Shown here one piece after another: positions 1-64,000 of a stretch of 64,000 nucleotides of DNA (its first letter is position 1; every line of letters begins with the position of its first letter). A program made the position numbers and the translations under genes. Under the pieces are notes generated by a model, which was not told the origin of the DNA, did not search any database, and saw only the letters and a list, made by a program, of their open reading frames with translations. The stretch lies in the NCBI GenBank assembly GCA_016214955.1, contig JACRMN010000023.1, positions 336,501 through 400,500 on the forward strand, in the 5' to 3' direction. Source of the stretch: Deltaproteobacteria bacterium. Lineage in GTDB: Bacteria; Myxococcota; Myxococcia; Myxococcales; Anaeromyxobacteraceae.

Positions 1-764
1 TGCATCAGGGCCGGGTCGACGATGAAGCCCTGGAAGGCCCGGGCGCGGACCGCCTGCTCCGCCTCCTGGCCCATGCTGGCCCAGACGTCGGTGTTGACCA
101 CCAGCGCCCCGGAGACCGCCTCGCGGGGCGAGCGGACCACCCGCGCCCGGCCGGCGCAGCGGGCCAGGAGCCCGGCGTCGGGGTCGTAGCCGGCGGGGCA
201 GGCCAGCGTCAGCCGGAAGCCGAGGACCGCGCAGGCCTCCAGCCAGCTGTTGGCCATGTTGTTGCCGTCGCCGATCCAGGCCACCGGGAAGTCGGCTCGG
301 GTGGCGGCGTCGGGGCCGAAGCGCTCGGCCACGGTCTGCAGGTCGGCGAGGAGCTGGCAGGGGTGGGAGGCGTCGGTGAGGGCGTTCACCACCGGGATGT
401 CGGCCCAGCGGGCGATGGCCTCGAGCCGGTCGTGGCCGAAGGTGCGGACCACCAGGCAGTCGAGGTACCGGGCCAGCACCCGGGCCGTGTCCTCGATGGG
501 CTCGCCCCGCCCCAGCTGCGAGTCGCGGGAGGCGAGCAGGAGCGAGCCGCCTCCGAGCTGCGCCGCCGCCACCTCGAAGGAGACGCGGGTGCGCGTGGAG
601 GCCTTCTCGAAGACCAGGCCCACCGTCTGCCGGGCCAGCGGCTTCGGGCCGTCCTTGCCGAGGAGCTTCCACTCGGCGGCGCGGCCGAGGAGCCCCTGCA
701 GCTCCTCGCGGCCGAGGTCGGTGAGCTTCAGGAAGTCGCGCTTGGCTCTGGGGGTGCGGGCCAT
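1..764 (-). CDS. argF: Ornithine carbamoyltransferase, 3' end cut by window edge
   Basis: Joins carbamoyl phosphate to ornithine to make citrulline in cytoplasmic arginine synthesis. The 254 visible residues hold the carbamoyl-phosphate loop STRTR (about 56-60, within FEKASTRTRVSF) and the HPCQ motif (134-137). The C-terminal ornithine-binding half with its catalytic Cys lies beyond position 1, so it cannot be checked. The ATG at 764 follows the argD stop by 3 nt, and a GGAAGG-like ribosome site lies inside the end of argD. argD-argF is therefore one transcript. Confident as a carbamoyltransferase; the argD neighbour favours ornithine over aspartate as substrate. Confidence 0.93.
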   Translation of the reverse strand, partial: MARTPRAKRDFLKLTDLGREELQGLLGRAAEWKLLGKDGPKPLARQTVGLVFEKASTRTRVSFEVAAAQLGGGSLLLASRDSQLGRGEPIEDTARVLARYLDCLVVRTFGHDRLEAIARWADIPVVNALTDASHPCQLLADLQTVAERFGPDAATRADFPVAWIGDGNNMANSWLEACAVLGFRLTLACPAGYDPDAGLLARCAGRARVVRSPREAVSGALVVNTDVWASMGQEAEQAVRARAFQGFIVDPALM

Positions 765-767
765 GGG

Positions 768-1985
768 TCAGGCCTTCCTGGGCGCGGAGGCGGGAGCGGC
801 GGCCAGGGCGGCGCCGATGCGGAGCACCACCTCGGCCGCCTCCCCGGCGGTGAGGGTCAGGGGCGGCGCCAGCCGGATGGTGTCGTCGCCGATGGGGTTC
901 ACGAGCACGCCGGCCTCGCGGCACAGGCGCCCCACCTCGGGCGCGGCAACGCCGCGCAGCGCCAGCCCCAGCAGCATGCCGCGGCCGCGGACGTCCACCA
1001 GCCGGCCGCCGGCGCGCAGCGCCAGGAGCTGCTCCCGGAGCGAGGCCGCCACCTCCACCGAGCGCTCCAGCACGCCGCCCTCCAGCTCGCGGAGCACCGC
1101 CAGCGCGGTGGCGCAGGCCAGCGGGTTGCCGCCGAAGGTGGTGCCGTGGCTGCCGCCGCCGAGGTGCTGCCCCACCTCCTCGGTGGCCAGGATGGCGCCG
1201 ATGGGGAAGCCCCCGCCCAGCGCCTTGGCCGAGGAGAGGATGTCCGGGGTCACGCCGGCCCACTCGTGGGCCCACCAGCGGCCGGTGCGGCCGATGCCGG
1301 TCTGGATCTCGTCGAGGCAGAGGAGCGCGCCCGCCTTGCGGGTGAGCTCGCGGGCCGCCGCCAGGTAGCCCTCGGGCGCCGGGAAGACGCCGGCCTCGCC
1401 CAGCGTCGGCTCGACGATGAAGGCCGCGGTCCTGTCGGTGAGGGCGGCCCGCAGCGCCTCGACGTCGCCGAAGCGCACGTGGCGCACGCCGGGCACCAGC
1501 GGCTCGAAGCCGTGCTGGTACTTCTCCTGCCCTCCGGCGGTGACGGTGAACAGGGTCCGGCCGTGGAAGGAGTCCACGCAGGAGACGATCTCGTGGCGCT
1601 CGGGGTGCCCGAGGTCGGCGTGGAACTTCCGCGACAGCTTGAGCATGGCCTCGTTGGCCTCGCAGCCGCTGTTGCAGAAGAAGGCGCGGCCGGCCCAGGG
1701 CGTGTGGCGCAGCAGCGCCTCGGCCAGCTCGATCTGGCGGGGGATGAAGAAGTGGTTGGAGACGTGCCAGAGAGTCCCGGCCTGCTCGGTCAGCGCCTTC
1801 ACCAGCGCCGGGTGGCAGTGGCCCAGGGCGTTCACGGCGACGCCGCCGAGGAGATCGAGGTACTCCTTGCCGTCCGCGTCCCAGACGCGGGCGCCCTGAC
1901 CGCGCACCAGCGCCAGCGGCTGCTGGCGGTAGTTCGGGGTGAGGACCTTCTGCGCCCGTGCGGCCCACGCTTGGCTGTGGCTCAT
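768..1985 (-). CDS. argD: Acetylornithine aminotransferase
   Basis: PLP-dependent class III aminotransferase of 405 residues that converts N-acetylglutamate semialdehyde to N-acetylornithine, using glutamate. The PLP lysine is K254 in SSAKALGGGF, and D225 in CLDEIQTG is the usual pyridine-nitrogen ligand. SGCEANEAM (106-114) is the phosphate-binding region. Length is normal for the family. It is the first gene of the argD-argF pair and starts with ATG at 1985. Related succinylornithine or ornithine aminotransferases cannot be excluded by sequence alone, but linkage to argF makes ArgD the best call. Confidence 0.93.
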   Translation of the reverse strand: MSHSQAWAARAQKVLTPNYRQQPLALVRGQGARVWDADGKEYLDLLGGVAVNALGHCHPALVKALTEQAGTLWHVSNHFFIPRQIELAEALLRHTPWAGRAFFCNSGCEANEAMLKLSRKFHADLGHPERHEIVSCVDSFHGRTLFTVTAGGQEKYQHGFEPLVPGVRHVRFGDVEALRAALTDRTAAFIVEPTLGEAGVFPAPEGYLAAARELTRKAGALLCLDEIQTGIGRTGRWWAHEWAGVTPDILSSAKALGGGFPIGAILATEEVGQHLGGGSHGTTFGGNPLACATALAVLRELEGGVLERSVEVAASLREQLLALRAGGRLVDVRGRGMLLGLALRGVAAPEVGRLCREAGVLVNPIGDDTIRLAPPLTLTAGEAAEVVLRIGAALAAAPASAPRKA

Positions 1986-2028
1986 GCCCGCTTATCGCAA
2001 GGAATCCGGAGCCGTTCAAGCCGTGTTG

Positions 2029-2066
2029 CCGGGGGCTTCGCCCCCGCCCCGCGAGCGAAGCTCGCC
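2029..2066 (-). terminator. Tandem hairpins downstream of hslU
   Basis: Two perfect stem-loops lie back to back: GGGGGC-TTC-GCCCCC at 2031-2045 and GCGAGC-GAA-GCTCGC at 2051-2065. They sit between the hslU stop (2106) and the argD start (1985). No clear U-run follows on the minus strand, so this may be a Rho-assisted or weak terminator, or a processing signal. Confidence 0.35.
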
Positions 2067-2105
2067 GGGGCCCCACCCCGGGAAAAGGCGGCGGGCGTCT
2101 TCCGG

Positions 2106-3421
<1,316 letters not shown>

Positions 3422-3425
<4 letters not shown>

Positions 3426-3964
3426 GCCAGCTCCTCCACCGAGAGGTTCTGGTTGGTGTAGATGCAGATCTCGCCGGCCAGGCGCAGCGACTCCTCGGCG
3501 ATGCGGCGGGCCGGCAGGTCGGTGTGCGCCAGCAGCGCCCTTGCCGCGGCCAGCGCGTAGGGGCCGCCCGAGCCCACCGCCGCCACCCCGCCGCCGGGCG
3601 TGGTGTCGGGCTCGATGACGTCGCCGGCGCCCGAGAGCACGAGCGTGGTCTCGCGGTCGGCCACCACCAGCAGCGCCTCCAGCCGGCGCAGCAGCCTGTC
3701 GGTGCGCCAGTCCTTGGCCAGCTCCACCGCGGCCCGCGGCAGCGAGCGGCCGTGGGCCGAGAGCTTCTTCTCGAAGAGCTCGAAGAGGGTGAAGGCGTCG
3801 GCGGTGGCGCCGGCGAACCCGGCAAGCACCTGGCCGTCGCCGAGGCGGCGCACCTTGCGGGCGGTGGCCTTCATGACGGTCTTGTCGAGGGTCACCTGCC
3901 CGTCGGAGGCCAGGCACACCTGGGGACCGCGGCGGACGCAGAGGACTGTGGTGCCGTGGATCAT
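3422..3964 (-). CDS. hslV: HslV, peptidase subunit of the HslUV protease
   Basis: N-terminal nucleophile peptidase (180 residues) that forms the double-hexamer proteolytic core with HslU. The start is ATG at 3964, giving [13 protein letters not shown]. The nucleophile is expected to be Thr5 after removal of the MIHG propeptide, as in other bacteria with this N-terminus. The [11 protein letters not shown] segment matches the conserved C-terminal half. The 3' end overlaps hslU by 4 nt, consistent with equal subunit supply. Confidence 0.95.
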
Positions 3965-4096
3965 GGGGCTACACCTAGCGCGGGCGGCCGCGCCGGGCAA
4001 TGCGCCGGGGGGAGCGCGGCGGGAGCGCTCGCTGCGCAGGGGGCCTGCAGGCGGCGGGGCCCGGAGGGGCGCTTGCGCGGCCCCTCCCGCAGCGGG

Positions 4097-4855
4097 TCAG
4101 TCCCGCGGCCTGCGGTTGCGGCGCCACGGGGGGCCGGGCTTGAAGCGCGAGGCCTCGGCCGCGGCCGGCACCGGCCGCGGCGCGCGCCCGGAGCGCTTCA
4201 CCCCGAGGAAGATGACGTGGCGCTGGCCGCCGAGGGTACCGCGCGCCGGCACCACCTTCATCTCGGCGGCGAGGCCGCCCCGCTCCAGGCGCTCCACGTA
4301 CCGGTCGTCGTGGTGGGCGCTCCACACCGCCAGCACGCCCCCCTCGCGCAGCGCCCGCTTGCAGGCGGCGATGCCGCGCGGCCCGTAGAGCCGGTGGTTG
4401 GCGTCGTGCACCATCGAGGCCGGGCCGTTGTCGATGTCGAGGAGGATGGCGTCGTAGGCGCCGTGCGCCTCCTCGATGCGCCGGACGGCGTCGCCCACGT
4501 GCACGTGGGCGCGCGGGTCGTCGAGGGGACGGCCGGCGAGGTCGGCCACCAGCCGCCGGTTCCAGTCCACCAGCGCCGGCGTCAGCTCCGCCACCACCAC
4601 CTTGCCGTCGGCCGGCATCCGGTCGAGCGCCGCCCGGACCGTGAAGCCCAGCCCCAGCCCGCCCACCAGCACCGCCCGCCGGTGGGCGGCGCGGGCCAGG
4701 GCCAGCTCGGCCAGCGCGTCCTCCGAGCCGTGCTGCCGGCTCGACATCAGCACCTTGCCGTCGTACCGGACCACCCACTCCTCTTCGCGGCGGCACAGCG
4801 CCATCTCGGTGCCGTCGGGCGCCTTCGCCTTCTCCACCGTGTGCCAGGGCTTCAC
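4097..4855 (-). CDS. Spermidine-synthase-like SAM-dependent methyltransferase family protein
   Basis: 252 residues with the Rossmann fold of the spermidine synthase/methyltransferase superfamily. The nucleotide loop is VLVGGLGLGFTVRAAL, with an acidic residue at the end of the next strand (VVVAELTPAL) and YDAILLDIDNGP as the strand-4 region. The GTG start at 4855 is the only good one. No polyamine genes lie nearby, and the classical DAMQ-type putrescine motifs are not evident, so the substrate is unknown. The tail (from about residue 215) is basic and low-complexity. It runs toward hslV but is separated from it by 132 bp. Confidence 0.7.
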   Translation of the reverse strand: MKPWHTVEKAKAPDGTEMALCRREEEWVVRYDGKVLMSSRQHGSEDALAELALARAAHRRAVLVGGLGLGFTVRAALDRMPADGKVVVAELTPALVDWNRRLVADLAGRPLDDPRAHVHVGDAVRRIEEAHGAYDAILLDIDNGPASMVHDANHRLYGPRGIAACKRALREGGVLAVWSAHHDDRYVERLERGGLAAEMKVVPARGTLGGQRHVIFLGVKRSGRAPRPVPAAAEASRFKPGPPWRRNRRPRD

Positions 4856-5032
4856 CGGACGGGTGTACCGCAGCCAGGCGACGGGGCGCGAGCCCTTCCC
4901 GCGTCACTTCGCCCATGACACCCGGGTGCAAACCCTCCCCCCACCCCCGGCGACTCGCCGCGAGAGCCTGCGCCCCCGCCGACAAGAACCGTCCCGGCGG
5001 GCGCTTGCGCGTCCGCGCCCCTCGCGGCCGGG

Positions 5033-5048
5033 TGGCACGCCTCCTGCG
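5033..5048 (+). promoter_or_regulatory. Candidate sigma-54 (-24/-12) promoter
   Basis: TGGCACG (5033-5039), four spacer bases, then CTGCG (5044-5048). The -24 GG and -12 GC are separated by exactly 10 nt, as RpoN needs. Match to TGGCACGNNNNTTGC(A/T) is complete in the -24 box and 3 of 4 in the TTGC. It lies about 55 bp before the ATG at 5103. Confidence 0.55.
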
Positions 5049-5102
5049 AACGCCACCCTCGGCCGGAAGCGCCTCTTCCCGCCCCGGCCAAAGGAAGCCC
5101 TC

Positions 5103-5837
5103 ATGAAGACGCTGCTCCTCGCCCTGCTGTGCGCTGCCGCCGCGCCCGCCCGCGCCTCGGAGGAGGCGGCCCCGGCGCCCGCCAGCGACCCCGCGGCTCC
5201 GGCACCGGCCAGCGCTCCCGACGCTGCCGCCGCTCCGGCTGGCGCCCCCGAGGGCACCGCGGCGCCGGCCGTCGCCCCGGCCGTCGCTGCGGCGGCCAAC
5301 ACGCCGGAGGGGCCGCCGGCCCCCGCCCCCAGCCTCTTCTACGGCGGGACGCGCTGGGGCCTGCAGCTCACCGCGGGCCTTCCCTCGGGCGCGGCGCTGC
5401 AGGTGGTCTTCCGGCCCTGGAAGTACCTGCGGGCCAGCGCCGGTGCCGGCTACAACTACCTGGGCATGGGCGTGACGGGCGGGGTCACCCTGATCCCCTT
5501 CCACTGGTACGTCACCCCGACGCTGGGCCTCGAGGCGGGCCACTTCTTCACCGCGGACGCCAGCCGCTTCGCGGGCGACGGCGACGCGGCGGCCAGGACG
5601 CTCCTCGGCAAGGTCGGGTACGACTACTACTCGGCCGACCTGGGGATCGAGTTCGGCTCCGAGAACCGCTTCGTCTTCTTCCTGCGCGCCGGCCTCTCCG
5701 AGCTGCGCCCCACGGTCGGCGACGTCGACGCCGCGCTCAAGGCCGGCGACCCGACCCTGCGGATCCGGACCTCCCAGCCCACCATCAAGGCCCGCATCCC
5801 GGCCGTGCGGCTCGGCTTCCTCGTCTACGTCTTCTAG
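5103..5837 (+). CDS. Secreted, probable outer-membrane beta-barrel protein
   Basis: 244 residues, function not recognised. A signal peptide (MKTLLLALLCAAAAPARA, cleavage before SEE) is followed by about 50 residues of Ala/Pro linker. The rest is rich in Gly, Tyr, Phe and Trp in alternating short strands (for example YNYLGMGVTGGVTLI and YYSADLGIEFG), ending in the aromatic LGFLVYVF typical of barrel proteins inserted by BAM. The ATG at 5103 has an AAGGAAG ribosome site. It lies behind a sigma-54-like promoter and abuts the lipoprotein gene at 5838 with no gap, so the two probably form one unit. Confidence 0.6.
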   Translation: MKTLLLALLCAAAAPARASEEAAPAPASDPAAPAPASAPDAAAAPAGAPEGTAAPAVAPAVAAAANTPEGPPAPAPSLFYGGTRWGLQLTAGLPSGAALQVVFRPWKYLRASAGAGYNYLGMGVTGGVTLIPFHWYVTPTLGLEAGHFFTADASRFAGDGDAAARTLLGKVGYDYYSADLGIEFGSENRFVFFLRAGLSELRPTVGDVDAALKAGDPTLRIRTSQPTIKARIPAVRLGFLVYVF

Positions 5838-6410
5838 GTGACCGCCATGGCCCGCGCACTCATCGCCGCCCTCGCCGCCGTCCTCCTCTCCTCCTGCGGG
5901 GAGCCCCTCCTGTACGCCGAGATGGAGGTGGCCTCGGTGGCCGTCACCCAGACCCTGCCGACGCTCCCCGGCTCGCCCCCTGTCGACGTCCCCACCACGC
6001 CGCTGCCCGCCGACGGGTTCGACCTCAAGCTCGGCGACATCAAGCTCGGCGGCGAGACCGAGAAGTCCCGGGTCACGCTCAACGGCGCCGTCTTCGAGAT
6101 CCTGAACCCCACCTCGCCCGAGACCACCTTCGCCGGTATCCGCCGTGCCGAGCTCATCCTCCTGCCCGCCGTTGGCACCTCCGGCCCCCCGGTCACGCTG
6201 GCCCTCTACGATCGGGCCCGCGACGGCGCGGCCACCACGCGCCTCGCCATGCAGCCCGTCGGCGCCGTGAACCTGCTTCCCTATCTCTCCGCCGAGCAGG
6301 TGCGGGTGCAGGTGGTCGTGGGCGGCGTCGCGCCGGGCCCGCTCGGCGGCACCTGGACCGCCGACCTCACGGTGGACCTGCACGTGAAGGCCCGGGTCGA
6401 GTACCGCTGA
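5838..6410 (+). CDS. Putative lipoprotein, function unknown
   Basis: 190 residues. The N-terminus ALIAALAAVLLSSC gives a type II signal peptide with lipobox LSSC. After this the protein is mostly short polar beta-type segments, compatible with a small beta-sandwich (VTLALYDRARDG, VRVQVVVGGVAPG). The GTG at 5838 directly follows the previous stop codon, and an ATG at 5847 is an equally good start. Either way the gene is translationally coupled to the barrel-like protein upstream. No homologue is recognised. Confidence 0.6.
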   Translation: MTAMARALIAALAAVLLSSCGEPLLYAEMEVASVAVTQTLPTLPGSPPVDVPTTPLPADGFDLKLGDIKLGGETEKSRVTLNGAVFEILNPTSPETTFAGIRRAELILLPAVGTSGPPVTLALYDRARDGAATTRLAMQPVGAVNLLPYLSAEQVRVQVVVGGVAPGPLGGTWTADLTVDLHVKARVEYR

Positions 6411-6460
6411 CGCCCCGCGGTTGGCGCGATCGAGGCCGGGGGCGCGCGCCTCCGGCCTCG

Positions 6461-7372
6461 TCAGCGCGCGCGGGGGTGGGCCTGGTCGTAGACCGCGGCC
6501 AGCCGTTTCCAGTCCACCTGCGTGTAGCGCTGGGTGGTGGAGAGCGAGGCGTGGCCCAGCAGCTCCTGGATGCCGCGCAGGTCGGCCCCGTTGCCGAGCA
6601 GGTGGGTGGCGAAGCAGTGGCGCAACACGTGCGGGTGGACGTGGCGCGGCAGGCCCGCCGACAGCACCCACTTCTGGAGGAGCCGGGCCACCGAGCGGGA
6701 GGTGAGCCGGCCGCCGCGGTGGTTGAGGAAGAGCGCGTCGCCGCCGCGCGCTCCCTCGGGGCCCGCGGCCACCGCCGGCCGCGCCTCGAGCCAGCGCTGC
6801 AGCGCCTCGCAGGCGGGCCGGCCCACCGGGACGATGCGCTCCTTCTGCCGCTTGCCCAGCACCCGCACCAGGCCGCCGGGCAGGTCGAGGTCGCCCAGCG
6901 AGAGGCCGGTGAGCTCGGAGACACGCAGCCCGCTGGCGTAGAGCAGCTCCAGGAAGGCGCGGTCGCGGAGGGCCAGCGGCCCGCCCTCGGCGGGAGCCTC
7001 CACCAGCACCGCCACCTCCTCCTCGGGCAGCACCGTCGGCAGCTTCCTGGGCCGCTTCGGCGTGGCCACCGCGCGGGCCGGGTTGGCCGGGGAGAGCCCC
7101 TCGCGCACCAGGTAGCGGTAGAGGCTGCGCAGCGTGGAGAGCTTGCGCGCCAGGCTCACCGCCCCCGCGCTGCCGGCCGCGTGGGCCAGGAAGGAGCGGA
7201 CGGAGGCGGGGGTGGCGGCCGCGACGGGGATTCGATGGGAGGCCAGCCAGTCGGCGTACTGGGAGAGGTCCGAAAGGTAGGCGCGGCGGGTGTGCATCGA
7301 GGCCCGGCGCTCGCCGGCGAGGTGGGAGGCGAATCGCTCCATCTCGGGGGGGAGGGGTGAAGGCCCGGCCAT
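6461..7372 (-). CDS. xerC: Tyrosine recombinase XerC
   Basis: 303-residue site-specific recombinase that resolves chromosome dimers at dif together with XerD. An N-terminal SAM-like core-binding domain (about 5-90) precedes the catalytic domain. The catalytic set is visible: Arg in SGLRVSEL, Lys in LGKRQKER, His and Arg in HPHVLRHCFATHLL, His in LLGHASL and the nucleophile Tyr in TTQRYTQV. Cys replaces the usual Ser in the LRHSFA box. It stands alone between two plus-strand genes, although xerC commonly neighbours hslUV, which lies 2.5 kb away here. No dif site is seen in the window. Confidence 0.88.
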   Translation of the reverse strand: MAGPSPLPPEMERFASHLAGERRASMHTRRAYLSDLSQYADWLASHRIPVAAATPASVRSFLAHAAGSAGAVSLARKLSTLRSLYRYLVREGLSPANPARAVATPKRPRKLPTVLPEEEVAVLVEAPAEGGPLALRDRAFLELLYASGLRVSELTGLSLGDLDLPGGLVRVLGKRQKERIVPVGRPACEALQRWLEARPAVAAGPEGARGGDALFLNHRGGRLTSRSVARLLQKWVLSAGLPRHVHPHVLRHCFATHLLGNGADLRGIQELLGHASLSTTQRYTQVDWKRLAAVYDQAHPRAR

Positions 7373-7484
7373 GGGGAATGGGTAGCACCGGGGGCGGCGG
7401 ATGCCAGTTTGTCGCTTGGCGCGGCGGGGAGCGGGGCATCCAGGCGGTGATGCGGACCCCGGCCCTGCCGGCTATCGTCCCCCC

Positions 7485-8147
7485 ATGCTCGCCCCGGCCC
7501 TCACCGCCCTGCTGGCCCTCGCCTCCGCGGCCCCCCCGCAGCCGCCGCGGCCCTCGCTACCCCGCGACGCCGCCGAGCCGCTGCGCCCCAACCCGCGTCC
7601 CGACGCCAGCCGCGCGCCGGCGCGGAAGCTCACCTTCAACGGCCGGCCGCTGGTGGGCGCGCAGTGGCAGACGCTGGCGCGCCTGGAGCGGCACATCGGC
7701 ACCTTGCCCGACGGCGCCTACTGGTACGACCCGCGCTGCGGCGCCTCGGGCCGCTGGGGTGGGCCCACCCTGGCCTTCCTGCCCGCCGGGCTGGAGCTGG
7801 GAGGGCCGCTCCCGGCCGAGGCCTCGGGCGGCGGAAGCGGAGCGCTCACCGGGGTCTTCATCAACGGGCGAGAGCTCGACCCCGTGGACGTGGCCGGGCT
7901 GCGCGAGGCGCTGGGGCAGGTCTGGCCGGGCCGGTGGTGGGTGGACGCGCAGGGGAACTGGGGCGCCGAGGGGAACGCGCTTCCGATGGGCAACCTGGTG
8001 GCAGCCGCCCGTCAGCGCGGCCAGGGGAGGCAGGCCTGGAGCAAGCGGTACGAGGGCGCGACCCCGGGCGGGAGCATGAACCTCGCCTCCGACGGCACCA
8101 CCACCTGCGTGAGCGTGAGCGGCTACTCGCGCTGCACCGGGGAGTGA
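7485..8147 (+). CDS. Small secreted protein, function unknown
   Basis: 220 residues starting at ATG 7485, where a signal peptide begins (MLAPALTALLALASA). The mature part is Pro-rich for about 30 residues, then a compact Trp/Gly-rich domain (WYDPRCGASGRWGGPTLAF, GRWWVDAQGNWG). It ends with NLASDGTTTCVSVSGYSRC, whose two cysteines could form a disulfide. An upstream in-frame extension to 7401 lacks signal-peptide character and is rejected. It converges on the propeller lipoprotein gene with 39 bp between the stops. Confidence 0.55.
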   Translation: MLAPALTALLALASAAPPQPPRPSLPRDAAEPLRPNPRPDASRAPARKLTFNGRPLVGAQWQTLARLERHIGTLPDGAYWYDPRCGASGRWGGPTLAFLPAGLELGGPLPAEASGGGSGALTGVFINGRELDPVDVAGLREALGQVWPGRWWVDAQGNWGAEGNALPMGNLVAAARQRGQGRQAWSKRYEGATPGGSMNLASDGTTTCVSVSGYSRCTGE

Positions 8148-8186
8148 GCGGACGCGCCCCCGGGACGACGGGCCTGGCGCGCCGCG

Positions 8187-9710
8187 CTACCGGGGCAGCT
8201 CGGCCAGGTAGAGGCCGGGGCGCTTCGGGTCGTTGACCGCGTAGGCGAGCCGCCCGGGGCCGGGCAGGAAGGAGGCGCTCCCGGGCAGCGCCGAGCGATC
8301 CACCGCGGTGAGCGCCCCCGCCTCCCACACCGCCAGGTCGAGGGCCACGCGGTCCTCGCGCGACCAGCCCAGCAGCAGGCGCGCCGGGCGCCGCGGGTCC
8401 CACTCGAAGCTCTTCAGCCCCTCGGCGACCCGCCGGGTCCGGGCCGGCTCGGCGAGGGACGCCACCAAGAGGTCGCAGGCCTCGGCGTTGCGGGTGCAGG
8501 CGGTGCGCAGCCAGAGCTCGTCGCCGGCCGGCGAGAGCTCGAAGCCGAAGACGCCGCGGGCCACGGCCGTCACCTGGCCCCCGCGCGCCACCTTGAGGTC
8601 CACCGAGTAGCCGCCCTGCACCGTGTGCTCCAGGAAGGCCACCGCCTGCCCGTCGGGCGAGAGCTCGAAGGCGGAGACGTTCTTGCCCAGGGGCTCGCCC
8701 TTCTGGCCGGGCGCGCCCACCGCCAGGGCGCCGGAGCGGACCCGCGGGTCGTACCCCTCCAGCCAGGCGAGCCGCTGCATCCCCCGGGCCCAGCGGTACT
8801 CGCCCACCGCGGCGGCCAGCCTGGCCGGCTTCTCCCCGGCCCGCGCCGCCCACAGGTCGCCCTGCCGGCCCGGCACCACCCCGGCCAGGAAGGCGATGGC
8901 GCCGCCGTCGCGCGAGAAGGAGAAGCTGGCCACGTCCTCGCCCAGCGTCGCCCCCTTCTGTCCCGGCGCCGCCGAGGAGGCCAGGTGCAGGTCGCGCCCC
9001 TCGCCGCTGCGCTCGGTGAAGGCGAAGCGCTCGCCGCCCGGGGCGAAGGCGTAGTCGCCCACCGGCCCGCCGGCCCGCACCGGCTTCTGCCCGGGCGTCA
9101 CGGCCAGGAGCTCGCCGCCGGCCGCCAGCGCCCGCCGCGCCAGCAGCAGCGGCCGCCCCTCCTCGCCCCGCGGGTGGAGCTCGAAGGTCGCCACCGCGTC
9201 CAGCCCGTCCAGCGCCTCGGGCTCGGTGCCGGGCCGCCAGAGCTGCACCCGGCCGCGCCACACGTAACCCAGCAGCCGCCCGCGCCGGGCGAAGGCCCAG
9301 AACGAGATCCCCTCGCCCAGGCGCCGCGGCGCGCCGCCGGGGGTCCAGGCCACCAGCGTCCCGGCGCCGCTCGAGAGGTCGTGCCCTTCCAGCGCCGCCA
9401 GCACGTGGCCCTCGGCGCTCCAGGCGAAGCCGCCGGGCAGGGTGCTGACGCCGCGGGCCACCCGCACCGCCTCTCCGCCGTCGGCCGGCATCGCGCGCAG
9501 GTCGCAGGCGGCCACACCGGGCGGTACCGCCACGCCCTGGACCGGGGCGCAGCCGTCGAGCCAGGCAAGCCAGGTGCCGTCGGCCGAGGGGCGGACCGCG
9601 GCCACGGGCCCCTCCACCAGCCGCTTGCCCAGCCCCTGCGGCGCCTCCGAGCGGGAACAGGTGGCGGCGAGCGCCGCCAGGGCCAGGGAGGCGAGCGAAC
9701 GGGAGGTCAC
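8187..9710 (-). CDS. Beta-propeller (TolB/WD40-like) lipoprotein
   Basis: 507 residues. A short hydrophobic leader ([13 protein letters not shown]) ends in Cys in a poor lipobox (AATC), so lipidation is likely but not certain. The rest is a run of about 40-45-residue repeats of the type [24 protein letters not shown] and [13 protein letters not shown], the WD40-like/TolB propeller pattern, with roughly eight or more blades. The GTG at 9710 overlaps the trmFO stop as GTGA and was preferred to a GTG at 9719. It is the last gene of the dprA-topA-trmFO operon. The binding partner is unknown. Confidence 0.65.
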
Positions 9711-11023
9711 GGGATCCACTCCGGGAGCTGGCGCCGCGCGCGCTCCACGTGGGCCGCCTTGCGCGCCTGCTTGCCCCGGAGTCTACCCTCCAGCGGCGGG
9801 AACAGGGAGAAGACCACGTTGCTCGGCTGGTAGGGCGTGCCGGGCAGGTGGCCGCGGCCGGTGAGGTGGCGGTGGAGCGCCCCCAGGGCCGTGCCCTCGG
9901 GCGGCGGGCGGAAGGGACGGCCGGCGCGCCGGTCGAGGATGGCTCGCGCCGCCAGCAGGCCGCAGCCGGTGGACTCGACGTACCCCTCCACGCCGGTGAT
10001 CTGGCCGCCGAGGAAGAGGTGGGGGCGGGCCCGCAGCGAGAGGTCGGGTGCCAGCACCGCCGGCGCCTCGACGAAGGTGTTGCGGTGCACCTGCCCCAGG
10101 CGCAGGAACTCGGCCCTGGCCAGGCCCGGCAGCAGGCTGGTGAAGATGCGCCGCTGCTCCGGCCAGGTGAGCCGGGTCTGGAAGCCCACCAGGTTCCAGG
10201 CGGTGCCGGCCGCATCCTCGCGCCGGAGCTGGACCACGGCGTGCGGCCGCCGGCCGGTGCGCGGGTCCTCGAGCCCCACCGGCTTCATGGGGCCGTAGGC
10301 GAGCACGTCGGGGCCGCGCTCGGCCATGGTCTCGATGGGCAGGCAGCCCTCGAAGAAGCGCAACTCCTCGAAGGCGTGGGGCGCCACCTTCTCGCCGGCC
10401 AGCAGCGCGGCCACGAAGGCCTGGTACTGCTCCCGGTCGAGCGGCAGGTTGAGGTAGTCGTCGCCGCTCCCCTTGCCGTAGCGGCTCCGGGCGTAGGCCA
10501 CCTCCCTGTCGATGGAGTCGCCGGCGACGATGGGGGCGAGCGCGTCGTAGAAGTGGAGCCTGCCGCCGCAGAGCGCCTGGATCTCGGCGGCCAGGGCGTC
10601 GGCGGTGAGCGGCCCGGTGGCCACCAGCGCCAGGCCCGGACCCCCGGGGAGGTGCGTCGCCTCCTCGTGCACCAGCCGCACCAGCGGCTCGCCCCGGATG
10701 CGCTCTGTGACCAGGGCGCTGAAGCGCTCCCGGTCCACCGCCAGCGCGTCGCCGGCCGCCACCCGGGTGGCGTCGGCGCAGGACAGCACCAGGCTCCCGA
10801 GCCGGCGGAGCTCCTCGTGCAGCAGGCCGACGGCGTTCTCCGGGTTGTCGGAGCGCAGCGAGTTGGAGCAGACCAGCTCGGCCAGGCCGTCGCCGCGGTG
10901 GGCCGGCGAGCGCTTCCCCGGCTTCATCTCCCACAGGTCCACCTCGACGCCGGCTCGCGCCAGCTGCCAGGCGGCCTCGCAGCCCGCCAGGCCGCCGCCC
11001 AGGATGGTGACCCGCTCGCTCAC
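9707..11023 (-). CDS. trmFO: Methylenetetrahydrofolate-tRNA-(uracil-5-)-methyltransferase TrmFO
   Basis: FAD- and folate-dependent enzyme (438 residues) that makes ribothymidine at position 54 of tRNA. The FAD dinucleotide loop is [15 protein letters not shown] (about 5-19). GIDA-family segments such as [10 protein letters not shown] and [11 protein letters not shown] follow. The start is GTG at 11023, preceded by GAAGAGG and giving the family's usual length; an upstream extension is rejected. It follows topA by 54 bp, a linkage common outside Enterobacteria. TrmFO rather than GidA is supported by the short length and the absence of a GidA C-terminal domain. Confidence 0.9.
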
Positions 11024-11077
11024 GGGGCCTCTTCTGTCGCGGATCGGCCCCGGGCGCAAGCGCACCGGGCCCCGCGC

Positions 11078-13489
11078 CTAGGCCGGACCTGCCGGCGGCG
11101 CGTCGCCGGCGCGCCGGTAGCCGCACTCCTTGTGCGGGCAGGCCACCAGCCGGCCGTCGCGGCCGTGGCGCTCCACCAGGTAAGCGGAGCCGCACCGCGG
11201 GCAGGGCTCGGCCAGCGGCCGATCCCAGGAGACGAAGTCGCAGGCCGGGTAGCGGGAGCAGCCGTAGAAGCTGCGGCCGCGCTGCGAGCGCCGCTCGGTG
11301 AGCTGGCCGCCGCAGCCCAGCGGGCAGTCCACGCCGATGGGCAGGGGGCGCGAGGTGCGGCACTGCGGGTAGCGGGTGCAGGCCAGGAAGCGGCCGAAGC
11401 GGCCCCGCTTCACCACCATGGGCGCGCCGCAGGTCGGGCACTTCTCGTCGCTGGGCGCCGGCTCGTCGGCCACGGGGACGATGCGGTCCCCCTCGCGCCT
11501 GAAGTCCATCGTCTGGCGGCACTCGGGGTAGCCGGGGCAGGCCAGGAACTCGCCGTTGCGGCCCAGCTTCACCACCATGGCCTTGCCGCAGCGCGGGCAG
11601 GCGATCCCGGCGGGCGCCGCGCCCCGCACCTCGCGCATCCCGCCCTCGGCCCGGGCCAGCTCCTCGCGGAAGCCGCCCCAGAACTCCTGCAGCACCTCCT
11701 GCCAGCCGGCGGTCCCCTCCTCCACCTCGTCGAGCCGCGCCTCCATCCGCGCCGTGAAGGCCGGATCCAGCTCCCGGGGGAAGCAGCGCACCAGCTCCTC
11801 GGTGACCAGCCGCCCCAGCCCGGTGGGGCGCAGCGCCCGCTCCACCCGCTCGACGTACCCCTTCTCCTGCACCAGGTCGAGGATCGAGGCGTAGGTGGAG
11901 GGGCGGCCGATGCCCCGCACCTCCAGCTCCCGCACCAGGCCGGCCTCGTCGAAGCGCGGGGGCGGCGCGCTGAGGTGCCTTTCCGGGTGCAGGGCCTCGA
12001 GCCGGAGCTCGTCGCCGGCCGCCAGCGGCGGCAGCGGCGCCTCGACGGGCAGCGGCCCTGGCTCCTCGGCCCCGGCCTCGTCGGAGGGCGGCCGCTCGCC
12101 GTGGGCCGCCAGGTAGCCCAGGAACACCCGGCGCAGACCCTTGGCCAGGAGCCGCACCGGCGGAGCGGTGCCCGCGGCGATCGCCACCCGCGTCTCCTCC
12201 CAGGCGGCCGGCGCCATCTGGCTGGCCAGGAAGCGGCTCCACACCAGCGCGTACAGCCGGCACAGGTCGCGCGCGCCCTTCTCCTCGAGCAGCTCCCCCA
12301 CCCGCTCCGGCGGCCAGTCGAGCGAGGTGGGCCGGATGGCCTCGTGGGCCTCCTGCGCCGACCTCGACCGGGCCCGGTGGATCGGCGGCTCGGCCGGCAG
12401 GTGATCGGCTCCCCACGTCGCCTCGACGTGGCGGCGGGCGGCCTCCACCGCCTCGGGCGAGAGGCGCACCGAGTCGGAGCGCACGTAGGTGAGGAGCCCC
12501 ACCGCCCCCTCGTCCCCCAGCTCCACGCCCTCGTAGAGCCGCTGGGCCAGCGCCATGGTCCGGCGCGGCGTGAAGCCCAGCCGCCGCGAGGCCTCCTGCT
12601 GGAGCGTGGCGGTGGTGAAGGGCGCGGGCGGGCGCCGCAGGAGCTCGCGGCGCTCCACCCGCTCGACGCGGAAGCCGGCCCCCTCGAGCCGCGCCAGCAG
12701 CGCCTCCACCGCCGCCCGGTCCGGGAGCGGCGGCTCCTCCCCGCCCGGCCCGGTCACCTGCGCCCGGAAGGCCGGCGGCCGGCCGGCGCGGAGGCCGGCC
12801 TCGAGCGACCAGCTCTCCGCCGGCCGGAAGGCCTCGATCTCCCGCTCCCGATCCACCAGCAGCCGCACCGCCACCGACTGCACCCTCCCCGCCGAGAGCC
12901 CGCGCCTCACCTTCTTCCAGAGGATGGGGCTCACCCGGAAGCCGACGAGCCGGTCGAGGATGCGCCGCGCCTGCTGCGCCTCGAAGCGCCGCCTGTCGAG
13001 CGGCTCGGGCTGCGCCACCGCCCGCTGCACCGCGCCCGCGGTGAGCTCCTGCAGGAGCACCCGCCCGATGCGCGCGTCGCCGCCCGGCGCCCCCAGCTCC
13101 TCGGCCAGGTGCCAGGCGATGGCTTCGCCCTCGCGGTCGGGATCGGTGGCCAGCAGCACCTGGGGCGCCTTCAGCGAGGCGCGCCGGAGCTCCGAGAGCA
13201 CGCGGTTCTTCCCCTTGAGCACCTCGTAGGTGGGGAGGAAGCCGTGCTCCACGTCGACCCCCTCCTTGGCCGAGGGCAGGTCCTTCACGTGGCCCGCCGA
13301 GGCCCGCACCTCCCAGCCGGTGCCCAGGAGCCGCTGCAGCGTCTTGCCCTTGGCCGGCGACTCGACCACCAGCAGGCGCGGCCCGGCGCGGGGGGCGCGG
13401 GCGGTGGTGCGGGCGCCGGCGCGCGGCGCGGTGCGCGGCGCGGCGGCGGCGACCGGGGGCGCCTTCTGCCGGGTGACGGTCCTGGCCAT
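11078..13489 (-). CDS. topA: DNA topoisomerase I (type IA)
   Basis: 803-residue enzyme that relaxes negative supercoils. After a 36-residue Ala/Arg-rich head comes the TOPRIM domain (VVESPAKGKT at 41-50, acidic metal site TDPDREGE at 115-122). The catalytic tyrosine is Y335 in LLTYVRSDS. The C-terminus has four Cys4 zinc modules: CPRCGKAM...CPGYPEC, CPTCGAPM...CTRYPQC, a variant CPLGCGG...CSRYPAC and CPRCGSAY...CPHKEC. ATG at 13489 is 12 bp after the dprA stop, so the two are co-transcribed. Confidence 0.96.
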   Translation of the reverse strand: MARTVTRQKAPPVAAAAPRTAPRAGARTTARAPRAGPRLLVVESPAKGKTLQRLLGTGWEVRASAGHVKDLPSAKEGVDVEHGFLPTYEVLKGKNRVLSELRRASLKAPQVLLATDPDREGEAIAWHLAEELGAPGGDARIGRVLLQELTAGAVQRAVAQPEPLDRRRFEAQQARRILDRLVGFRVSPILWKKVRRGLSAGRVQSVAVRLLVDREREIEAFRPAESWSLEAGLRAGRPPAFRAQVTGPGGEEPPLPDRAAVEALLARLEGAGFRVERVERRELLRRPPAPFTTATLQQEASRRLGFTPRRTMALAQRLYEGVELGDEGAVGLLTYVRSDSVRLSPEAVEAARRHVEATWGADHLPAEPPIHRARSRSAQEAHEAIRPTSLDWPPERVGELLEEKGARDLCRLYALVWSRFLASQMAPAAWEETRVAIAAGTAPPVRLLAKGLRRVFLGYLAAHGERPPSDEAGAEEPGPLPVEAPLPPLAAGDELRLEALHPERHLSAPPPRFDEAGLVRELEVRGIGRPSTYASILDLVQEKGYVERVERALRPTGLGRLVTEELVRCFPRELDPAFTARMEARLDEVEEGTAGWQEVLQEFWGGFREELARAEGGMREVRGAAPAGIACPRCGKAMVVKLGRNGEFLACPGYPECRQTMDFRREGDRIVPVADEPAPSDEKCPTCGAPMVVKRGRFGRFLACTRYPQCRTSRPLPIGVDCPLGCGGQLTERRSQRGRSFYGCSRYPACDFVSWDRPLAEPCPRCGSAYLVERHGRDGRLVACPHKECGYRRAGDAPPAGPA

Positions 13490-13501
13490 GCCCCCTCCCC
13501 G

Positions 13502-14374
13502 CTAGGCCCCGGCGCCCTTCCGCAGGAACCGCTGCCCGGGCCGCTGCTCCGCCAGCCCCGAGAGCTCGAGCTCGAGCAGCGCCGCCAGCGCCGCGCCCGG
13601 GGGCAGGCCCGCGGCCCGGGCCAGCTCGTCGGCGTGCTGCGGGCTCCGCGACAGGGCGGCCCACACCGCGGCCGCAGGCCCCTGCAGCTCCGGCCCGGGG
13701 AGCGGCAGCTCCGCCTGCCCGGCCAGGCCGAGGAGCTCCAGCACGTCGGCGGCGCGGGTGACGAGGCGGGCGCCGGTTCGCAGCAGCCCGAGGGGGCCCG
13801 CCGAGAGCGGGTTGTCGGCGTCGCCGGGCACCGCCAGGAGCGGCACCCGCTGGCGCCGCGCCCAGTCGGCGGTGATGAGGGCGCCGCTCTTCTCGCCGGC
13901 CCGCACCACCACCACCGCGTCGCTGAGCCCGCTGATGATGCGGTTGCGCCGGGGGAAGCTCCAGGGAGAGCCCTGCGTGCCGTCCTCCAGCTCCGAGAGC
14001 AGCGCGCCCCCCGCGGCCAGGATGCGCTCGAAGAGGCGCCGGTTGCCCACCGGGTAGTCCACGTCCACCCCGGTGCCCAGCACCGCCACGGTGTGCCCGC
14101 CGGCTGCCAGCGCGCCCTCGTGGGCGGCGCCGTCCACGCCTCGCGCGCCGCCCGAGATCACGCTCACGCCGGCCCGGGCCAGGCCGGCGGCCAGGCTGCG
14201 GGCCATGTCCAGGCCGTAGTCGTCGGAGGCGCGCGCGCCCACCAGCGCCACGCGGGTCACTCCGGGGGGGCCGAGCTCGCCGGCCAGCCGGAGCTGCGGC
14301 GGGGCCTCGTCCGTGGCCGCCAGCCGGGCCGGGTAGCCGGGCTCGCCGCGCAGCAGGGTACGGGCCGACCGCAT
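13502..14374 (-). CDS. dprA: DNA-processing protein DprA (Smf)
   Basis: Rossmann-fold single-strand DNA binding protein that loads RecA during transformation. 290 residues. Core motifs are VALVGARASDDYG, ISGGARGVDGAAHEGAL and FPRRNRIISGLSDAVVVV. A C-terminal winged-helix-like DML1 region (about 225-285) is present. The N-terminal HhH/SAM-like domain found in many DprA proteins is missing, since the ATG at 14374 is the first start and the protein opens directly at the core (LLRGEPGYPARL). First gene of the dprA-topA-trmFO-propeller operon. Confidence 0.9.
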   Translation of the reverse strand: MRSARTLLRGEPGYPARLAATDEAPPQLRLAGELGPPGVTRVALVGARASDDYGLDMARSLAAGLARAGVSVISGGARGVDGAAHEGALAAGGHTVAVLGTGVDVDYPVGNRRLFERILAAGGALLSELEDGTQGSPWSFPRRNRIISGLSDAVVVVRAGEKSGALITADWARRQRVPLLAVPGDADNPLSAGPLGLLRTGARLVTRAADVLELLGLAGQAELPLPGPELQGPAAAVWAALSRSPQHADELARAAGLPPGAALAALLELELSGLAEQRPGQRFLRKGAGA

Positions 14375-14466
14375 CGCCGACCTGTATCCGCCGCGCCCGG
14401 GAGCGTCAAGCGCCGTCCAGCGGCGGTGCGGGCCCGCCTTCCCGTCCGGCGCCGGCCCAGGAAGGG

Positions 14467-15816
14467 CTAGTAGCCGCCCGAGCCGGGGGCGGCGGCGCCG
14501 CGGCTCTGGCGCATCTCCACCCGGTCGCCGGCGGCCAGCTCGCGCAGGCTGCGGACCACCAGCGCGGTGGAGTAGTTCTCCTTGGCGTCGACCACCAGGA
14601 GCTCGCCGATGTCCTCGCTGGGGAGGCGGCGGTCCTCGCGCATGGAGAGGTTGGTGAGGTCCAGGTCCTTGGCGTAGGGATCGCCGGCGCGCAGCACGGT
14701 GAAGACGTTGCCCTCCTCGACGCCGTCGGCGCGGCCGCGGTCCACGAAGACCATGTGGTGCTCGGCCGCCAGCCAGGCCGACTCGCGGTCGGTGGAGACG
14801 ATGCTGCCGTCGAGCTGCCGCTGGTTGGGCCGGCGTGCCACCATCCGGACGAGCCGCTCGGTCTGCGGGCCGAGGTAGTCGCCGCGCTCGATGGGCTCCG
14901 AGGCGCTCTGGATGATGAGGGTCACGACCTTGGGGCCGGCGGCCACCGCCTTGGCGGTGCCGATGAGCTGGGTCTGGTAGCCGAGCATCTCGCCGGTGCG
15001 CGGGTGGGTCACCGGGCGGACGGTGCGGAAGACCACGAACGACTGGCCCACCCGCGGCGCGGCGCCGGCGTGGAACTCGGCGTAGGCGCGGTCGTGGACC
15101 GTGAGCATCATCTTGTCCTCGAAGGCGCCGGTGATGCCTCCGGCCTCGGCCAGCTCGCGTCGGGTGATGAAGGTCTCGCGCCGGGCCGCCACGCCGCGGG
15201 GAGCCACGTAGCCCACCTTGTACGGGCCGGTGACCGCCACCGCGTCCTCCTCGCCGTAGTCCTGCGCCTTGCCCAGGTCGGCGCGGGTCAGGTCCTCCAG
15301 CTCGCGCGGCCCCTCCTGCTCGGCCAGCGGCTCCTCGGGCGCGGCCTGCGGCGCCGGCACCGGCTCGACGCGGGCCGGCTGCCCCTCGGCGGCCGGGAAG
15401 AAGCGCAGCATGTTGCCGGGGTAGATCCAGTGCGGGTTGGTGACCTCGGGGTTGTAGGACCAGACCTTGGGCCAGTACCAGGGGTTGTTGAGGAAGCGGC
15501 CGGAGAGGTCCCAGAGCGTGTCGCCCGGCTTCACCGTGTAGGTGTCGGGCGGGGCCACCGCGCCGCCCGGAGGCAGCGCCTGCACCGTGCCCTCGACGGT
15601 GCCCGGGTTCTCGAGCTGCTCCGCGGCCGCGCCCAGATCCACCGTGCCGGGGTCGCTGTCGCCCTGCACCGCCTGGGCGTCGGCCTTGGCGGCCCGCGCC
15701 TCCGAGGCCTGCTCGGCGGTGGTGCGGGCCTGCTTCGCCGCCTCGAGGGCCTGCGACTGGCCGAGGGCCAGCGCGGGGACGAGGGCGAGGGCGGCGGCGA
15801 TGGGGGCGACTCTCAT
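14467..15816 (-). CDS. LysM-domain secreted protein
   Basis: 449 residues, probably periplasmic or wall-bound. The ATG at 15816 starts a signal peptide (MRVAPIAAALALVPALALG). A helical Ala-rich stretch (20-75) is followed by one LysM peptidoglycan-binding domain (about 92-140: TYTVKPGDTLWDLSGRF to IYPGNMLRFF). The remaining 300 residues are beta-rich with no catalytic motif I can name. Upstream ATG codons give no signal sequence. It lies 90 bp from pgeF, another peptidoglycan-related gene, in the same direction. Confidence 0.75.
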   Translation of the reverse strand: MRVAPIAAALALVPALALGQSQALEAAKQARTTAEQASEARAAKADAQAVQGDSDPGTVDLGAAAEQLENPGTVEGTVQALPPGGAVAPPDTYTVKPGDTLWDLSGRFLNNPWYWPKVWSYNPEVTNPHWIYPGNMLRFFPAAEGQPARVEPVPAPQAAPEEPLAEQEGPRELEDLTRADLGKAQDYGEEDAVAVTGPYKVGYVAPRGVAARRETFITRRELAEAGGITGAFEDKMMLTVHDRAYAEFHAGAAPRVGQSFVVFRTVRPVTHPRTGEMLGYQTQLIGTAKAVAAGPKVVTLIIQSASEPIERGDYLGPQTERLVRMVARRPNQRQLDGSIVSTDRESAWLAAEHHMVFVDRGRADGVEEGNVFTVLRAGDPYAKDLDLTNLSMREDRRLPSEDIGELLVVDAKENYSTALVVRSLRELAAGDRVEMRQSRGAAAPGSGGY

Positions 15817-15906
15817 GGCGACTCCTCGGCAACACGGCGACGGCGCGCGGCGATATCGCACGCACCGTACGGCGCGACCGCATGGGATCGTAGGGGGCCG
15901 CCCTGG

Positions 15907-16656
15907 TTAGTCAAGAAAGGGCGCCCGGGGAGGTGCGATGAATCCCACCTGGCGCCCGGTCCGGACTCCGTCGCGCCGGTGCGAGAAGAAGGCCTCGTCG
16001 TCGCAGGCGGTGCAGCGCTCGATGACCTCGATGCGCTCGGGAGGGATGCCGGCGTCGCAGAGCACGCGCTCGTTGGCGGTCCAGAGGTCCACCCGCGGCG
16101 TCCGCGGATGCACCATGCAGGCCGAGGGGCCGATCTCGGCCACGAAGCGCTCGGCCAGATCGGGCGAGACCTCGTAGCAGCAGGGCCCGATGGCGGGTCC
16201 CACCGCCGCCAGCAGGTTCTCCCGGCGCGCTCCGAACTCCCGCTCCAGCGCCTCGACCGCACGGGCCGCGGCGCGCGCCAGGGTCCCGCGCCAGCCGGCA
16301 TGCACCGCCGCCACCGCCCCCGAGCTCGGGTCGCCGAGCAGGATGGGCACGCAGTCGGCGGTGAGGACGCAGGCCGCCAGGCCGGGCCGGGCGGTGATCA
16401 CCGCGTCGGCCTCCTCGCCCGGCAGCGAGGGGGCGTCGCGGCGCGCCACCGCGCTGCCGTGCACCTGCTTCACCCGGGCGAAGGAGAGGCCGGTCTCCTG
16501 GCGCAGCCGGGCCCAGTTCTCCTCCACCGAGGCGCCCTCGTCGCCGGTGGAGGTGGAGAGGTTGAGCCCGGCGTAAGGGCTGCGCGAGGCGCCGCCCGCA
16601 CGAGTGGTGAAGCCGTGGGGGAAGCCGGCCAGCAATGCGCTCGACAGGATCAGCAT
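15907..16656 (-). CDS. pgeF: Peptidoglycan editing factor PgeF (YfiH, polyphenol oxidase/laccase family)
   Basis: 249 residues of the DUF152/Cu-oxidase_4 family. Metal-binding motifs are all present: KQVHG, TADCVPILL, AAVHAGWRGT and GPAIGPCCYEV. In E. coli this protein prevents mis-incorporation of L-Ser into peptidoglycan stems; laccase and purine nucleoside phosphorylase activities are reported for family members. Position next to the LysM gene fits a wall role. The ATG at 16656 begins MLILSSALLAGFPHGFTTR, the standard family N-terminus. Confidence 0.87.
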   Translation of the reverse strand: MLILSSALLAGFPHGFTTRAGGASRSPYAGLNLSTSTGDEGASVEENWARLRQETGLSFARVKQVHGSAVARRDAPSLPGEEADAVITARPGLAACVLTADCVPILLGDPSSGAVAAVHAGWRGTLARAAARAVEALEREFGARRENLLAAVGPAIGPCCYEVSPDLAERFVAEIGPSACMVHPRTPRVDLWTANERVLCDAGIPPERIEVIERCTACDDEAFFSHRRDGVRTGRQVGFIAPPRAPFLD

Positions 16657-16707
16657 CGGCTCGCCGCGACGGCGGGGAGGGCCCCGCCGTCTCCTCGACT
16701 CCCCACC

Positions 16708-18675
16708 CTAGCCGCCCTCGGGCTTCGGGGCCGCGCCCGGCGGGGGCGCGGCGGGCTGCGCCGGGGGGGTCGCCGCCACCGGGCCAGGGGGCGGGGGCTC
16801 GGCGGCCGCAGGTCCCGCGGCCGGGGGGCGCCGCGCCAGCTCCCGCTGCAGCAGGTCCAGGCGCCGCGCCGCCTCCTGGAGGGCCGCCTGGAAGCGCTGC
16901 GCCTCGCGAGCCCGCAGGCCGTCGCGCCGGGCCAGCTCCTCCTGGGCCTTCTTGCGCTCCTCCAGCAGACGCTGCTCGGCCGCGTCGGCCCTCCCCTCGT
17001 GCTCGCGCACCCGCTGGGCCAGCGCCGCCTCGGCGGTCTCCCTCCCGGAGCGCAGCGCCGCCACCTCGGCCTCGAGCCGCTGCAGCTGGTGCCGCAGGCT
17101 GGCCTCGCGGTCGGCGGCGTCGCGCGCCGCGTCCTCGGACTCGCGCTCCAGCTCGCCCAGGTGGGCCAGGTGGTCGCCGTTCTCCCGCAGCAGGTCCTCC
17201 TCGCGGGCCCGGGCCGCCTCGCGCTGGGCGCGCGACTCCTCCTCCAGCCTCCGCAGCCGCTCCTCGCGGTCGCGGATGGTCTCCTCGCGCTCGTCGATGC
17301 GCTGCTGGAAGGCGCGGGCGGCCTCGCGGGCCGCCTCCCGCTCGCGTTCCCCCTCGGCCTCGCGGGCCTGGAGCTGGGCCTGGAGGTCCTGGGCGCGGGC
17401 GGCGTGGGCCGCCTCTCGCTCGCGCGTCTGGGCCAGCTCGGCCTCCACCCCGGCCAGGGAGGCGGCCACCTCCTCGGCCTCGCGGGCCTGCAGCGAGGCG
17501 GCGGCCCTGGCGTCGGCCAGGGTGCGCTGCGCCGCCCCCAGCTCGGTCTCGCGGGCCCCGAGCAGCGAGGTGAGCTCCCGCTCCCGGTTCTCGCTCCGTT
17601 CCCGCTCGGACCGCAGCTGCCGCTCCAGGCGCGAGATCTCCTCCACCGCCCCGTCGAGCGCCACCTTCCGCTTCGCCAGGTCGTCGTCGCGGAGCCGCAC
17701 CTCGCGCTCCAGCTCGTTCACCCGGCGCTCCTTGCCGGCCACCACCTCGATGAGGTCCTTCTCCTGCGAGAACTTCTCCAGGAGCAGCCCCTCGATGGAA
17801 GCGCCGTGCTCCCGCTCCTTGCGCACGAAGGAGTCGCGGGCCTCGTCGAGCCGCCGCAGGAGCTCGTCCACCTGGAGCTTCAGCCCCTGGATCTCCACCT
17901 CCTTGTCGTGGAGCCGCTGGTCGCCCTGGGAGAGGGCCGCCTCGCGCGCCTCCCAGATCTGGGAGAGCCGGGCGATCTGGGCCTCGCGCACCTTGAGATC
18001 CTCGCGCAGCAGCGCCAGCTTCCCCTCGGGCGAGTGGAGCAGGTGGCGCGGCGGCGGCGGGCGGCGCCGGTGCGACTCGGCCACCAGGTCGGCGCGCCGC
18101 TCGGCGATGGACTGGAAGGTGCGCTCCACGAAGATGCGGTCCTCGTCGCCGAGGCCACTGCGCGGGCTCTGGCGCGGGGCGTGCCGCGGCATCGGCGGCG
18201 GGGTCGCGCCCGGGCCGGGGGCGGCGGCCTGCGCCTCGCCCATGCGCACCTCGACGGCGGCCGACTCCTCCAGCACCGCGTCGTCGCCCACCTCCACCGG
18301 CTGGGGCGCCTGCAGCAGCTGCCGGGAGATGCGGGCCAGCGCCGCGGTGTCGAGGGGCATGGCCAGGTAGGCGTCGGCCGCGGCCGGGGTGCGGGCGTGC
18401 TCGGCCAGTGCCTCCGGGGCGCTCTCCGACGAGAAGAGCACCACCGGCAGGCCGGGTCGCTCGCGGCGCAGCCGACCGCAGAGGGTGAACCCGGAGAGGT
18501 CGGGGAGCTCGGCCCGGACCACCACCAGGTCGGGGGCGCGGGCCGCCATCTCGCGCTCGGCGTCGAGGGCGGTGGCGGCCACGCCGGTGGCGCACCCCTC
18601 GCCCCGGTAGACCGACGCCAGCGAGAGCGCGAAGGCGCTGTCGGGCTCCACGATGAGGACGCGCTTCGGATCCAC
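16708..18675 (-). CDS. FrzS/AglZ-like protein: degenerate receiver domain plus long coiled coil
   Basis: 655 residues. Residues 5-125 form a response-regulator-like fold (RVLIVEPDSAF ... DLVVVRAELPDLSGF ... DAYLAMPLD). The phospho-acceptor Asp is replaced by Arg54 and the conserved Lys by Met106, so it should not be phosphorylated. After a Pro-rich hinge, about 205-620 is almost continuous Arg/Glu/Gln-rich coiled coil, ending in a Pro/Ala tail. This is the architecture of Myxococcus FrzS and AglZ, which act in polar gliding and pilus motility. GTG at 18675 begins right at the receiver. It lies 32 bp after the MoxR gene, with PilT and PilZ genes beyond. Confidence 0.75.
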   Translation of the reverse strand: MDPKRVLIVEPDSAFALSLASVYRGEGCATGVAATALDAEREMAARAPDLVVVRAELPDLSGFTLCGRLRRERPGLPVVLFSSESAPEALAEHARTPAAADAYLAMPLDTAALARISRQLLQAPQPVEVGDDAVLEESAAVEVRMGEAQAAAPGPGATPPPMPRHAPRQSPRSGLGDEDRIFVERTFQSIAERRADLVAESHRRRPPPPRHLLHSPEGKLALLREDLKVREAQIARLSQIWEAREAALSQGDQRLHDKEVEIQGLKLQVDELLRRLDEARDSFVRKEREHGASIEGLLLEKFSQEKDLIEVVAGKERRVNELEREVRLRDDDLAKRKVALDGAVEEISRLERQLRSERERSENRERELTSLLGARETELGAAQRTLADARAAASLQAREAEEVAASLAGVEAELAQTREREAAHAARAQDLQAQLQAREAEGEREREAAREAARAFQQRIDEREETIRDREERLRRLEEESRAQREAARAREEDLLRENGDHLAHLGELERESEDAARDAADREASLRHQLQRLEAEVAALRSGRETAEAALAQRVREHEGRADAAEQRLLEERKKAQEELARRDGLRAREAQRFQAALQEAARRLDLLQRELARRPPAAGPAAAEPPPPGPVAATPPAQPAAPPPGAAPKPEGG

Positions 18676-18707
18676 TTCGACCCCCGCCGTTCCGTTCTCC
18701 GGGCCCG

Positions 18708-19616
18708 TCAGGCCCCGGCGATCTCCCGCAGCTTGCCACGGGCCCGCTCCACGTCGGCCTCGTGCTTCAGCACCAGCGACAGCGTCTCCTCCACCAGGCG
18801 CGGATCCAGGGCCTCGGCCCCCAGCAGCGCCAGCGCCCGGCCCCAGTCGAGGGTCTCGGAGATGCTGGGCGCCTTGCGCAGGTCCAGAGCCCGCAGCCGG
18901 CCCACCGCCTCCACGATCTGCCGGGCCAGCGCCTCGGGGACCTCGGGGGCGCGGGTGCGGACGATGCGCAGCTCGCGAGCGGCGTCGGGGTGGTCGAGGA
19001 AGAGGTGCAGGCAGCGGCGCCGCAGGGCGTCGGAGAGCTCGCGGGTGGCGTTGGAGGTGAGCACCACCCGCGGCATGTGGCGGGCCCGCAGCGTGCCCAG
19101 CTCGGGGATGGTGGCGGCGCCGTCGGCCAGGGTCTCGAGCAGGAAGGCCTCGAACTCGGGGTCCGACTTGTCCACCTCGTCCACCAGCAGCAGCGCCGGC
19201 CGCTCCGAGAGCAGCGCCCGCAGCACCGGGCGCGGCAGCAGGAACCGCTCGCTGAAGAAGACGTTGCCCTCGGCGGCGATCCGGTCGGCCGCCTCGGTGA
19301 GGGTCGGGGCGTCGCCGATGGCGGCGCCGATGCGGTCGCGCAGGAGCTGGGTGTAGAGCAGCTGCTTGGCGTACTCCCACTCGTAGAGCGCCTTGGCCTC
19401 GTCGAGCCCCTCGTAGCACTGGAGCCGGACCAGCTCGCGGCCCGAGGCCACCGCGAAGGCCCGGGCCAGCTCCGTCTTGCCCACGCCCGCCGGGCCCTCG
19501 ACGAGGATGGGCTTCTCCAGGCGGTCGGACAGGTAGACGGCGGTCGCGATCTCGCGCGAGGCGAGGTAGCCGGTCGCCTCGAGACGCTCGGCCACCTCTT
19601 CGACGGATCCGAACAT
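18708..19616 (-). CDS. MoxR-family AAA+ ATPase
   Basis: 302 residues from ATG 19616. Walker A is GPAGVGKT (41-48), Walker B LLLVDEVDK (142-150), sensor 1 VLTSNATRELS, and the arginine-finger region ALRRRCLHLFL follows. MoxR proteins are chaperone-like ATPases, usually paired with a VWA-domain protein for metal-cofactor insertion or complex assembly. No VWA gene is visible here. A TTG start at 19721 would add 35 basic residues not typical of the family; the true start is uncertain because neither has a clear Shine-Dalgarno. It probably shares a transcript with the FrzS-like gene. Confidence 0.8.
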   Translation of the reverse strand: MFGSVEEVAERLEATGYLASREIATAVYLSDRLEKPILVEGPAGVGKTELARAFAVASGRELVRLQCYEGLDEAKALYEWEYAKQLLYTQLLRDRIGAAIGDAPTLTEAADRIAAEGNVFFSERFLLPRPVLRALLSERPALLLVDEVDKSDPEFEAFLLETLADGAATIPELGTLRARHMPRVVLTSNATRELSDALRRRCLHLFLDHPDAARELRIVRTRAPEVPEALARQIVEAVGRLRALDLRKAPSISETLDWGRALALLGAEALDPRLVEETLSLVLKHEADVERARGKLREIAGA

Positions 19617-19721
19617 GAAGGGATGTATAACCCGCCTCGGCGCGCGTCCGGCTGCGGCCTCCGGCGGCGGGGTGACCCGGTGTGGGTGTCGTGTGGTCGA
19701 GGGAGTCCGGGTCATGACCAA

Positions 19722-20080
19722 CCCAACGGATCGACGGATACCCAGGAATTTCAGTGTTGTACCTTCCGGGACTTCATCAACACATTGAAAACACTGGATG
19801 GCACCTCATCGAGGTCACGGCACGATACTTGTAGTGGTATCGCCGCGAGTCCCACCGGAGGCCGTCCAGGAAGACCTGCCTTGAACTCCCACCTCCATAC
19901 TCGAAGCGCAGGATTCCACCTCCCGCAGCCCATCCATGTCGATCCGTGGCCGGACGATCGACACCTCCCACCGCTGGTGGTCCCCTCGTACTAAGGGCCT
20001 TCAGCGGAGACCGAAGCGGGCCCCGAGCCCGAGCCGACGAGGCCGCGCGAGCGGCCTCTCGCTTTTCCGGGACTCCACGG
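19722..20080 (-). other. Low-G+C structured intergenic region with sarcin-ricin-loop-like sequence
   Basis: No convincing gene. Between about 19740 and 19900 the base composition is clearly lower in G+C than its surroundings. Inverted repeats: CAGTGTT/AACACTG (19752-19758 and 19790-19796), GTCGATC/GATCGAC (19938-19944 and 19956-19962) and CCACC-GCT-GGTGG (19968-19980). On the minus strand 19979-19992 reads AGTACGAGGGGACC, 13 of 14 identical to the 23S rRNA sarcin-ricin loop. The rest does not align to 23S rRNA by eye. It may be a leader RNA of the MoxR operon, a foreign remnant or chance. Confidence 0.3.
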
Positions 20081-20113
20081 AGAGCGCGCCACCTGGGGTA
20101 GACTGCGCGGACT

Positions 20114-21229
20114 ATGGAGCAGAGCCAAGGGCCTCTCACCGAAGAGATCTTTCACTCGTTCCTGCAACTGGCAGTGAAGCGGCAGGCGAGCGACGTCCAC
20201 TTCGAGGTCGGCTACCCGCCCACGTACCGGGTCTACGGCGAGCTTCTGGCCGCCAAGTACCCGCCGCTGACGCACGCCGACACCGAGGCCATCGCCAACT
20301 TCGTGCTCCAGGCGCCGGGCTCGGGCTTCACCCCCCTCGACTTCCGCGAGGTGGACCGGAGCTACTCGCTGCCGGGCGTGTCGCGCTTCCGGGCCTCGGT
20401 GTTCAAGCAGCGCGGCAGCTGGGGCGCGGTGATGCGCACCATCCCCTTCCTCATCCCCGACTTCGGCAACCTCAACCTGCCGCCGGTGGTGCAGACGGTC
20501 GCCGAGGCCCGGCGCGGCCTGGTGCTCGTCACCGGCGCCACCGGCAACGGCAAGTCCACCACCATCGCCGGCATCATCAACCACATCATCCAGTCGGAGC
20601 GGCTCCACGTCGTCACCGTGGAGGACCCCATCGAGTTCATCTTCCAGTCCGGCAAGGGGCTGGTGATCCAGCGCGAGGTGGGCTCCGACACCGCCAGCTA
20701 CCAGGACGCGCTGCGCGCCGCCCTGCGGCAGGACCCCGACGTCATCATGCTGGGCGAGCTGCGCGACCGGGAGTCGGCCGACATCTGCCTCAAGGCCGCC
20801 GAGACCGGCCACCTGGTCATCACCTCGCTGCACACGCCCGACGTGGCCCGGTCCATCGGCCGGGTGGTGGGCCTCTTCCCGGCCGAGGAGCAGGAGATGG
20901 TGCGGCAGCGGCTGGCCGACAACCTGCAGGCGGTGGTCTCGCTGCGGCTGCTGCTGCGCGCCGACGCCACCGGCCTCATCCCCGCGGTCGAGGCGCTCCT
21001 GGCCACCAGCTTCGTGCGCGAGGCCATCCGCGACGGCGCCCGGGTCGGGGAGATCCGCAACTACATGGAGACCGCCGGCGCCGACCTGGGGATGCACTCC
21101 TTCGACCAGTACCTGTACCGGCTCCACGAGTCCAAGCGCATCTCGCTGGAGACGGCCCTCAACGCCGCCACCAACCGCGCCGACCTCGAGCGCCGGCTGC
21201 TCATCGAGACCGGGGGCCGCTCCGCGTGA
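20114..21229 (+). CDS. PilT/PilU-type twitching-motility ATPase
   Basis: 371-residue hexameric secretion-type ATPase that would drive type IV pilus retraction. An N-terminal PAS-like domain (about 8-105) precedes the RecA-like core. Walker A is GATGNGKST (141-149), with the Asp box TVEDPIEF, Walker B/AIRNLIRE-type element DPDVIMLGELRDRES and His box TGHLVITSLHTPDV. It differs from canonical PilT in several catalytic-neighbour residues (GELRD for GEMRD, LAATSF region), so a PilU-like or extra paralogue is possible. No pilus structural gene is in the window. Its stop overlaps the next start as GTGA. Confidence 0.85.
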   Translation: MEQSQGPLTEEIFHSFLQLAVKRQASDVHFEVGYPPTYRVYGELLAAKYPPLTHADTEAIANFVLQAPGSGFTPLDFREVDRSYSLPGVSRFRASVFKQRGSWGAVMRTIPFLIPDFGNLNLPPVVQTVAEARRGLVLVTGATGNGKSTTIAGIINHIIQSERLHVVTVEDPIEFIFQSGKGLVIQREVGSDTASYQDALRAALRQDPDVIMLGELRDRESADICLKAAETGHLVITSLHTPDVARSIGRVVGLFPAEEQEMVRQRLADNLQAVVSLRLLLRADATGLIPAVEALLATSFVREAIRDGARVGEIRNYMETAGADLGMHSFDQYLYRLHESKRISLETALNAATNRADLERRLLIETGGRSA

Positions 21230-22152
21230 GCCCTCCGGGCGCACCCGCGGCGCGCGTGCTGGCCGTCGGCTCCGACGCCGACGTCTGCGTCGCGCTGCAC
21301 CAGCACCTGCCCGCCGCGGGCTACGCCCTCTACTGCGTGCCCACGCCCGGGGAGCTGGAGCCGCTGCTGCGCGCCATCGCCCCGCAGGTGATCGTGCTCC
21401 TCCTCCCCGCCTCGCCCGACGCCTCCTGGGGCGGCGCGCTCACCACCACCGCCGCCGCCTCGCGCGTCGGCGTACGGGTGGTGGTGGTGGCCCCGTCGCG
21501 GGAGGTGGTGGAGCCGCTGGCGGCGGTGGCTGGCGCCGAGCGGGCCCTGTCGCGCGCCGAGGTGCTCTCCCGCCCGGCCCTGGTGGTGGACCGGGGCGCG
21601 GCCGCCACCCCGGCCCCGGTGCGCCCGCCGCCGCCCGCGGCCGTCGTCCCGCCCGCCCCTCCGCCGGTGGGCCCGCCCGCCTTCACCCTGCCCTCCGACC
21701 CGCCGGCCGGCCCGCCGCCGGCGCCGCTGCAGCCGCTGCCGCCCCTGCCGCCGCGCCGCCCGGCCGCCGACCTCATGGCGCTCATCGACGAGGAGCTGGT
21801 CGACGAGCCCAAGGGGCGCCCCCAGCTCACCCGGGTCGAGGTCAACGTCAGCCTGGTCTCGGAGCACAACTTCTTCGTGGGGCAGACCCGCCGGCTCGAC
21901 TCCGGCGGCGTCTTCATCTCCACCGCCCTGCCGCCGCCGGTGGGCACGCGGCTGCAGCTCCGCCTCGGCCTGCCCGACGGGCGCAAGATCGACCTCGAGG
22001 GCGAGGTGGCCTACGTGCGGGAGAAGAGTGCCATAGGCGGCCGCCAGCCCTCGGGCTGCGGGGTGAAGCTCATCGGGCTCCCGGCCTGGGCCATCGACGC
22101 CATCGACCGCTTCCTCCTGGCGCGGCCGCCCATCGTCTACGCCACGCGCTGA
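21226..22152 (+). CDS. PilZ-domain protein with N-terminal receiver-like region
   Basis: 308 residues from GTG 21226. Residues 9-115 resemble a degenerate receiver fold (RVLAVGSDADVCVAL, VIVLLLPASPD, VRVVVVAPSREV). A Pro/Ala linker (about 125-180) follows, then a C-terminal PilZ-like domain of the myxobacterial type (TRVEVNVSLVSEHNFF, RRLDSGGVFISTALPPPVG, GCGVKLIGL). The RxxxR motif that normally grips c-di-GMP is not apparent before LDSGG, so ligand binding is doubtful. The 4-nt overlap with the PilT-like gene implies paired synthesis and a role as its regulator. Confidence 0.75.
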   Translation: MSPPGAPAARVLAVGSDADVCVALHQHLPAAGYALYCVPTPGELEPLLRAIAPQVIVLLLPASPDASWGGALTTTAAASRVGVRVVVVAPSREVVEPLAAVAGAERALSRAEVLSRPALVVDRGAAATPAPVRPPPPAAVVPPAPPPVGPPAFTLPSDPPAGPPPAPLQPLPPLPPRRPAADLMALIDEELVDEPKGRPQLTRVEVNVSLVSEHNFFVGQTRRLDSGGVFISTALPPPVGTRLQLRLGLPDGRKIDLEGEVAYVREKSAIGGRQPSGCGVKLIGLPAWAIDAIDRFLLARPPIVYATR

Positions 22153-22163
22153 CGCCGGGGCGT

Positions 22164-23283
22164 CTACTCGTCCACGCTGCGGTCGCTCCGGCGCACGCCC
22201 AGCAGGTAGGGCTGGATGAAGGCGTCGAGGTCGCCGTCGAGGACGTCGTCCACCTTGCCGGTCTCCACGCCGGTGCGCAGGTCCTTCACCAGCCGGTACG
22301 GGGCCAGCACGTAGCTGCGGATCTGCGAGCCGAAGTCGATGTCCTTCTTCTGGGCCTCGACCACGTCCAGCGCCGCCTGGCGCCTCTTCTCCTCGAGGTC
22401 GTAGAGGCGGGAGCGCAGGATCTTCCAGGCCATGGAGCGGTTCTTCTGCTGGCTGCGCTCGTTCTGCATCGCCACCACGATGCCGGTGGGGATGTGGGTG
22501 AGGCGCACCGCCGAGTCGGTCTTGTTCACCTTCTGCCCGCCGGCCCCGGAGGAGCGGTAGGTGTCCACGCGGACGTCCGCCTCCTTCACGTCGATGACGA
22601 TGTCGTCGTCGATCTCCGGGGTCACGTCCACGGCGGCGAAGCTCGTCTGGCGCCGGCCGGCGGCGTCGAAGGGGCTCATCCGCACCAGGCGGTGCACGCC
22701 GCGCTCGGCCCTGAGGAAGCCGTAGGCCCATTCGCCGCGGGCGAAGAAGGAGGCCTGGCTGATGCCGGCCTCCTCGCCGGCGACCATGTCGGCCGGCTCC
22801 ACCTCCCAGCCCTTGCGCTCGGCGTAGCGGGTGTACATCCGGTAGAGCATCGCGGCCCAGTCCATGGCCTCGACGCCGCCGGCGCCGCTCTTCACCTCGA
22901 CGATGGCACCTGCCCTGTCGTGCGGCCCGGAGAGCATGCGCTGGAACTCCAGCCCCTCGACCCGCGCGGTCACGGCCGAGGCGTGGCCCGCTGCCTCCTC
23001 GCGGGCGGAGGCGTCCTGCGCCTCCTCGGCCAGCTCGTGGAGGGCGCGGGCGTCGTCGAGCTCCCGGGCGGCGGCGTCGAAGGCCGCCACCGCACCCTCG
23101 AGCTGCGCCTTCTCCTTGAGGAGGCCCTGGGCCCGGGCGGTGTCGCCCCAGAAGGCCGGGTCCTCGCCGAGCTTCAGGATCTCGGCTACGCGGGTGCGCT
23201 TGCGTTCGACGTCAAAGGGACCCCCGCAGCGACTCGAGTCGGCGGGAGAGGTCGGCGAGCAGCTCGGCGGTCGGTGCGGCCAT
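22164..23283 (-). CDS. prfB: Peptide chain release factor 2, programmed +1 frameshift
   Basis: RF2 terminates translation at UGA and UAA. Frame 1 runs from ATG 23283 for 23 codons ([16 protein letters not shown]...GSL) to an in-frame TGA at 23212-23214. Slipping +1 on CTT continues as [15 protein letters not shown] to the stop at 22164, giving 372 residues, normal for RF2. The stop-reading tripeptide SPF (in [10 protein letters not shown]) and the catalytic GGQ loop ([14 protein letters not shown]) are present. It follows lnt after an 18-bp gap. Gene finders that ignore the shift will call only the distal 308 residues. Confidence 0.97.
23212..23225 (-). promoter_or_regulatory. prfB programmed frameshift site
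   Basis: Minus strand reads GGGGG-TCC-CTT-TGA-C. The G-run (23221-23225) acts as an internal Shine-Dalgarno three bases before the slippery CTT codon, followed by TGA in a poor context (next base C). Spacing is the same as in the E. coli AGGGGG-TAT-CTT-TGA-C signal. Low RF2 levels slow reading of TGA and let the ribosome shift, which autoregulates RF2. Confidence 0.95.
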
Positions 23284-23301
23284 GGCGAGGGGATCCCCTG
23301 A

Positions 23302-24939
23302 CTAGGATCGCCGGACCCGCCACGCCAGCCCCAATGCCAGGGCGGCTCCGGCGGCGCAGAGGCCGGCGAACAGGTCGCCGACTGTAGTGTAGAGGGTGTG
23401 GCCCCGCAAGCGCGGCAGCTCGCCGAGCAAGAGCCGCGGCGGCTCCTCGGGGTCGGGCGCCAGGTCCGGGTCGACGGGCCCGACCGGCAGCGCGCCCGGC
23501 AGGAGCTCGCCGGTGGGCAGCACCAGCGCCGAGACGCCGGCGTAGGCCGGGCGGGCCACCGCCTTGCCCGCCTCCACCGCCCGCATCCGCACGATGGCCA
23601 GAAACTGGTAGGGGCCGGAGGAGTAGCCGTACCAGGCGTCGTTGGTGGGGTTCACCAGGATCTCGGGATCGGAGGCGGCGTAGGCCACGTTGATCTCCGG
23701 GAAGATGGCGTCGAAGCAGATCATGGGCGCCAGCCGCACCTCGCCGCCGGCGGCGTCGGGGAAGGCGAGCACCCGCAGGCCGGCGCCGGGCCGCTGGGGC
23801 GCGAACTGCGGGACCACCGAGTCGAGGAAGGGCAGCCAGCGGCGCAGCGGCACGTACTCGCCGAAGGGGACCAGGTGGTTCTTCTGGTAGCGGTCCACCA
23901 CCGAGAGGTCGGGCCGCAGCAGGAAGACGCTGTTGGAGGCCTCGGCCTCGCTGCCGCCCCCCGCGAGCCGGCGCCGCTCGTAGGTGGCGGCGCCGAGCAG
24001 CAGCCAGGCGCGGGAGAGGCGCGGGATGCCGCTGTCCGCCTCGGCCAGCGTGGCGATGCGGGGCGGCAGCGAGTAGGGGTAGGCGGCCTCGGGCCAGATG
24101 ACCAGGTCGGCGCCGCGCCTGTCGGCCTCGGCGGTGAGCGGCACCAGCCGGTCGATGATGTAGCGGGCATGGGAGCGGCCCTGGTTCTTCACGCCCTGGT
24201 TGATGTTGGGCTGGACCAGCCCCACCGTGAGCCGGGGCGCCCCGGCGATGCGGGCTCGCAGCCCCGCCATGCGCCACAGCCCGCCGGCCACCACCAGCGC
24301 CAGGAGCACGGCCGTCGCCCCCATGGGCCGGACCGGCAGCGGGCGGCCGGCGCGGCGCGCCAGCAGCGCCTCGGTCAGCACCGCGTTGACCAGCACCACC
24401 AGCGCCGCCACCCCGTAGACGCCCACCGCCGCCGAGAGCTGGGCCACCGGCAGCGTCCGCGCCTGCGTGTAACCCAGGTTGCCCCAGGGGAAGCCGGTGA
24501 AGAGGTAGTTGCGCAGCCACTCGGCCGCGACCCAGGTGGCCGGCAGGTGGAGCCAGAAGGGCCAGCCGGTGCGGCGCCGGATCCACCAGGAGGCCACCAA
24601 CGCCAGGACCCAGTGGGCCGCCATGTAGAGGACCAGGAGGCTGAGCGCCACCAGCGAGAGCCAGAGCGGCAGGCCGCCGAAGGCGGTCATGGCGTGGCTC
24701 ACCCACCAGATGGCGCCGTAGAAGTAGGCGAGGGAGGCCACCAGCGAGAGCAGCAGGGCCTCGCGGCGCCGCGCCACCCCGTCGAGCGCCAGGAGCAGCG
24801 GCACCAGGGCTCCCCAGGCGAGCAGCTCCAGCCAGCCGCGGGGGTCGATCTCGCGGAGGGAGAGGAGAGGGAAGGCCTGGGGCAGGGCCATCGCCATGGC
24901 CAGACCGGAGGAGAGGGAGAGGAGGAGGCGGCGGGTCAC
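23302..24939 (-). CDS. lnt: Apolipoprotein N-acyltransferase
   Basis: 545-residue inner-membrane enzyme adding the third acyl chain to lipoproteins. The N-terminal half contains six or more membrane segments (for example [19 protein letters not shown] and [11 protein letters not shown]-type helices). A periplasmic nitrilase domain follows with the Glu in [12 protein letters not shown], Lys in [15 protein letters not shown] and nucleophile Cys in [12 protein letters not shown] last helix ([18 protein letters not shown]) closes the protein. GTG at 24939 overlaps the ybeY stop as GTGA. The neighbourhood encodes several predicted lipoproteins that would be substrates. Confidence 0.94.
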
Positions 24940-25445
24940 GGGCGCGACCCCGACCTCGACCCCGACCTCGACCCCGACCGCGAACGCGGCCGCTTCGGCG
25001 TCTCGTCCTGCCCCATCGCCGCCGCCACCATCCCCTCCCCTGCCAGCAGGCGGGCCTCGGCGGCGGCCATGCGGCGCGCCGGTCCGGGCCGCTCGTGGTC
25101 GAAGCCGACCAGGTGCAGGAGGCCGTGCGCCAGGTAGCGGTCCAGCTCTGCGCCCGCACTCCGCCCCTCGGCGCGGGCGCGCCGGCGGGCGGTGTCGAGG
25201 GAGATGGCCAGGTCGCCGAGCCGGGGCACGCGCGGGTCGGGCGCAGCGGGGAAGGAGAGGACGTCGGTGGGGCGGTCGATGCGGCGCCAGTCGCGGTTGA
25301 GGCGCCGCAGGGTCGCGTCACCGGCCAGGAGCACCGAGAGCTCGGCCCCCTCCCGGCCCAGCGCCCGCAGGAAGCGGCGCGCCGAGCTCCGCAGCCTGCG
25401 CGCCACCGCGCCCGGGCGCGGATGCTGGCAACGGATCGTCACCAT
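24936..25445 (-). CDS. ybeY: Endoribonuclease YbeY (rRNA maturation)
   Basis: 169-residue zinc metalloprotein needed for 16S rRNA 3' maturation and ribosome quality control. The metal triad is H107, H111 and H117 in HGLLHLVGFDH. The strand motif DVLSFP and the acidic GDLAISLDTA segment are also conserved. After residue 150 there is a non-conserved basic tail of repeated Arg-Ser-Gly-Ser units, encoded by a 12-bp tandem DNA repeat. ATG at 25445 is 6 bp after the HD phosphohydrolase gene, the classical phoH/HD/ybeY neighbourhood. Confidence 0.93.
   Translation of the reverse strand: MVTIRCQHPRPGAVARRLRSSARRFLRALGREGAELSVLLAGDATLRRLNRDWRRIDRPTDVLSFPAAPDPRVPRLGDLAISLDTARRRARAEGRSAGAELDRYLAHGLLHLVGFDHERPGPARRMAAAEARLLAGEGMVAAAMGQDETPKRPRSRSGSRSGSRSGSRP
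24946..24981. repeat. 12-bp tandem repeat, about 3 copies
   Basis: Unit GACCCCGACCTC repeats three times (24946-24957, 24958-24969, 24970-24981, the last with a change). It lies inside the 3' end of ybeY, where it codes for a repeating SGSR tail. A degenerate relative of the unit recurs at about 27899-27945 at the other end of the HD phosphohydrolase gene. Confidence 0.85.
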
Positions 25446-25451
25446 CGACCG

Positions 25452-27812
25452 TCAGCGCCGGGCCACCAGGTGGAGTCCGCGGCCGTCGCCCGCCGGCAGC
25501 CCCGGCCCCTGGCCCGCCTCGTCGGCGCGGGCGCGGTAGACGGCCACCAGGGCCTCGCCCATGGCGGCCCCCGCCTGCCGCAGCTGGCGCAGCGTCAGGG
25601 TGCACTCGTCGAGCTGCCCCTCGGCCAGGAGCTCGTCGATGCGCTTCTGGCAGAGCTGCGAGAGGCGCTCCGGCGTCGGCTCGGCCAGCGCCCGCGCCGA
25701 GGCCTCGGCCACGTCGGCGATCATCACCAGCGCCGCCTCGGGCGTGCGGGGTCGCGGCCCGGGATAGCGGAAGGGCTCGTCGTCCACGGCCGCCGGATCC
25801 TCCCACGGGCCCGCCCCCTCGGAGGCCTCCTTGCGCGCCTTCTGCAGGAAGTAGGAGACGAGCCGGGTCCCGTGGTGCTGGGCCACCACCGCCTGCACCG
25901 CGGCAGGGAGCTTCCAGCGGCGCGCCAGCTCCAGGCCGTCGACCACGTGGCGCCGGACGATGAGCGAGCTCATGGAGGGGGCGAGCTGCTCGTGCCGGTT
26001 CTCTCCGCGCTGGTTCTCGGCGAAGTAGAGCGGGTTCCTGATCTTGCCGACGTCGTGGTAGTAGGCGCAGACCCGCGCCAGCAGCGGGTTGGCGCCGGCC
26101 GCCTCTGCCGCCGCCTCCACCATGGCCCCCATGATCACCGAGTGGTGGTAGGTGCCGGGGGCCTGGACGATGAGGTCCTTGAGCGCCGGGTGGTTGAGGT
26201 TGGCCAGCTCCTGGAGCCGCACGTCGGTCAGGTAGCCGAGCGCCCGCTCGGCCAGCGGGAGCAGCACCGAGACCGCCGCCGGGAGGAGCAGTGCACCGCC
26301 CAGGAAGGCGAAGCCGGCCGGGGCCAGCGCCTCGCCCGGCAGGCGCCCGGCGAAGAGCTGGGCCGCCGCCGCCAGGAGCGCCCCGACGAGCCCCACGCCG
26401 GCCCCCGCCTCGACGAGCCCGAGCCTGTCGCGCGAGCGCGGCGCCAGCACCGACGCGGCCACGCCCGAGAGCACCGCCTCGAAGGCGAAGAACAGCGAGT
26501 TGCCCGCCAGGATGCCCACGCCCAGGCCGGCGGCCACCGCGAAGCGCAGGGCGGTGTCGGCCCCCAGCAGCGAGCGCACCACCATGGCGCCGGCGGCGAA
26601 GGGGAGCAGGTGGTAGAAGGCCTCTGGCGGGATGCGCGGGAAGCGGTCGTGGAGGGCGTCGCCCGCCGCCAGGCCGGCCCCCGACAGCGCCCAGGTGCCC
26701 ACCAGCAGCACCGCCAGCAGCACCGCGTCGCGCCGCGACGGGCGGGGCGAGGCGCCGGACGCGGCGGCGTGGCGCCAGAGCAGCAGCACCAGCAGGAGGG
26801 CCAGGGCTGCCGCGCCCAGCCGCACCGCCCACAGGTCGCGGGCCCGGGTCTGGGCCTGGATGCCGGCGAAGAGCAGCAGGTGGCGGCGCTCGATGCGCTC
26901 GCCGTCGCCCACGAGCCGCTCGCCGCGCCGCACCTGGATGACCGTGGGCTTCACCCGCTCGGCCGCCAGCCGCTGGGCGCGCGCCGTCTCGGCCATGTTC
27001 ACGGTCAGCGTGGGTCGGAGCCGCGCCTGGGCCACGCGCACCACCGCCTCGCGCTGCGCCGGCGCGGTGCCGGGCGGCACCGCCGCCCCCTCGCGCCGCA
27101 CCTGCTCGCGGGCGCCGCGCAGGTCGCGCACCAGCGCCAGGTCGCGCACCAGGCGGCTCCCCTGGTTGCCGGTGGCCCGGAGCGACCGGACCACGATGCC
27201 GCGCTCGGCGTCGGCCTGCAGCCGCTCGCGGTCCTCGATGACCATGCCGGTGAGGCCGTGGGCGGCGAGGCCGGCGGCGAGCTGCTCCAGCTCCGGGTCG
27301 AAGCGGGCCAGCGCCAGAGCGGCGAGGTCGGGCTCGCGCAGCGGCACCCCCAGCTGGGCCTCGAAGGCCTCGCGGGCCGCTGCCAGCGGGCGGGGCCCCG
27401 GCGGGCGGCCGGGCAGCTCGGCCAGGACCTCGCGCGCGGCCTGGAAGGCGGCGCGGATGCGGGCCACCGCCTCCTCGGCGGCGTCCTCGTCCAGATCGTA
27501 GACCGTGGGCTCGGCGGCGGCCGCCTCCTCGCGGAGCTGGGCGGTGGCGTCGGCGTCGAGGAGCTCGTAGTCGCGCGCCGCCTTGAGCGCGACCGGCGCC
27601 GGGGTGCCCAGCGCCTCCTCGCCCGGGAAGCGCTGCGAGAGCTCGGGGGGGGTGAGGAGCCAGGCGGCCGCCACGGCCACCCCCAGCGCCAGGACCGCGC
27701 CCAGGGCCCAGCCGGCCGGGTCCTTGCCCGGCAGCGGCTGCACCAGCCGGGCGAGCAGGCCTGGGGCTTTCTGGGAGGGGTCGGGGCTCGACACGGAGGC
27801 GGAGCCTGTCAC
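25452..27812 (-). CDS. 7TM receptor-like HD phosphohydrolase (PgpH/YqfF family)
   Basis: About 786 residues. One N-terminal membrane helix (GAVLALGVAVAAAWLL) is followed by a long extracytoplasmic 7TMR-HDED domain (about 60-330), seven membrane helices (about 335-545), then a cytoplasmic HD domain with metal ligands in TYHHSV, YYHDVGK and VVAQHHGT. Characterised relatives (Listeria PgpH) hydrolyse cyclic di-AMP. The start is uncertain: GTG at 27812 (chosen), 27881 or 27794, none with a good ribosome site. The gene directly precedes ybeY, as in many bacteria, but is parted from phoH by two inserted genes. Confidence 0.87.
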   Translation of the reverse strand: MTGSASVSSPDPSQKAPGLLARLVQPLPGKDPAGWALGAVLALGVAVAAAWLLTPPELSQRFPGEEALGTPAPVALKAARDYELLDADATAQLREEAAAAEPTVYDLDEDAAEEAVARIRAAFQAAREVLAELPGRPPGPRPLAAAREAFEAQLGVPLREPDLAALALARFDPELEQLAAGLAAHGLTGMVIEDRERLQADAERGIVVRSLRATGNQGSRLVRDLALVRDLRGAREQVRREGAAVPPGTAPAQREAVVRVAQARLRPTLTVNMAETARAQRLAAERVKPTVIQVRRGERLVGDGERIERRHLLLFAGIQAQTRARDLWAVRLGAAALALLLVLLLWRHAAASGASPRPSRRDAVLLAVLLVGTWALSGAGLAAGDALHDRFPRIPPEAFYHLLPFAAGAMVVRSLLGADTALRFAVAAGLGVGILAGNSLFFAFEAVLSGVAASVLAPRSRDRLGLVEAGAGVGLVGALLAAAAQLFAGRLPGEALAPAGFAFLGGALLLPAAVSVLLPLAERALGYLTDVRLQELANLNHPALKDLIVQAPGTYHHSVIMGAMVEAAAEAAGANPLLARVCAYYHDVGKIRNPLYFAENQRGENRHEQLAPSMSSLIVRRHVVDGLELARRWKLPAAVQAVVAQHHGTRLVSYFLQKARKEASEGAGPWEDPAAVDDEPFRYPGPRPRTPEAALVMIADVAEASARALAEPTPERLSQLCQKRIDELLAEGQLDECTLTLRQLRQAGAAMGEALVAVYRARADEAGQGPGLPAGDGRGLHLVARR

Positions 27813-27955
27813 CCGAACAAGGGAAAGGCAACGTGCCGGGGAGGGGGCCCCGGAGGTGGGGATTGCCGAGGAAGTACGCACGGCCCGGAACCGCTGCCGC
27901 GACCCCTACATCGACCCCGTCCGCGACCCCGGCCCCGCCTCCAGGCCAGTCGGGC

Positions 27956-29446
27956 TCAGGGCCCCGTCTCGAGGCCGTAGCGCACGGGGTCGTTGCAGAC
28001 CACCGCCGCCGCCAGCACGCGCGGGACGTAGTCCATGGTCTCGGCCGGCAGGCGCTTCAGCCGGTACAGGTGCCAGAAGTCCCGCTTCTCCTTGCGGAAG
28101 CCGTCCTTCTCCTGGGCGACCTGGTGGAGCACGCGCCGCACGCCGGCCTCGCCGCGGTTGTAACTGGCCAGCGCCAGCATGAAGGAGTCGGCGCCGAACT
28201 CGGCCAGCAGGTTGGCGAGCTTCCGGGCCGCGGCGCGCGTCTGCCTGGGCACGTCGAGCCGCTCGTCCACCTCGTCGTCGACCCGCAGGCCCAGCTCCCG
28301 CGCCGTCCCGGGGGTCATCTGCCACATGCCCCTGGCGCCGGCGGAGGAGACGGCCTCGGGATCGAACTGGGTCTCGGCCCAGGCGATGTAGGCCATCTCC
28401 TCGGGCAGCCCCAGCGCCGCGAACTCGCGGGTGATGGCCTTCCAGTGCCGGTTGCGCCGCTTGTAGACGAACTTCAGGTTGCTGGAGCGGGCGAGGATGT
28501 CCACCTGCTCCCGCAGCGCCTCCTTGAAGACGGGCGGGATGGCGTAGGTCTGGGCATCGAACTTGGCGAGGATGCGCCGGATGGCCCGGTCGAGGTCGTC
28601 GCCGGCCTCCTCCAGCTCCCGGGCCGCGATGCGATCCTGCTCGGCCACCCGGCCCAGCGTGGTGCGGGCGCTGCCCGTCAGTTCGGCCAGCCTCTGCTCC
28701 AGGGCGGCCAGCTTGTCCTCGTCGCTCTCGCCCGCCATCGCCGCCTGCACCGCCTCGATCTCGCGGTCGAGCCGGGCCTTCTCCCCCACCAGCCGCTGCA
28801 GCTCGCGCCGCTGCATGGCCACCACCAGGCCCAGGAGCCCCGCCACCACCAGGCCCAGGCCGGCCACCGCCAGCACCACCCGGAGCCAGCGGCGGCCGGA
28901 GCGGCGCTTGGTGTCCTGGTGCATCTCGGCCAGGGCGTCGGCCATGATGGCCACCGTCTTGCCCGACTTGCCCCCCTGGCGGGCCCGCTCCTCCATGAGC
29001 TTCTGGGCCGCCTGCTCCGCCACCCGGAGTGCGGCGGTGTCGGCGCGGTCTCTCACCCGCGCAGCCATCTCGTCCGACTCCAGCCGCTTCCGCTCCGGCG
29101 CCGGGGTGAGCTTGGTCATGGGGCCGAGCGACTGCAGTCCCGTGCCGTCGGCGAGCTCCACCCGCGCCGAGGCCCCGCCGCCGAAGACCAGCACGTCACC
29201 GCTGGCCAGCCGGCGGCGCGAGACCTTCTCGCCGTTCACCAGCGTGCCGTTGGTGGAGGCGGTGTCGATGATGGCCCAGCCCCCGCCCTCGGCCACGATC
29301 TCGGCGTGGTGGGCCGAGACCTCGGGGTCGGCCTGCTTGTCGAAGCGCACGTCGCAGTCCGGGGCCCGGCCGATGCGCACCGCCGGCTGGGCGAAGCTGG
29401 CCTCGGTCCCCTGCAGGCTGCCCGACAGGAAGGTGAGCTTGAGCAT
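27956..29446 (-). CDS. FHA domain - transmembrane - lytic transglycosylase fusion
   Basis: 496 residues. Residues 5-95 form an FHA phosphothreonine-binding domain with the conserved Gly-Arg (GRAPDCDVRF), SAHHAEI and STNGTLVNG motifs. A helical cytoplasmic linker leads to one membrane helix (about 187-210). Outside are coiled-coil sequence (212-290) and a C-terminal SLT lytic transglycosylase domain. Its catalytic Glu is E358 in AETQFDPEAVSSAGARGMW, and the substrate-cleft motif MTPGTARELG follows. ATG at 29446 lies 6 bp after the kinase stop, so the two share a transcript. Predicted: cytoplasmic phospho-signal controls periplasmic wall cleavage. Confidence 0.85.
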   Translation of the reverse strand: MLKLTFLSGSLQGTEASFAQPAVRIGRAPDCDVRFDKQADPEVSAHHAEIVAEGGGWAIIDTASTNGTLVNGEKVSRRRLASGDVLVFGGGASARVELADGTGLQSLGPMTKLTPAPERKRLESDEMAARVRDRADTAALRVAEQAAQKLMEERARQGGKSGKTVAIMADALAEMHQDTKRRSGRRWLRVVLAVAGLGLVVAGLLGLVVAMQRRELQRLVGEKARLDREIEAVQAAMAGESDEDKLAALEQRLAELTGSARTTLGRVAEQDRIAARELEEAGDDLDRAIRRILAKFDAQTYAIPPVFKEALREQVDILARSSNLKFVYKRRNRHWKAITREFAALGLPEEMAYIAWAETQFDPEAVSSAGARGMWQMTPGTARELGLRVDDEVDERLDVPRQTRAAARKLANLLAEFGADSFMLALASYNRGEAGVRRVLHQVAQEKDGFRKEKRDFWHLYRLKRLPAETMDYVPRVLAAAVVCNDPVRYGLETGP

Positions 29447-29452
29447 GGCGCC

Positions 29453-32062
29453 CTAGCTGGCCGGCAGGTCCATCCGGCGGAGCAGGGCTGCGTAGCGCGG
29501 CTCGCCGTGGAGCGCCCGGAGCAGCGGGTCGAACTGGAGCGACTCCAGCGCCACCTCGTGGCGCGCGAAGGAGCGGTCGAGCCAGGAGAAGGCCTGGTCC
29601 GTCTCCCCGCGGAAGGCGTGGACCTGGGCGATGGGGTAGGCCACCCGCTCGCCGAAGCGCGAAGCCAGGGCGTCGAGGGCGTGCTGCGAGGCGCGGGCGT
29701 GGCCCAGCCCGTGGTGCGCCAGGGCGGCGCCCCAGAGGCGCGCGCGCTCGTCGGGCAGCTCCTCGGCGATGGAGAGGGCCGCCTGCCCCTCGCCGGCCAG
29801 CAGGGCCGCCAGCAGCGCCTGGGTCCGCCCCATGCCCTGGCTCTGCGGGCTGATCTCGCGGGAGAGGTCGAGCGCCTCGCGCGCCGGCCCCACCTCGCCG
29901 AGCGCCAGGTGGCGCGCCGCCAGGTTGACCCAGCCGGCGGGGTTGAGGGGGTCGAGCCCGCCGGCCCTCTTCTCCACGTCGATGGACTCGCGGATGCGCC
30001 CGTGGGCCGCCAGCAGCCAGCCCTGGGTGCGCAGCGCCCGTACGTCGCCGGGGTCGAGGGCCAGGGCCCGGGCGATGTCGGCCTCGGCGCCCTGCCAGTC
30101 CCAGGTCATGGCCCGCAGGGTGGCGCGCACCGCGTGGGCGTCGGAGAGGGTGGGGCCGAGCCGCACCGCCTTCTCGGCCGCCTCCACGGCCCGGCGCCGC
30201 AGGTCGGGGACGCCGGCCAGCGTCTCCTCGCCGGCGGCGCTCCAGAGCATGGCGAGGGCGATGGCCAGGCCCGACCAGGCAGGGGCGTAGAGGGGGTCGA
30301 GGCGCAGCGCCTGCTCGTGGGCCTCGGCGGCGGCCCGGTAGCCGTCGGCGGTGCCGCGGTTGTGGAGCTGGCGGCCCCGCAGGTAGTGGGCGTAGGCCTC
30401 GGGGGTGGTGGCGCGGTCGGCGGTGGAGGCCGGGCCGTGGCCCGGGAGCAGCTTCACCTTGAGCGCCGAGACCACCGCTCGGGCGATCTCGTCCTGGATG
30501 GCGAAGACGTTGGCCGCCTCGCGGTCGTACACCTCCGACCAGAGCGTGAGGCCGTCGGCGACGCTGATCACCTGGGCGGTGATGCGGACCCGCGCGCCGT
30601 CGCGGCGCACGCCACCCTCCACCACCGCGCCGACGCCCAGCTTCCGGCCGATGGCCCGCAGATCCTCCTGCTTGCCCTTGAAGGAGAAGGAGGAGGTTCG
30701 GCCCGCCACCCGCAGCCCATCGACGTGGGCCAGGGCGTTGAGGATCTCCTCGGCGACGCCGTCGGAGAAGTGCTCCTGGTCGCGCGCCGGGCTCATGTCG
30801 CGGAAGGGCAGCACCGCCACCGAGGGGGTGGCGGAGGTTGTCGCCTGCACCTCCACCGGCTCGGGCGGCGCCTGGGGTGGCGCCGGGAGCGGCGCCCGCT
30901 CGCGGCGGGAGGCAGGGAGCGCGGCCGGGACCCGCGCCCGCCAGGCGAGGCGGGTGAGCGCGGCGACCACCGCCAGCAGCCCCACGGCGCCCGCCACCTG
31001 GGGCAGTACCGCCAGCGAGCCGCTCACCACCAGCGGCGCCGCCAGGAAGGCGAGGGAGAGGACCCCTGCGGCGAGGAGCAGCGCCCAGGCGGGCACCGCG
31101 CGCCAGCCGGTGGGCCGCACCACCCGGGCCACCGGCTCCCGGCCGCCCTCGCGGGGCAGCGCCTCGACCACGGCCTCGAGGTCCTCCAGCACCTCTCGGG
31201 CGTCGCGCGGGCGGGCCACCGGGTCCTTGGCCAGCATCCGCGCCAGCAGCTCCGCGAGGCCGGGGGCGGCGGGGAGGTCGAGCAGCGGCGCGGGCTCGGG
31301 GCCGCGGGCCGCCAGCTCGCCGGGAAAGGGCACCTCGCCGGTCAGGGTCTCGAAGAGCACCACGCCCTGGGCGAAGACGTCGGTGCGCTCGTCCTCGGGG
31401 GCCCCGCGCCACTGCTCCGGGGCCATGTAGGAGGGGGTGCCGCCGGCGAAGGTGCGGTGGCCGAAGGCGTGGGCCATGCCCAGGTCGAGCAGCTTCACCT
31501 GGCCGTCCTCGCAGAGGAAGACGTTGCCGGGCTTCACGTCGCGGTGGACGACGCCCTGGGCGTGGGCGTGGGCCAGCCCCTTGGCCATGTCCACCGCCAC
31601 CCGCAGCGCCTCGCGCACCGGCATCGGCCCCTGGCGCAGCCGCTGCGCGAGCGTGCCGCCCCGCAGCAGCTCGAGGATGAGGTACGGGCCCTGCGGCCCG
31701 CGCCCCACGTCGTAGAGGGTGACGATGTTGGGGTGGGAGAGCCGGGCGGCCGCCTCCGCCTCCCGCAGCAGCCGCTCCTGGCGGACGTCGGGGTGCTCGC
31801 CGCCGCGCACCGCCTTGAAGGCCACTGCCCGGGGCAGCTCGCGATCGCGCGCCTCCCAGACCACGCCGAAGCCCCCGCGGCCCAGCTCGCGCACCAGCTC
31901 GAAGCGGCCCACCACCGAGCCGGGGCGGAGCACCGGGTCCCAGGCGGAGGCAGGCGACGGGGCCTGCGCCAGCTCGACGAGCAGCGCCGACAGCGCCCCC
32001 GGACGCACCGGGAGCGTCTCGGGGACCTCCGCTTCCTTTCCCTCCGGCTCTGCCAAGCCCAC
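29453..32062 (-). CDS. Hanks-type Ser/Thr protein kinase with TolB-like and TPR regions
   Basis: 869 residues. Kinase domain about 53-310: glycine loop GRGGFGVVW (61-69), ATP lysine K83 (VAFKAV), catalytic HRDVKPGN (173-180) and APE (214-216). The DFG motif is DLG (D193), a change seen in other active kinases. Two hydrophobic segments (about 325-375) form a membrane hairpin. A FlgO/TolB-like N-terminal domain (TPSVAVLPFRDMSP, WSEVYDREAANVFAIQDEIA) and about seven TPR-like repeats to the end follow. GTG start at 32062. It is paired with the FHA-transglycosylase gene, its likely substrate. Confidence 0.87.
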   Translation of the reverse strand: MGLAEPEGKEAEVPETLPVRPGALSALLVELAQAPSPASAWDPVLRPGSVVGRFELVRELGRGGFGVVWEARDRELPRAVAFKAVRGGEHPDVRQERLLREAEAAARLSHPNIVTLYDVGRGPQGPYLILELLRGGTLAQRLRQGPMPVREALRVAVDMAKGLAHAHAQGVVHRDVKPGNVFLCEDGQVKLLDLGMAHAFGHRTFAGGTPSYMAPEQWRGAPEDERTDVFAQGVVLFETLTGEVPFPGELAARGPEPAPLLDLPAAPGLAELLARMLAKDPVARPRDAREVLEDLEAVVEALPREGGREPVARVVRPTGWRAVPAWALLLAAGVLSLAFLAAPLVVSGSLAVLPQVAGAVGLLAVVAALTRLAWRARVPAALPASRRERAPLPAPPQAPPEPVEVQATTSATPSVAVLPFRDMSPARDQEHFSDGVAEEILNALAHVDGLRVAGRTSSFSFKGKQEDLRAIGRKLGVGAVVEGGVRRDGARVRITAQVISVADGLTLWSEVYDREAANVFAIQDEIARAVVSALKVKLLPGHGPASTADRATTPEAYAHYLRGRQLHNRGTADGYRAAAEAHEQALRLDPLYAPAWSGLAIALAMLWSAAGEETLAGVPDLRRRAVEAAEKAVRLGPTLSDAHAVRATLRAMTWDWQGAEADIARALALDPGDVRALRTQGWLLAAHGRIRESIDVEKRAGGLDPLNPAGWVNLAARHLALGEVGPAREALDLSREISPQSQGMGRTQALLAALLAGEGQAALSIAEELPDERARLWGAALAHHGLGHARASQHALDALASRFGERVAYPIAQVHAFRGETDQAFSWLDRSFARHEVALESLQFDPLLRALHGEPRYAALLRRMDLPAS

Positions 32063-32153
32063 CCCCTGGCGAGGGCAGAGACTAGCGGAGAGCGGCGCCC
32101 GCCGTCACCGGTCCGGGGCCGTCCCTGGACGGGGCGTGCCCCGCGGTGGCCCG

Positions 32154-33170
<1,017 letters not shown>

Positions 33171-33272
33171 TCGGCTGCCTCCTGGCGGCGCGGAGCCGGC
33201 CCGCCCGCGTCACCCGCTGTGGGACCCGAACAGGCACGGGTTCTAACCGTTCCGGCGGGCCCGGGCACGCCC

Positions 33273-34445
33273 CTACTCGACCGGCGGCAGGAGCACGTAG
33301 CCGGCGGCGCTGCGGCGGTAGTGGTACGGGGCGCGCCAGGGGTAGGTGAGGTCGCGGTCGTCGGCCAGCCCCACGCCCAGCAGGTCCGCCAGCTGCTCCG
33401 GGTACTCGCCCCGCTCCAGCTTGTAGACCTCGAGCGCGCCGCGCAGCCGCCCGAGCTGGTAGCGGGCCAGGATGCGCTGGCCGGTGTTGTCGCGCAGGCC
33501 CGGCGGGGCCAGGCCGCGGCTGCTGATGGCCTGGGCCAGCCCGGCCAGCATCGCCGCCAGCGCCACCGTGGCGGCCAGCACCGAGGCCCAGCGCCGGCCG
33601 CGCGACCGCCAGTCGCGCGCCAGCTGGCCGGCGGCCGAGTGGCGCGGCGCGTCCACCGGCCGGAGGTAGCCGAGGTTGGCGAGGGTGAGCAGCGCCTTGC
33701 AGGTCTCGAACTCGCCCAGGCGCGAGCGATCGACGATCCGCTCCACCGGCACGCCCGGATCCGCCAGGGCGTAGACCTTGCGCTCGGTGGACCCCAGCCC
33801 CGACTGCTCGCTGGAGCGCTCCCGCAGGCCGCTGAAGGTGGCCTCGTCGCTCCCCGGGCCGATGGACACCGTCACCGTCCGCCCGCCGTCGCGCTGCTCG
33901 CCCTCCAGCGGCCGCAGCCGCTCGAAGGTCATCTGGGGAGAGTTGATGCGGCGCCGCACCATGGGCCACTCGTCCACCTGGCGGAAGCCCTCCATCAGCA
34001 GGGTCTCGGCGCGCAGCGGCGTGCAGGTGGCGGCGTCGTAGTCGGGCGCCCCGGGCTCGAACTCGTAGGTCCCCGTCTTCCAGTGGAACAGCTGGAAGAT
34101 GGTCTCGGTGGTCTGCAGCGCCGTCATCTGGCGCAGGTCGTCGGTGGAGAGCAGCCCCAGCCCCACCAGGATGTCGCCCAGGCGGCGCAGCGAGCGGGTC
34201 TGCTCTTCCAGGGCGCGGGACAGGTCCTCGTCGGAGAGCATCCCGGCCCGCACCAGCATGTTGCCCAGCTTCTCGCGGGCGCGGCGGCCGGCGTACTCGG
34301 CCCGGACCACGCTGCCGTCGGCGATGGCGATGTGGATCTCCTGCTCGCGCGAGCGCAGGTGGAGGACGCCGCTCTTCGCCTGCTGGGCGATGAGCTGGAG
34401 GATCTCCGCGATCCCGAAATCCTTGAGCGTGCCCTGGAGCGCCAT
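33273..34445 (-). CDS. DUF4388 protein with membrane helix and pseudopilin-like tail
   Basis: 390 residues. The N-terminus (1-135) is a DUF4388/PATAN-type sensor module common in myxobacteria (GTLKDFGIAEILQLIAQQ, GVLHLRSREQEIHIAIADG) with a bundle around LSRALEEQTRSLRRLGDILV. A winged-helix-like segment (about 205-262) follows. After a basic stretch comes one membrane helix (286-307). The outer part (320-390) resembles the GspG pseudopilin C-terminus: RGALEVYKLERGEYPEQL and YPWRAPYHYRR. ATG at 34445 is 4 bp after the TPR gene's stop, so the two are co-expressed. Confidence 0.7.
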   Translation of the reverse strand: MALQGTLKDFGIAEILQLIAQQAKSGVLHLRSREQEIHIAIADGSVVRAEYAGRRAREKLGNMLVRAGMLSDEDLSRALEEQTRSLRRLGDILVGLGLLSTDDLRQMTALQTTETIFQLFHWKTGTYEFEPGAPDYDAATCTPLRAETLLMEGFRQVDEWPMVRRRINSPQMTFERLRPLEGEQRDGGRTVTVSIGPGSDEATFSGLRERSSEQSGLGSTERKVYALADPGVPVERIVDRSRLGEFETCKALLTLANLGYLRPVDAPRHSAAGQLARDWRSRGRRWASVLAATVALAAMLAGLAQAISSRGLAPPGLRDNTGQRILARYQLGRLRGALEVYKLERGEYPEQLADLLGVGLADDRDLTYPWRAPYHYRRSAAGYVLLPPVE

Positions 34446-34449
34446 GACG

Positions 34450-36447
34450 TCAGTCCCTGGAGCGCCGGAAGGCGTCGCGGACCGCGAGGCCGTAGAGGAG
34501 GAGCGCCAGCGGCAGGGCCGCCGCCAGCTTGCCCACCAGCAGGTAGGGCGAGGGGTGCGGCGGCGGCACCAGGCCACGCCAGAACACCAGCACGAAGACC
34601 GCGAAGGCCAGCCCCAGCATCAGCAGGAAGCCGCGCAGCGCCTCGCCGTGCCAGACGTGGCCGGCCCCGCCCGAGCAGAGGGCCAGGAGCCTCGTGCCCC
34701 AGCGCTGCCGGAGCTCGTGGCGGCGCACCTGCGCCTCCTTCCTCTGGCGGTCGCGGGCCTCGACGACGCCGCGCCGCACGAAGACGTTGACGCACTGGCC
34801 GCAGAGCGGGCCAGCCTGGGCGTCGCAGCGGGGGCAGGCGGAGCGGCCGCAGCGCTCGCAGGAGGCGCTGTGGCGCACAGGACGCAGCAGCGGGGTGGAG
34901 AGCAGGAGCAGCGCCAGCAGGCCGAGCGGGAGGAAGGGCCAGGCGGCCGGCGGCACCAGGCCCGACAGGCGGGAGCGCACCGCCTCGGCGGCCAGCGCCG
35001 GGGTGTCGTCGTCGGCCGCCAGCGGGTCGATGGCGCGGCGGTCCACCGGCACGTCCAGGATCCAGCGGTTGGCCCGGAAGTCGTCGTCCGAGCCGTAGCG
35101 GGCCAGCAGCTCCGGGGCCAGCTGCTCGGCGCGGCGCCGGGCCTGCTGCGACTGCTCCAGCGCCGCCTGGCGCAGGTAGAGCTTGCCCAGGTTGTAGGAG
35201 GCGGCCGCCAGGGCCACCGGTGCGTCGACGGCCCTGTCGGCGGCGTCGAGCCACAGGGCCTTCGCCCCGTCGGCGTCGCCCTGCAGGAACTTCACGTTCC
35301 CCATGTTGACCAGCAGGTCTGGCGTGCGCCCGCCAGCCTCCAGCGCCTTGTCGTACCAGCGCTGTGCCTCCCCCAGCGCGCCGCGCCGCTTGTGCCAGCG
35401 GCCGATGGCCACCAGCGCCGGCGGCGGCAGCCGATCCCGCGAGGAGAGGCGGGCCACCCGCTCGCCGGCGTCGGCCCCGCGCTCGATCTCGAACACGTCC
35501 TCGGCCAGCGAGCCGGTCCAGGCGGTGAGCCGGGCGCTCCCGGCGGCCGCCCAGGGCAGGAGCGCCAGCGCCGCCAGCGCCGCCAGCGCCACCAGCCGCT
35601 CCGCGTTGGAGAGGTAGAGCCAGGTGGCGGCGGCCAGCACCGCCAGCGCCACCCAGGGGCCGAACCCGGCCGCCAGCGGCAGGCCGAGCAGCACCAGGGC
35701 CAGGAAGCCGGCCTGGAGCGGGGTGGCGAGGCGGACCAGCGGCAGGTGGCCGAAGTCGTGGAGCATGGGCCGCACGTGGCGCAGCCCCAGCAGCAGCAGG
35801 GTCAGGGCGGCGGCCGCCACCAGCGCGGCCAGCGCCGCCCCGAGCACGTCGCCCAGGAAGGCGCGGGAGGTGTGGGGCTCGGCAACCGCCGCCAGGATCG
35901 CGGCCCACAGGGGCGCCGCGGCGGCGCCGGGCTGCGAGGGGTCCCGCGCCAGCCGCGCCCGGGCCAGGGCCAGGTGGGCATCGGCCAGGTCGGGCGCGAG
36001 CTGCACCGCCAGCTCGGCGTGCTCCACCGCGTCGGCCGGGAGGCGAGCCCGGCGCGTCCGCTCCACCTCGCGGACCTCGCTGGCGGCGTGGGCCTGGAGG
36101 TTCTCGATGCCCAGTTCCCGCTTCAGGTCGAGGAGCCGCCTGGCGGCGGCCCGGGCCGCCGGCGCGTCCTGCTCCCGCAGCGCCCGGCGCCGCTCCTTCC
36201 AGGCCTGCAGCAGGCCGTCCCAGCTTCCCTTCACCGGCTCGATGGCCTTGGGCTGGGGGACCTCGCGCTGCGGCGGGGTGGCGGCGCGGGGCGGCGGCGG
36301 CGGCGGCTCGGCCGGGGCCGCCGGCGCGGGGCGCGGCTCCTCGGGCGCAAGGTCCTCCTCCACCAGGGAGGGGGCCTTCACCTGGGCGACGGCCGCGGAG
36401 CAGAGGAGGAGCGGACCGACGAGGAGGATGGAGACCAGCCGACGCAC
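34450..36447 (-). CDS. Membrane TPR protein with zinc-binding Cys cluster
   Basis: 665 residues, not recognised as a named family. Signal peptide (MRRLVSILLVGPLLLCSAAVAQ), Pro-rich linker, a helical region, then several membrane helices (about 175-295) separated from TPR-like helices (about 330-450: GRWHKRRGALGEAQRWYDKAL, NMGNVKFLQGDADGA). Another helix leads into a Cys cluster with four CxxC pairs (SCERCGRSACPRCDAQ, LCGQC) that should bind zinc. Two final helices close the protein. The GTG start at 36447 has no strong ribosome site. It forms an operon with the DUF4388 gene. Confidence 0.6.
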   Translation of the reverse strand: MRRLVSILLVGPLLLCSAAVAQVKAPSLVEEDLAPEEPRPAPAAPAEPPPPPPRAATPPQREVPQPKAIEPVKGSWDGLLQAWKERRRALREQDAPAARAAARRLLDLKRELGIENLQAHAASEVREVERTRRARLPADAVEHAELAVQLAPDLADAHLALARARLARDPSQPGAAAAPLWAAILAAVAEPHTSRAFLGDVLGAALAALVAAAALTLLLLGLRHVRPMLHDFGHLPLVRLATPLQAGFLALVLLGLPLAAGFGPWVALAVLAAATWLYLSNAERLVALAALAALALLPWAAAGSARLTAWTGSLAEDVFEIERGADAGERVARLSSRDRLPPPALVAIGRWHKRRGALGEAQRWYDKALEAGGRTPDLLVNMGNVKFLQGDADGAKALWLDAADRAVDAPVALAAASYNLGKLYLRQAALEQSQQARRRAEQLAPELLARYGSDDDFRANRWILDVPVDRRAIDPLAADDDTPALAAEAVRSRLSGLVPPAAWPFLPLGLLALLLLSTPLLRPVRHSASCERCGRSACPRCDAQAGPLCGQCVNVFVRRGVVEARDRQRKEAQVRRHELRQRWGTRLLALCSGGAGHVWHGEALRGFLLMLGLAFAVFVLVFWRGLVPPPHPSPYLLVGKLAAALPLALLLYGLAVRDAFRRSRD

Positions 36448-36555
36448 CGGCGGGGATGCTACACCAGGGTTCGCGGTCCGGGAACGCGAGACGGCGCCGG
36501 CACCGCGCCCGGGGCGGTGCGCGCGCAGGGGGGTTTGGGCTAATAGGTCGTCCGC

Positions 36556-37365
36556 ATGAGCCGACCTGCCGAAGCCATCGAGAGGCTGCTCTCCATCATG
36601 GCCCGCCTGCGTGGGCCCGACGGCTGCCCCTGGGACCGGGAGCAGACCCTCCTCACCCTGCGCCCGTACGTGCTGGAGGAGACCTACGAGGTGCTGGAGG
36701 CCATCGAGGGCGGCGACCCGCGCGAGCACTGCGAGGAGCTGGGCGACCTGCTCCTGCAGATCGTCTTCCAGGCGCAGCTCTGCGAGGAGGCGGGCCAGTT
36801 CGCCTTCGCCGACGTCGCCGACGCCATCTCCGACAAGCTGGTGCGCCGCCACCCCCACGTCTTCGGGGAGGCCCAGGTGCGCGACGCCGAGGGCGTGATG
36901 CGCCAGTGGGTGGCGCTCAAGAAGGAGGAGAAGGCCAGGAAGGGCGGCGGGAAGAGCGTGCTCGAGGGCGTGCCCCGGGACATGCCCGCCCTGGCTCGCG
37001 CGGAGCGGCTCACCGAGAAGGCGAGCCGCATCGGCTTCGACTGGCCCGACGCCTCCGGCGCCCGGGCCAAGGTGGCCGAGGAGCTCTCCGAGGTCGACGA
37101 GGCGGTGGCCTCCGGAGACCCGCGCCGCATCGAGGAGGAGCTGGGGGACCTGCTCTTCTCCGTTGTCAACCTCTCCCGCAAGCTCGCCGTGCCCCCCGAA
37201 GAGGCCCTGCGAAACGGCATCGGCCGCTTCATCGCCCGCTTCGAGCGGGTGGAAGCAGAGCTGGAGCGCCGGGGCATCCCGCACGGCCAGGCGACGCTGG
37301 AGGAGATGGATCGGCTCTGGGAGGAGGCCAAGGCCGCCCTCCGGGCCCCCGAAAAAACCAAGTAG
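36556..37365 (+). CDS. mazG: Nucleoside triphosphate pyrophosphohydrolase MazG
   Basis: 269-residue enzyme that hydrolyses NTPs to NMPs and diphosphate, cleansing aberrant nucleotides. Two tandem all-alpha MazG repeats are visible, each with the metal-binding EExxE...ExxD pattern: LEETYEVLEAI...CEELGDLLLQ (about 40-72) and EELSEVDEAV...EEELGDLLFS (about 175-205). The N-terminus LMARLRGPDGCPWDREQT-type signature is typical. ATG at 36556. It faces away from the TPR gene and stands alone before a 500-bp gap. Confidence 0.93.
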   Translation: MSRPAEAIERLLSIMARLRGPDGCPWDREQTLLTLRPYVLEETYEVLEAIEGGDPREHCEELGDLLLQIVFQAQLCEEAGQFAFADVADAISDKLVRRHPHVFGEAQVRDAEGVMRQWVALKKEEKARKGGGKSVLEGVPRDMPALARAERLTEKASRIGFDWPDASGARAKVAEELSEVDEAVASGDPRRIEEELGDLLFSVVNLSRKLAVPPEEALRNGIGRFIARFERVEAELERRGIPHGQATLEEMDRLWEEAKAALRAPEKTK

Positions 37366-37814
37366 CTGCGCGGACCGGCACATGGTCGGGCCCCGGGCCC
37401 GGGCCGTTGTGGAGAGCGCGTGGACAAGTCCTCCGGACGGTCCCGGCGGCGGCCGGGAATCCCCTCGAATGGCCCCCTCCGACGCGCCCCTGTCACGAAG
37501 CATGTACAGCAAGATCAACAACTTGAGCCCTGATATCCAGAATCCGGCATCCGTGGGACGCCGTCTGGAGGCACCCGACCTCCGCCGATTTCCTCCGCAG
37601 TGGATAACTCGGCGCGCCGTTCGCATTACCCCGCGACTGACGGCCGTTTTGCGCCTCTCCGTTCGCCGGACCGTTGGGGCACAAGGGCTCGCGAGCGGCT
37701 CGCTCCGCGGGGCCGCGCGGCTCAACGGCTCGGTGCGCACTCCCCCTTCCGGGAGGCCGCCAGAGTGACCTCGGGCACCGCCGCCGGCCGCGCCGCGGCC
37801 GCTCCCCGCTCCCC
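37366..37814. other. Gene-free region with low-G+C patch and DnaA-box-like sites
   Basis: No supported gene between mazG and the rpsT promoter. About 37500-37660 is lower in G+C than its surroundings. Two DnaA-box-like 9-mers are seen: TTGTCCACG on the minus strand (37419-37427) and TTATCCACT on the minus strand (37599-37607), one or two changes from TTATCCACA. No dnaA, gidA, parAB or A+T-rich unwinding element is present, so a replication origin is not claimed. Confidence 0.25.
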
Positions 37815-37843
37815 TTGACGGGGCGGGCGTCGAGCGATAGAAC
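37815..37843 (+). promoter_or_regulatory. Sigma-70-type promoter of rpsT
   Basis: TTGACG (37815-37820), 17-base spacer, TAGAAC (37838-37843). The -35 box matches the consensus at 5 of 6 positions, the -10 box at 4 of 6, and spacing is ideal. It lies about 39 bp before the rpsT start. Confidence 0.65.
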
Positions 37844-37881
37844 GCGCGGCTTCACGACGGTTCTTCGAGAAGAGGTTCACG

Positions 37882-38160
37882 TTGGCAAACACGCGTTCGG
37901 CCGAGAAGAGAAGCCGCCAGGCGGGCAAGCGGCGCCTGCGCAACGTCCAGGTGCGCACCCAGGTGAAGGGGGCCGTGAAGAAGGTCCGCGAGCTCCTCGC
38001 GCAGGGCGACAGCGCCGGCGCCAAGGCGGCGCTCCTTGCCGCCTCTCGCGCGCTCGACTCCGCGGCCTCCAAGGGCGTGCTGCACAAGAACGCCGCCTCG
38101 CGGCGGATCTCCCGCCTGGCGCACGCCGTCGCCCAGGCCGGCAAGCCGGCCGCCAGCTAG
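37882..38160 (+). CDS. rpsT: Small ribosomal subunit protein bS20
   Basis: 92-residue 16S rRNA-binding primary assembly protein of the 30S subunit. Lys/Arg/Ala-rich helical sequence, with the conserved opening MANTRSAEKRSRQAGKRRLRN and closing GVLHKNAASRRISRLA. The start is TTG at 37882 with GAAGAGG about 8 bases upstream; there is no ATG in reach. E. coli rpsT also starts with UUG, which is tied to its autoregulation, so the rare start may be functionally conserved. Its TAG stop overlaps the stop of the convergent lptE-like gene. Confidence 0.96.
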   Translation: MANTRSAEKRSRQAGKRRLRNVQVRTQVKGAVKKVRELLAQGDSAGAKAALLAASRALDSAASKGVLHKNAASRRISRLAHAVAQAGKPAAS

Positions 38161-38627
38161 GGCCGGGCCAGCCGCTCCAGCAGCTCGCGCGCCGCCCCAT
38201 CGGCGGCGCGCGAAAGCGCGATGCGGCGCCTCCCCTCCGACTCCAGGGCGTCCACCCCGGCGACGTAGTCCTCGCTGCGGCGCACCCGCGCCTCGCCCAG
38301 GGTCTTCTCCGCCGTGCGCAGCCGCACCCGCGCCACCAGCGTCAGCCGCCAGGCGGAGGCGCCGGCGGCGATGGGCGCGGTGCCCGACTCCTCCACCTCC
38401 CCCTCGAGCTCGGCCGTCGCGCCGGCGACGCCCTCGGCGCCGCGCCGCGCCAGCTCCCGCCGCAGCGCCGCCGCCAGCAGCGCGCCGGCCTCGGCGTCGG
38501 GGCTGCGGTTGTCGAGGGGCCGCACCCGCACCGCCTCGGCACCGGGCGGGAGGCGCGAGACGCCGGCGCCGAAGCCGTAGCCACAGGCGCCGGCGCCGAC
38601 GAGGAGCAGCAGGACCGCCCGGCGCAC
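38157..38627 (-). CDS. lptE: LptE-like LPS-assembly lipoprotein
   Basis: 156 residues. Type II signal MRRAVLLLLVGAGAC with lipobox AGAC, then GYGFGAG and the start of an LptE-like domain (VRVRPLDNRSPDAEAGALLAAAL). LptE plugs the LptD barrel in the outer membrane during LPS insertion. Sequence similarity in this family is low, so the call leans on length, lipidation and position right after leuS (3-bp gap), as in E. coli leuS-lptE. GTG start at 38627. The stop codon overlaps that of rpsT on the other strand (CTAG). Confidence 0.7.
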   Translation of the reverse strand: MRRAVLLLLVGAGACGYGFGAGVSRLPPGAEAVRVRPLDNRSPDAEAGALLAAALRRELARRGAEGVAGATAELEGEVEESGTAPIAAGASAWRLTLVARVRLRTAEKTLGEARVRRSEDYVAGVDALESEGRRRIALSRAADGAARELLERLARP

Positions 38628-38630
38628 CGC

Positions 38631-41126
38631 CTAGCCCACCACGAAGTTCATGAGGCGCCGGGGGACGAAGACCACCTTGCGGACGGTCTTGCCCTCGAGG
38701 TGGGCCCGGACCCGCTCCTCCTTCTCGGCCAGGGCCCGCACCTCGGCCTCGCCGGCGCCGACGGCGGCCTGCACCTCGCCGCGCAGCTTCCCGTTCACCT
38801 GCACGGCGATGGTCACGGTGTCGGCTGCCACCAGGGCCGGGTCGAAGGTGGGCCAGGGCGCGTCGGCCAGCAGCCGGTCGCGGGCAGGCGCCCCCAGCAC
38901 CTCGTGCCAGAGCTCCTCGGCGGCGTGGGGCGCGAAGGGGCCGAGCAGCGCGGCCACCGCCAGCAGCGCCTCGCGGACCGCGGCCCGCTCGGCGTCGGCC
39001 CTGGGCTCGACGGCGTAGAGCTCGTTGACCAGCTCCATCAGCGCGGCGATGCCGGTGTTGAACTTCAGGTCCGACTCCATCCCCTCGGTGACCTTCTTGA
39101 TGGTCCGGTGGGTGCGGCGCCGCAGCTCCAGGAACGGGCCGGCGGCCTGGGCAGCCAGCGCCGGATCGGCGCCGAAGCAGTCCTGGCGGGCCACGAACAT
39201 GCGCCAGACGCGGGAGAGGAAGCGGAAGAGCCCCTCCACCTGCTCGTCGGACCAGTCGATGTCCTTCTCCGGCGGGGCGGCGAAGAGCATGAACAGCCGG
39301 ACGGTGTCGGCGCCGAACCGGTCCACCATGGGGCCGGGCTGCACCACGTTGCCCCAGCGCTTCGACATCTTCCGGCCGTCGGGCCCGTTGACGATGCCCT
39401 GGGTGACGAGCCGCCGGCAGGGCTCCTTCTCGTGGGTGAGACCCAGCTCGTGCATCACCCGGTGCCAGAAGCGGAAGTAGAGCAGGTGCATCACCGCGTG
39501 CTCGGGCCCGCCCACGTAGGTGTCGATGGGCAGCCAGCGGCGCGCCGCCTCCGGGTCGAAGGGGCGGGTGTCGTCGCGAGGCGAGAGGTAGCGGGCGTGG
39601 TACCAGGACGAGTCCACGAAGGTGTCCATGGTCTCGGTCTCGCGCCGGGCCGCCTTGCCGCAGCGCGGGCAGACCGTGTTCACGAACTCGGGGACCTTGG
39701 CCAGCGGCGGCTCGCCGGTGCCGGTGATGATGGCCTGGGGCGGCAGCAGCACCGGCAGGTCCTTCTCCGGCACCGGGACCGCGCCATGGTCGGGGCAGTG
39801 GATGATGGGGATGGGCGTGCCCCAGTAGCGCTGCCGCGAGAAGCCCCAGTCGCGCAGGTGCCAGCGCACCGTGGGCTCGCCGAAGCCGCCCTTCCTGGCG
39901 TCGGCCCCCATGCGCGCCCGCGCCGGCCCGCTCTGCAGGCCGGTGTAGGGGCCGGAGGCCTCCAGCACGCCGTCCTCGGTGCCGGCCGCCGTGAGGGCGT
40001 CGCCGGGGGGGAGCCTCTCGCCCTTCACCGGCTGGATGACGGTGCGGATGGGGAGCCGGTACTTCCGGGCGAACTCGAAGTCGCGCTGGTCGTGGGCCGG
40101 GACGCTCATCACCGCGCCGGTGCCGTACTCGGCCAGCACGAAGTTGGCGATCCAGACCGGGACCTTCTCGCCGTCGAAGGGGTTGATGGCGTGGGCGCCG
40201 GTGAAGACGCCCTCCTTCTCGGTCCCTTCGCCGGTGCGGGCCAGCGCGTCCACGCCTTTCATCTTCTCGACGAAGGCCCGCACCTCGGCCTGCTGCGCCG
40301 GCCGGGTCACCTGGGCCACCAGCGGGTGCTCCGGTGCCAGCACCACGTAGGTGCAGCCGAAGATGGTGTCCACACGGGTGGTGAAGACCTTGATGGTGCC
40401 GCCCCCCTCGACGGCGAAGTCCACCTCGGCCCCGTCGCTGCGCCCGATCCAGTTGCGCTGCATGGTGGTGACGCGCTCGGGCCAGGCGCCCAGGTCGTCG
40501 AGACCGGCCAGCAGGTCGTCGGCGTAGGCGGTGATGCGGAAGGCCCACTCCGGGATCTCCTTCACCACCACCTGCGCGCTGCAGCGCTCGCAGCGATCGC
40601 CGTCCACCACCTGCTCGTTGGCGATGACGGTGAGGCAGCTGGTGCACCAGTTGGCCTTGCCGGTGCGGCGGTAGACGATGCCCCGCTCCAGCATCTTCAC
40701 GAAGAACCACTGGTTCCAGCGGTAGTACTCGGGATCGCAGGTGGCCAGCTCCCGCTCCCAGTCGAAGCTGTAGCCCATCGACTTCAGGTCCTGCCGGAAG
40801 CTGACGATGTTCTCGCGGGTGCGCTCGGCCGGGTGCTTGCCGTCCTTGAGGGCGGCGTTCTCGGCGGGCAGGCCCAAGGCGTCGAAGCCGATGGGGTGGA
40901 AGACGTCGTGGCCGCGGGCCCGCAGGTAGCGGGCGATGGCGTCGCCGATGGTGTACACGCGGGCGTGGCCCATGTGCATGGCGCCCGACGGGTAGGGGAA
41001 CATCTCCAGCACGTACTTCTTCTCGGCGGAGGGGCGGCGGCCGGCGCGGAAGACGCCGGCCTGCTCCCAGCGCCCCTGCCAGCGTGACTCGATGGAACGG
41101 GGCTCGTAGCGGTCGTTCATGGACAT
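38631..41126 (-). CDS. leuS: Leucine-tRNA ligase
   Basis: 831-residue class Ia synthetase. The HIGH motif appears as HMGH in PYPSGAMHMGHARVY, and KMSKR is present in GRKMSKRWGNVV. The zinc/editing module follows: CTSCLTVIANEQV and CERC in the first insertion, and the CP1 editing domain with TGAVMSVPAHDQRD. The C-terminal tail ends RRLMNFVVG. Start: ATG at 41126 (MSMNDRYEPRSIE), with a second ATG at 41120 possible. No purine-rich ribosome site precedes it; instead GGGG and CCCC tracts form a hairpin, described with the leader. Confidence 0.97.
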   Translation of the reverse strand: MSMNDRYEPRSIESRWQGRWEQAGVFRAGRRPSAEKKYVLEMFPYPSGAMHMGHARVYTIGDAIARYLRARGHDVFHPIGFDALGLPAENAALKDGKHPAERTRENIVSFRQDLKSMGYSFDWERELATCDPEYYRWNQWFFVKMLERGIVYRRTGKANWCTSCLTVIANEQVVDGDRCERCSAQVVVKEIPEWAFRITAYADDLLAGLDDLGAWPERVTTMQRNWIGRSDGAEVDFAVEGGGTIKVFTTRVDTIFGCTYVVLAPEHPLVAQVTRPAQQAEVRAFVEKMKGVDALARTGEGTEKEGVFTGAHAINPFDGEKVPVWIANFVLAEYGTGAVMSVPAHDQRDFEFARKYRLPIRTVIQPVKGERLPPGDALTAAGTEDGVLEASGPYTGLQSGPARARMGADARKGGFGEPTVRWHLRDWGFSRQRYWGTPIPIIHCPDHGAVPVPEKDLPVLLPPQAIITGTGEPPLAKVPEFVNTVCPRCGKAARRETETMDTFVDSSWYHARYLSPRDDTRPFDPEAARRWLPIDTYVGGPEHAVMHLLYFRFWHRVMHELGLTHEKEPCRRLVTQGIVNGPDGRKMSKRWGNVVQPGPMVDRFGADTVRLFMLFAAPPEKDIDWSDEQVEGLFRFLSRVWRMFVARQDCFGADPALAAQAAGPFLELRRRTHRTIKKVTEGMESDLKFNTGIAALMELVNELYAVEPRADAERAAVREALLAVAALLGPFAPHAAEELWHEVLGAPARDRLLADAPWPTFDPALVAADTVTIAVQVNGKLRGEVQAAVGAGEAEVRALAEKEERVRAHLEGKTVRKVVFVPRRLMNFVVG

Positions 41127-41130
41127 GGGG

Positions 41131-41277
41131 GCGGGGATATTACCCCGGACTCCGGCGGGTTGGCATGCGGCAGGCGCCGGGGGTCCGGGGCGGAGCGGCC
41201 CACGAAAAGGAAGAGGGCCTCTCTCGAGGCCCTCCTCCCCCGCGGACCAGCCACGCCCTCCTCGGCGCCGGCTGGTC
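41131..41277 (-). promoter_or_regulatory. Structured leuS leader, candidate attenuator
   Basis: Read 5' to 3' on the minus strand, three structures precede leuS. (1) GACCAGCC/GGCTGGTC, an 8-bp perfect stem at 41245-41277. (2) A 9-bp G+C stem with a 4-base loop at 41213-41234, followed by TTCCTTTTC (41204-41212), which looks like an intrinsic terminator. (3) CCCCGGAC/GTCCGGGG with an inner CCGGCG stem at 41144-41191. The last GGGG can instead pair with CCCC at 41134-41137 across TAATAT, next to the start codon. The alternatives exclude each other, as in attenuators or riboswitches. Confidence 0.4.
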
Positions 41278-41401
41278 TGCTCTCTCTCGGCCGGGGCCGC
41301 CCGCTCCGACACCCGAAACCTTGCGCCCATTCTTTCGACCGTGCGAGTCCGGTATTCGGGGGACCCCCGGCGGAAACTCCCCGGCAGGGGGAGAAAGGGC
41401 G

Positions 41402-41433
41402 AGGCCCCGGCCTCCTGTCGGAGACCGGGGCCT
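41402..41433 (-). terminator. Terminator hairpin after the Ig-like-repeat gene
   Basis: AGGCCCCGG (41402-41410) pairs with CCGGGGCCT (41425-41433), and inner CTCC pairs with GGAG around a TGTC loop. The near-perfect stem lies 25 bp after the stop at 41459 and is followed on the minus strand by CCCTTTCTC. Confidence 0.65.
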
Positions 41434-41458
41434 GCCTGCTGCTTCTTCGATCAGGCGC

Positions 41459-43693
41459 TTACTTGAAGCTCACCGAGGCGCTGGGCGAGGTGGCCCGCGT
41501 ACCGGCCGGGTCGGAGGTCTGGCAGTTCACCGCCGCCGGGCTGGCCGGGGTCGGGGTGGCGCCCGTCGGGACGAGCTGGAACTTGCCGGTGGTGTCCACC
41601 GGGGCCGTGCCGATGAGCCGGGGCACGATGGCCACGCCGCCGCTGGAGATGAGGTAGCAGGAGGCGGTGGTCTGGGTCAGGGCGGCGTTGAACCAGTTGG
41701 TGGACCCGACGATGCTCCAGGCCGACTTGGAGGCGGTGTACTGGGCCCGGCTGATGCTCACCGACTCGTTGCCGCCGAAGATGTCGACGGTGACGGTGGC
41801 CGGGGCCGAGACGGTGCCGGCGGTGTTGGCCACCGTGTAGCGGAAGGTGTCGAGGACCGAGTTCACGCCGGCGTTGGGCCGGTAGGTGATGGTGCCGTCG
41901 GCGTTGGCGGTGGCGGTGCCGCGGCCCGGGGCGGTGGAGATGCGGACGGAGGCCGGGTCGATGGTGGTGCCGGTGCCGGCGGTGTCGTTGAGGAGCACGC
42001 GCACGGTGCGGACGCTGTTCTGCACCATGGCGAAGTTGTCGGCGCTGGCCGTTGGGGGCGGGGCTACGAAGGGAACGGTCAGGGTGACCGTGGCGGTGTT
42101 GGAGACCGCGCCGGTGACGTCCTGGATCACGTACACGAAGCTGTCGGTGCCGCTGGCGCCGAGGGCCGGGGTGTAGGTGACGGTGCCGCCCGAGGCCGCG
42201 GCCACCGCGGTGCCGAGCGACGGCGGCGCGATGACGATGACGCTGAACGTGCCGGCGAAGGCGTCGTTGGCGGAGACGTCGATGGCGGTGGCGCCGCTGC
42301 CGGCCACGGTGAAGGCGTCGGGGTTGGCCACCGGCGGGCCGGCCACGTTCATGGGGTTGCCGGTGCCCACGGTCAGGGAGTCGGTGGCGCTGCCGCCGGC
42401 CGACGAGACCACCGAGATGTTGAGCGGCGGGATGATGCCCACCTGGATGGTGCCGGAGTAGGTCTGCAGCCCGGGGGTGGCGCTCGGGGTCATGATGCCG
42501 CCGCCGATGCCGAGGACCGAGAGGGCCATGGGAGGCGCGGACACGTCGCTGGTGGTGGCGGTGACGGCCAGGGCGCCGGTGGCCGGGTCGTAGGTGGCGC
42601 CGGTGATGTTGACCAGGTCCGTGAGGTTGACGGTCCGGCTGGTCACCGGGTTGCTGGTGACGTTGGTGACGGTGACGGCCGAGGGGGGCACCAGGTCGCT
42701 CGAGTACTCGAGGTGGGCGTAGAAGTTGCCGGCGCCGTCGGTCTTCATCTGCAGCGACGGCGTGTCGGTGCCGGAGAGGATCAGCTTCGAGCCGACCGAG
42801 CTGCGGGCCCACACGTCCACGGTGTTGAGGCCGCTGGCCGGGTTGCGGGAGTAGACGGCCCGCTCGACCTGGAGCGGCAGGGCGATGGGGGCGGTCCACT
42901 TCTGGCCCGTGATCACCGCCAGCGGGGTCTGCAGGAAGGTCTCGCCGGGAACGCCGGTGAAGCCGGCGGGGCCGTCGACGCGGATGAAGTTGGTGCCGAA
43001 GGGGCTGCCGGTGAAGGTGTGGGGGTAGTTGGCGTCGCCGATGAACTGCTCGGCGCCGACGGTCAGGGTCTCCCCCTCGTTGAGGAAGTCCCACTGCAGG
43101 AAGGGGCCGATGCGTCCGCCGAGGGAGCCGTCGAAGTCGAGCAGCGCGCCGAGCGGGATGTCGACGGTGAAGAAGACCGAGGCGCCGGCGCCGGCGGCCT
43201 TGGTGGAGGGCTGCAGGTCGGGGAACACCTCCACGCCGTAGGGGTGCGTGACGGTGTAGGTGCCGGCGATGGGCACGGCCATGCCCACGCGGATGCGGGC
43301 GAAGACCACCTCGTCCCCCCGCGCCGGGGTGCCGGCGGCATTGCCGTAGGCGGCCTCCAGGCCGGCCACGTACCGCAGCTCGAAGGCGCCGCTGGTGAGG
43401 TTGGCGTTGGCGTTCATGTAGAACATCTCGTCGCCGATGTTGCCCGGGAAGCCGGAAGGGTTGGGCGCGATGGGGAAGCACATGGGCGCCAGGCCGGCAG
43501 CCGGGTTGGGCGACTGCACCTGCGACTTGCAGAGGCCGAGCGCCATGCCGTTGAGGTCGCGGTACCAGAGCGGCCAGGTCAGCGCGGGATCGTTGGGGCC
43601 GTGGTCCTGCAGCACGGCGTGAGCGGGGGAGGCGACGAACAGCGCCGCGGCGGCGGCGAGCAGGCTGGTGGTCCTCAGCAATGCGGTTCTCAT
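41459..43693 (-). CDS. Large secreted protein with Ig/cadherin-like repeats
   Basis: 744 residues. Signal peptide MRTALLRTTSLLAAAAALFVASPAHA, cleaved before VLQD. The first 330 residues are a beta-rich domain of unknown family (HPYGVEVFPDLQPS, PHTFTGSPFGTNFI). The C-terminal half holds at least two Big_9/cadherin-like modules (PVANPDAFTVAGSG...GTVTYTPALGASGTDSFVY and TASADNFAMVQNS...GTITYRPNAGVNSVLDTFRY). A last domain contains a Cys pair. No sorting signal or autotransporter barrel is visible. Fewer Ala/Arg residues and more Thr/Ser/Asn than neighbours reflect an exported protein. ATG at 43693 has GGAGGG upstream. Confidence 0.75.
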   Translation of the reverse strand: MRTALLRTTSLLAAAAALFVASPAHAVLQDHGPNDPALTWPLWYRDLNGMALGLCKSQVQSPNPAAGLAPMCFPIAPNPSGFPGNIGDEMFYMNANANLTSGAFELRYVAGLEAAYGNAAGTPARGDEVVFARIRVGMAVPIAGTYTVTHPYGVEVFPDLQPSTKAAGAGASVFFTVDIPLGALLDFDGSLGGRIGPFLQWDFLNEGETLTVGAEQFIGDANYPHTFTGSPFGTNFIRVDGPAGFTGVPGETFLQTPLAVITGQKWTAPIALPLQVERAVYSRNPASGLNTVDVWARSSVGSKLILSGTDTPSLQMKTDGAGNFYAHLEYSSDLVPPSAVTVTNVTSNPVTSRTVNLTDLVNITGATYDPATGALAVTATTSDVSAPPMALSVLGIGGGIMTPSATPGLQTYSGTIQVGIIPPLNISVVSSAGGSATDSLTVGTGNPMNVAGPPVANPDAFTVAGSGATAIDVSANDAFAGTFSVIVIAPPSLGTAVAAASGGTVTYTPALGASGTDSFVYVIQDVTGAVSNTATVTLTVPFVAPPPTASADNFAMVQNSVRTVRVLLNDTAGTGTTIDPASVRISTAPGRGTATANADGTITYRPNAGVNSVLDTFRYTVANTAGTVSAPATVTVDIFGGNESVSISRAQYTASKSAWSIVGSTNWFNAALTQTTASCYLISSGGVAIVPRLIGTAPVDTTGKFQLVPTGATPTPASPAAVNCQTSDPAGTRATSPSASVSFK

Positions 43694-43969
43694 GGGGCCC
43701 TCCGACGGATTGGTGCGGGCGCGCGGCTGTCGGTGGCCGCGTCGCCGGGACGTGCCGGGGGGTGGCCCCCCTGGTGCGGCTAGCCCTCGCTGGCCACGTC
43801 CCGTCCACACCGGCACCGCGGAGAATGGGCGTCCTCCGAGCGTGGGAGCCCCACCTCCGGCGGGTGGGCGCCACCCGTCGCGCCGCTTGCTCCCCGACGA
43901 GGGCCTACCGCCGGGAGGGGCTGCGCTATAGTCCGGCCGCCGAAACGTCCCTCTCCCGGAGCCCACCGC

Positions 43970-45274
43970 ATGTATCCGTCCGTTTACGTCGACCAGATCG
44001 CCGCCCACGAGGGCAAGGAGGTCACGCTCCACGGGTGGCTCCACGGGCGCCGCTCCTCCGGCAAGCTCCACTTCCTCCAGGTGCGCGACGGCACCGGCAC
44101 CATCCAGTGCGTGGTCTTCAAGGGCAACGTCAGCCCGGAGGTGTTCCACGAGGCCGACCACCTGCCGCAGGAGACCAGCCTCTCGGTCACCGGCACGGTG
44201 AAGAAGGACACCCGCTCGCCGCTGGGCTTCGAGCTGGACGTGAGGAGCCTGGCGGTCTTCGCCCGGCCGGCGCGGGAGTTCCCCATCGGCCACAAGGAGC
44301 ACGGCGTCGCCTTCCTCATGGAGCAGCGCCACAACTGGCTCCGCTCCCCGCGGCAGCAGGTGATCCTCCGGGTGCGCCACAGCGTGGTGAAGGCCATTCG
44401 CGACTTCTTCGACGGCCGCGGCTTCACGCTGGTGGACGCGCCCGTCTTCACGCCCGCCGCCTGCGAGGGCACCAGCACGCTCTTCGAGGTCCCCTACTTC
44501 GACCTGGGCAAGGCCTACCTGACCCAGAGCGGCCAGCTCTACATGGAGGCCGGGGCCATGGCGCTCGGCAAGGTGTACTGCTTCGGCCCCACCTTCCGCG
44601 CCGAGAAGTCGAAGACCCGGCGCCACCTCACCGAGTTCTGGATGGTGGAGCCCGAGGTGGCCTACATGGACCTCGACGGCGACATGGAGCTCATGGAGCA
44701 GTTCGTCTCCCACGTGGTGCAGACGGTGCTGCAGAAGCACGAGACCGAGCTGCGCACGGTGCTGGAGCGGGACGTGGAGAAGCTGCGCAAGGTGGTGCCG
44801 CCCTTCCCGCGCATCACCTACACCGAGGCGGTCGAGGTCATCCAGAAGGCCGGCCACCCCATGAAGTGGGGCGACGACATCGGCGGCGACGAGGAGACGG
44901 TGGTGGCCAGCGCCTACGACCGGCCGGTGATGGTGCACCGCTACCCGGCCGAGATGAAGGCCTTCTACTTCAAGAAGGACCCGGGCGATCCCAAGGTGGC
45001 GCTGGGCTGCGACGTGCTCGCGCCGGAGGGGTACGGCGAGATCATCGGCGGCGGCCAGCGCGAGGACGACCTGGCGGTGCTGGAGGCGGCCATCGCGCAG
45101 CACGGCCTGCCCCGCGAGGCCTTCGAGTGGTACCTCGACGTGCGCCGCTACGGCTCGGTGCCCCACGCCGGGTTCGGCATGGGCGTGGAGCGGTGCGTGG
45201 CCTGGATCTGCGGCCTGCACCACGTCCGCGAGACCATCCCCTTCCCGCGCATGATGGAGCGGATCACGCCGTAG
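43970..45274 (+). CDS. asnS: Asparagine-tRNA ligase
   Basis: 434-residue class IIb synthetase. The N-terminal OB-fold anticodon domain ([20 protein letters not shown]) is followed by the catalytic core. Motif 2 is [20 protein letters not shown], and motif 3 contains [16 protein letters not shown]. The [14 protein letters not shown] segment points to asparaginyl rather than aspartyl specificity. ATG at 43970; a TATAGT hexamer at 43927-43932 may be its -10 box. It diverges from the Ig-like gene across a 276-bp gap that otherwise shows nothing clear. Confidence 0.95.
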
Positions 45275-45656
45275 CGGCAGGGCGGGCCCGGTCCTCCGAC
45301 GCCCCGCGGCGGGCCGGCCCCGTCGGCTGGGCTTCGGTCCTCCGACGCCCCGCGGCGGGCCGAAGCCGCGCGTGGCGGCCGGGCCTCGGTCCTCCGCACC
45401 CCTCGGCGGGCCGGGTCTCTGCGGGCGCCGTACTGCGACCGGGCGCCGTCCGCAGACCCCGTGCAACGCAACGCGCCGCGCGCCGTCCCGCCACTCCAGC
45501 CTTCAACGCGCGGCGCCGGCGTTGCATCGGCTCATGGGAGCAGCGGATATTTTCCGAACGCCCTTACCCCGCCTCGGGGCGCGGAGGACCGGGCCCTGTG
45601 TTCACCGTGGGTCGCGAGCCGCGAGCCGCGCGCCGCGCAGCCGGTGCGCCGGGCGG
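45275..45656. repeat. Intergenic repeat cluster between convergent genes
   Basis: No gene. A 26-bp G+C-rich element (beginning GGTCCTCCGACGCCCC, ending GGCGGGCC) occurs at 45290-45315 and 45336-45361, with a diverged copy at 45388-45412. An inverted partial copy lies at 45575-45595. Between them GCAACGC (45463-45476 region) and GCGTTGC (about 45521-45527) could form another arm. The element may act as a bidirectional terminator or belong to a dispersed repeat family. Confidence 0.6.
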
Positions 45657-46040
45657 CTACAGCCTCAGGAGCTCCCTCACCGCCGCCACCACCTGGGCCC
45701 CCTGCACCGGCTTCACCAGGTAGCCGGTGACGCCCAGGCTCTCGGCGCGGCGCCGGTCCTCGGCGGCCGACTCGGTGGTGATCATCAGGATGGGAGTGCG
45801 CTGGTGGGCGCCGCCGCTGCGGATCAGCGACACCAGCTTGAGGCCGTCGAGCCGAGGCATGTTGAGGTCGGTGACGACGAGGTCGTAGCGGGCCCCGCCC
45901 TGCAGCTTGCGCCAGGCCTCGGCCCCGTCCGGCGCCTCGTCGGCGCGAATGGAGAGGCGCGAGAGCGCCATGCCGAGCTGGCGCCGCATGGCGGCGCTGT
46001 CGTCCACGACCAGGGCAATGCGGTGCTCCAGCGCGGTCAC
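45657..46040 (-). CDS. Single-domain response regulator, CheY-like
   Basis: 127-residue receiver domain without output domain. Acidic pair D13/D14 (ALVVDDSA), phospho-acceptor D58 (VVTDLNMPRLDG), conserved Thr in MITTES and Lys in YLVKPV are all present, so it should be phosphorylated, most likely by the CheA encoded upstream. GTG at 46040 overlaps the cheW stop as GTGA. It is the last gene of the chemosensory operon. Whether it acts on a flagellar motor or another output cannot be told. Confidence 0.9.
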   Translation of the reverse strand: MTALEHRIALVVDDSAAMRRQLGMALSRLSIRADEAPDGAEAWRKLQGGARYDLVVTDLNMPRLDGLKLVSLIRSGGAHQRTPILMITTESAAEDRRRAESLGVTGYLVKPVQGAQVVAAVRELLRL

Positions 46041-46537
46041 GCCGGCCCCTCGGTCCGTCGCGCCGCCCGGGCCTCCTCCGGGGCCGAGGCCTGGAGCAGC
46101 GCCTTGACGTCGAGGAGCAGCCGGAGCCGCGCCGCCCCCCGCCCGGCCCCGCCGCCGCAGATGCCGAGGAAGAGGCGCGGTCCGCCGGGCGTGAGCCCCT
46201 CGGCAGGGCGCAGCGCCGACCGGGGCAGCCGCACCACGCCGACCACCGCGTCCACCAGCAGCGCGATGGTTCGCCGCCCCACCGCCACCAGCAGGATCCG
46301 CGGCCGCTGGCCCTCCGGGCGGGGCGGCAGGCCCAGGCGGCGGCGGGCGTCCACGGCCGGCAGGGCGGCGCCGCGCAGGTGCACCACGCCGTCCACCCAC
46401 TCCGGGCCGCGCGGGACGGGCACCAGGTCGGTGGCGGGCAGGATCTCCCGCACCCGGCGCAGGTCGATCACGTACTCGGCCTCGCCGACGGCCACGGCGC
46501 AAAGCTCCACCACCGGATCGGCGTTGCCGGGGCTCAC
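46037..46537 (-). CDS. cheW: CheW-like coupling protein
   Basis: 166 residues, one CheW SH3-like domain spanning most of the protein: EYVIDLRRVREILP, WVDGVVHLRGAALPAVDARRRLG and IALLVDAVVGVVRLP. CheW links CheA to chemoreceptors. The last 25 residues (after LLLDVKALLQ) are a charged tail. GTG start at 46537 overlaps the stop of the preceding CheW gene; the 3' end overlaps the response-regulator start, so all three are translationally coupled. Confidence 0.88.
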   Translation of the reverse strand: MSPGNADPVVELCAVAVGEAEYVIDLRRVREILPATDLVPVPRGPEWVDGVVHLRGAALPAVDARRRLGLPPRPEGQRPRILLVAVGRRTIALLVDAVVGVVRLPRSALRPAEGLTPGGPRLFLGICGGGAGRGAARLRLLLDVKALLQASAPEEARAARRTEGPA

Positions 46538-47319
46538 CGGGCCTCCGCGGGCGGCGGCGCCGCCGTGCCCAGCAGCAGGTCGAGGTCGAGCAGGATGACG
46601 AGCCGCTCCCCCTCGCGCCCGATGCCGACGATGGCCTCGGTGCCGGCGCCGCCGATGCCCGGGGGCCGCGGCTCCACGGCGCCGGGCGGCAGCCGCACCA
46701 CGTGGGAGACGGCGTCCACCAGCAGGCCGGCGGGGCCGCGCGCCGACTCGCAGACCACGATGCGGGTGCGGGCGCCGGGCGCCTGGGGCGGCAGCGAGAG
46801 GCGGCGCCGCGGGTCGAACACCGGCACCACCTCGCCGCGCAGGGTCACCACCCCGACGACGTGCTCCGGCGCCCGGGGCACCTCGGCAATGGGGGGCGGC
46901 TTCACGATCTCCCGCACCCGCCCGATGGCCAGGCCGTACTCCTCGCCGGCGAGCAGGAAGGTCACGTACTCCCGGAGCGCCTGGCCCGGACCCCCGCCGG
47001 CACCGGCACCGGGCGCGGTCCCTCCCAGGTCGGGGATGGGCGGCGCCTCCTCGTCCTCGCGCCAGAAGAAGGCCTCCAGCGGGTCCGCGGGCGCAGCCGC
47101 CGGGGGCGCCGCGGCAGGCGGCGGTGGCTCGGGCGCGGGGGCGAGCGCGGGCCGGGCGGCCTCGGCGCGGAGCGCCTGCTCGATGGGGGGTTCCGGGACC
47201 GGAGGGGCCGGCGGCACCGGGGCCTCGGCCGGGCGCGGGTGTGGAGCGGCGGCGGCCTCGCGGCGGGCCTGCGCCTCGGCGCGCTCCCGCGCCTTCCTGC
47301 GGATGGAGAGGAAGTCCAT
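46534..47319 (-). CDS. CheW-domain protein with Pro/Ala-rich N-terminal extension
   Basis: 261 residues. The first 110 are Pro/Ala-rich and likely disordered after a basic MDFLSIRRKARERAEAQARR opening. A CheW domain covers about 112-255: YVTFLLAGEEYGLAIGRVREIV, VVGVVTLRGEVVPVFDPRRRL and GLLVDAVSHVVRLPPG, ending LVILLDLDLLLG. The extension could bind a partner or scaffold. It is the second CheW of the operon and may serve a different receptor set or the ExeA-like ATPase encoded next to it. Confidence 0.85.
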   Translation of the reverse strand: MDFLSIRRKARERAEAQARREAAAAPHPRPAEAPVPPAPPVPEPPIEQALRAEAARPALAPAPEPPPPAAAPPAAAPADPLEAFFWREDEEAPPIPDLGGTAPGAGAGGGPGQALREYVTFLLAGEEYGLAIGRVREIVKPPPIAEVPRAPEHVVGVVTLRGEVVPVFDPRRRLSLPPQAPGARTRIVVCESARGPAGLLVDAVSHVVRLPPGAVEPRPPGIGGAGTEAIVGIGREGERLVILLDLDLLLGTAAPPPAEAR

Positions 47320-47343
47320 CGCCGGCCCGAGTCTACCGCGCTT

Positions 47344-48156
47344 TCAGCGGGCTCCCAGATAGGCGTCCATGTCGGAGAGCGCCGCCTCCACCACCTCGGC
47401 GCCCAGCACCTGCAGGTCGCGGGAGAAGCCTTCCAGCAGCGCGTTGGCGGCGACCCGGTTGATCCGGCGCGGGATCCCCCCGGCGGCGCGGTGGATGGCG
47501 GCCACGGCCTCGGGCGCGAAGAGAGGCGCCTCGCGCCCGGCCACCCGCAGCCGGTGCTCCAGGTAGCGACCGGCCTCGGCCTCGTCGAGCGGCCCGACGT
47601 GGTAGGCCACCCCCACCCGCTGGGCGAAGGCCTCCCCTCCCCGCTCCCGCACCCGCCGGCGCAGCTCGGGCTGGCCGAGGAGCAGCAGGCCCACGAGGCC
47701 CCGGTCGTCGAGGGTGAGGTTGGTGAGCAGCCGCAGCTCGTCGAAGGCCGCGCGCCCGCCCAGGAGCTGGGCCTCGTCGATCAGCACCACCGGGAAGAGC
47801 CCCTGCTCGTCGAGCGCGGCGGCGTGCTCCGCCAGGGCGGCGTAGACGTCGGCCTTGCGCCGGCGCTCCGGCAGCCCGAAGCCCTGGGCGATGGCGGCCA
47901 GGAGCTGGGCCGGTGGCAGCGCCGGGTTCACCACCAGCGAGAACCGGCAGCGCTCGGCGAACTGGTCCACCAGGGCCCGGCACAGGGTCGTCTTGCCGGC
48001 CCCGACCTCGCCGGTGAGCACGGCCAGCTCCCGTTCCTCCAGGGCGTGGGAGAGGCGGGCCAGGGCCTCGGCGTGCTGGCGCGACGGGAACAGGAAGGCC
48101 GGGTCGGGCGACGTGGAGAAAGGCTTCCGGGCCAGGCCGTAGTGCTCGAGGTACAT
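47344..48156 (-). CDS. ExeA/GspA-like AAA+ ATPase
   Basis: 270 residues. Walker A is GEVGAGKTT (within LAVLTGEVGAGKTTLCRAL, about 49-57) and Walker B VVLIDEAQLL. The opening YLEHYGLARKPFSTSPDPAFLF is the hallmark of the ExeA family, whose members help place type II secretion pores or other envelope machines through the wall. Only the ATPase part is present; the membrane and peptidoglycan-binding C-terminus of full ExeA is absent. It sits between cheA (5-bp gap) and cheW, an unusual place. Confidence 0.82.
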   Translation of the reverse strand: MYLEHYGLARKPFSTSPDPAFLFPSRQHAEALARLSHALEERELAVLTGEVGAGKTTLCRALVDQFAERCRFSLVVNPALPPAQLLAAIAQGFGLPERRRKADVYAALAEHAAALDEQGLFPVVLIDEAQLLGGRAAFDELRLLTNLTLDDRGLVGLLLLGQPELRRRVRERGGEAFAQRVGVAYHVGPLDEAEAGRYLEHRLRVAGREAPLFAPEAVAAIHRAAGGIPRRINRVAANALLEGFSRDLQVLGAEVVEAALSDMDAYLGAR

Positions 48157-48161
48157 GGGGG

Positions 48162-50309
48162 CTAGCCGGCCGCCTCGGCCACGTCTCCCTCCATGACCTC
48201 CTCGATGATGGCGCCGACGTCGGCCACCAGCACCGTGCGCCGCCCGCCCAGGTCGGTGGCCCCGGCGATGCCCTTGATGGACCCGAGGGCCGAGCCCAGC
48301 GGCTTCACCACCACGTCCTGCTGCCCCTCCAGCCGGTCGACCACCACCCCGAGCCGCTGCTGGGCCAGGCCGGTGACCACCACGAAGGCGGGGCCGGGCG
48401 GCGGCGGCGGCAGGCCGAAGAAGCGATCCAGCCGCACCAGCGGCAGGGTGGCGCCGCGCAGCGAGATCACCTCGCGCGACTCGATGGTGCGGATCTCGGG
48501 GGGGCGGAGCTCCAGGATCTCGAGGACGCTGGAGAGGGGCAGCGCGTAGCTGCGGCCCGACACCTGGACCACCAGCGCCCGCACGATGGCCAGGGTGGTG
48601 GGCAGGGTGAGCACGAAGCGGGTGCCGCGGCCTCGCTCGGTCTGCAGGTCGATGATGCCCGAGAGGTTGGCGACGTTGTGCTTCACCACGTCCATCCCCA
48701 CGCCGCGGCCGGAGATGGGAGTCACCTGGCGGGCGGTGGAGAAGCCGGGGGTGAAGACCAGGCCCAGGGCGTCGCGGCGCGAGAGCTGGGCGGCCTCGCC
48801 GGCGTCGAGCAGGCCCCGCTCCACCGCCACCTCGCGCACCCGCCGGTCGTCGATGCCGGCGCCGTCGTCCTCCACCTCGATCTGCACGTGGCTGCCGCGC
48901 TGACGGGCACGCAGCCGCACCTGCCCGGCAACCGGCTTGCCGGCCCGGACCCGCTCCTCGGGGCGCTCCACGCCGTGGTCGATGGAGTTGCGGATGAGGT
49001 GCATCAGCGGGTCGGAGAGCTCCTCGACGATGAGCTTGTCGAGCTCCACCTCGCCGCCCTCGACCCGGAAGTCGATCTCCTTCTGCAGGTCCCGGGTGAG
49101 CTTGCGCACCATGCGCGCCAGCTTGTCGAAGATCTGCTCCAGCGGCACCATCCGGACCTCGAGGATGCCGCCCTGCAGCTCGCCGATGCGCCGCTCCAGG
49201 CCGCGGGTCTCGCGCACCAGCTCGAGCCCGAGCCGGGCCGGCTCATCGCCGGCCTGGAGCCGCTCGGCGATGCGGGCCACGTTGAGGCGCAGGAGGCCCA
49301 GCTCGCTGACCGTGTGCATGAGCCGGTCGAGCTTGCGGATGTCGACTCGCACCGCCTGGGAGAGCGAGCGCAGCGACATCGGCTCGGCCTCGGGACGGCC
49401 TGCCGGGCCGGCCGCCGGCGGCGCTCCGGCGGACGCGAGCGCCGCGTCGGGCGCGGGCGGCTGCGGCGGCAGCGGGGGCAGCGCCGGGAGGGCGGCCGCC
49501 GGGGGGACGAGAGCCTGCGCGGGCGGGGCAGCGGCCTCGCGCGCCGCCGGCCGCACCGCTCGCCGGGCGAGGGCCTCCACCTCGGCCGGGCTGCCGGCCG
49601 CGGCGGCCACCTGGGCGAGCGGCTCGGCGCTGGCCACCAGCAGGTCGAAGGTGATGGTCAGCGGCTCGGACGGGTCGGAAGAGGGCAGCGCGCAGATCAC
49701 CTCGCCCCGCTCCTTGAGGCGGCCCTTCAGTCCCTCCAGCGCTGCGTCGAAGCTGGTGAGGCCGAAGGACGCCCGCACCCGGTACAGGTAGCGCCCCTTC
49801 TCGACGGCGGCCCGGAGCCGGTGCTCCTCGTACTCGGTGAGCACCTGCAGCGTGCTCTCGGCGAGGTCCAGGTCGGCCAGCGGATCCAGCCCGCGGGGCG
49901 CCCCGGCCTCGCTCCTGGCCCGGAGCCGCTCGGCCAGGCCGGCGGCCGCCTCGGCGGTGGCCGGGGCCGACTGTTTCGCCTCCTCGGCGACGATGCGAGC
50001 CAGGAGATCGGGAGCGGAAAGCAGCAGGTCGAGCGTGGCGGCGTCGAGCGGCTGGCGGCCCATGCGCACGTCGTCGAGCCGGTCCTCGAGCGCGTGCGCC
50101 AGCCGCGCCATCCGGTCGACGCCGAACATCGACGCCAGCCCCTTGAGCGAGTGGGCAGCGCGGAAGACGGCGTTGAGGACGTCGGGGTCGGCCTCGGCGC
50201 CCCGCCGGGCCTCATCCAGGCGCAGCAGGTCGGCGTCGAGCGCCTCCACCGTCTCCTGGGCCTCGGAGACGAACTCGGCCAGGCCCTTCTGCGATGGGTG
50301 GTCGCCCAT
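48162..50309 (-). CDS. cheA: Chemotaxis-type histidine kinase CheA
   Basis: 715 residues. The P1 Hpt domain has the phosphorylated His53 in AAHSLKGLASMFG. A P2-like region (about 145-225, LYRVRASFGLTSFDAAL) and a Pro/Ala linker follow. The P3 dimerisation helices (VDIRKLDRLMHTVSELGLLR) lead to the P4 ATPase with N box LMHLIRNSIDHGVE, G1 VEDDGAGID and G2 SGRGVGMDVV. The P5 CheW-like domain ends the protein. ATG at 50309. First gene of the operon cheA, exeA-like, cheW, cheW, cheY. No CheR, CheB or receptor gene accompanies it. Confidence 0.93.
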   Translation of the reverse strand: MGDHPSQKGLAEFVSEAQETVEALDADLLRLDEARRGAEADPDVLNAVFRAAHSLKGLASMFGVDRMARLAHALEDRLDDVRMGRQPLDAATLDLLLSAPDLLARIVAEEAKQSAPATAEAAAGLAERLRARSEAGAPRGLDPLADLDLAESTLQVLTEYEEHRLRAAVEKGRYLYRVRASFGLTSFDAALEGLKGRLKERGEVICALPSSDPSEPLTITFDLLVASAEPLAQVAAAAGSPAEVEALARRAVRPAAREAAAPPAQALVPPAAALPALPPLPPQPPAPDAALASAGAPPAAGPAGRPEAEPMSLRSLSQAVRVDIRKLDRLMHTVSELGLLRLNVARIAERLQAGDEPARLGLELVRETRGLERRIGELQGGILEVRMVPLEQIFDKLARMVRKLTRDLQKEIDFRVEGGEVELDKLIVEELSDPLMHLIRNSIDHGVERPEERVRAGKPVAGQVRLRARQRGSHVQIEVEDDGAGIDDRRVREVAVERGLLDAGEAAQLSRRDALGLVFTPGFSTARQVTPISGRGVGMDVVKHNVANLSGIIDLQTERGRGTRFVLTLPTTLAIVRALVVQVSGRSYALPLSSVLEILELRPPEIRTIESREVISLRGATLPLVRLDRFFGLPPPPPGPAFVVVTGLAQQRLGVVVDRLEGQQDVVVKPLGSALGSIKGIAGATDLGGRRTVLVADVGAIIEEVMEGDVAEAAG

Positions 50310-50351
50310 GGGAGCCGCCCGTCCTCCGAAAAGCCCAGGGAAGAGGGCGAC

Positions 50352-50918
50352 TTATCGTACCACTGCGGCAGCACCCGGCAAGGACCGGGGCCGGGGCGCC
50401 AGCGGCGCCAGCTCCACCTCGGCCGAGAGCTCCCCGCGGGCCGCCGCCAGCTCCCGGCGCAGCGCCGCCGCCTCGCCGAAGATCACCTGCCGCTCGGTGG
50501 CGAAGCGTAGCGCCGCCTCGAGCCAGAGCCGCGCCGCCTGCTCGCGGGCGAGGCCGGGGCCGAACGGCGGCAGGGAGGTGATCTGGCTGCGGCTGCCGGC
50601 GCGCAGCAGGGCATCGAGGGCCCGGTAGGCGACGGCTCGGTAGGCGGCCTCGTCGCCGGGCGGCTCGGCCACCCCGAAGCAGAAGACCCGCGGCGCGCCC
50701 AGCCGGCCCTGGGTGGGCACGAGGAGCTGCTCCCCGGCGCCGCCACCGTAGGTGCCGGCCCGGAGGGCCCGCGACAGTGCCCCGGCCAGCCGCCAGTCCA
50801 CCAGCCCGGGCAGCCCCTGCAGCGGACGCTCCGGGCCGACGAAGAGGGCCACGGCGTCGGCGCCGGCGGCGTCCAGGCTGGCGAGCGTGAGCTCGGCCAC
50901 CTCGAGGCGCAGGGCCAT
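50352..50918 (-). CDS. Stand-alone leucyl-aminopeptidase N-terminal-like domain protein
   Basis: 188 residues resembling only the macro-like N-terminal domain of M17 aminopeptidases (FVGPERPLQGLPGLVDWRLAGAL, GGAGEQLLVPTQGRLGAPRVFCFGV). The catalytic C-terminal domain with its two-zinc site is absent, so peptidase activity is not expected. A binding or regulatory role is inferred. ATG at 50918 directly abuts the nusB stop. The C-terminal 40 residues are Ala/Leu/Arg-rich and may be helical. Confidence 0.6.
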   Translation of the reverse strand: MALRLEVAELTLASLDAAGADAVALFVGPERPLQGLPGLVDWRLAGALSRALRAGTYGGGAGEQLLVPTQGRLGAPRVFCFGVAEPPGDEAAYRAVAYRALDALLRAGSRSQITSLPPFGPGLAREQAARLWLEAALRFATERQVIFGEAAALRRELAAARGELSAEVELAPLAPRPRSLPGAAAVVR

Positions 50919-51347
50919 CTAGCCGCCGGCCCGCGGCGGCAGCCCGGCCGCCAGCTGATCGAGGACGCCGTTGACGAAGGCGCCCGAGCCCTCGGCCCCG
51001 TACTTCTTGGCGAGCTCGATGGCCTCGTTGATGACCACCTTCACCGGGACGTCGGTGCGGTGGCGCAACTCGTAGACCGCCAGGCGCAGCACGTTGCGGT
51101 CCACCTTGGCCATGCGGTCCAGCCGCCAGTTGGCGCTGGCCGCCTCGATGGCGTCGTCCACCTCGCGCCGGTGAGCCGCCACGCCGCGCACCAGCTCCTC
51201 GGCCATCTCGCGCACCTCGCGCTCCACCGGCTCGAAGTTGCGCCAGAAGCGGGCCAGGGCCTCGTCCAGCCCCTCGGCGGCCACGTCCAGCTGGTAGAGC
51301 GCCTGGACGGCGCGCTCCCGGGCCTTGGTTCGCTTCTGGTGGCCCAT
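50919..51347 (-). CDS. nusB: Transcription antitermination factor NusB
   Basis: 142-residue all-helical RNA-binding factor that joins S10 at boxA to support rRNA antitermination. The conserved pattern is clear: [18 protein letters not shown] at the N-terminus, [17 protein letters not shown] and [31 protein letters not shown] at the C-terminus. ATG at 51347 follows the ribH stop after 3 bp, the common ribH-nusB arrangement. Confidence 0.95.
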
Positions 51348-51350
51348 CGT

Positions 51351-51830
51351 CTACTTCCGCTTCCCGGGCCGGAGGGCGCGGAAGACGCTGGCCTGCTCGA
51401 TGGCGGCCAGCGCCGCCTCGGCGCCCTTGTTGCCGCCCTTCATCCCGGCCCGCTCCAGCGCCTGCTCCATGGTGTCGCAGGTGAGGATGCCCATGGAGAC
51501 GGCGCACTCCGCCGAGAGCGCCACCTGGGCCACGCCCTTCACCGCCTCGCCGGCGACGTAGTCGAAGTGCGGGGTGCCGCCGCGGATCACCGCGCCCAGG
51601 GCCAGCACCGCGTCGTGCTTGCCGGTGGCCGCCACCCGCTGCAGCAGCGCCGGCAGCTCGAAGGTGCCGGCGCAGCGGTAGACGGTCAGGTCCTTTTCCT
51701 CGGCGCCATGGCGCCGCAGGGTGTCCGCCGCCCCGAGCAGCAGCTGCTCGGTGACCAGGGCGTTGAAGCGCGACACCACCAGCCCGAAACGAAGCCCGGT
51801 GGCGACCAGCATCCCCTCGTGCACGTTCAT
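51351..51830 (-). CDS. ribH: 6,7-dimethyl-8-ribityllumazine synthase
   Basis: 159-residue enzyme condensing the ribityl-aminouracil with 3,4-dihydroxybutanone 4-phosphate. Substrate sites: [34 protein letters not shown] and [20 protein letters not shown] (catalytic His in HFDYV). ATG at 51830 overlaps the ribBA stop as ATGA, with a GGAGGAAGG ribosome site. The final LRPGKRK gives a basic tail. Confidence 0.96.
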
Positions 51831-53110
51831 GCCTTCCTCCCCTTGCGCGTCCGGGCCCGGCTGCGCGCGCTCTTCTGCGGCACCAGGGTGAGCAGGTGTC
51901 CCAGCTTGTCCCGCTTGGTCTGCAGGTAGGCGCGGTTGCGGAGCGTGGGCGGGGTCTCGATGGGCACGCGCTCCACCACCTCCAGGCCGTACCCCTCCAG
52001 CCCGACGATCTTCTTCGGGTTGTTGGTGAGCAGCCGCATCTTGCGCACCCCCAGATCGCGGAGGATCTGGGCGCCGATGCCGTAGTCGCGCAGGTCGGGC
52101 TTGAAGCCCAGCTTGACGTTGGCCTCGGCGGTGTCGAAGCCCTGGTCCTGGAGGTTGTAGGCCCGCAGCTTGTTGACGAGCCCGATGCCGCGCCCCTCCT
52201 GGTCGAGGTAGAGGAGCACGCCCTTGCCGGCCTTCTCGATCTGGTGCAGGGCGGCGTGGAGCTGCGGGCCGCAGTCGCAGCGCTCCGAGCCGAAGACGTC
52301 GCCGGTGAGGCACTTGGAGTGCACCCGGGCCATCACCGGCTCGTCCTCCTTCCAGCGTCCCTTCACCAGGGCCACGTGCTGGAACTGGTCGATGTCGTTC
52401 TCGTAGGCCACGGCGGTGAAGCCGCCGTAGACGGTGGGCAGCGGGGCCGAGGCGGCCCGGCGCACCAGCGTGTCCTTCATCATCCGGTAGGCGATGAGGT
52501 CGGCCACCGAGACGATGGGCAGGCCGAACTGGGAGGAGAGCTTCTCCAGCTCCGGCATGCGGGCCATGGTGCCGTCGTCGTTCATCACCTCGCAGATGAC
52601 GCCGGCGGGCTTGAGCCCGGCCAGCCGCGCCAGGTCCACCGAGCCCTCGGTCTGGCCGGCGCGCACCAGCACGCCGCCGGGCCGGGCCCTCAGCGGGAAG
52701 ACGTGGCCGGGCCGGGCCAGGTCCTCGGGGCGGCAGTCGTCGCGCACCGCGGTGAGGATGGTGTGGGCGCGGTCGCGGGCGCTGATGCCGGTGGTGACGC
52801 CCTTGGCGGCCTCGATGGAGATGGTGAAGGCGGTGCCGAAGCTGGAGGTGTTGTGGGTGTCGTCCACCATCAGCGGCAGCCGCAGCGCCTTGACCTTGTC
52901 CTCGGCGAGCGCCAGGCAGACGAGGCCGCGGCCGTGCTTGGCCATGAAGTTGACGGCCTCGGGGGTCACCTTCTCGGCGGCGACGCACAGATCGCCCTCG
53001 TTCTCCCGGTCCTCGTCGTCGACCAGGATCACCATCTTGCCCTTCCTGAGGTGGGCCAGGGCGCGCTCGACGTTCTCGACCGCGTGATCCGAGTGCTTCA
53101 GCTTCTTCAT
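51827..53110 (-). CDS. ribBA: Bifunctional RibBA: dihydroxybutanone phosphate synthase / GTP cyclohydrolase II
   Basis: 427 residues. The N-terminal RibB half (to about 205) has the acidic loop [12 protein letters not shown] and the ribulose-phosphate motif RPGHVFPL. The C-terminal RibA half carries the zinc cysteines in [18 protein letters not shown] and the GTP site [11 protein letters not shown]. Both active sites look intact, giving the two entry substrates of riboflavin synthesis. A basic tail ([13 protein letters not shown]) ends the protein. ATG at 53110 overlaps the ribE stop (ATGA). Confidence 0.96.
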
Positions 53111-53763
53111 CCGGCCCTCCCGCCGTAGCCCCAGGCCTCGAGCCGGCCGGCGTCCAGTCCGCCGGCCGAGATGCCGAACTCCGCCAGGCGCAGGACGTGG
53201 CGGGCCACCACGTCGGCCTCGAGGTTGACCCGCGTCCCCGGCGCCGCCGACCCGAGCGTGGTCCGGGCCAGGGTCTCGGGGATGAGCGCCACCTCGAAGC
53301 GGTCGCGCCCGGCGCGGGCCACCGTCAGGGAGACGCCGTCCACCGCGACCGAGCCCTTCTCCGCCACCAGCGGGGCGATGGCCTCGGGCAGGGAGATGGT
53401 GAGCCGGGCGCCCTGCCCCTCCGGCGCGCGCGCCAGGACCTCGCCCACCGCGTCCACGTGGCCGGCCACCAGGTGGCCGCCGAGGCGGTCGGAGAGCCGC
53501 AGCGCCCGCTCCAGGTTGACCGCCGTCCCCGGCCGCCAGCTCCCGAGGGTGGTGCGGGCCAGCGTCTCGGGCACGGCGTCGAAGGAGACCAGCCCCTGGC
53601 CTCGCTCGGTGACGGTGAGGCAGGCGCCGGAGCAGCAGATGCTCTCGCCCAGCTCCAGCTCCTCGGCGGGAAGCACAGTGGGACGCAGCGTCAGGCGAGC
53701 GCCACCCTGGCGGGGCGACACGCGCTCGACCAGCCCCCGATCGCTCACGAGCCCGGTGAACAT
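53107..53763 (-). CDS. ribE: Riboflavin synthase, alpha chain
   Basis: 218 residues. It converts two lumazines into riboflavin plus the pyrimidine precursor. Two internal lumazine-binding repeats are visible: [15 protein letters not shown] and [19 protein letters not shown] with their duplicated LARTTLGS segments. ATG at 53763 gives the invariant MFTG start; an ATG four codons earlier is rejected. It heads ribE-ribBA-ribH-nusB. ribD lies 2.2 kb upstream, beyond two unrelated genes. Confidence 0.94.
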
Positions 53764-53826
53764 GGACGGGCGCATCCTAGATCCGGGGCCGGGGAATCGC
53801 CAGCCCGCACGCGCCTTTCGGCAACG

Positions 53827-54492
53827 TCAGCGCCCGGGTCCGGCCGCCATGAGCAGCCGCAGCGCCGTCACCAGCGCCGCGAGGAAGAGCCGGTCGGCCC
53901 TGGCCTCCGCCACCGGCCGCCCGAACTGGGCCACCCAGGCCCGCCTGCCGATGGCCCAGCCGTGGGTCGCCGCCAGGGCCAGCAGCGCCACCGCCTCGAT
54001 GCGCTGGCGGGGCGGCACCTCGGCGGCGGGCAGCGTCCGGCGGAAGGCGTCCCGGAGCGCGTCCACCACCCGGCCCAGCCCGCCGGAGGCGCGCCGGGGC
54101 CCGCGGCGCCTCAGCTCGGTCCAGGCGAAGAGCCGGGCCCGGCGGGGGTCGGTGGCCGAGGCCAGCAGCGCCGAGAGCAGCGCCCCGGCGTCGGGCGCGG
54201 TGCGGGCGGCGGCCATCCGTTCCTCGAAGGCGCGGCGGGTGGCGGCGTCCTGGCGCCGGATCACCTCCTGCGCCAGGCCGGCGTAGGTGCCGAAGTAGTG
54301 GGTCACCAGGCCCGGGGTCACCCCCACCGCCTCGGCCACGTCGCGAAGGGTGACGGCGTCGGGCCCGCGGGCCGCCATGAGGGCCTCGGCGGCGTCGAGC
54401 AGGAGCCGCCGGGCCTCCTCCGGCGAGCGGCGGCGCCGCCTTCGCGCCGCGCGCCTCGCGGACTGGCCTCGCCCCCTGGTCCTTTCCGGCAT
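53827..54492 (-). CDS. TetR-family transcriptional regulator
   Basis: 221 residues. A very basic head (RGRGQSARRAARRRRRRSP) is followed by the TetR helix-turn-helix (about 25-72: LLLDAAEALMAARGPDAVTL, VAEAVGVTPGLVTHYFGTYA). The C-terminal helical ligand domain is not assignable. It is transcribed divergently from the glycosyltransferase gene across 106 bp containing a TetR-like operator, so it probably represses that gene and itself. The ligand is unknown. Together the two genes interrupt the rib cluster. Confidence 0.85.
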   Translation of the reverse strand: MPERTRGRGQSARRAARRRRRRSPEEARRLLLDAAEALMAARGPDAVTLRDVAEAVGVTPGLVTHYFGTYAGLAQEVIRRQDAATRRAFEERMAAARTAPDAGALLSALLASATDPRRARLFAWTELRRRGPRRASGGLGRVVDALRDAFRRTLPAAEVPPRQRIEAVALLALAATHGWAIGRRAWVAQFGRPVAEARADRLFLAALVTALRLLMAAGPGR

Positions 54493-54562
54493 GGGCGCTG
54501 CTCCTCTCCGGGCGGCTCCTTCCGGGCGGCTCCCGCCGGGGCCTACCGCCGGCCCGCTCCAC

Positions 54563-54582
54563 TATTATCGAAGGCGACAATA
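54563..54582. promoter_or_regulatory. Candidate TetR-family operator
   Basis: Inverted repeat TATTATCG-AAGG-CGACAATA, 8-4-8 with one mismatch between arms. It lies in the divergent gap between the TetR and glycosyltransferase genes. The left arm contains TATTAT on the plus strand and GATAAT on the minus strand, each one change from a -10 consensus, so bound repressor could cover both promoters. Confidence 0.6.
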
Positions 54583-54598
54583 ACCGCGGAGCCCGCCC

Positions 54599-55963
54599 AT
54601 GGCCACCTTCCTCTGCACCACCCTCCCCACCGACGACCTGGGCTTGCTCACCCGTTCGCTCCCCATCGCCCGCGAGCTGCGGGCCCGCGGCCACCGGGTC
54701 ACCTTCAGCAGCCCTGCCCCGGCGCCGCGCCGGCTGGTGTCCGAGGCCGGCTTCGACAACCTCCTCCCCGCCCACCCGCTCTACGACCTGCTGGGCGGCG
54801 AGCAGAGCCTGGGCGGGCTCCTGGCCTACCTGCGCTCGGGCCGCTGGCGCGGCCGCCACCGCAGCCTGGCCGGCCTCCTGGCCGAGCTGCTCCCGGCGCT
54901 GCCGCTGCGGCGCGCCCCGCCCTCGGACGACGTCTGGAGCATGGACCACGCCGGCGCGCTCCTGGGGATGCAGACGCCGGGCTTCGTGCGGGCCCACTGC
55001 CGCGCCCTGGCCGAGGTCGTCGCCGGGGCCGCCCCCGACGTGGTGGTGGACTTCTGGAACCCCTTCGCGGTGGCGGCGGCCCGCGCCGCCGGCAAGCCGG
55101 TGGTGTCGGTGCTCCAGGCCGACGCCCACCCGGGCGGCCGCGGCTTCGTCTGGTGGAAGCCACCGCCGTCGCCGCCGCCCCCCTCGCCGGCCGCGGCGGT
55201 GAGCCGGGTGCTCGCCGAGCTCGGGCTGCCGGGGGTGGCGCGGCTGGAGGAGCTCTGCCCCGGCGACCTCACCCTGGTGGTGGGCTCCCCCGAGACCGAC
55301 CCGCTCCCCGCCGGCACCCCCGCCACCTGGGTGGGCTTCCTGCTCTGGGAGCAGGAGGGGGCGCGGCTCCCGGCCTCGGTGGAGGCGCTGGGGCGCGAGC
55401 GGCCGCTGGTGTGGGTCTACTCGGGTACGCCCCGCTACGGCTTCGGCGGCCGGGCGCTCGACTCGGCGGTGGTGATCGAGGCCTGCATCCAGGCGCTGGG
55501 GGGCGAGCCGCTCGACGTGGTGCTGACCACCGGGCACCACCGGCTGCCGCCGGAGCTGCCGCCCCTCCCGGAGAACTTCGCCCACCTGCCCTACCTGCCC
55601 GGCCTGGCGATGGCGGCCCGCGCCGACCTGCTGGTGCACCACGGCGGCTACGGCTCCTGCCAGACGGGGCTCCACGCCGGCAAGCCGGCGGTGATCCTGC
55701 CCACCTACTCGGAGCGGGAGAGCAACGCCCGGCGGCTCGAGGCGCTGGGCGCCGCCGCGCGGGTCGAGGTGCGGACCCACCGGGGCCGCAAGTCGGTGGA
55801 CGCCGCCGCGCTGCGGGCGGCGGTCCACCGGGTGCTTGCCACGCCGGGCTACGCCGCCCGGGCTCGCGCCCTGGGCGACTCGCTGCGGGCGCTGGGCGGC
55901 GCGGCGCGAGCCGCCGACCTCATCGAGGCCTTCGCCGTCGCGCACCGGCGGCCGGCCGCGTGA
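54599..55963 (+). CDS. GT1-superfamily UDP-glycosyltransferase
   Basis: 454 residues, two Rossmann-like halves of GT-B type. The N-terminal acceptor half opens MATFLCTTLPTDDLGLLTRS. The C-terminal donor half has PLVWVYSGTPRYG and the nucleotide-sugar motif HHGGYGSCQTGLHAGKPAV, close to macrolide and flavonoid MGT enzymes. Donor and acceptor are unknown; with a TetR repressor alongside, modification of a small molecule is plausible. Its 3' end overlaps convergent ribD by 44 bp. ATG at 54599. Confidence 0.82.
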   Translation: MATFLCTTLPTDDLGLLTRSLPIARELRARGHRVTFSSPAPAPRRLVSEAGFDNLLPAHPLYDLLGGEQSLGGLLAYLRSGRWRGRHRSLAGLLAELLPALPLRRAPPSDDVWSMDHAGALLGMQTPGFVRAHCRALAEVVAGAAPDVVVDFWNPFAVAAARAAGKPVVSVLQADAHPGGRGFVWWKPPPSPPPPSPAAAVSRVLAELGLPGVARLEELCPGDLTLVVGSPETDPLPAGTPATWVGFLLWEQEGARLPASVEALGRERPLVWVYSGTPRYGFGGRALDSAVVIEACIQALGGEPLDVVLTTGHHRLPPELPPLPENFAHLPYLPGLAMAARADLLVHHGGYGSCQTGLHAGKPAVILPTYSERESNARRLEALGAAARVEVRTHRGRKSVDAAALRAAVHRVLATPGYAARARALGDSLRALGGAARAADLIEAFAVAHRRPAA

Positions 55964-57086
55964 TGCGGCGCACCTGGCCCTGCACCAGCACGTCGTCGCC
56001 GAGCCGGCTGATCTCCACCTCGTCGAGCCGGAGCGCACCCGCCATGCGGCGCGGCCCCGGCCCGCGGGACCAGGAGAGGCCGCCGCCCAGCACCCGCGGC
56101 GCCACGAAGCAGGCCACCTGGTCCACCAGCCCCGCCTCCAGGAAGGCGGTCGCCACCTGGGCACCGCCCTCCACCAGGAGGTGGGTCACGCCCCGCTCCG
56201 CCAGCTTGCCCAGGAGGTCGGCCAGGTCGACGCGCCCGCCGCGGAGGCGGCAGCGCACCGGCTCCACGCCGCGCGGCAGGCGCGGCGGGCGCGCCAGCCC
56301 GTGGGCCACCAGCGTCGGCACCGCCGACCGCTGGCGGAAGAGCTTCAGGGTCCGCGGCAGCCGCAGCCGGGTGTCGAGCACCACCCGCACCGGGTCGCGG
56401 CCGCCGGGCACCCGCGCCGTGAGCCGGGGGTCGTCGGCCCGGGCGGTGCCCGCGCCCACCAGCACCGCGTCGGCCCGGTCGCGGAGCCGGTGGACGGCGG
56501 CCCGGGCCTCGGGCCCGGTGACCCAGCGCGAGTCGCCGGCGGCGGTGGCGATGCGGCCGTCGAGGGTGGTGGCGATCTTCAGGGTGACGAAGGGGCGGCC
56601 GGCGGTGATGAAGTGGAACCAGGGCCGGTTGAGCCGGTCGCACTCGCCGCGCAGGACGTCGGCCCGCACCTCGGCCCCGCCGCGCCGCAGGCGGGCGATG
56701 CCGCGCCCGTCCACCACCGGGTTGGGGTCGCGGGAGCCCACGAAGACGCGGCGCACGCCGGCCTGGAGGATGGCCAGGCTGCAGGGCGGGGTCTTGCCCC
56801 AGTGGTCGCAGGGCTCCAGCGTGGTGTAGAGGTCGGCGCCGCGCGCCCGGGCCCCGGCCCGGGCCAGGGCCACCACCTCGGCGTGGGGCGCGCCGGCGCG
56901 GGCGTGGTGGCCGTGGGCCACCACCCGCCCGCCCTTCACCAGCACCGCGCCCACCGCCGGGTTGGGGCTGGTGCGGCCCAGCCCCTTCTCGGCCTCGCGG
57001 ATGGCGAGCCGCATGAAGAACTCGGCCACGCTCTCGTCGAAGAGGCCCGCGGCCCGAGTCCGCGCGGCGCGCCGGGCCCGGCTCAC
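55920..57086 (-). CDS. ribD: Bifunctional RibD: diaminohydroxyphosphoribosylaminopyrimidine deaminase / reductase
   Basis: 388 residues. The deaminase half has the zinc site HAEVVAL and [13 protein letters not shown] plus [15 protein letters not shown]. The reductase half shows [20 protein letters not shown] and [14 protein letters not shown]. It performs steps two and three of riboflavin synthesis. GTG at 57086 overlaps the nrdR stop as GTGA; about 24 residues precede the usual family start ([14 protein letters not shown]), so a downstream ATG is possible. The last 14 codons lie over the 3' end of the glycosyltransferase gene on the other strand. Confidence 0.94.
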
Positions 57087-57541
57087 GGCTTCTTCCCGGC
57101 CAGGCCGGCCAGCTCGCTCATGAAGTCGCCCACGTCCTCGAAGGAGCGGTACACCGAGGCGAAGCGCACGTAGGCCACCGGATCCAGCTCGCGCAGCCGC
57201 GCCATCAGCGCCTCGCCGATGACCCGGCTCGGCACCTCCTTCTCGCCCGACTCCTGGAGCTGCCGCTCCACCGCCGCCAGCAGCGCCTGGATCTGCTCGG
57301 CCGAGACCGGCCGCTTCTGGCAGGCGCGCTCCAGGCCGTGGAGGATCTTCTGCCGATCGAAGGCCTCGCGGCGCCCGTCCTTCTTCACCACCGCCGGCAG
57401 CACCTCCTCGAGCCGCTCGTAGGTGGTGAAGCGCCGGCCGCAGCCCAGGCACTCCCGCCGCCGCCGCGTGACCTGCCCGTCCTGGGTCTCCCGGGAGTCC
57501 ACCACCCGGTCCTCGACGTGGCCGCAGAACGGGCAGCGCAT
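57083..57541 (-). CDS. nrdR: Transcriptional repressor NrdR
   Basis: 152-residue zinc-ribbon/ATP-cone repressor of ribonucleotide reductase genes. The zinc ligands are in [17 protein letters not shown] and [15 protein letters not shown], and the ATP-cone begins [17 protein letters not shown]. Ends with the family-typical [20 protein letters not shown] at 57541 is 15 bp after the glyA stop. glyA-nrdR-ribD is a conserved order. No nrd genes or NrdR boxes were noticed in the window. Confidence 0.96.
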
Positions 57542-57556
57542 GCGCTCCCGGTCCCC

Positions 57557-58810
57557 CTAGATCCGATCCTGGTACATGGGGAAGCGCCCGCAGAGCTCCT
57601 TCACCTCGCCGCGGATGCGGGCCAGCGCCGCCTCGTCGGCGGGGGCGTCGAGCGCCCGGCCGATGAGGGCCGCCACCAGCGCCATCTCCGCGGTGCCCAT
57701 GCCGCGGGTGGTGAGCGCCGGCGTGCCCACGCGGACGCCGGAGGTGGTCATGGGCTTCTCCGGGTCCCAGGGGATCATGTTCTTGTTGACGGTGATCCCG
57801 GCCTTGCCCAGCGCCTCCTCCGCCACCTTGCCGGTGAGCTTCTTGGGGCGCAGGTCCACCAGCATCAGGTGGTTGTCGGTGCCGCCCGAGACCAGCCGCA
57901 GCCCGGCCTTCACCAGCCCCTGGGCCAGCGCCTGGGCGTTGTCGAGGATGCGCTGCTGGTAGGTCTTGAACTCGGGGCGCAGCGCCTCGCCGAGAGCCAC
58001 CGCCTTGGCGGCGATGACGTGCTCCAGCGGCCCGCCCTGGATGCCGGGGAAGATCTGCGAGTTGAGCGTCTTGGCGTGGGCCTCCCGGCAGAGGATCATG
58101 CCACCCCGCGGGCCACGCAGCGTCTTGTGGGTGGTGGTGGTGACGATCTCGGCGTGGGGCACGGGGCTGGGGTGCAGCCCGGCGGCCACCAGGCCGGCGA
58201 TGTGGGCCATGTCCACCACCAGCGAGGCGCCCACCTCGGCGGCGATGGCGGCGAAGGCCGCGAAGTCGAGGGTGCGGGGGTAGGCGCTGGCCCCCACCAC
58301 CAGCAGCCGCGGCTTCTCGGCGCGGGCCAGCCGGGCCACCTCGTCCATGTCGATGCGCTCGTCCGACTGGCGCAGGCCGTAGGGGACGATCTTGAAGAGC
58401 TTGCCGGAGAAGTTCACCGGCGAGCCGTGGGTGAGGTGGCCGCCGAAGTTGAGGCTCATCGCCAGCAGGGTGTCGCCCGGCTTCGCCAGCGCGAAGTAGG
58501 CGGCCATGTTGGCCTGGGAGCCGGAGTGGGGCTGGACGTTGGCGTGGTCGGCGCCGAAGAGCTCGCGGGCGCGGTCGATGGCCAGCTGCTCCACCTGGTC
58601 CACCACCTCGCAGCCGCCGTAGTAGCGCTTGCCCGGGTAGCCCTCGGCGTACTTGTTGGTGAGCGTGGACCCGGCCGCCTCGAGCACCGCCGGCGAGACA
58701 AAGTTCTCGCTGGCGATGAGCTCCAGGCCCTCGGCCTGGCGACGGGTCTCCTCCCGGATCAGGCGGGAAACGACGGGATCGGCCTCGGAGAGGCGCTGGG
58801 TCGGCATCAT
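57557..58810 (-). CDS. glyA: Serine hydroxymethyltransferase
   Basis: 417-residue PLP enzyme that interconverts serine and glycine while charging tetrahydrofolate. The PLP lysine lies in [14 protein letters not shown]. Other signatures are [30 protein letters not shown] and [17 protein letters not shown] at 58810 (a second ATG follows at once). Supplies one-carbon units that TrmFO elsewhere in the window also uses. It is followed directly by nrdR. Confidence 0.97.
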
Positions 58811-58883
58811 GCGGGGGGCTCCGGCGCGGTGGAAAGGCGCTTCATACCGCGCGTCCAGTGGCCCTGCAAGGACCGCCGGGGCG

Positions 58884-59327
58884 CTACTTCTCCAGGTCGG
58901 AGATCTTCTTCACCCGCCGCTCGTGGCGCCCGCCCTCGAACGGCTGGGCCAGGAACTCGGCGGCGATGGCGCCCCCCAGCCCCAGGCCGGTGACCCGCTC
59001 GCCCAGGCACAGGACGTTGGCGTCGTTGTGGGCCCGGGCCATGCGGGCCTCGTACTCGCTGCGGCACACCGCCGCTCGCACGCCCTTCACCTTGTTGGCG
59101 GCGATGGACATGCCGATGCCGGTGCCGCACACCAGGATGCCGAGCCGGGCGCGCCCGGCCGCCACCTCCTCGGCCACGCGGCGCGCGAAGTCGGGGTAGT
59201 CGACGCTGTCGGCGCCGAAGGGGCCGAGGTCCTCGACCTGGAACCCCTTCTCGCGGGCGATGCGCACCACCTCGGCGCGCAGGAGGAGCCCGGCGTGGTC
59301 CGACCCGGCGACGATCCGCTCAGCCAT
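58884..59327 (-). CDS. rpiB: Ribose-5-phosphate isomerase B
   Basis: 147-residue LacAB/RpiB-family isomerase converting ribose 5-phosphate and ribulose 5-phosphate. Motifs: [31 protein letters not shown], catalytic Cys region [22 protein letters not shown] and [19 protein letters not shown] at 59327 lies 63 bp after fabF. rpiB-glyA order is common. Ribulose 5-phosphate is a direct substrate of RibBA encoded nearby. Confidence 0.95.
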
Positions 59328-59390
59328 GTAGTGCCTCCAGGGTCCGGCATTGTGCCACAGGCGGACCGGGCGGTGGAGGCCGCGGCGCGA

Positions 59391-60629
<1,239 letters not shown>

Positions 60630-60683
60630 GGCTTCTCCTCCACCCCTGCCGCGCTGGCCCCGCCTGGCGGGGTCGCTCCCCAC

Positions 60684-60923
60684 CTACTTCTTGTGGGTGT
60701 TGATGTAGTTCACCGCATCGGCGACGGTCTTGATGTTCTCCGCCTCCTCGTCGGGGATCTCGACCTCGAACTCCTCCTCCATCGCCATCACCAGCTCGAC
60801 GATGTCGAGGGAGTCGGCGCCCAGATCCTCGATGAAGCTGGAGGTGGTCTTGATCTCGTCCTCGGCCACGCCCAGCTGGTCTGCAATGATCGCCCTGACC
60901 TTCGCCTCGATCTCGTTCGCCAT
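60684..60923 (-). CDS. acpP: Acyl carrier protein
   Basis: 79-residue acidic four-helix carrier. The phosphopantetheine serine is in [19 protein letters not shown]. The rest is typical ([22 protein letters not shown]-type loop, final YINTHKK). ATG at 60923, between fabG and fabF. Its sequence is unusually low in Arg/Ala for this genome, as expected for ACP. Confidence 0.97.
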
Positions 60924-60968
60924 GTGCGCTCCTCGAGCTGCTTGGTTATCGCCGGCCGACAGCCCCGG

Positions 60969-61715
60969 CTACATGTACATGCCGCCGTTCACCCGGATCA
61001 CCTCGCCCGTCACGTACGACGCCTTCTCGCTCGCCAGCCAGGCAACGCAGTCGGCGACTTCCTGCGCGGTGCCCAGCCGGGCCAGCGGGATGTTCTCCAG
61101 CATCTTCTGGCGCGCCGCCTCCGGGAGATCCCTCGTCATGTCGGTGTCGATGAAGCCCGGGGCCACCGCGTTGCAGCGGATGTTGCGGCTGGCCAGCTCC
61201 CGGGCCACGCTCTTGGTGAAGCCGATGAGCCCGGCCTTGGTGGCGGCGTAGGCCGCCTGGCCGGCGTTGCCCATCTCCCCGACCACGCTCGTCAGGTTCA
61301 CGATCGAGCCCTGCTTCTGCTTCATCATGGGCCGCGTGGCGGCCTTCACCATGTGGAAGGTGCCGCCCAGGTTGACGTCGAGCTGGCGCTGCCAGTCCTC
61401 GGCCTTGAGCCGCATCAGGAGCTGGTCGATGGCGATGCCGGCGTTGTTGACGAGCACGTGCAGGCCGCCGAGGGCCACCGCCTCGTCCACCGCCTTCTGG
61501 CAGGCGTCGGGGCTGGAGACGTCGTACTTGGCGAGCACCACCCGGGGCGCGCCGGCGGCCTCGCAGAGCTTCCTGGCCTCCTCGGCGGCGGCGTCGTTGC
61601 CGGCGTAGTTGAGCACCAGGCTGGCCTTGCCGGCCGCCAGGGCGAGGGCGATGGCGCGGCCGATGCCGCGCGAGCCGCCGGTGACGAGCGCCACCTTCCC
61701 GGTGAAGTCGTACAT
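60969..61715 (-). CDS. fabG: 3-oxoacyl-[ACP] reductase
   Basis: 248-residue NADPH-dependent short-chain dehydrogenase. Cofactor loop VTGGSRGIGRAIAL, NNAG motif, and catalytic Ser/Tyr/Lys in NLTSVVGEMGNAG and AAYAATKAGL. The C-terminus YVTGEVIRVNGGMYM is typical of FabG. ATG at 61715 shares one base with the fabD stop (TGATG), so translation is coupled. Confidence 0.95.
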   Translation of the reverse strand: MYDFTGKVALVTGGSRGIGRAIALALAAGKASLVLNYAGNDAAAEEARKLCEAAGAPRVVLAKYDVSSPDACQKAVDEAVALGGLHVLVNNAGIAIDQLLMRLKAEDWQRQLDVNLGGTFHMVKAATRPMMKQKQGSIVNLTSVVGEMGNAGQAAYAATKAGLIGFTKSVARELASRNIRCNAVAPGFIDTDMTRDLPEAARQKMLENIPLARLGTAQEVADCVAWLASEKASYVTGEVIRVNGGMYM

Positions 61716-62662
61716 CACGCGGCTCCCTTCAGTGCGGCCAGGGTCTTCTCCAGCGAGGCCGGATCCTCGACGTTCCACACCTCGATGGACTTGTCGATGC
61801 GCTTCACCATCCCGGAGAGGGCCTTCCCGGGGCCTACCTCGATGGCCCGGGTGACGCCCCGGGCGGCCAGTGCCTGGACGCACTCGATCCAGCGGACCGA
61901 GGCGGTCACCTGCTCGACGAGCAGCGGCACGATGCGGGCGGCGTCGGCGTTGGGGGCCGCCTCGACGTTGGTGACCACCGGGACCCGCGGCGCCTTCCAG
62001 GCCATGCCGCGCAGCACCGCCTCCAGCCGCGGCCTGACCGGCTGCATCAGGGCGCAGTGGAAGGGGGCGCTCACGGGGAGGGGCAGGACGCGCTTGGCGC
62101 CCGCCGCCTTGAGCCTGGCTCCGGCCGCCTCCACCGCCGCGGCAGCACCGGCGATGACCGTCTGGGCAGGGTCGTTGTAGTTGGCGGGCGAGACCACCAG
62201 CCCGGTCTCGGCCGCGGCCGCGTCGCAGCAGGCCTTCACCTGCGCCGGATCCAGGCCCAGCACGGCGCTCATGGCGCCCTGCCCGGCCGGCACCGCCTCC
62301 TGCATGAAGGTGCCGCGGGCGCGGACCGCCCGGGCGGCGTCGGCCGCCGTCACCGCGCCGGCGCAGACGAGCGCCGAGTACTCGCCCAGCGAGTGGCCGG
62401 CCACCAGGTCGGGGGCCACGCCCTTCTCGGCCAGCACCGCCGCCGCCGCGGCCGAGACCGCCAGGATGGCCGGCTGGGTGTTGGCGGTGAGCTTCAGCGC
62501 CTCCTCCGGCCCCTCGAAGCACAGGGTGGAGAGCTTCTCGCCCAGGGCGGCGTCGATGGCGTCGAAGACCGCGCGGGCGGCGGGGAAGGCCTCGCAGAGC
62601 GCCTTGCCCATGCCGGCAGCCTGCGCTCCCTGTCCCGGGAAGATGAAGGCGAGCTTGCCCAT
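61715..62662 (-). CDS. fabD: Malonyl-CoA:ACP transacylase
   Basis: 315-residue acyltransferase that loads malonate onto ACP. Active-site Ser in AGHSLGEYSAL, the oxyanion GQGAQ in AFIFPGQGAQAAGMG and catalytic His in VSAPFHCALM. ATG at 62662 lies 9 bp after fabH. Standard length. Part of plsX-fabH-fabD-fabG-acpP-fabF. Confidence 0.96.
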   Translation of the reverse strand: MGKLAFIFPGQGAQAAGMGKALCEAFPAARAVFDAIDAALGEKLSTLCFEGPEEALKLTANTQPAILAVSAAAAAVLAEKGVAPDLVAGHSLGEYSALVCAGAVTAADAARAVRARGTFMQEAVPAGQGAMSAVLGLDPAQVKACCDAAAAETGLVVSPANYNDPAQTVIAGAAAAVEAAGARLKAAGAKRVLPLPVSAPFHCALMQPVRPRLEAVLRGMAWKAPRVPVVTNVEAAPNADAARIVPLLVEQVTASVRWIECVQALAARGVTRAIEVGPGKALSGMVKRIDKSIEVWNVEDPASLEKTLAALKGAA

Positions 62663-62671
62663 GGTCGGTTC

Positions 62672-63652
62672 CTACCAGCGGATGATGCCCGCGCCCCAGG
62701 CCATCCCGCCACCGATGGCCATCACCAGGATGGAGCTGCCGGGCTTGAACCAGCCGGCCCGGTTGGCCTCGTCGAGGGTGGTGGGCACGCTGGCCGCCGA
62801 GGTGTTGCCGTACTTCTCCAGGTTCATCCAGCACTTCGAGGCCGGAATCTCGAGCCGGTCCAGCGTGGCGTCGAGGATGCGCTTGTTGGCCTGGTGGGCG
62901 ATGACGAAGTCCACGTCGCCGGTGGTCATGCCGTTGGCGGCCAGCGCCTCGAGGCTCGAGTCCTCCAGCGCCCGCACCGCGATCTTGAAGACCTCGCGCC
63001 CGTTCATCTTGACGAAGTGGGAGTGGTCGTCGATGAGCTTCTGGGAGATGGGGTGCCGCGAGCCGCCGCCCGGCTGGTGGAGGATGGGCCAGGTGGCGCC
63101 GTCGGTGTGGAGGTGGAGGGACTGGATGCCGCGCCTGGGGTCGTCGGTGGGCCGGAGCACCACGGCGCCGGCGCCGTCGCCGAAGAGGATGCAGGTGTTG
63201 CGGTCGGTCCAGTCGGTGATGCGGGTGAGGGTGTCGGCGCCCAGCACCAGCGCGTTCTTCACCGCGCCGCTGGCCACGTACCTGTCGGCGATCGAGAGGG
63301 CGTACAGCGACCCGGCGCAGGCGGCCGAGACGTCGAAGGCGAAGGCCTTCTTGTTGCCGAGCCGCCCCTGGAGCACCGCCGCCGCCGAGGGGAAGGGCAT
63401 GTCGGGCGTCACCGTGCCCACCACGATCATCTCCACGTCCTTGGGGTCGAGCCGGGCCTGCTCCAGGGCGCGGGTGGCGGCGTGGTAGGCCAGATCGCTG
63501 GTGGCCTCCTCGGGCGCGGCGATGTGGCGCTCGCGGATCCCGGTGCGCTCCACGATCCACTGGTCGGTGGTGTCGACCATCTTCTCCAGCTCGGCATTGG
63601 TGAGGATGCGCGATGGGGCGTAGGAGCCGGTGCCGACGATCAGCGATCGCAT
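62672..63652 (-). CDS. fabH: 3-oxoacyl-[ACP] synthase III
   Basis: 326-residue initiating condensing enzyme. Catalytic Cys in DVSAACAGSLYAL, His in FVIAHQANKRI and Asn in KYGNTSAASVP. The N-terminal LIVGTGSYAPSRILTN and TGIRERHIA segments are typical. ATG at 63652 lies 10 bp after plsX. The primer (acetyl or branched acyl-CoA) cannot be told from sequence, although myxobacteria often make branched fatty acids. Confidence 0.96.
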   Translation of the reverse strand: MRSLIVGTGSYAPSRILTNAELEKMVDTTDQWIVERTGIRERHIAAPEEATSDLAYHAATRALEQARLDPKDVEMIVVGTVTPDMPFPSAAAVLQGRLGNKKAFAFDVSAACAGSLYALSIADRYVASGAVKNALVLGADTLTRITDWTDRNTCILFGDGAGAVVLRPTDDPRRGIQSLHLHTDGATWPILHQPGGGSRHPISQKLIDDHSHFVKMNGREVFKIAVRALEDSSLEALAANGMTTGDVDFVIAHQANKRILDATLDRLEIPASKCWMNLEKYGNTSAASVPTTLDEANRAGWFKPGSSILVMAIGGGMAWGAGIIRW

Positions 63653-63662
63653 TTCTCGTCCT

Positions 63663-64000
63663 CTAGGCGCGGGCGCTGCCGCGCCGCGGGTGGTCGGGCG
63701 TTCCGCCGCCCGGGGTGGCCGCGAGGAGCGCCTCCGACCGGGCCACGGCCTCGGCGATCTCGCGGGTGAAGTTGGCCTCCGCAGCCGCCAGCACGCGGCG
63801 GATGGCGTTCTCCATCGCCAGGGCGTCGGAGCGGCCGTGGCTGATGAAGCCCACGCCGTCCACGCCCACCAGCGGAGCTCCCCCCACCTCGCGCCAGTCG
63901 ATCTTCTGCTTCAGGCCGGTGAGCGCGCTCTTGGCGAGCAGCCCGCCGATCTTCGAGGCGGTGCTGCTGCGGAGCGCCTGCTTCACGTACTCGCTCACCA
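63663..64000 (-). CDS. plsX: Phosphate acyltransferase PlsX, 5' part beyond window
   Basis: The C-terminal 112 or so residues of PlsX, which makes acyl-phosphate from acyl-ACP for phospholipid synthesis. Recognised by KIDWREVGGAPLVGVDGVGFISHGRSDALAMENAIR, given here in part: the GGAPLVGVDG and SHGRSD motifs near the end of the family. The gene enters from the right edge, and the Val codon at 63998 is internal, not a start. The last 15 residues (GGGTPDHPRRGSARA) are a species-specific tail. Linkage to fabH confirms the call. Confidence 0.93.
   Translation of the reverse strand, partial: VSEYVKQALRSSTASKIGGLLAKSALTGLKQKIDWREVGGAPLVGVDGVGFISHGRSDALAMENAIRRVLAAAEANFTREIAEAVARSEALLAATPGGGTPDHPRRGSARA

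Follow-up and report, generated by a model that had tools for sequence, protein, structure and literature searches.

A membrane Ser/Thr kinase paired with an FHA-transmembrane-SLT protein: a candidate kinase-controlled lytic transglycosylase

Our analysis of the window (the whole stretch of DNA analysed, 64,000 nucleotides) reveals a membrane Ser/Thr protein kinase gene followed, on the same strand and after 6 bp (29447–29452), by a gene for a protein comprising an FHA domain, a single membrane helix, a coiled coil, and an SLT lytic transglycosylase domain (Table 1). We read the two products as kinase and effector, together making up a kinase-controlled transmembrane lytic transglycosylase, with a probability of about 0.6; the links, the direction of control, and the FHA ligand are our proposals. 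FHA domains bind phosphothreonine and SLT enzymes cut peptidoglycan glycans, and, since kinase–enzyme pairs are present in unrelated phyla, phosphorylation in the cytoplasm probably controls wall cutting outside the cell. To our knowledge, the on/off switching of bacterial lytic transglycosylases across the membrane is largely an open matter; an FHA domain joined to a transglycosylase, with its cognate kinase adjacent, would link phosphorylation in the cytoplasm to the cutting of the wall by a route that is both direct and open to test.

Table 1. Features of the kinase/FHA-SLT pair and its borders in the window.
Feature	Coordinates	Strand	Basis
Membrane Ser/Thr protein kinase, 869 aa	29453..32062	-	GTG start; Pfam Pkinase E 1.3e-46; catalytic motifs intact
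Kinase catalytic domain, residues 54-285	31208..31903	-	Pfam PF00069
Kinase membrane hairpin, ~residues 321-374	30941..31102	-	hydropathy: two adjacent hydrophobic segments
Kinase C-terminal TolB/CadC-like + TPR region, residues 402-869	29456..30859	-	Pfam TPR_17; NCBIfam TolB/CadC/TPR partial matches
FHA-TM-coiled coil-SLT protein, 496 aa	27956..29446	-	ATG start; Pfam FHA + SLT; AF2 mean pLDDT 87.7
FHA domain, residues 23-89	29180..29380	-	Pfam E 2.1e-19; R27, S44, H47, N66, G67
Codon of candidate phospho-site Thr164, juxtamembrane and with a hydrophobic residue at +3	28955..28957	-	conservation
Single membrane helix, ~residues 186-213	28808..28891	-	hydropathy; continuous helix 184-239 in model
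SLT lytic transglycosylase domain, residues 348-447	28106..28405	-	Pfam E 3.9e-21; Foldseek top match P. aeruginosa MltD 8rhf
Catalytic Glu358 codon	28373..28375	-	invariant, 68/68 homologues
phoH, upstream border of inserted pair	32154..33170	-	Pfam PhoH; adjoins 7TM-HD gene in relatives
7TMR-HD (YqfF/PgpH-like) gene, downstream border of inserted pair	25452..27881	-	Pfam 7TMR-HDED, 7TM-7TMR_HD, HD; synteny

Both frames have a third-position GC content of 0.97–0.98, indicating that the kinase and the FHA-SLT protein are real genes. The kinase carries GRGGFG at residue 61, K83, HRDVKPGN at 173, DLG at 193, and APE at 214, and thus combines the Pkinase fold with the lysine, HRD, DFG-type aspartate (DLG here), and APE of a Hanks-type kinase. 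Pfam and motif reading thereby confirm the membrane Hanks kinase proposed in an earlier sequence-only reading of this DNA, with its membrane part refined to a hairpin. Because the two hydrophobic segments lie close together, the C-terminal half of the kinase is probably cytoplasmic, a topology drawn from domain matches and hydropathy. Assignment as a PASTA kinase (PknB/Stk1) was rejected (222.8 bits against a cut-off of 450, from the kinase domain alone; Pfam finds no PASTA repeats). In the downstream protein, domain search and hydropathy bear out the FHA-membrane helix-SLT architecture that the same reading had described, with E358 and the GR, SxxH (SAHH), and NG residues of the FHA motif all present (G26 and R27, S44 and H47, N66 and G67). 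The AlphaFold2 model shows a confident FHA sandwich, a linker of low confidence, a long helix that crosses the membrane and runs on into the coiled coil, and the SLT domain.

The order of the gene cluster is phoH, kinase, FHA-SLT, 7TMR-HD, ybeY, lnt. In the 17 relatives in which both genes are readable, two of the same genus among them, phoH directly precedes the 7TMR-HD gene, so that, judged by synteny, the kinase/FHA-SLT pair is a single local insertion into an old operon. Its arrival at one insertion site and in the orientation of the operon argues for the kinase–effector reading.

Foldseek matches the FHA-SLT model to P. aeruginosa MltD and to the FHA domains of GarA, OdhI, FhaA, and DgcB. 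MltD (8rhe/8rhf) is both the top fold match and the best-scoring NCBIfam model (PRK10783), and shares the SLT domain with its catalytic Glu; the FHA-SLT protein differs in having no LysM repeats in Pfam and no N-terminal lipobox, and in having a predicted cytoplasmic FHA domain and a membrane helix instead. It is accordingly not an MltD equivalog (its 90.8 bits fall below the cut-off of 508, and an FHA domain occupies the N-terminus). Three other NCBIfam assignments were likewise rejected: the gliding motility protein GltG (37.3 bits against 650 for the equivalog), the T6SS protein TagH/Fha (42.5 bits against 120.25, and no T6SS genes among the immediate neighbours of the pair), and GarA/OdhI, for which the cut-off is not reached.

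The sequence-only reading had singled out the FHA residues and E358, and both sets prove conserved. Specifically, across 68 FHA-SLT homologues the FHA pocket residues are retained at 96–99% (R27 and S44 in 66, H47 in 67, N66 and G67 in 65) and E358 at 100% (68/68). Among the first 35 members, the stretch from position 93 to position 229, which takes in the cytoplasmic linker and the membrane helix, has a single residue that is at least 90% conserved, Thr164; its conservation in an otherwise variable linker again supports the kinase–effector reading. In the full set of 68, position 164 is Thr in 61, Ile in 6, and a gap in 1, while every row, apart from one gap, has I, L, M, F, Y, or V at position 167 (+3 relative to Thr164). 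The +3 residue is often part of what an FHA domain recognises, and Bdellovibrio DgcB (FHA-GGDEF), which likewise has an FHA domain and an enzyme in one chain, provides a precedent by binding its own phosphorylated tail through a +3 specificity pocket (PMC6733907), although DgcB is a cytoplasmic diguanylate cyclase with its phospho-site N-terminal to the FHA domain. The hydrophobic +3 residue and this habit of FHA domains make Thr164 a candidate phospho-site and a candidate ligand of its own or its partner's FHA domain. GarA and OdhI, whose FHA domains are the closest by sequence and fold, offer in their phosphothreonine-dependent cis binding a model for Thr164; in contrast to the FHA-SLT protein, they are soluble metabolic regulators that have neither membrane helix nor enzyme domain, and their phospho-motif is N-terminal to the FHA domain.

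Not every homologue fits a pairing of Thr164 with its own FHA domain: in six Fibrobacterota proteins the pocket is retained but the Thr is missing, and one homologue (L224) has lost the pocket and keeps the Thr. It is quite conceivable, at somewhat less than even odds, that Thr164 is a structural residue that starts a helix and is no phospho-site, as its position at the start of helix 163–182 in the model and its retention beside the dead pocket of L224 would suggest; on the other hand, helix starts normally also take Ser, Asp, and Asn, none of which is found at position 164.

In the mechanism that we propose, the kinase, seated in the inner membrane, would phosphorylate one or more threonines in the cytoplasm. 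The effector would be an MltD-like lytic transglycosylase anchored in the inner membrane, with a predicted topology of FHA inside and SLT outside. The phosphothreonine captured by the FHA domain may belong to the kinase, or it may be Thr164, in the same chain or in that of a partner; binding would then alter how the membrane-spanning coiled coil dimerises or is placed. This change would in turn affect how actively, or where, the wall is cut, by either activation or inhibition. The two ends of this chain of events, kinase and transglycosylase, are seen as domains, and the steps that join them are proposed.

Full-length FHA-SLT proteins occur in a minority of Myxococcota genomes: the window genome, one more in its family, most members of the FHA-SLT-rich family f7, and three scattered others. 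The survey of neighbours across Myxococcota thus recovers the architecture repeatedly, and finds no adjacent kinase at any myxococcal FHA-SLT locus besides the window; kinase/FHA-SLT adjacency as a conserved myxococcal trait is therefore rejected. One myxococcal subgroup has a conserved operon of its own, in the order AAA ATPase, DUF1257, DUF2997, FHA-SLT, and lipoprotein-like protein. In two f7 genomes (loci L069 and L071), a Ser/Thr kinase replaces the FHA domain on the same membrane-coiled coil-SLT module, and a separate SLT gene comes next. In a maximum-likelihood tree built from the coiled coil and the SLT domain, these kinase-SLT fusions group with myxococcal-type FHA-SLT proteins in a 24-row clade (100/99); with MltD-like proteins as the root, they lie within the FHA-SLT family as a whole. 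This nesting makes an exchange of the input domain, FHA for kinase, the simplest reading of the tree, and the fusions lend added support to a link between kinase and SLT module. Paralogues with one flagged stop were considered as pseudogenes and rejected as such, their frames being open to the natural C-terminal stop; L065 is the only paralogue that looks frameshifted.

Outside Myxococcota, a scan of named genomes recovered proteins of FHA-SLT architecture from Acidobacteriota, from Fibrobacterota, and from two Rubrivivax MAGs; FHA-SLT is a real family in Myxococcota and these two phyla, with the two MAGs in addition. In Fibrobacterota, 27/120 genomes have a full-length match, and a co-directional kinase lies immediately upstream at 13 of 29 loci, with L221 adding a 14th species. 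All 12 gene-called copies of this kinase form one sequence cluster, and the three loci checked by Pfam encode a CHASE2-Pkinase. A related protein precedes the kinase at 11 of the 12 loci (FecR by Pfam in all 11, with LysM detectable in two), giving the operon FecR, CHASE2-kinase, FHA-SLT in about 14 species and adding a likely periplasmic sensor; it contains no secretion genes. Other Fibrobacterota FHA-SLT copies adjoin TssK, TssL, TssM, or VgrG, and for several of them a kinase lies no more than 4 kb away. FHA-SLT occurs in at least 5 of 297 Acidobacteriota genomes, a lower bound from scoring five candidates per genome; a kinase follows FHA-SLT 6 bp downstream at one locus (L223), and the neighbourhood scan found no adjacent kinase at most acidobacterial loci. 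The kinase architecture differs between phyla, and the pairings therefore probably arose independently. The kinases in T6SS loci, the FecR–CHASE2-kinase operon, and the L223 pair all support the kinase–effector reading. Overall, the earlier interpretation of kinase and FHA-SLT protein is partly supported: residue conservation held, whereas adjacency failed within Myxococcota and held in 14 Fibrobacterota species and one acidobacterium.

Counting against the kinase–effector reading are the loci with no kinase neighbour in other Myxococcota and most Acidobacteriota, the exceptions at Thr164, and the paralogy of the kinase, which has 16 strong matches in its own genome and comes from a family so large and lineage-specific that its sequence does not give partner specificity. 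From that family and the uniqueness of the pairing within Myxococcota, one could argue that a kinase from among dozens of paralogues came to lie next to the FHA-SLT gene by accident and does not interact with its product. We consider this improbable, as closely spaced pairs are seen again in two further phyla and kinase-SLT fusions exist. Moreover, kinases account for about 0.6% of genes in 33 of the genomes carrying FHA-SLT, so that an adjacent kinase is expected by chance at about 1.2% of loci; with the window left out, 3 of the first 40 loci have one against 0.5 expected (p ~0.01), in a test that predates recognition of the Fibrobacterota operon and whose loci are not all independent.

The main rival to a kinase switch is recruitment, in which the FHA domain only docks the transglycosylase on a phosphorylated cytoplasmic assembly for local wall opening, and catalysis is not switched. 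Candidate assemblies are the T6SS membrane complex and a division or motility machine. Recruitment, which we think rather doubtful, is consistent with the several Fibrobacterota FHA-SLT genes found with Tss or VgrG genes and a kinase, with the use of the lytic transglycosylase MltE in T6SS assembly (PMC5841429), and with varied neighbourhoods such as the AAA–DUF1257–DUF2997 operon, which suit an adaptor. It fits poorly with the window pair, which lies away from T6SS genes though the genome carries a T6SS elsewhere, and with the Fibrobacterota operon and its lack of secretion genes. The f7 genomes have no TssK match, which likewise speaks against recruitment and led us to reject a T6SS-only function as the general role.

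Control of the wall by a Ser/Thr kinase and an FHA domain is known from PknB–FhaA–MviN of Mycobacterium, which likewise governs peptidoglycan work, and the FhaA FHA domain in complex with Rv3910 (MviN; 3oun) matches the FHA-SLT model in Foldseek. There, however, FhaA is a separate adaptor, whereas in the window protein the FHA domain and the wall-cutting enzyme form one covalent chain. In the T6SS threonine phosphorylation pathway (PpkA–Fha1) with MltE, kinase, FHA protein, and lytic transglycosylase likewise serve one machine, but the latter two are separate proteins, and the window pair is outside any T6SS locus. No published description of an FHA-SLT protein or its kinase operon was found in the one library searched; FHA-SLT with its kinase would be a variant of known kinase–FHA wall control, in an architecture that seems undescribed as far as absence from one library, which is not proof, can indicate.

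A more speculative extension of the kinase–effector reading, put forward tentatively, is a one-chain transmembrane switch shared across phyla, in which a wall-sensing kinase would phosphorylate Thr164 and FHA capture would gate the transglycosylase, closing a peptidoglycan feedback loop. The proposed wall-sensing input would be the FecR/LysM and CHASE2-kinase of Fibrobacterota. The natural kinase-SLT fusions and the FHA-dead homologue L224 provide ready-made comparisons.

The FHA-SLT transglycosylase gene lies in an operon encoding FecR, a CHASE2-Ser/Thr kinase and FHA-SLT, in that order, at loci L221, L255, L257, L260, L262-L264, L266, L269, L271 and L282. Some of the FecR proteins contain LysM, and a conserved cysteine-containing protein (sequence cluster 3) is often encoded next after FHA-SLT. 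The transglycosylase and Ser/Thr kinases are also present within Fibrobacterota type VI secretion loci (L118, L268, L276, L283), where FHA-SLT possibly serves as a built-in wall-opening enzyme for the secretion machine. In a myxococcal operon, the order AAA ATPase, DUF1257, DUF2997, FHA-SLT, PPC-like lipoprotein is conserved (L059-L063, L066-L068); DUF1257 and DUF2997 are otherwise mentioned for cyanobacteria (PMC4284462).

The homologue at locus L224 has lost the FHA pocket (R27T, S44R, N66 missing) and retains E358 and Thr164; judged from its sequence, it is a natural uncoupled variant. The FHA-SLT closest to that of the window (64% identical) is on a Holophagaceae MAG contig, nearer than most myxococcal FHA-SLTs, reflecting either horizontal transfer or a mis-binned contig. 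The window kinase is one of an expanded set of kinase-TolB-TPR paralogues; this genome contains 16 strong matches to it.

Coordinates of the features, within each locus or the window
Feature	Coordinates
FecR operon	L221:3801-8923
Type VI secretion locus	L118:2171-15636
AAA ATPase operon, example copy	L066:6559-10376
Pocket-less homologue	L224:8258-9652
Closest FHA-SLT	L072:6016-7533
Window kinase	29453-32062
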